DNA of 13,705 nt from Dehalococcoidia bacterium (GTDB taxonomy: Bacteria; Chloroflexota; Dehalococcoidia; UBA3495). Where the stretch lies: positions 1 to 13,705 of the forward strand of contig PCAH01000012.1 in NCBI GenBank assembly GCA_002730485.1, given 5' to 3'. The notes below the pieces were generated by a model. It saw nothing but the letters and a program-made list of their open reading frames with translations. It did not search any database and had not been told where the DNA came from. How positions within the stretch are numbered: the first letter of the stretch is position 1; each line of letters starts with the position of its first letter. This document shows, piece by piece, positions 1 through 13,705 of this stretch. Position numbers and translations under genes: made by a program.

Positions 1-1
1 A

Positions 2-3000
2 GATGAGATCTTTGTGATCAATGTCTCCAATACCAATAGAGCTCCCGAGCTCACAGCAATGCCCGCCGAAGGGGTTTTGGAGGGGGCCTCCATCACCCCT
101 CTCGATGCTAGTGACACCAGTGGTGGCGATACCGATTTAGATGGAACAAGTCTAGCCTATAGCTGTCGCTATGACACCACTGCCGATGGTGTGGTTTCGG
201 GTGGCACCGACTGCACCACTCTGACAGGTTTTTCTTTGAACACAACCACAGGAGCCATTACCTGGGCAGTGGATTACGCTGCCGCCCTAGGGGGATCTAC
301 CACTGCTTACGAGATGAATGTGATCGGCAGTGACGGCAGCCTTACGGATGGTGAAATCGTAGTGATTACTGTCTCCAATAACAATCGACCTCCTAGCATC
401 GATCCTGTATCAAATTTGGTTGCTAATGAAAACGCTGCCATGACCACCATCGACATAGCCGATGGTGGTGATGATCTGGATGTTGATGGGGATATTCTTT
501 CCTATAGTTGTGAATTTGACGCCACTGATAATGGGACGATGGATAGCCCAGCCGATTGCTCGACACTCTCTGGGGCCAGCTTTAACACCACCACAGGTGT
601 TCTTGATTATACGCCGTCTTACTCTGTCGCGTCTTCTGGCGGCACCGCTTTTCGCGAGTTTCATATCACCGCAAGCGATGCAACAGAGACTGTTGGTGTC
701 TATGTCACTATCACTGTAATCAATACGGATAGGCCTCCCGTGATCACTGATCCTGGTGACGCCTCCACCCCCAAACAGACCCCTTATACCATAAATGTGG
801 ATGATGCCAGCGGTGGCGATTCGGACATCGACGGGGACACCATTAGCTATTCTTGTTATTACGACCTCGTCACCGACGGTGCGGTAGCTCAGACCACACT
901 CTGCACCACCATCTCAGATGTGAACTTCGATACCAATACGGGAACTCTCACTTGGACCCCGGGGGTGGGGGCTACGGCCCAACCCTATGAGATGATGATC
1001 ACGGCCACCGCCAATAGCCTCAGTGATAACTTTGTGTATGAGCTTACCGTCACAGAGGTCTTAGGAGATCCGCTGCTGGCCACCATCTCTGATGTGAGTG
1101 AGCCCGAAGGCTCCGCCATTACCACAATCGATGCTGAGGATAGTTCCACAGGCGACACCACCGGTACGGGCCAGGTCATCACCTACACCTGCTACTACGA
1201 TCAGTCTGTAAGCGGGACGGTAGCTGTAGACTCTAATATGGAGTGTACGGATATCGCTGGCGTGTCCTTTACCGCCGGCACCGGTGTTCTTGACTGGACG
1301 CCAGGCTACAATGATGCTGGCATCTATGAGATCATGATTACAGGTACGGACCCGGATCCGGTCTCCGATACGGAAATATTTGTCCTCACAATAACCGACA
1401 CCAATCGCCCACCAGTGATAGCGCCTATCTCTGATGAAATAAGAGCCGAAGGGGCAGCCTTCACTCAAATCAATGCCGATGACACCTCGGGAGGTGATAC
1501 AGATGTGGATGGCGATACCATCACGTGGTCCTGTGTCTACGATAATACAGACGACGATACCGTAGTGGCCAGCACCCCCTGTACGGCAGCTGGCATGTCT
1601 TTTGATAAAAGCACTGGTGTTCTCGACTTTACACCCGGTTACACAGATGAAGGCACTTTCGAGATCAAGATCACCGCTGATGATGACCAATCAGGCACAG
1701 CATCTCTGATCTTTGACCTCATCGTCACTAATACGGATAGGCCTCCCGTCATCGCAGCTTTTACACCGGCCTCCCTAAATGAGAGTGATGGCTCCACTCA
1801 GATCGTCAATGCCAATGATACCTCAGGCGGGGACACCGATGTGGATGGCGATACCATCACTTGGTCCTGTCTTTGGGATCAGGTGCAAGATGATGCTGTT
1901 GTGGATACAGCGGGTGCCAACGACTGCGAAAACGCAGATATTCTCGGGGTGAGCTTTGTGGCAGCTACAGGTATTCTCACTTGGGACCCCGATTTTTCTT
2001 CAGATGGGATCTACGAATTTAAGATAACGGCTACAGCCGGTGGGTTAAGTGCCAGCGCCTATCAGGATGTGACCGTTACGGGTACTAACAGAGCTCCGGC
2101 TATGACAGCTATCGCTAACGATACCGTCATTGAAGGTGTGGCTCTCAACCCCACCATCAACGCTAATGATAGCAACACGGCAGGAGATACCGATATCGAT
2201 GGGGATACCCTGACTTATACCTGCCTCTACGATACCGTTGTGAGCGGTGATATCTCAGGTGGCCTTGCTTGCGGTTCTCTCAGTGGCCTTACCTTTACGG
2301 ATAGTACGGGAGTTTTCGACTGGACACCCACCTTCACTCAAGCGGGTGTCTATGAGTTCGAGATCAAAGCCGATGATGGGTCTCTAACAGACAGTGATGT
2401 CTTTACCATAACCGTCAGTAACTCCAACCAGCCTCCCGCAGCGGCCACCATAGCAGATGGCAATGCCTACGAGGAGACCCTTGTGAGCATCGATGGTAAC
2501 GATAGCAACACCGGTAATGATACAGACCAAGATGGCACGGCTCTCACCTGGTCTTGTATCTATGATAATACAAGCAATGGGAATATCACGGGTACAACCA
2601 ATTGTACTGACCTTGGCGGGCTAAGCTTCACCGCTAGCACAGGCGTGATGAATTGGACACCATCGGCTACCTTGACTCGGACCCATACTATATTCGAATT
2701 TCAGTTCTCAGCTTCCGATGGCAGCACCTCTGCTTCGGAAATTTTCGTGCTTACCCTGGCCGATAATATCAATCCTGCCCCACCAACGGGAGTGACGGTT
2801 CCGACTACTCAGGCAGGGGGCACCCTCACCGTTACTTATTCGGATTCTACAGACTCTAACTTTGACACTCACGAACTCCAGCTCTGTGCAGCAAACGACT
2901 GCACCACCACTTGCTCCAACGCCACCACAGACGCCTCATCCACTTCGGATATCACCGGCATTGCCACCGGCACCTACTGGGCCTGTGTCAGAGGCCGTGA

Positions 3001-6000
3001 CTTGAGCACCAACTACTCCGCATGGGTACCATCAGCGGCCTCTGTGATCGTGGATTCGGTGGATCCTACCGTTGGCGGTGGGGGCACCCTGGGGATCACA
3101 GAATCTTATTACTATACCACCACCATAGGCTGGACCAAGGCCTCTGATGATCGCACTGTGGAAGCCAACCTTCGGTATGATATCTACCAGTCCAGCTCGG
3201 CAGCCTTCGACACCATCGCCGAGGTGGAGGCCGGTGCAGCCGTCGCTACCGATCAGACAGATATGAATACCTATACAGTAACCCCTCTTGAGCCTGATAC
3301 GGTCTACTACTTCAATGTCATCGTCAAGGACGAGATCGGTAACAAGTCAGTCTACAACAAGGTCCAAGTACACACCGAACACCTAAACCGCATCTCTGCA
3401 GGCCGTCAACGTACCTGTGCCATCAACGACACGGGTAAGCTCTACTGCTGGGGTAACGGCGGCTACGGTATGGGCGATGGAGCATCAACGAGCTCCGTTA
3501 TACCCATCCTTATCGAAAACGGAATGACCACCAAGACGTTTAAGTCAGCAGGAGCTGCCTATCGCTATGGCTGTGCTCTCACTACAGATGGTGAGATCTA
3601 TTGCTGGGGCTACGGCGCTAATGGTGGTATGGGTATTGGCACCACCGCCAATACCAACCTGACTCCCACCGTTGTTAACACTAGCCTTACCTGGCGTTAT
3701 CTCACTACCAATAAAGATTGGAATGCCCAAAACTGGTCCTGCGGCATCACCACGGCAGGAGCGGGCTATTGCTGGGGCTATAATGGTTCTGGAGGCATAG
3801 GAAATAACGACAATTCCAACGTCACCACGCCCACTGCCATTGATGGCACCCACGATTGGCGCTACCTCAATGCGGGCGGTAAGCATGCCTGTGGTGTCAC
3901 CACAGCCGGAGTAGGGTACTGCTGGGGCGAGAATGATAACAGACAGTTGGGTGTGGCTGATGACACTACCGATAGATGGGTGCCGACACCGGTTTTAGGT
4001 GGTCTGACCTGGAGAATCATCTATGCCGGCCTTCAAAATTCCTGCGGCCTCACCACTGCTGGAGCGGCCTATTGCTGGGGTGACGACACCGATGGCCAGA
4101 TCGGCAATGGTGCCACGACTACCGCTGATCAGTACACCCCTCAAGCAGTGAATGGCAGCCATGTGTTCCGAGAACTATCCGTGGGTAGCATTAACATCGT
4201 CTGTGGTGTGACCACCGACGATGACCTCTACTGTTGGGGGAAAAACAATTCCAGTCAGCTAGGTGATGGCGGTACCACTGATGCCACAGAACCTCAATTT
4301 GTGATGGGCGACATTGATACGGTTGACTCCGGTGAACACTATAGCTGTGCTATCAAGAATAACGGTAACGCCTACTGCTGGGGAGACGATGCCACCTACG
4401 GTGCACTAGGCCTAGGATACGCGGGCAATGCGGGGTACCCGTCCATAGTGGCCTCCAGCGAGCGTTGGCTCAAGAACCAAGTGAGTGATCCTCAGATTAT
4501 CCAACAGGACCGCAAGCTCGTCCTATCATGGGCCGTACCCACCGATGCCACAGGTGTCACCGTGCTTCGCCACACCTCAGAGGTAACAGACACCCCTGTA
4601 GACGGCACCACTTATGTGGCGACAAACACCATTGGTGCCGCCACTGTGGTTTATGTAGGCTCAGGCACCACAGTGACCGACACTTCTCTCACCAATAACA
4701 CCAACTACTACTATGCTATCCACAGCTATGATTCCAATACCATCTATAGTAAGCCCACCAAGATGTTCGGTGCGCCCGCTTATGACGAGAATAAGGAGCG
4801 CATAGGCTTAGGCCAGTACCATGGTTGTGCTATCGACTCTAATGGTGCACCCTACTGCTGGGGAGAAGGCTCCCTAGGCCCCATAGGCAACGCTTCCACC
4901 ACTGACCAATTGGCCCCCACGGCTGTGAGCGTGTCGGGTATCACCAACTCTCAGGTCTTTACCCATATCACCACCGGCGATGGGCATTCCTGCGGTATCA
5001 CCGCTGATAACGAAGCCTGGTGTTGGGGTTTTAATAATAGGGGCCAGCTGGGAGATAACACCACCGCCAACCGTACCTCTCCTGTGCAAGTGCCCGGTGC
5101 ATGGCGCTCCATCTCTGCTAGTGGTGTGCCGTTGGCCGATAATTATAGGTATGCCACCACCTGTGCCATTGATACCACGGGAGATCTCTACTGCTGGGGT
5201 TACAACGGCTATGGTGCGGTAGGAATCGGTGCCACCACCACCACGAGGACGCCCACCTCTCCTGTCAGGGGGGGACGAAAATGGAAGCAAGTGGATGTGG
5301 GAGCCGTTCATGTTTGTGGTGTCACCACAGAAGGAGATGGCTTTTGCTGGGGTAGGAATAACCGTAGCCATCTTGGTGACGGTACAACCACCAGTAGATA
5401 TGCCCCTCGGTCCGTTGATGCCACCAAGAAATGGAAGGCCATCAACGCCGGCCTTTATGGTAGCTGTGGTATCACAGATGATAACAAGACCTACTGCTGG
5501 GGTGATAACACCAGCTACGGTGCCTTGGGTCTCGGCGATGTGGCCGATCGCACCACCCCCACAGAACTGACAGGCTACACCTTCCGCCGGATCCAAGGGG
5601 GAATGTCCTTTCGTTGCGGCATCACCACAGATGATGACCTGTATTGCTGGGGACGTAACGACTACGGCTCCCTAGGTAACGACCAGGCCCCTACTCACTC
5701 AACCTCTCCATCCTTTGTGGCCTCAGATGTCTTTCAGGTCACCACCGGCGATCTATCTGCCTGTTATGTCAGGAACGACGGCAAGGGCTATTGCTGGGGT
5801 CACTCTTCATCGGCGGGCTATGTCCTTGGCCTTGGCTATGCGGAAGACGCGGTGGATCTACCCCATGCTATCTTCGGCCATAAGAGCTGGCGTTACAAGC
5901 AGCCGGATGACTTGTTCATCCTGCCCAAGGAACAGGGCCTCGATCTCAGCTGGGTTGGGCCTACGGGTGCAACGGGTTACATCGTCTTACGCCATACCTC

Positions 6001-9000
6001 GCCCTTTAATGTTGAGCCCGTGGACGGCACAACTTATGTGGCGACGAATACCATCGGTGCCGCCACCGTGGTCTATGTGGGAGCTACGGCGAGCTACTCT
6101 GATGCAGGCCTCACAGACGACACTCCATACTACTACCAGGTCTTCGCCTATGACGGTGCAACCGACTACCACAACCCTGCCACTTCCATGGGTATCTCTG
6201 GTCTCCAGGAGTGCACTCGTATCAGTCTTGGCACCAACAATGGCTGCGCCCTCACAGACGAGAACAAGCCCTATTGCTGGGGAGACTCTGCCAACGGAGC
6301 CTTGGGTAACAACGACACATCCACCGACTACGCCTCTCCCACGCCAGTCACCACCACGGATACCTTTCGCGAGATTCAGGCCCATGAACGCTATGCTTGC
6401 GCCGTCAATTTCGATAATGAGGGCTACTGCTGGGGTAACAATGGCCAAGGTAATCTCGGTGTGGGAGATACCACCCAAAGAGAGGTTCCTACCCTGGTCG
6501 ATGGTAGCCAGTCATGGCGCACTATCAAGCTGGGTAACCACTGGACTACTACTGGTAAATGGAAAAACTCCTGCGGTCTTAACACGGATCATGAGGCCTA
6601 CTGCTGGGGGCGAGGCAACTATGGTACCTTAGGAAATAACACCCTCACCATCAACCAATCGACCCCCGTTGCTGTTGTCAGTGACCTAAAATTTGTTCAG
6701 CTCGAAGTGGGTTCTCTGTCGGCCTGTGGTATCACCACAGATCATGATGCCTACTGCTGGGGTTACAATAATAATTCACTACTAGGCTTGGGCCATGCGG
6801 GACTTGTTCAAGTACCTTCATTGGTCTCTGGCAACAAGAAGTGGCGCAAGATCACTATTGGCAAGGACCACACTTGCGCCATTGATCTGAACTACGATGC
6901 CTACTGTTGGGGGGACGCTGCCGACGGATCCTTGGGGACCGGTGACACTGTTGATAAGACTATGCCCACGGCTGTCCTTGGTGGGTTGAGCTTTCGTGAT
7001 ATCGATGCTGGCAATAATAACACCTGCGCTATCACGACGACTGACGTGTTGCACTGCTGGGGTGAGAATAACCACTACGAGACGGGCCTTACGGGTGATA
7101 CCACCGACTACGACGAGCCCCAGTTGGTCATGACAGGAGTCGCCCAGGTCAACCTCGACCGCAACGGCGCCTGCGCCATCAAAACCGACGGCACCGGCTG
7201 GTGCTGGGGCGAGAACGAAACCCTCAAGCTCGGTGTGGGCGCTGCCCTTAATGCGAATATCATGAGCCCCACCCAGATTGCAGGCTTCGACTTTTCCGTC
7301 AAATCCATCATGGCGGATATAGTGGGTGAGCCTACATCGACCACGCCCGGCACCACCGTCATGGATATCACCATCTCAGGTCCCGATGTGACCCACTATC
7401 AATACGTCATCGGCGAGGGGGCCGTGGATTGTAGTGCGGCTAGCTATAGCTCAGAGATCGCCGTGGGCACCAAGATCACCGATGATATCGAGGCCCTCGC
7501 CACGGGTACCATCACCCTCTGTGTCAAGGTCAAAACCACCGCAGGCACCTGGCAGACATCGGCCGATGCCTACAGTGTGAGCTGGACGAAGGATACTGTG
7601 CCTACAGGTTTCGAGCCCCTGCCGGGATTCACCGCCGAGGGTATTCCTCTGAGTTGGACTGACGGTGATTCTGGTGGCAGCTCTGGATTCATCGTCTACC
7701 GCCAAGACACGGGCAATGGTGATATCACCTGGGTGCCTACAGACACAACGGTCTATACCACCGCCACGGATATCACCGGCAATACCGGTGCTGATAGCAG
7801 CTCCAAAATCGTCTATGTAGGATCAGGCACCTCCGCCACCGATCTTTCAAGTCTGGTGGATAACAAGACCTATATGTACAAGATCTTCAGCTACAATTCC
7901 GACACGGAGTACAGTTCAGGTATCCAGCGAATCTCCCGCACCTACCCCTACCAGACCATCGCTGTGGGCAACAACGCCAGCTGCGCCACCAGGTTTGGCA
8001 AGATGCGCTGCTGGGGCGATAATTTCGCCACAGGAAACCTCGGCTACGATGCCGATGCCACCAAGGATATCGGGGATGATGAGCATCCCTACACCAAAGG
8101 TGATATCAATGTAGGCAAGGATGTGCTCATGTCTAGCCTTTCCTTCCGCAATACAGACAACGTACAGGCCGTGTGCGCTCTTACTATTGAGGGTAAGGTG
8201 CGGTGCTGGGGCTCAGGCAATGTAGGAGCCCTTGGCAACAATAGCACCTCAGATATCACTCCTAGCTCATTTCCTCCACCAGATCTTGCCTTTACTTCGG
8301 CAACGGTCATTAAAATTGATCTTGGTGTGTCCCACGGCTGTGCACTGCTCAATACAGGAGCTGTTCGCTGTTGGGGGGCTGGTGCCAATGGAGCGCTCGG
8401 TACAGATGCCACGGCAAACTTGGGTGATGGATCTGGGGAGATTGAGGCTCTTACAGATATTAATGTGGGGGCCACGGTCATTGATGTTAGTGCAGCTAAT
8501 ACGACTACCTGTGTTGTCACAACAGGCCATAGAGGCAGGTGCTGGGGCCTCAATAGCTATGGCTCATTGGGGCGGGATAACACCACGTCAGTCGGTAATG
8601 ACACTAGCCCAGGTATGGCTGGCTTAACGGATATCGCTATCGGTGCCGATGATCCTAAAGTCGTCAAGATTGTCACCAATAACCAATATGGCGCCACCTG
8701 CGCCCAAACTGAGGCCGGTGGCCTCAGATGCTGGGGGTATAACGGGAATGGCAGGTTAGGAGCCGGCATCGCCATTACCCTTAATATCGGTGCTGGTGGA
8801 GTACAAGGTATGACCTCTGTCACGGATGTGGATCTCGAAGCTCCGGCTGATACAGTGGATTCCGCAGATCTGGTGGTAACGGATTTCTCAGTAGCGCAGT
8901 TCTTCTGTGTCCTGAATAGCGCCGGCCAGGTGAAGTGCGTGGGAAACAACGACCTCGGTGTGCTAGGGCTTGGCAATACCACAGCTACCAATACAGGCAC

Positions 9001-12000
9001 AGGAGCTGACTACTCTTGGATGGACTTCGGCAGCAAAGTGGTGGCTCTAGCTTCGGGCGCTTATGATACCTCAGATACTCATACCTGTGCCCTGACAGAG
9101 TCTGGGGAGATATACTGCTGGGGTGGCGGTACGGGCGGTGCTTTGGGTTATTCCAATACGGACAATATTGGTGATAACGAACTCCCCACTGATTTGCCTC
9201 CAGTCTCTGTCTGGGGACCGGCTCAGACCTCTCCTGATACCGTCAGGCCAAGCAATCTGATTGCCTGGTACGATGCTGCCGATATTTCCACCCTCCATGA
9301 GAACGCTGGTTGTAGCGATACGGCAGAGGATGGGGATACGGTCCTCTGCTGGCAGGACAAGACGTCGGGATTAAAGCATCTGAACACAACAGGTCTCACT
9401 GGCCCGTCCGTTGATTATGATGGCCAGCATGGGCTGCCAACGCTGACTTTCGATGGCTCTGAAAACCTTTGTATCGCTTCCTTCGGCGGCCTAAGCGGAG
9501 CCCAGGAGTATACCATTTTTATGGTTATGGAATGGGAAGAAAGTACAGCAAGTATGGTGGCCTTTGAATATGGGACTTCTGGTAGCGGTACACAGATCAG
9601 GCTTGATATAAACCAATCCAACAATCATATCCGACATTCGAACCAAAACAGTACCTGGAACGTCGATTACCCAGGCTGGGAGGACTACACCAATGAAATG
9701 AACCTAATCCGGTTCCGTCACTCCGCAGCAAATAACAGCACGGGCTCCAAAAGGCTTGCCTTCAACGGTTACATGATTCCAACGGCAGATTCCACCGCTG
9801 ATGGCAGTGGGGCTCTCAATCTCACCGCTAATGTGGAAGTTTGTCTAGGGGCTCAAACAGATGACACCGTTGGGATGCTCGGACAAATCGCCGAGGTCAT
9901 CATCTATGACTCCAATCTGAACGGCCAAGAAGCGATTATGATCGAGAACTACCTCAAAGCCAAGTGGCAGAAGGGTCTGGATGGCATGAGCACCACAGGC
10001 CTTCATGGCCACTACGACCCAATGAAAGCCGAGAGCCTCACCACCGATGTCTGCGCCACCGGCCAGGCTATAGCCACAGACGGCTCGAGCATCCAATGCT
10101 GGCAAGATCGCTCGCCCATGCAGAACCATATGCAGCAGATCACCAGTGGCAATAGACCGGTGTTGGAAACCACTTCAGCCAACCTGAATTCTAAACGGGT
10201 CGTAAGTCACACTGATGATTTCTTTACCCGCTCCTACATGGATGGTTTTACAGGCCCTCTCGATCGTTACAGCTCGAATGTCACCTTTGTCTCGAGTGAT
10301 GTAAGCACCAGCAACAGTCTCTGGTCCATGGGTCTAGCCGCTGCAAATGCACGATTTGACATGCAGATCGCAGCCACTTCGGAACTTAAGACTGGTGGGC
10401 AAGCTGCCTATGCTGAATTTGATACTCTCTCTGTATCCACACCCTATTTCATAGCTTCCACATTGGAAGCCGATGGCTCAAAGTCCCTCTTCCAAGAGGG
10501 GATCGCCCAAACCACCGGAACGGATAATACAGAGGTCATCACTTTGGGTGACTATAAGGGCGCTATTGGCGCCAACGTCGATGGGGGTGCGGATTTTAGT
10601 GGTGAATTCGGGGATGTTCTTATCTACGACAGACCGCTGAATCAGTTTGAGATGACGGAGAACACCATGCTGAGCATGAAGAAATACGGTGCTACGAATG
10701 ACTATGCCAAAGCCCCAGGCGGAGTCCATCATGGTCTTGTGCTGTGGCTGGATGCGGACGATGGCACCACCGTCAGCACAGCGGCCTGTACGGCCACTGT
10801 AGCTGCACCAAGTGATACCAACCCCATTACTTGCTGGAAGGATAAGTCGGGAAAGGCCAACCACGTGTCTTCAGATGCGGGATCGCCTACCTATCAGGCG
10901 GATGAGTTCAATACCAAACCTGTGATCCGATTCACCGGCACTCAGAACATGTCTCTCTCAGATCTAACAGGCATGAACGGAAGCAACGAATCATTCACAG
11001 TCTTTGCTGTGGCAAACCGCTCTCAGACCACAAGCGCCACCAGTGTGCTTTCCTTTGGAGACAACGAGACGAGTGATAAAGAACGATGGGCTATGCGAAT
11101 AACGGCCAACGGTAGATATGGTAGCTATTTTAGAAACGGCACCGTCAGCATAGACAACGCACAGATTGTTGAATCGGCAAACAAGCATGCGGTCATTACT
11201 ATGAGTTACGATGGTGGGGGGGTGAATGAGCCAACTGCTGCAATGATATACGAAAATGGCGCCTCTATATCCGAAAAGACCGGAGGCGGAGCGGCCTCTG
11301 GCGACGCAGCCATTGCCACAACACCGATGCTGCACATAGGCTCCCAGCCAGACAATACGGACCTTCACGGCGGAGACATCGCCGAGGTGATCATCTATAC
11401 CAGACTCCTCTCCGCCGCTGAACGCCAGCAGGTGGAAGCTTACCTTGCAAACAAGTGGATGGAAGAGCCTTACTATACCGATTGCATTGACGCTGAGAAC
11501 AGCGGTGAGACAGCCGGTACCTTCACCATTGACACCGATGGTTACAACGGCCCTAGGCCGCCGTTTGACGTCACCTGTAACTTCTCAACAGACGCCAACC
11601 TCGCAGCCTGGTGGAAGCTGGATGAAACCACCGGATCCTCTGCCGCCGAGAGCGCCGGCTCTAATACTGGCACTCTGGCAGGGGGAACCTTGGTGGCTCA
11701 GGCAGGCCGCCACGGTGGTAGTATGGCATTCGATGGCACAGACGATGTGATCACTACCTCCTATGCTGGTATCACGGGACCGAGCGACCGCAGTATCTCA
11801 GCATGGATCAAGCCTTCGGGCAGCGGCACCTGGCGCACCATCGTCTCCTGGGGGAATGTCGCTGTTAATGGCAATAAATTCGACTTTCAACTCGATAGCA
11901 GTGATCGACTCTATCTGGGTGCCTACGGCCGCTGGCAGATTGGGACGACGGCACTTCAAGATGACAGGTGGTACCATGTGGCCTTGACTTTCGCCAGTGA

Positions 12001-12235
12001 TGGCACACCTGATACGAGTGAAGTGAAACTCTATGTGAATGGAGTCGAAGAATCCTATGATGGAGCCAGTGTCGCTGGTTCCTTCTGGACCCAGCCCGCC
12101 GGCACGGTAACCATTGGAAACTTCCCTTTAGGGGGGAGTTCCTTCTTTAATGGCAACATCGATGATGTGCGTATTTACAATGACGAGCTTTCGGCTGCCG
12201 AGGTCTTGGAGCTTTATAAGCAGGGTGAGCGGTAA
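2..12235 (+). CDS. Giant modular secreted/surface protein, 5'-partial (Ig-like x8, FN3, RCC1 propellers x4, LamG x4)
   Basis: One uninterrupted frame of over 4,070 codons ends at TAA 12233-12235. The first possible start, GTG at 14, is not the real one: in-frame codons before it read D-E-I-F, completing the strand motif that ends each Ig-like repeat (compare DTEIFVLTI in repeat 4). The gene therefore begins outside the window. From GTG as residue 1, domains are: eight Ig/cadherin-like repeats 9-919; FN3-like 920-1123; RCC1 blocks 1124-1491, 1596-1965, 2069-2435 and 2647-3072, separated by FN3-like modules; three LamG-like modules 3073-3820; a fibrinogen-like Cys-bounded linker 3824-3855; a LamG domain 3858-4073. 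Cysteines occur almost entirely in regularly spaced pairs, which fits disulfides in the periplasm or outside the cell. No membrane segment, LPXTG or other sorting tail is visible at the C-terminus. Likely role is a surface adhesin or stalk (inference); no catalytic residues were recognised. Domain families are confident, function is not. Confidence 0.93.
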   Translation, partial: DEIFVINVSNTNRAPELTAMPAEGVLEGASITPLDASDTSGGDTDLDGTSLAYSCRYDTTADGVVSGGTDCTTLTGFSLNTTTGAITWAVDYAAALGGSTTAYEMNVIGSDGSLTDGEIVVITVSNNNRPPSIDPVSNLVANENAAMTTIDIADGGDDLDVDGDILSYSCEFDATDNGTMDSPADCSTLSGASFNTTTGVLDYTPSYSVASSGGTAFREFHITASDATETVGVYVTITVINTDRPPVITDPGDASTPKQTPYTINVDDASGGDSDIDGDTISYSCYYDLVTDGAVAQTTLCTTISDVNFDTNTGTLTWTPGVGATAQPYEMMITATANSLSDNFVYELTVTEVLGDPLLATISDVSEPEGSAITTIDAEDSSTGDTTGTGQVITYTCYYDQSVSGTVAVDSNMECTDIAGVSFTAGTGVLDWTPGYNDAGIYEIMITGTDPDPVSDTEIFVLTITDTNRPPVIAPISDEIRAEGAAFTQINADDTSGGDTDVDGDTITWSCVYDNTDDDTVVASTPCTAAGMSFDKSTGVLDFTPGYTDEGTFEIKITADDDQSGTASLIFDLIVTNTDRPPVIAAFTPASLNESDGSTQIVNANDTSGGDTDVDGDTITWSCLWDQVQDDAVVDTAGANDCENADILGVSFVAATGILTWDPDFSSDGIYEFKITATAGGLSASAYQDVTVTGTNRAPAMTAIANDTVIEGVALNPTINANDSNTAGDTDIDGDTLTYTCLYDTVVSGDISGGLACGSLSGLTFTDSTGVFDWTPTFTQAGVYEFEIKADDGSLTDSDVFTITVSNSNQPPAAATIADGNAYEETLVSIDGNDSNTGNDTDQDGTALTWSCIYDNTSNGNITGTTNCTDLGGLSFTASTGVMNWTPSATLTRTHTIFEFQFSASDGSTSASEIFVLTLADNINPAPPTGVTVPTTQAGGTLTVTYSDSTDSNFDTHELQLCAANDCTTTCSNATTDASSTSDITGIATGTYWACVRGRDLSTNYSAWVPSAASVIVDSVDPTVGGGGTLGITESYYYTTTIGWTKASDDRTVEANLRYDIYQSSSAAFDTIAEVEAGAAVATDQTDMNTYTVTPLEPDTVYYFNVIVKDEIGNKSVYNKVQVHTEHLNRISAGRQRTCAINDTGKLYCWGNGGYGMGDGASTSSVIPILIENGMTTKTFKSAGAAYRYGCALTTDGEIYCWGYGANGGMGIGTTANTNLTPTVVNTSLTWRYLTTNKDWNAQNWSCGITTAGAGYCWGYNGSGGIGNNDNSNVTTPTAIDGTHDWRYLNAGGKHACGVTTAGVGYCWGENDNRQLGVADDTTDRWVPTPVLGGLTWRIIYAGLQNSCGLTTAGAAYCWGDDTDGQIGNGATTTADQYTPQAVNGSHVFRELSVGSINIVCGVTTDDDLYCWGKNNSSQLGDGGTTDATEPQFVMGDIDTVDSGEHYSCAIKNNGNAYCWGDDATYGALGLGYAGNAGYPSIVASSERWLKNQVSDPQIIQQDRKLVLSWAVPTDATGVTVLRHTSEVTDTPVDGTTYVATNTIGAATVVYVGSGTTVTDTSLTNNTNYYYAIHSYDSNTIYSKPTKMFGAPAYDENKERIGLGQYHGCAIDSNGAPYCWGEGSLGPIGNASTTDQLAPTAVSVSGITNSQVFTHITTGDGHSCGITADNEAWCWGFNNRGQLGDNTTANRTSPVQVPGAWRSISASGVPLADNYRYATTCAIDTTGDLYCWGYNGYGAVGIGATTTTRTPTSPVRGGRKWKQVDVGAVHVCGVTTEGDGFCWGRNNRSHLGDGTTTSRYAPRSVDATKKWKAINAGLYGSCGITDDNKTYCWGDNTSYGALGLGDVADRTTPTELTGYTFRRIQGGMSFRCGITTDDDLYCWGRNDYGSLGNDQAPTHSTSPSFVASDVFQVTTGDLSACYVRNDGKGYCWGHSSSAGYVLGLGYAEDAVDLPHAIFGHKSWRYKQPDDLFILPKEQGLDLSWVGPTGATGYIVLRHTSPFNVEPVDGTTYVATNTIGAATVVYVGATASYSDAGLTDDTPYYYQVFAYDGATDYHNPATSMGISGLQECTRISLGTNNGCALTDENKPYCWGDSANGALGNNDTSTDYASPTPVTTTDTFREIQAHERYACAVNFDNEGYCWGNNGQGNLGVGDTTQREVPTLVDGSQSWRTIKLGNHWTTTGKWKNSCGLNTDHEAYCWGRGNYGTLGNNTLTINQSTPVAVVSDLKFVQLEVGSLSACGITTDHDAYCWGYNNNSLLGLGHAGLVQVPSLVSGNKKWRKITIGKDHTCAIDLNYDAYCWGDAADGSLGTGDTVDKTMPTAVLGGLSFRDIDAGNNNTCAITTTDVLHCWGENNHYETGLTGDTTDYDEPQLVMTGVAQVNLDRNGACAIKTDGTGWCWGENETLKLGVGAALNANIMSPTQIAGFDFSVKSIMADIVGEPTSTTPGTTVMDITISGPDVTHYQYVIGEGAVDCSAASYSSEIAVGTKITDDIEALATGTITLCVKVKTTAGTWQTSADAYSVSWTKDTVPTGFEPLPGFTAEGIPLSWTDGDSGGSSGFIVYRQDTGNGDITWVPTDTTVYTTATDITGNTGADSSSKIVYVGSGTSATDLSSLVDNKTYMYKIFSYNSDTEYSSGIQRISRTYPYQTIAVGNNASCATRFGKMRCWGDNFATGNLGYDADATKDIGDDEHPYTKGDINVGKDVLMSSLSFRNTDNVQAVCALTIEGKVRCWGSGNVGALGNNSTSDITPSSFPPPDLAFTSATVIKIDLGVSHGCALLNTGAVRCWGAGANGALGTDATANLGDGSGEIEALTDINVGATVIDVSAANTTTCVVTTGHRGRCWGLNSYGSLGRDNTTSVGNDTSPGMAGLTDIAIGADDPKVVKIVTNNQYGATCAQTEAGGLRCWGYNGNGRLGAGIAITLNIGAGGVQGMTSVTDVDLEAPADTVDSADLVVTDFSVAQFFCVLNSAGQVKCVGNNDLGVLGLGNTTATNTGTGADYSWMDFGSKVVALASGAYDTSDTHTCALTESGEIYCWGGGTGGALGYSNTDNIGDNELPTDLPPVSVWGPAQTSPDTVRPSNLIAWYDAADISTLHENAGCSDTAEDGDTVLCWQDKTSGLKHLNTTGLTGPSVDYDGQHGLPTLTFDGSENLCIASFGGLSGAQEYTIFMVMEWEESTASMVAFEYGTSGSGTQIRLDINQSNNHIRHSNQNSTWNVDYPGWEDYTNEMNLIRFRHSAANNSTGSKRLAFNGYMIPTADSTADGSGALNLTANVEVCLGAQTDDTVGMLGQIAEVIIYDSNLNGQEAIMIENYLKAKWQKGLDGMSTTGLHGHYDPMKAESLTTDVCATGQAIATDGSSIQCWQDRSPMQNHMQQITSGNRPVLETTSANLNSKRVVSHTDDFFTRSYMDGFTGPLDRYSSNVTFVSSDVSTSNSLWSMGLAAANARFDMQIAATSELKTGGQAAYAEFDTLSVSTPYFIASTLEADGSKSLFQEGIAQTTGTDNTEVITLGDYKGAIGANVDGGADFSGEFGDVLIYDRPLNQFEMTENTMLSMKKYGATNDYAKAPGGVHHGLVLWLDADDGTTVSTAACTATVAAPSDTNPITCWKDKSGKANHVSSDAGSPTYQADEFNTKPVIRFTGTQNMSLSDLTGMNGSNESFTVFAVANRSQTTSATSVLSFGDNETSDKERWAMRITANGRYGSYFRNGTVSIDNAQIVESANKHAVITMSYDGGGVNEPTAAMIYENGASISEKTGGGAASGDAAIATTPMLHIGSQPDNTDLHGGDIAEVIIYTRLLSAAERQQVEAYLANKWMEEPYYTDCIDAENSGETAGTFTIDTDGYNGPRPPFDVTCNFSTDANLAAWWKLDETTGSSAAESAGSNTGTLAGGTLVAQAGRHGGSMAFDGTDDVITTSYAGITGPSDRSISAWIKPSGSGTWRTIVSWGNVAVNGNKFDFQLDSSDRLYLGAYGRWQIGTTALQDDRWYHVALTFASDGTPDTSEVKLYVNGVEESYDGASVAGSFWTQPAGTVTIGNFPLGGSSFFNGNIDDVRIYNDELSAAEVLELYKQGER
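38..2770 (+). repeat. Eight tandem Ig/cadherin-like (He_PIG-type) repeats
   Basis: Repeats begin at residues 9, 125, 240, 352, 465, 576, 693 and 806 and run 111-117 residues. Most start with N-R-[PA]-P after a short linker and end in a V/I/L-T-[IV] strand, the usual layout of bacterial cadherin-like or putative-Ig repeats. Before the first Cys, seven repeats have an acidic calcium-type motif (for example GGDTDVDGD); repeat 4 has lost the acidic residues (STGDTTGTGQ). Each repeat has one Cys pair, C-x-[YFW]-D...C, with 15 residues between the cysteines in six repeats, 17 in repeat 4 and 18 in repeat 6. A motif [TS]G-[VAIT]-[LIMF]-x-[WY] follows in every copy. Calcium stiffening and disulfide formation are inferred from the motifs. 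Another repeat probably lies upstream, because the frame enters the window at the end of one. Confidence 0.85.
1502..1860 (+). repeat. Near-identical DNA in Ig-like repeats 5 and 6
   Basis: The 23 bases at 1502-1524 recur exactly at 1838-1860, covering the calcium-type motif and the start of the next strand. In addition, 20 identical bases occur at 722-741 and 1730-1749, at the boundaries opening repeats 3 and 6. These identities point to fairly recent exchange or duplication among repeats. Confidence 0.8.
2771..3382 (+). other. Two FN3-like modules linking the Ig-like repeats to RCC1 block A
   Basis: Residues 920-1017 begin NPAPPTGV and contain ...YSDSTDSNFDTHELQLC..., GTYWACVRGRD and N-YSAW, the pattern of an FN3-like beta sandwich. 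This module has four cysteines. Residues about 1018-1123 follow with GWTKASDD, LRYDIYQS, PLEPDTVYYFNVIVKDEIGNKS, which is a clear FN3 core (the L-x-P-x-T-x-Y-x-F/Y-x-V strand E-F motif). They act as spacers between the repeat stalk and the first propeller. Exact boundaries are approximate. Confidence 0.7.
3383..4486 (+). repeat. RCC1 block A: seven repeats, one predicted beta-propeller
   Basis: Residues 1124-1491 contain seven units of the RCC1/alpha-tubulin-suppressor type. Each has the pattern [WF]-[RK]-x-[ILS]-x-x-G...C-[AG]-[ILV]-x(7)-C-W-G...[LIM]-G. The pair of cysteines is separated by nine residues in all seven units (first pair C1135/C1145). Seven units match the seven blades of the RCC1 fold, so the block can close as one propeller. 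Unit 3 is longer before its first Cys: W to C is 16 residues instead of 11 (Cys at residue 1243). The last unit ends in YGALGLGYAG and a long tail leading to the next FN3 module. RCC1 propellers in bacteria are usually protein-binding; the partner here is unknown. Confidence 0.88.
4487..4798 (+). other. FN3-like module between RCC1 blocks A and B
   Basis: Residues 1492-1595 carry KLVLSWAVPTDATGVTVLRH, a VDGTTY stretch, VVYVG and NYYYAIHSYDSN, an FN3-type pattern common in bacterial secreted proteins. It shares 22 consecutive identical residues (codons 4595-4660) with the module at 5909-6217, so it is a recent relative of that module. It serves as spacer between propellers. Confidence 0.72.
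4799..5908 (+). repeat. RCC1 block B: seven repeats, second predicted beta-propeller
   Basis: Residues 1596-1965 hold seven RCC1 units, each with C-x(9)-C-W-G. Starts read RIGLG, THITTG, WRSIS, WKQVDVG, WKAINAG, FRRIQGG and FQVTTG. Unit 3 again has the long segment before its first Cys (W at nt 5102 to Cys at nt 5162, 20 residues instead of 11), exactly as in blocks A and C. Unit 7 ends LGLGYAED, matching the end of block A. The order of unit types therefore follows block A, showing that whole propellers, not single blades, were duplicated. Confidence 0.88.
5909..6217 (+). other. FN3-like module between RCC1 blocks B and C
   Basis: Residues 1966-2068 contain GLDLSWVGPTGATGYIVLRH, the shared VDGTTY...VVYVG stretch (nt 6017-6082) and PYYYQVFAYDGA, an FN3-type core. 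It ends in a single Cys (LQEC), one of the few cysteines in the protein without an obvious partner. It is a paralogue of the module at 4487-4798. Confidence 0.72.
6218..7318 (+). repeat. RCC1 block C: seven repeats, third predicted beta-propeller
   Basis: Residues 2069-2435 hold seven RCC1 units, all with C-x(9)-C-W-G. Starts read RISLG, FREIQ, WRTIKLG, FVQLEVG, WRKITIG, FRDIDAG and VAQVN. Unit 3 has the long pre-Cys segment (W at nt 6515 to Cys at nt 6572, 19 residues), as in A and B. Unit 6 has HCWG and unit 7 WCWG in place of the usual YCWG. The block start lies 1,419 nt after that of block B, and B lies 1,410 nt after the matching residue of A. Confidence 0.88.
7319..7951 (+). other. Two FN3-like modules between RCC1 blocks C and D
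   Basis: Residues 2436-2530 form a beta-sandwich-like module with one Cys pair (VDCSAA and ITLCVKV), similar in style to the four-Cys module at 920-1017. Residues 2531-2646 are FN3-like, with GIPLSWTDGDSGGSSGFIVYR, KIVYVGSGTSATDL and KTYMYKIFSYNSDTEYSSG, related to the linkers before blocks B and C but with a longer insert. The extra module makes the C-to-D spacing longer than A-to-B or B-to-C. Confidence 0.65.
7952..9229 (+). repeat. RCC1 block D: seven divergent, longer repeats, fourth predicted beta-propeller
   Basis: Residues 2647-3072 hold seven RCC1 units averaging about 61 residues, against about 52 in blocks A-C. Units 1-5 read RCWG where A-C usually read YCWG. Unit 6 reads KCVG, losing the Trp, and unit 7 reads YCWG. 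The Cys pair has nine residues between in six units and eight in unit 1 (C-A-T-R-F-G-K-M-R-C). Several units carry extra N-[IVT]-G and D-I-x-[VI]-G segments. The block is a different RCC1 lineage from A-C, not a fourth copy of the same duplication. The count is still seven, so a closed propeller remains likely. Confidence 0.85.
9230..11470 (+). repeat. Three related LamG/concanavalin-like modules
   Basis: Residues 3073-3324, 3325-3572 and 3573-about 3820 share one layout. Each starts with a G/N-L-[IVH]-x-[WH]-[YL]-D-[AP] strand, then a Cys pair whose second Cys lies in C-W-[QK]-D-[KR], then a sandwich body, and ends with I-[AG]-[ED]-V-[IL]-I-Y-[DT] and a helix (for example IENYLKAKW or VEAYLANKW). 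This is the pattern of LamG-like/jelly-roll domains of bacterial secreted proteins that often bind sugars or proteins. Module 2 is the most diverged (YDPMKAES at the start, GDVLIYDRPLNQFE at the end). Module 1 has two further cysteines (ENLC, VEVC). Ligands cannot be read from the sequence. Confidence 0.78.
11471..11587 (+). other. Cys-bounded linker resembling the start of a fibrinogen-C-type domain
   Basis: Residues C3824 to C3855 enclose SGETAGTFTIDTDGYNGPR followed by P-F-D-V-T-C. This matches the opening of fibrinogen-C-related domains (D-C...SG-x-Y-x-I-D-x-D-G...P-F-x-V-x-C-D-M). After the second Cys the sequence switches directly to a LamG domain, without the usual T-x-D-G-G-G-W-T. It appears to be a retained half-motif used as a disulfide-closed linker. 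Family match is from memory of the motif and is moderate. Confidence 0.55.
11585..12235 (+). other. C-terminal LamG (LamG_3-type) domain
   Basis: Residues 3858-4073 contain LAAWWKLDETTG, GGSMAFDGTDDVI, RSISAWIKPSGSG, DDRWYHVALTF, EVKLYVNG and the ending IDDVRIYNDELSAAEVLELY. This is a textbook concanavalin A-like/LamG_3 sandwich. It has no cysteines, unlike the three preceding modules, and it closes the protein with only a short QGER tail. No sorting signal or membrane anchor follows. Confidence 0.9.
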
Positions 12236-12301
12236 CCACACCCAGGCCGCCGAGGACAGTACTGAATGGCACTACCTTAAGGAGTAGCATATTGTGGTTA
12301 C
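12232..12301. repeat. 9-bp perfect inverted repeat spanning the stop codon and the downstream gap
   Basis: GTAACCACA at 12232-12240 and its exact complement TGTGGTTAC at 12293-12301 flank about 52 bases that themselves contain the near-palindrome CTACCTTAAGGAGTAG (12272-12287). The left arm includes the stop codon of the giant gene. No T tract follows, so it is not called a terminator. Confidence 0.45.
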
Positions 12302-12390
12302 TAAGCTTCGAAAGCTTTGTGGTACATGAAATTCTTCGCTTCGCTTCGCTCAGCGGGTTACCTCTGAGATCTTACCTTAAAGTACCGTCC
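12254..12390. mobile_element. Possible small REP/MITE-like element with imperfect terminal inverted repeats
   Basis: GGACAGTACT at 12254-12263 and AGTACCGTCC at 12381-12390 are inverted copies matching at 9 of 10 positions. Between them lie a 6-bp hairpin with a 3-base loop (AAGCTT-CGA-AAGCTT, 12303-12317) and three CTTCG units in tandem (12334-12348). No transposase is encoded. The right end read on the - strand (GGGGACGGTACTTTAAGG) resembles ends of REP-like elements mobilised by IS200-type single-domain transposases; this resemblance is from memory. No target duplication was found, so the call is tentative. Confidence 0.3.
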
Positions 12391-12407
12391 CCATTGACTA
12401 AGGAAGA

Positions 12408-13565
12408 CTATATTTTTTCTAGTGTTTTGAGCTCCTTTAATAGGCAATAAATATTTGTAATAGTTAGTTTTTTACCTAAATCATAGGGCTCTGCAACCAA
12501 AGATAGAACATAGCAATGATTAGGCTTAACTGTATCTATGGCACTAAAATTATTCTTTGTCAGCTGGGGTGCCTTTGAGCATTTCACCTCAATAGCGATG
12601 GTAATATCTCTGAGCTGTAGGATAAGATCCAACTCCTCACCCTTAGCAGATCGATAGTAAGAAAAGTTCCATTTGCTACTAATATTATTCAAAACATGCT
12701 CGATGGCGAAACCTTCAAAAGAGGCCACATAAATCGGGTTTCCCTGCAATTGATCAAAGGTTTCAATACCCAACATGCAATGTACGAGGCCAGAATATCT
12801 AATATATACTTTAGGAGACTTCACTAACCTCTTCTTTAAGTTAGCATGCCATGGTTCTAGAAATCGAAGCATAAAAGTGTCTTCCATCAGTTCTAAAAAG
12901 CTTTTAATCGTTGGCCCAGTGCTATCTAAACTACCTGCTAATTTTGCTCAATTTAGGGTCTGACCTCGTAGATGTGAAAGCATAGTCCAAAATCGTCTCA
13001 TTTGACTTGCGGAGCGTCTATATCCAAATAGAGCCAAATCCCTTTCTAAAAAGGTTTTGATATAGGCCTCTCTCCATTCAAAACTAAATTCCTCATCTAC
13101 TAAAAAACTATCTGGATATCCTCCCTTTAGCCATAATTCGTATAGTTTATCCTCACCGACTTCTTCTATAGAAAATGGAGCTAGTTCGATATATTTAATT
13201 CTTCCGGCTAGTGTTTCTGAGCTTTGTTTTAGGAGGTTTGGAGAGGCAGAGCCTAAAATCAGAAATTGACCTTTTCTTTCGGCATCATCGACCAATGTTC
13301 TTAAAACTGGAAACAATTCTGGACTGAACTGAATTTCATCGATACATATCATTTTATCTTTATGCATGGATAGAAAGGTCTCTGGATCGGAAAGTTTTCT
13401 AAGATCGGAAGGACGCTCTAAATCCAAACTTATATCTTTTAAAGAAAGCATTTTTTAAGCTAGAGTTGATTTCCCCACCTGCCTGAGGCCAATTATGGCA
13501 ATGACTTTAAATATCTTAAGGCTGGTTTCAATCTCACCAACACAAGAGCGGCTGATATATGTCAT
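12408..13565 (-). pseudogene. AAA ATPase/DUF4143 family gene, broken by two in-frame stops
   Basis: Read from ATG 13565-13563 (start YISRS, as usual in the family), the frame runs 385 residue positions to TAG 12410-12408, a normal length. It is interrupted by TAA at codon 37 (13457-13455), just after Walker A, and by TGA at codon 206 (12950-12948). Reading through both restores the family pattern without any frameshift: Walker A GLRQVGKST (26-34); LDLERPSDL (47-55); Walker B MICIDEIQ with D76/E77; LGSAS (104-108); LKGGYPDSF; then DUF4143 with RLVKSPKVYIR-SG and F-E-G-F-A-I-E. A PD-(D/E)XK-like set follows (E289, D313, E326-V-K328). Family members are ATPases often found as mobile or toxin-antitoxin-like accessory genes, of uncertain function. 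The giant frame has no in-frame TGA or TAA, so recoding of these codons is unlikely. The gene is AT-rich compared with its neighbour, suggesting transfer. The three fragments could be separately translated, but the first holds only Walker A. Confidence 0.88.
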
Positions 13566-13587
13566 AATCACATACCTGCCGTGATTA

Positions 13588-13620
13588 GTGCAAATTAAAA
13601 GACTGTCTTTATAATTGCAC
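13588..13620. promoter_or_regulatory. 15-bp imperfect dyad upstream of the DUF4143 ATPase pseudogene
   Basis: Bases 13588-13602 and 13606-13620 are inverted copies matching at 12 of 15 positions around a 3-base centre. The dyad lies 22 bases upstream of the proposed start at 13565. It could be an operator or a leader hairpin. A smaller inverted pair (AATCAC 13566-13571, GTGATT 13581-13586) sits between it and the start. On the - strand an AGG about nine bases before the ATG is a weak ribosome-binding site. No convincing -35/-10 pair could be picked. Confidence 0.4.
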
Positions 13621-13705
13621 TTTTCATAGTCCCCTACCGCCAGTTCGTCGTCACATTCCCCCACCCTATGCGTTACTGGCTAAATACCAACAAACAGCTA
13701 TTCTC

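Follow-up and report, generated by a model that had tools for sequence, protein, structure and literature searches.

Among the literature matches listed, the nearest described case to the protein considered here is a minor pilin carrying one hepta-bladed RCC1 domain (PMC12206443). BLIP-II (1jtd), a secreted bacterial protein according to the section of PMC9218822 that treats it, likewise has a propeller of the RCC1/BLIP-II group, and Bdellovibrio sequences annotated as RTX toxins contain an RCC1 repeat, with no toxin domain in the account given by the relevant passage of PMC5941755; PMC3797127, in excerpt, is cited alongside these papers on the relation to known kinds. In the same section of PMC9218822, WD40 blade counts peak at 7 and 14, and the RCC1/BLIP-II group ranks third among highly repetitive propellers, making up 10% of the set with mostly bacterial members. 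Inclusion in that set called for a median blade identity above 60%, which would exclude the present protein. The RCC1-like domains (PF25390 / PF00415) of UVR8, RCC1 and the HERC RLDs are, by sequence and predicted fold, of the same domain kind as the blocks described below, which differ in having paired cysteines in all 28 units, in standing as several propellers in series and in being linked to Ig-, FN3- and LamG-like domains. Proteins that their source names "alpha-tubulin suppressor-like RCC1 family protein" also have tandem RCC1 blocks, mostly sevens, within long multidomain chains; their companion domains vary widely, and some include unbroken runs of 14 to 84 units. Among the full-text literature matches listed, none was found to describe a surface protein with several RCC1 propellers to which a role has been assigned.

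Domain order and proposed function

The window, meaning the whole 13,705-nucleotide stretch of DNA that was analyzed, encodes a giant ORF of 4077 codons (2..12235, + strand; this strand applies to all features below) that is open at the 5' window edge, its true start lying outside. The part within the window begins with about eight Ig-like (He_PIG-type) domains (2..2701), recognized from six PF05345 stretches and from one cysteine pair per domain (residues 55/71, 170/186, 285/301, 397/415, 511/527, 623/642, 741/757 and 852/868). The RCC1 part comprises residues 1126-3066, and the C-terminal region (9200..12232) contains four LamG-like (Laminin_G_3) stretches by Pfam, with the ORF stop coming just after the last of them.

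Based upon this architecture, the best-supported reading is a surface-tethered arm that serves in adhesion or in capturing a ligand. More specifically, we assign a probability of roughly 0.6 to a giant secreted lipoprotein, probably anchored in the outer membrane, whose four serial RCC1 propellers would make it multivalent, as an adhesin or as an arm that captures ligands. Along the chain, the stalk of Ig-like domains comes first, the four seven-bladed RCC1-fold propellers follow, independent of one another and spaced by FN3-like domains, and the LamG-like domains come last. The propeller faces, especially the blade-3 loop of propellers 1-3, may together with the LamG-like domains bind a surface polymer or protein. 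The extracellular beads-on-a-string arrangement proposed in the first-pass annotation is plausible. Since the N-terminus lies beyond the window, export and lipidation rest on relatives. Lipoproteins follow the lipobox rule, in which a cysteine succeeds an N-terminal hydrophobic stretch; such a cysteine is present, by eye, in four close relatives with complete-looking starts. Against this, a loose lipobox pattern fits only 19 of the 111 M-starting proteins in the long set.

Four blocks of seven units

The ORF contains 28 instances of C-x(8,9)-C-[WV]-G, and the gaps between them divide the series 7+7+7+7, with the first cysteines of each block spanning residues 1139-1449, 1609-1921, 2082-2391 and 2661-3029 (window 3416-9086). 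Shuffling the protein 500 times gave on average 0.028 matches to the pattern and never more than 1. When the 28 units were made into an HMM and searched back, exactly 28 units were recovered at 36-65 bits, which on its own is a circular result; a broader HMM, made from 400 units drawn from relatives and the window, also gave 7,7,7,7. Pfam agrees independently, with 688 bits for the PF25390 RCC1-like domain (cut-off 150), 349 bits for PF00415 (cut-off 21.7) and 324 bits for PF13540 in 27 stretches (cut-off 22). A score above the sequence cut-off together with seven repeats per domain places the blocks within the RCC1-like domain (RLD). The first-pass annotation had counted four blocks of seven units, and both this count and its block coordinates are confirmed. 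Two of its motif details require small corrections: unit 22 reads C-x8-C and unit 27 reads C-V-G.

Repetitive genes invite the concern that a unit count is an assembly product of collapsed or duplicated repeats. We consider this scarcely credible, as identity between units averages only about 28-39% (30-32% within blocks), and the closest relative, P0001, has 7,7,7,7 as well. Tandem Repeats Finder reported no tandem repeat in the DNA, which likewise argues that the units have diverged.

The prediction that each block folds as a complete propeller is supported as well, by structure modelling for blocks 1 and 2 and chiefly by sequence for blocks 3 and 4. For propellers 1 (3377..4453) and 2 (4787..5872), an AlphaFold2 model yields two separate seven-bladed RCC1-fold propellers with a mean pLDDT of 81.7, and each matches solved RCC1-fold structures; closure was judged from strand order and near-full-length structure matches of the predicted model. 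No blade crosses the linker between them, the one linker modelled well enough to address blade sharing. The pTM of this model is 0.49, and the relative arrangement of the two discs is not fixed by it. The model holding propellers 3 (6206..7282) and 4 (7943..9199) is of low confidence, with a mean pLDDT of 48.5. Judged by sequence, block 3 is homologous to block 1 (41% identity, and 38% to block 2), which would extend the propeller assignment to it, in addition to its Cys pattern and HMM matches. The assignment of block 4 as a propeller draws upon its Cys pattern and HMM matches as well as its alignment to UVR8, which covers nearly the whole length, but within the low-confidence model.

The spacers were described earlier as FN3-like, and this holds in part. 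The segment before propeller 1 (3089..3370) reaches the fn3 cut-off, with 25.1 bits for PF00041 against 25 in a Pfam scan of window 2726-3385. Linker 2-3 (5894..6202) scores 16.2 bits, below the cut-off, and linkers 1-2 (4475..4783) and 3-4 (7304..7939) have no fn3 match; another Pfam match in linker 1-2 is also below its cut-off, and linker 3-4 has no Pfam match of any kind. Linker 1-2 contains several strands in the model, at low confidence. The resemblance of the linkers to FN3 is confined to strand content and length. At about 212 residues, linker 3-4 is twice as long as the other two (103 each) and would accommodate about two domains by length.

Paired cysteines and the blade-3 loop

One of the key features of these units is their pair of cysteines, found in 28 of 28 units in the window. 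We aligned 7215 units from 361 proteins, of which 7134 had letters at both cysteine columns (81 were dropped). Both cysteines are present in 5975 units, one in 14 and none in 1145 (phi 0.993), such that 7120 of 7134 units have both or neither; Cys-bearing units predominate in the HMMs used, and units related by descent are not independent events. In the seven proteins with at least three units of each kind, the corresponding counts are 310, 1, 1 and 75 (phi 0.984). In the strand list of the model, the cysteine pair of each unit falls on successive strands. The simplest reading of this both-or-neither distribution is one disulfide per blade wherever the cysteines occur, and a disulfide in each of the 28 units is implied, which fits an extracytoplasmic protein. 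Each blade would be stapled by its own disulfide, which may keep the discs rigid outside of the cell.

These cysteines also bear upon the notion that the protein is injected into a host as an effector of its Ran GTPase. Precedent exists in the Legionella RCC1-repeat effectors (PMC7157520). Nonetheless, this role is very improbable for the present protein, because paired cysteines in every unit suit an oxidising, extracytoplasmic location and because a chain of >4000 residues with Ig-like and LamG-like domains has a different architecture; signal-like N-termini are additionally seen in close relatives.

A second conserved feature is an enlarged loop in blade 3 of propellers 1 (3704..3736), 2 (5114..5158) and 3 (6527..6568), as defined by the distance from the conserved aromatic to the first cysteine. 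This distance is 16-20 residues in blade 3 of 12/12 chosen propellers of the propeller 1-3 type, whereas blades 2, 4, 5 and 6, where measurable, almost always have 11-12. The chosen set consists of author-picked seven-unit blocks of this type from the window (three) and five relatives at 43-54% identity, namely P0001 (three), P0031 (two), P0125 (one), P0126 (one) and P0128 (two); among these 12 are one four-unit block of P0128 and the third block of P0001, in which the pattern finds six of seven units. The set excludes block-4-type propellers, short fragments and all blocks from P0015 and P0114. For window propeller 1, the final measurement gives no value for blade 2 and a misplaced 22 for blade 5, where an alternative measurement gives 11 for both. 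Spacing by HMM start was set aside for this loop, as it was muddled by insert placement, in favor of cysteine spacing and the aromatic-to-cysteine distance. Among other seven-unit blocks, blade 3 reaches at least 14 residues in 10 of the 88 that are measurable (190 of 278 are not), much like other blades, and a longer step from blade 2 to blade 3 by cysteine spacing occurs in 22 of 276, which is not a general feature. By the same spacing, block-4-type propellers have no enlarged blade-3 loop.

The enlarged loop is a candidate binding site and may have a ligand-binding role. A tentative extension of the surface-arm reading, to which we give limited credence, is that propellers 1-3 could be tandem, near-equivalent binding discs, each with a single enlarged blade-3 loop whose residues differ from disc to disc, set in a disulfide-stapled frame and acting as a multivalent grapnel. 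If so, the sites would be expected to vary independently upon a conserved, rigid four-disc frame, with propeller 4 and the LamG-like domains adding a second specificity. It is also conceivable, and distinctly unlikely, that the propellers serve as secreted protein-protein binders or inhibitors akin to BLIP-II, directed against the enzymes of competitors rather than functioning in adhesion. Both the putative disulfide in each blade and the blade-3 loop are open to direct and inexpensive tests.

Origin of the blocks and the frequency of sevens

Within blocks 1-3, blades at the same position are the most alike on average (0.389, versus 0.310-0.344 at other offsets), a value reached in 0 of 20,000 permutations. 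Such a register suggests that the propeller was probably duplicated whole. The signal is weaker for single blades, only 9 of 21 of which have their best match at the corresponding position, against about 3 expected by chance. The linkers presumably travelled along with the propellers, as linkers 1-2 and 2-3 are 52% identical, and propellers 1-3 thus probably arose from duplication of an entire propeller-plus-linker module. Block 4 is 30-32% identical to blocks 1-3 and has a wider unit spacing of 55-69 residues; propeller 4 is a different subtype.

The closest relative, P0001 (3793 aa), is 48% identical over 99% of residues 1030-3080, likewise has 7+7+7+7 units with the broader HMM, together with related linkers, and differs in its shorter part after propeller 4. 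Each window block is closest to the P0001 block of the same number (0.50, 0.52, 0.47 and 0.45), in comparison to 0.27-0.40 for non-matching blocks. This block-by-block orthology indicates that the 4 x 7 layout predates the split from P0001, and it would have been retained since. Gains and losses may naturally proceed by whole propellers, since a ring with only part of its blades would stay open. The present protein would be a clean example of bacterial surface proteins extended by whole propellers, and it has thousands of relatives.

The first-pass annotation also considered strict sevens in a protein of this size to be unusual, which is not borne out. Block counts were taken for the 120 listed of 273 long relatives; by the broader HMM (85-residue block cut), these have 443 unit blocks, 321 of them multiples of 7. 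Every block is a multiple of 7 in 79 of the 120, three or more blocks all of exactly 7 units occur in 35, and exactly 4 x 7 is found in 14. Block counts vary by HMM, and the narrower one (90-residue cut), which splits or misses units in many relatives, gives 291 of 529 blocks as multiples of 7 (window included) and exactly 4 x 7 in 12 of 120 proteins; the peak at 7 is present with both. At E <= 0.001, a two-propeller query retrieves 4614 proteins and a propeller-4 query 3593, and only multiples of 7 are found in 93 and 102, respectively, of the 120 listed for each. Likewise, 18 of 27 frames with at least five units from 24 fetched loci have only multiple-of-7 blocks, some of these frames being cut by locus ends. 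All such sets were picked by similarity to the window and by length, and they reflect how common sevens are among relatives rather than their frequency in nature. P0002, P0004, P0005, P0006, P0007 and P0010 have 56 to 84 units in one run by the broader HMM. The multi-propeller RCC1 pattern is consequently a known kind, and the present protein is one more member, with a tidy and conserved 4 x 7 layout.

The same comparisons bear upon the possibility that copy number and domain order simply drift through frequent repeat recombination, leaving a bulky surface coat with no specific ligand. Block number and companion domains do differ widely among relatives, 41 of the 120 long relatives listed depart from multiples of 7 in one block or more, and BLAST found no match in the same register between the window before residue 910 and the N-terminal part of P0001. 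Conversely, whole sevens dominate, the four blocks are positional orthologs of those in P0001 at 45-52% identity, and the enlarged blade-3 loop recurs throughout the chosen propellers, all of which render neutral drift unlikely as an explanation.

When examining the broader distribution, a search of genome contigs yielded 16 loci whose best segments are 21-34% identical, and viral contigs gave no match in a search sensitive to close relatives only. In the phylum of G002 (a Bdellovibrionaceae bacterium; locus L002), propeller 4 has matches at E <= 1e-15 in 113 of the 368 genomes, the highest identity among the matches listed being 48% over a short stretch. Phage and plasmid records gave 12 and 60 matches, respectively, all below 60% identity. 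The starts or ends of P0125, P0126, P0128, P0242 and P0267 look cut or mid-domain. P0241, which is 83% identical to propeller 4, was considered as a free-standing propeller and rejected: its first ~40 residues resemble a translation of the window DNA in a different frame and its last ~25 diverge from the window protein, so it appears to be a fragment of a close relative whose copy is frame-broken.

Flanking parts of the giant protein

In its N-terminal part, encoded at window positions 2-2701, the protein of the giant ORF carries eight regularly spaced cysteine pairs, with 15-18 residues within a pair and 111-118 residues from pair to pair. The pairs point to eight Ig-like domains in this stretch, whereas the Pfam He_PIG model matches only six stretches within it. 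At the C-terminal end, a Pfam scan identified four LamG-like stretches (9200-12232, plus strand). A similar C-terminal part is also joined to a propeller-4-type block in the relative P0114, which shares 38% identity (BLAST) with window residues 2537-3859.

Relatives of the RCC1 propellers

The 462-aa protein P0241 matches propeller 4 (7943..9199) with 83% identity. Its N-terminal start resembles the giant gene read in another frame and its end diverges as well; P0241 is probably a frame-broken fragment of a close relative rather than a single-propeller protein. In P0002, P0004, P0005, P0006, P0007 and P0010, the broader HMM (built from 400 RCC1 units of relatives and window) detects 56 to 84 units per single run, with unit totals that are multiples of 7; the narrower HMM, from the window's 28 units, breaks up some of these runs.

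Giant RCC1 genes also recur in the phylum of G002, a genome titled Bdellovibrionaceae bacterium, since propeller-4-like matches lie inside open frames of ~3900 to 5800 residues in G070, G043, G087 and G046.

Separately, Synechococcus phages BUCT-ZZ01 and S-SRM01 (records H1-H3) encode stretches resembling the window's propellers, at 26-30% identity and in 7 to 14 places per record.

A neighboring ATPase-type gene

Beyond the giant ORF, an AAA_14/DUF4143 ATPase-type gene occupies 12408-13451 on the minus strand as two separate ORFs, called and matched to Pfam as AAA_14 (12948-13451) and DUF4143 (12408-12887). It looks like a broken gene. GC content is 0.38 at 12501-13500, versus about 0.51-0.57 in the giant gene.
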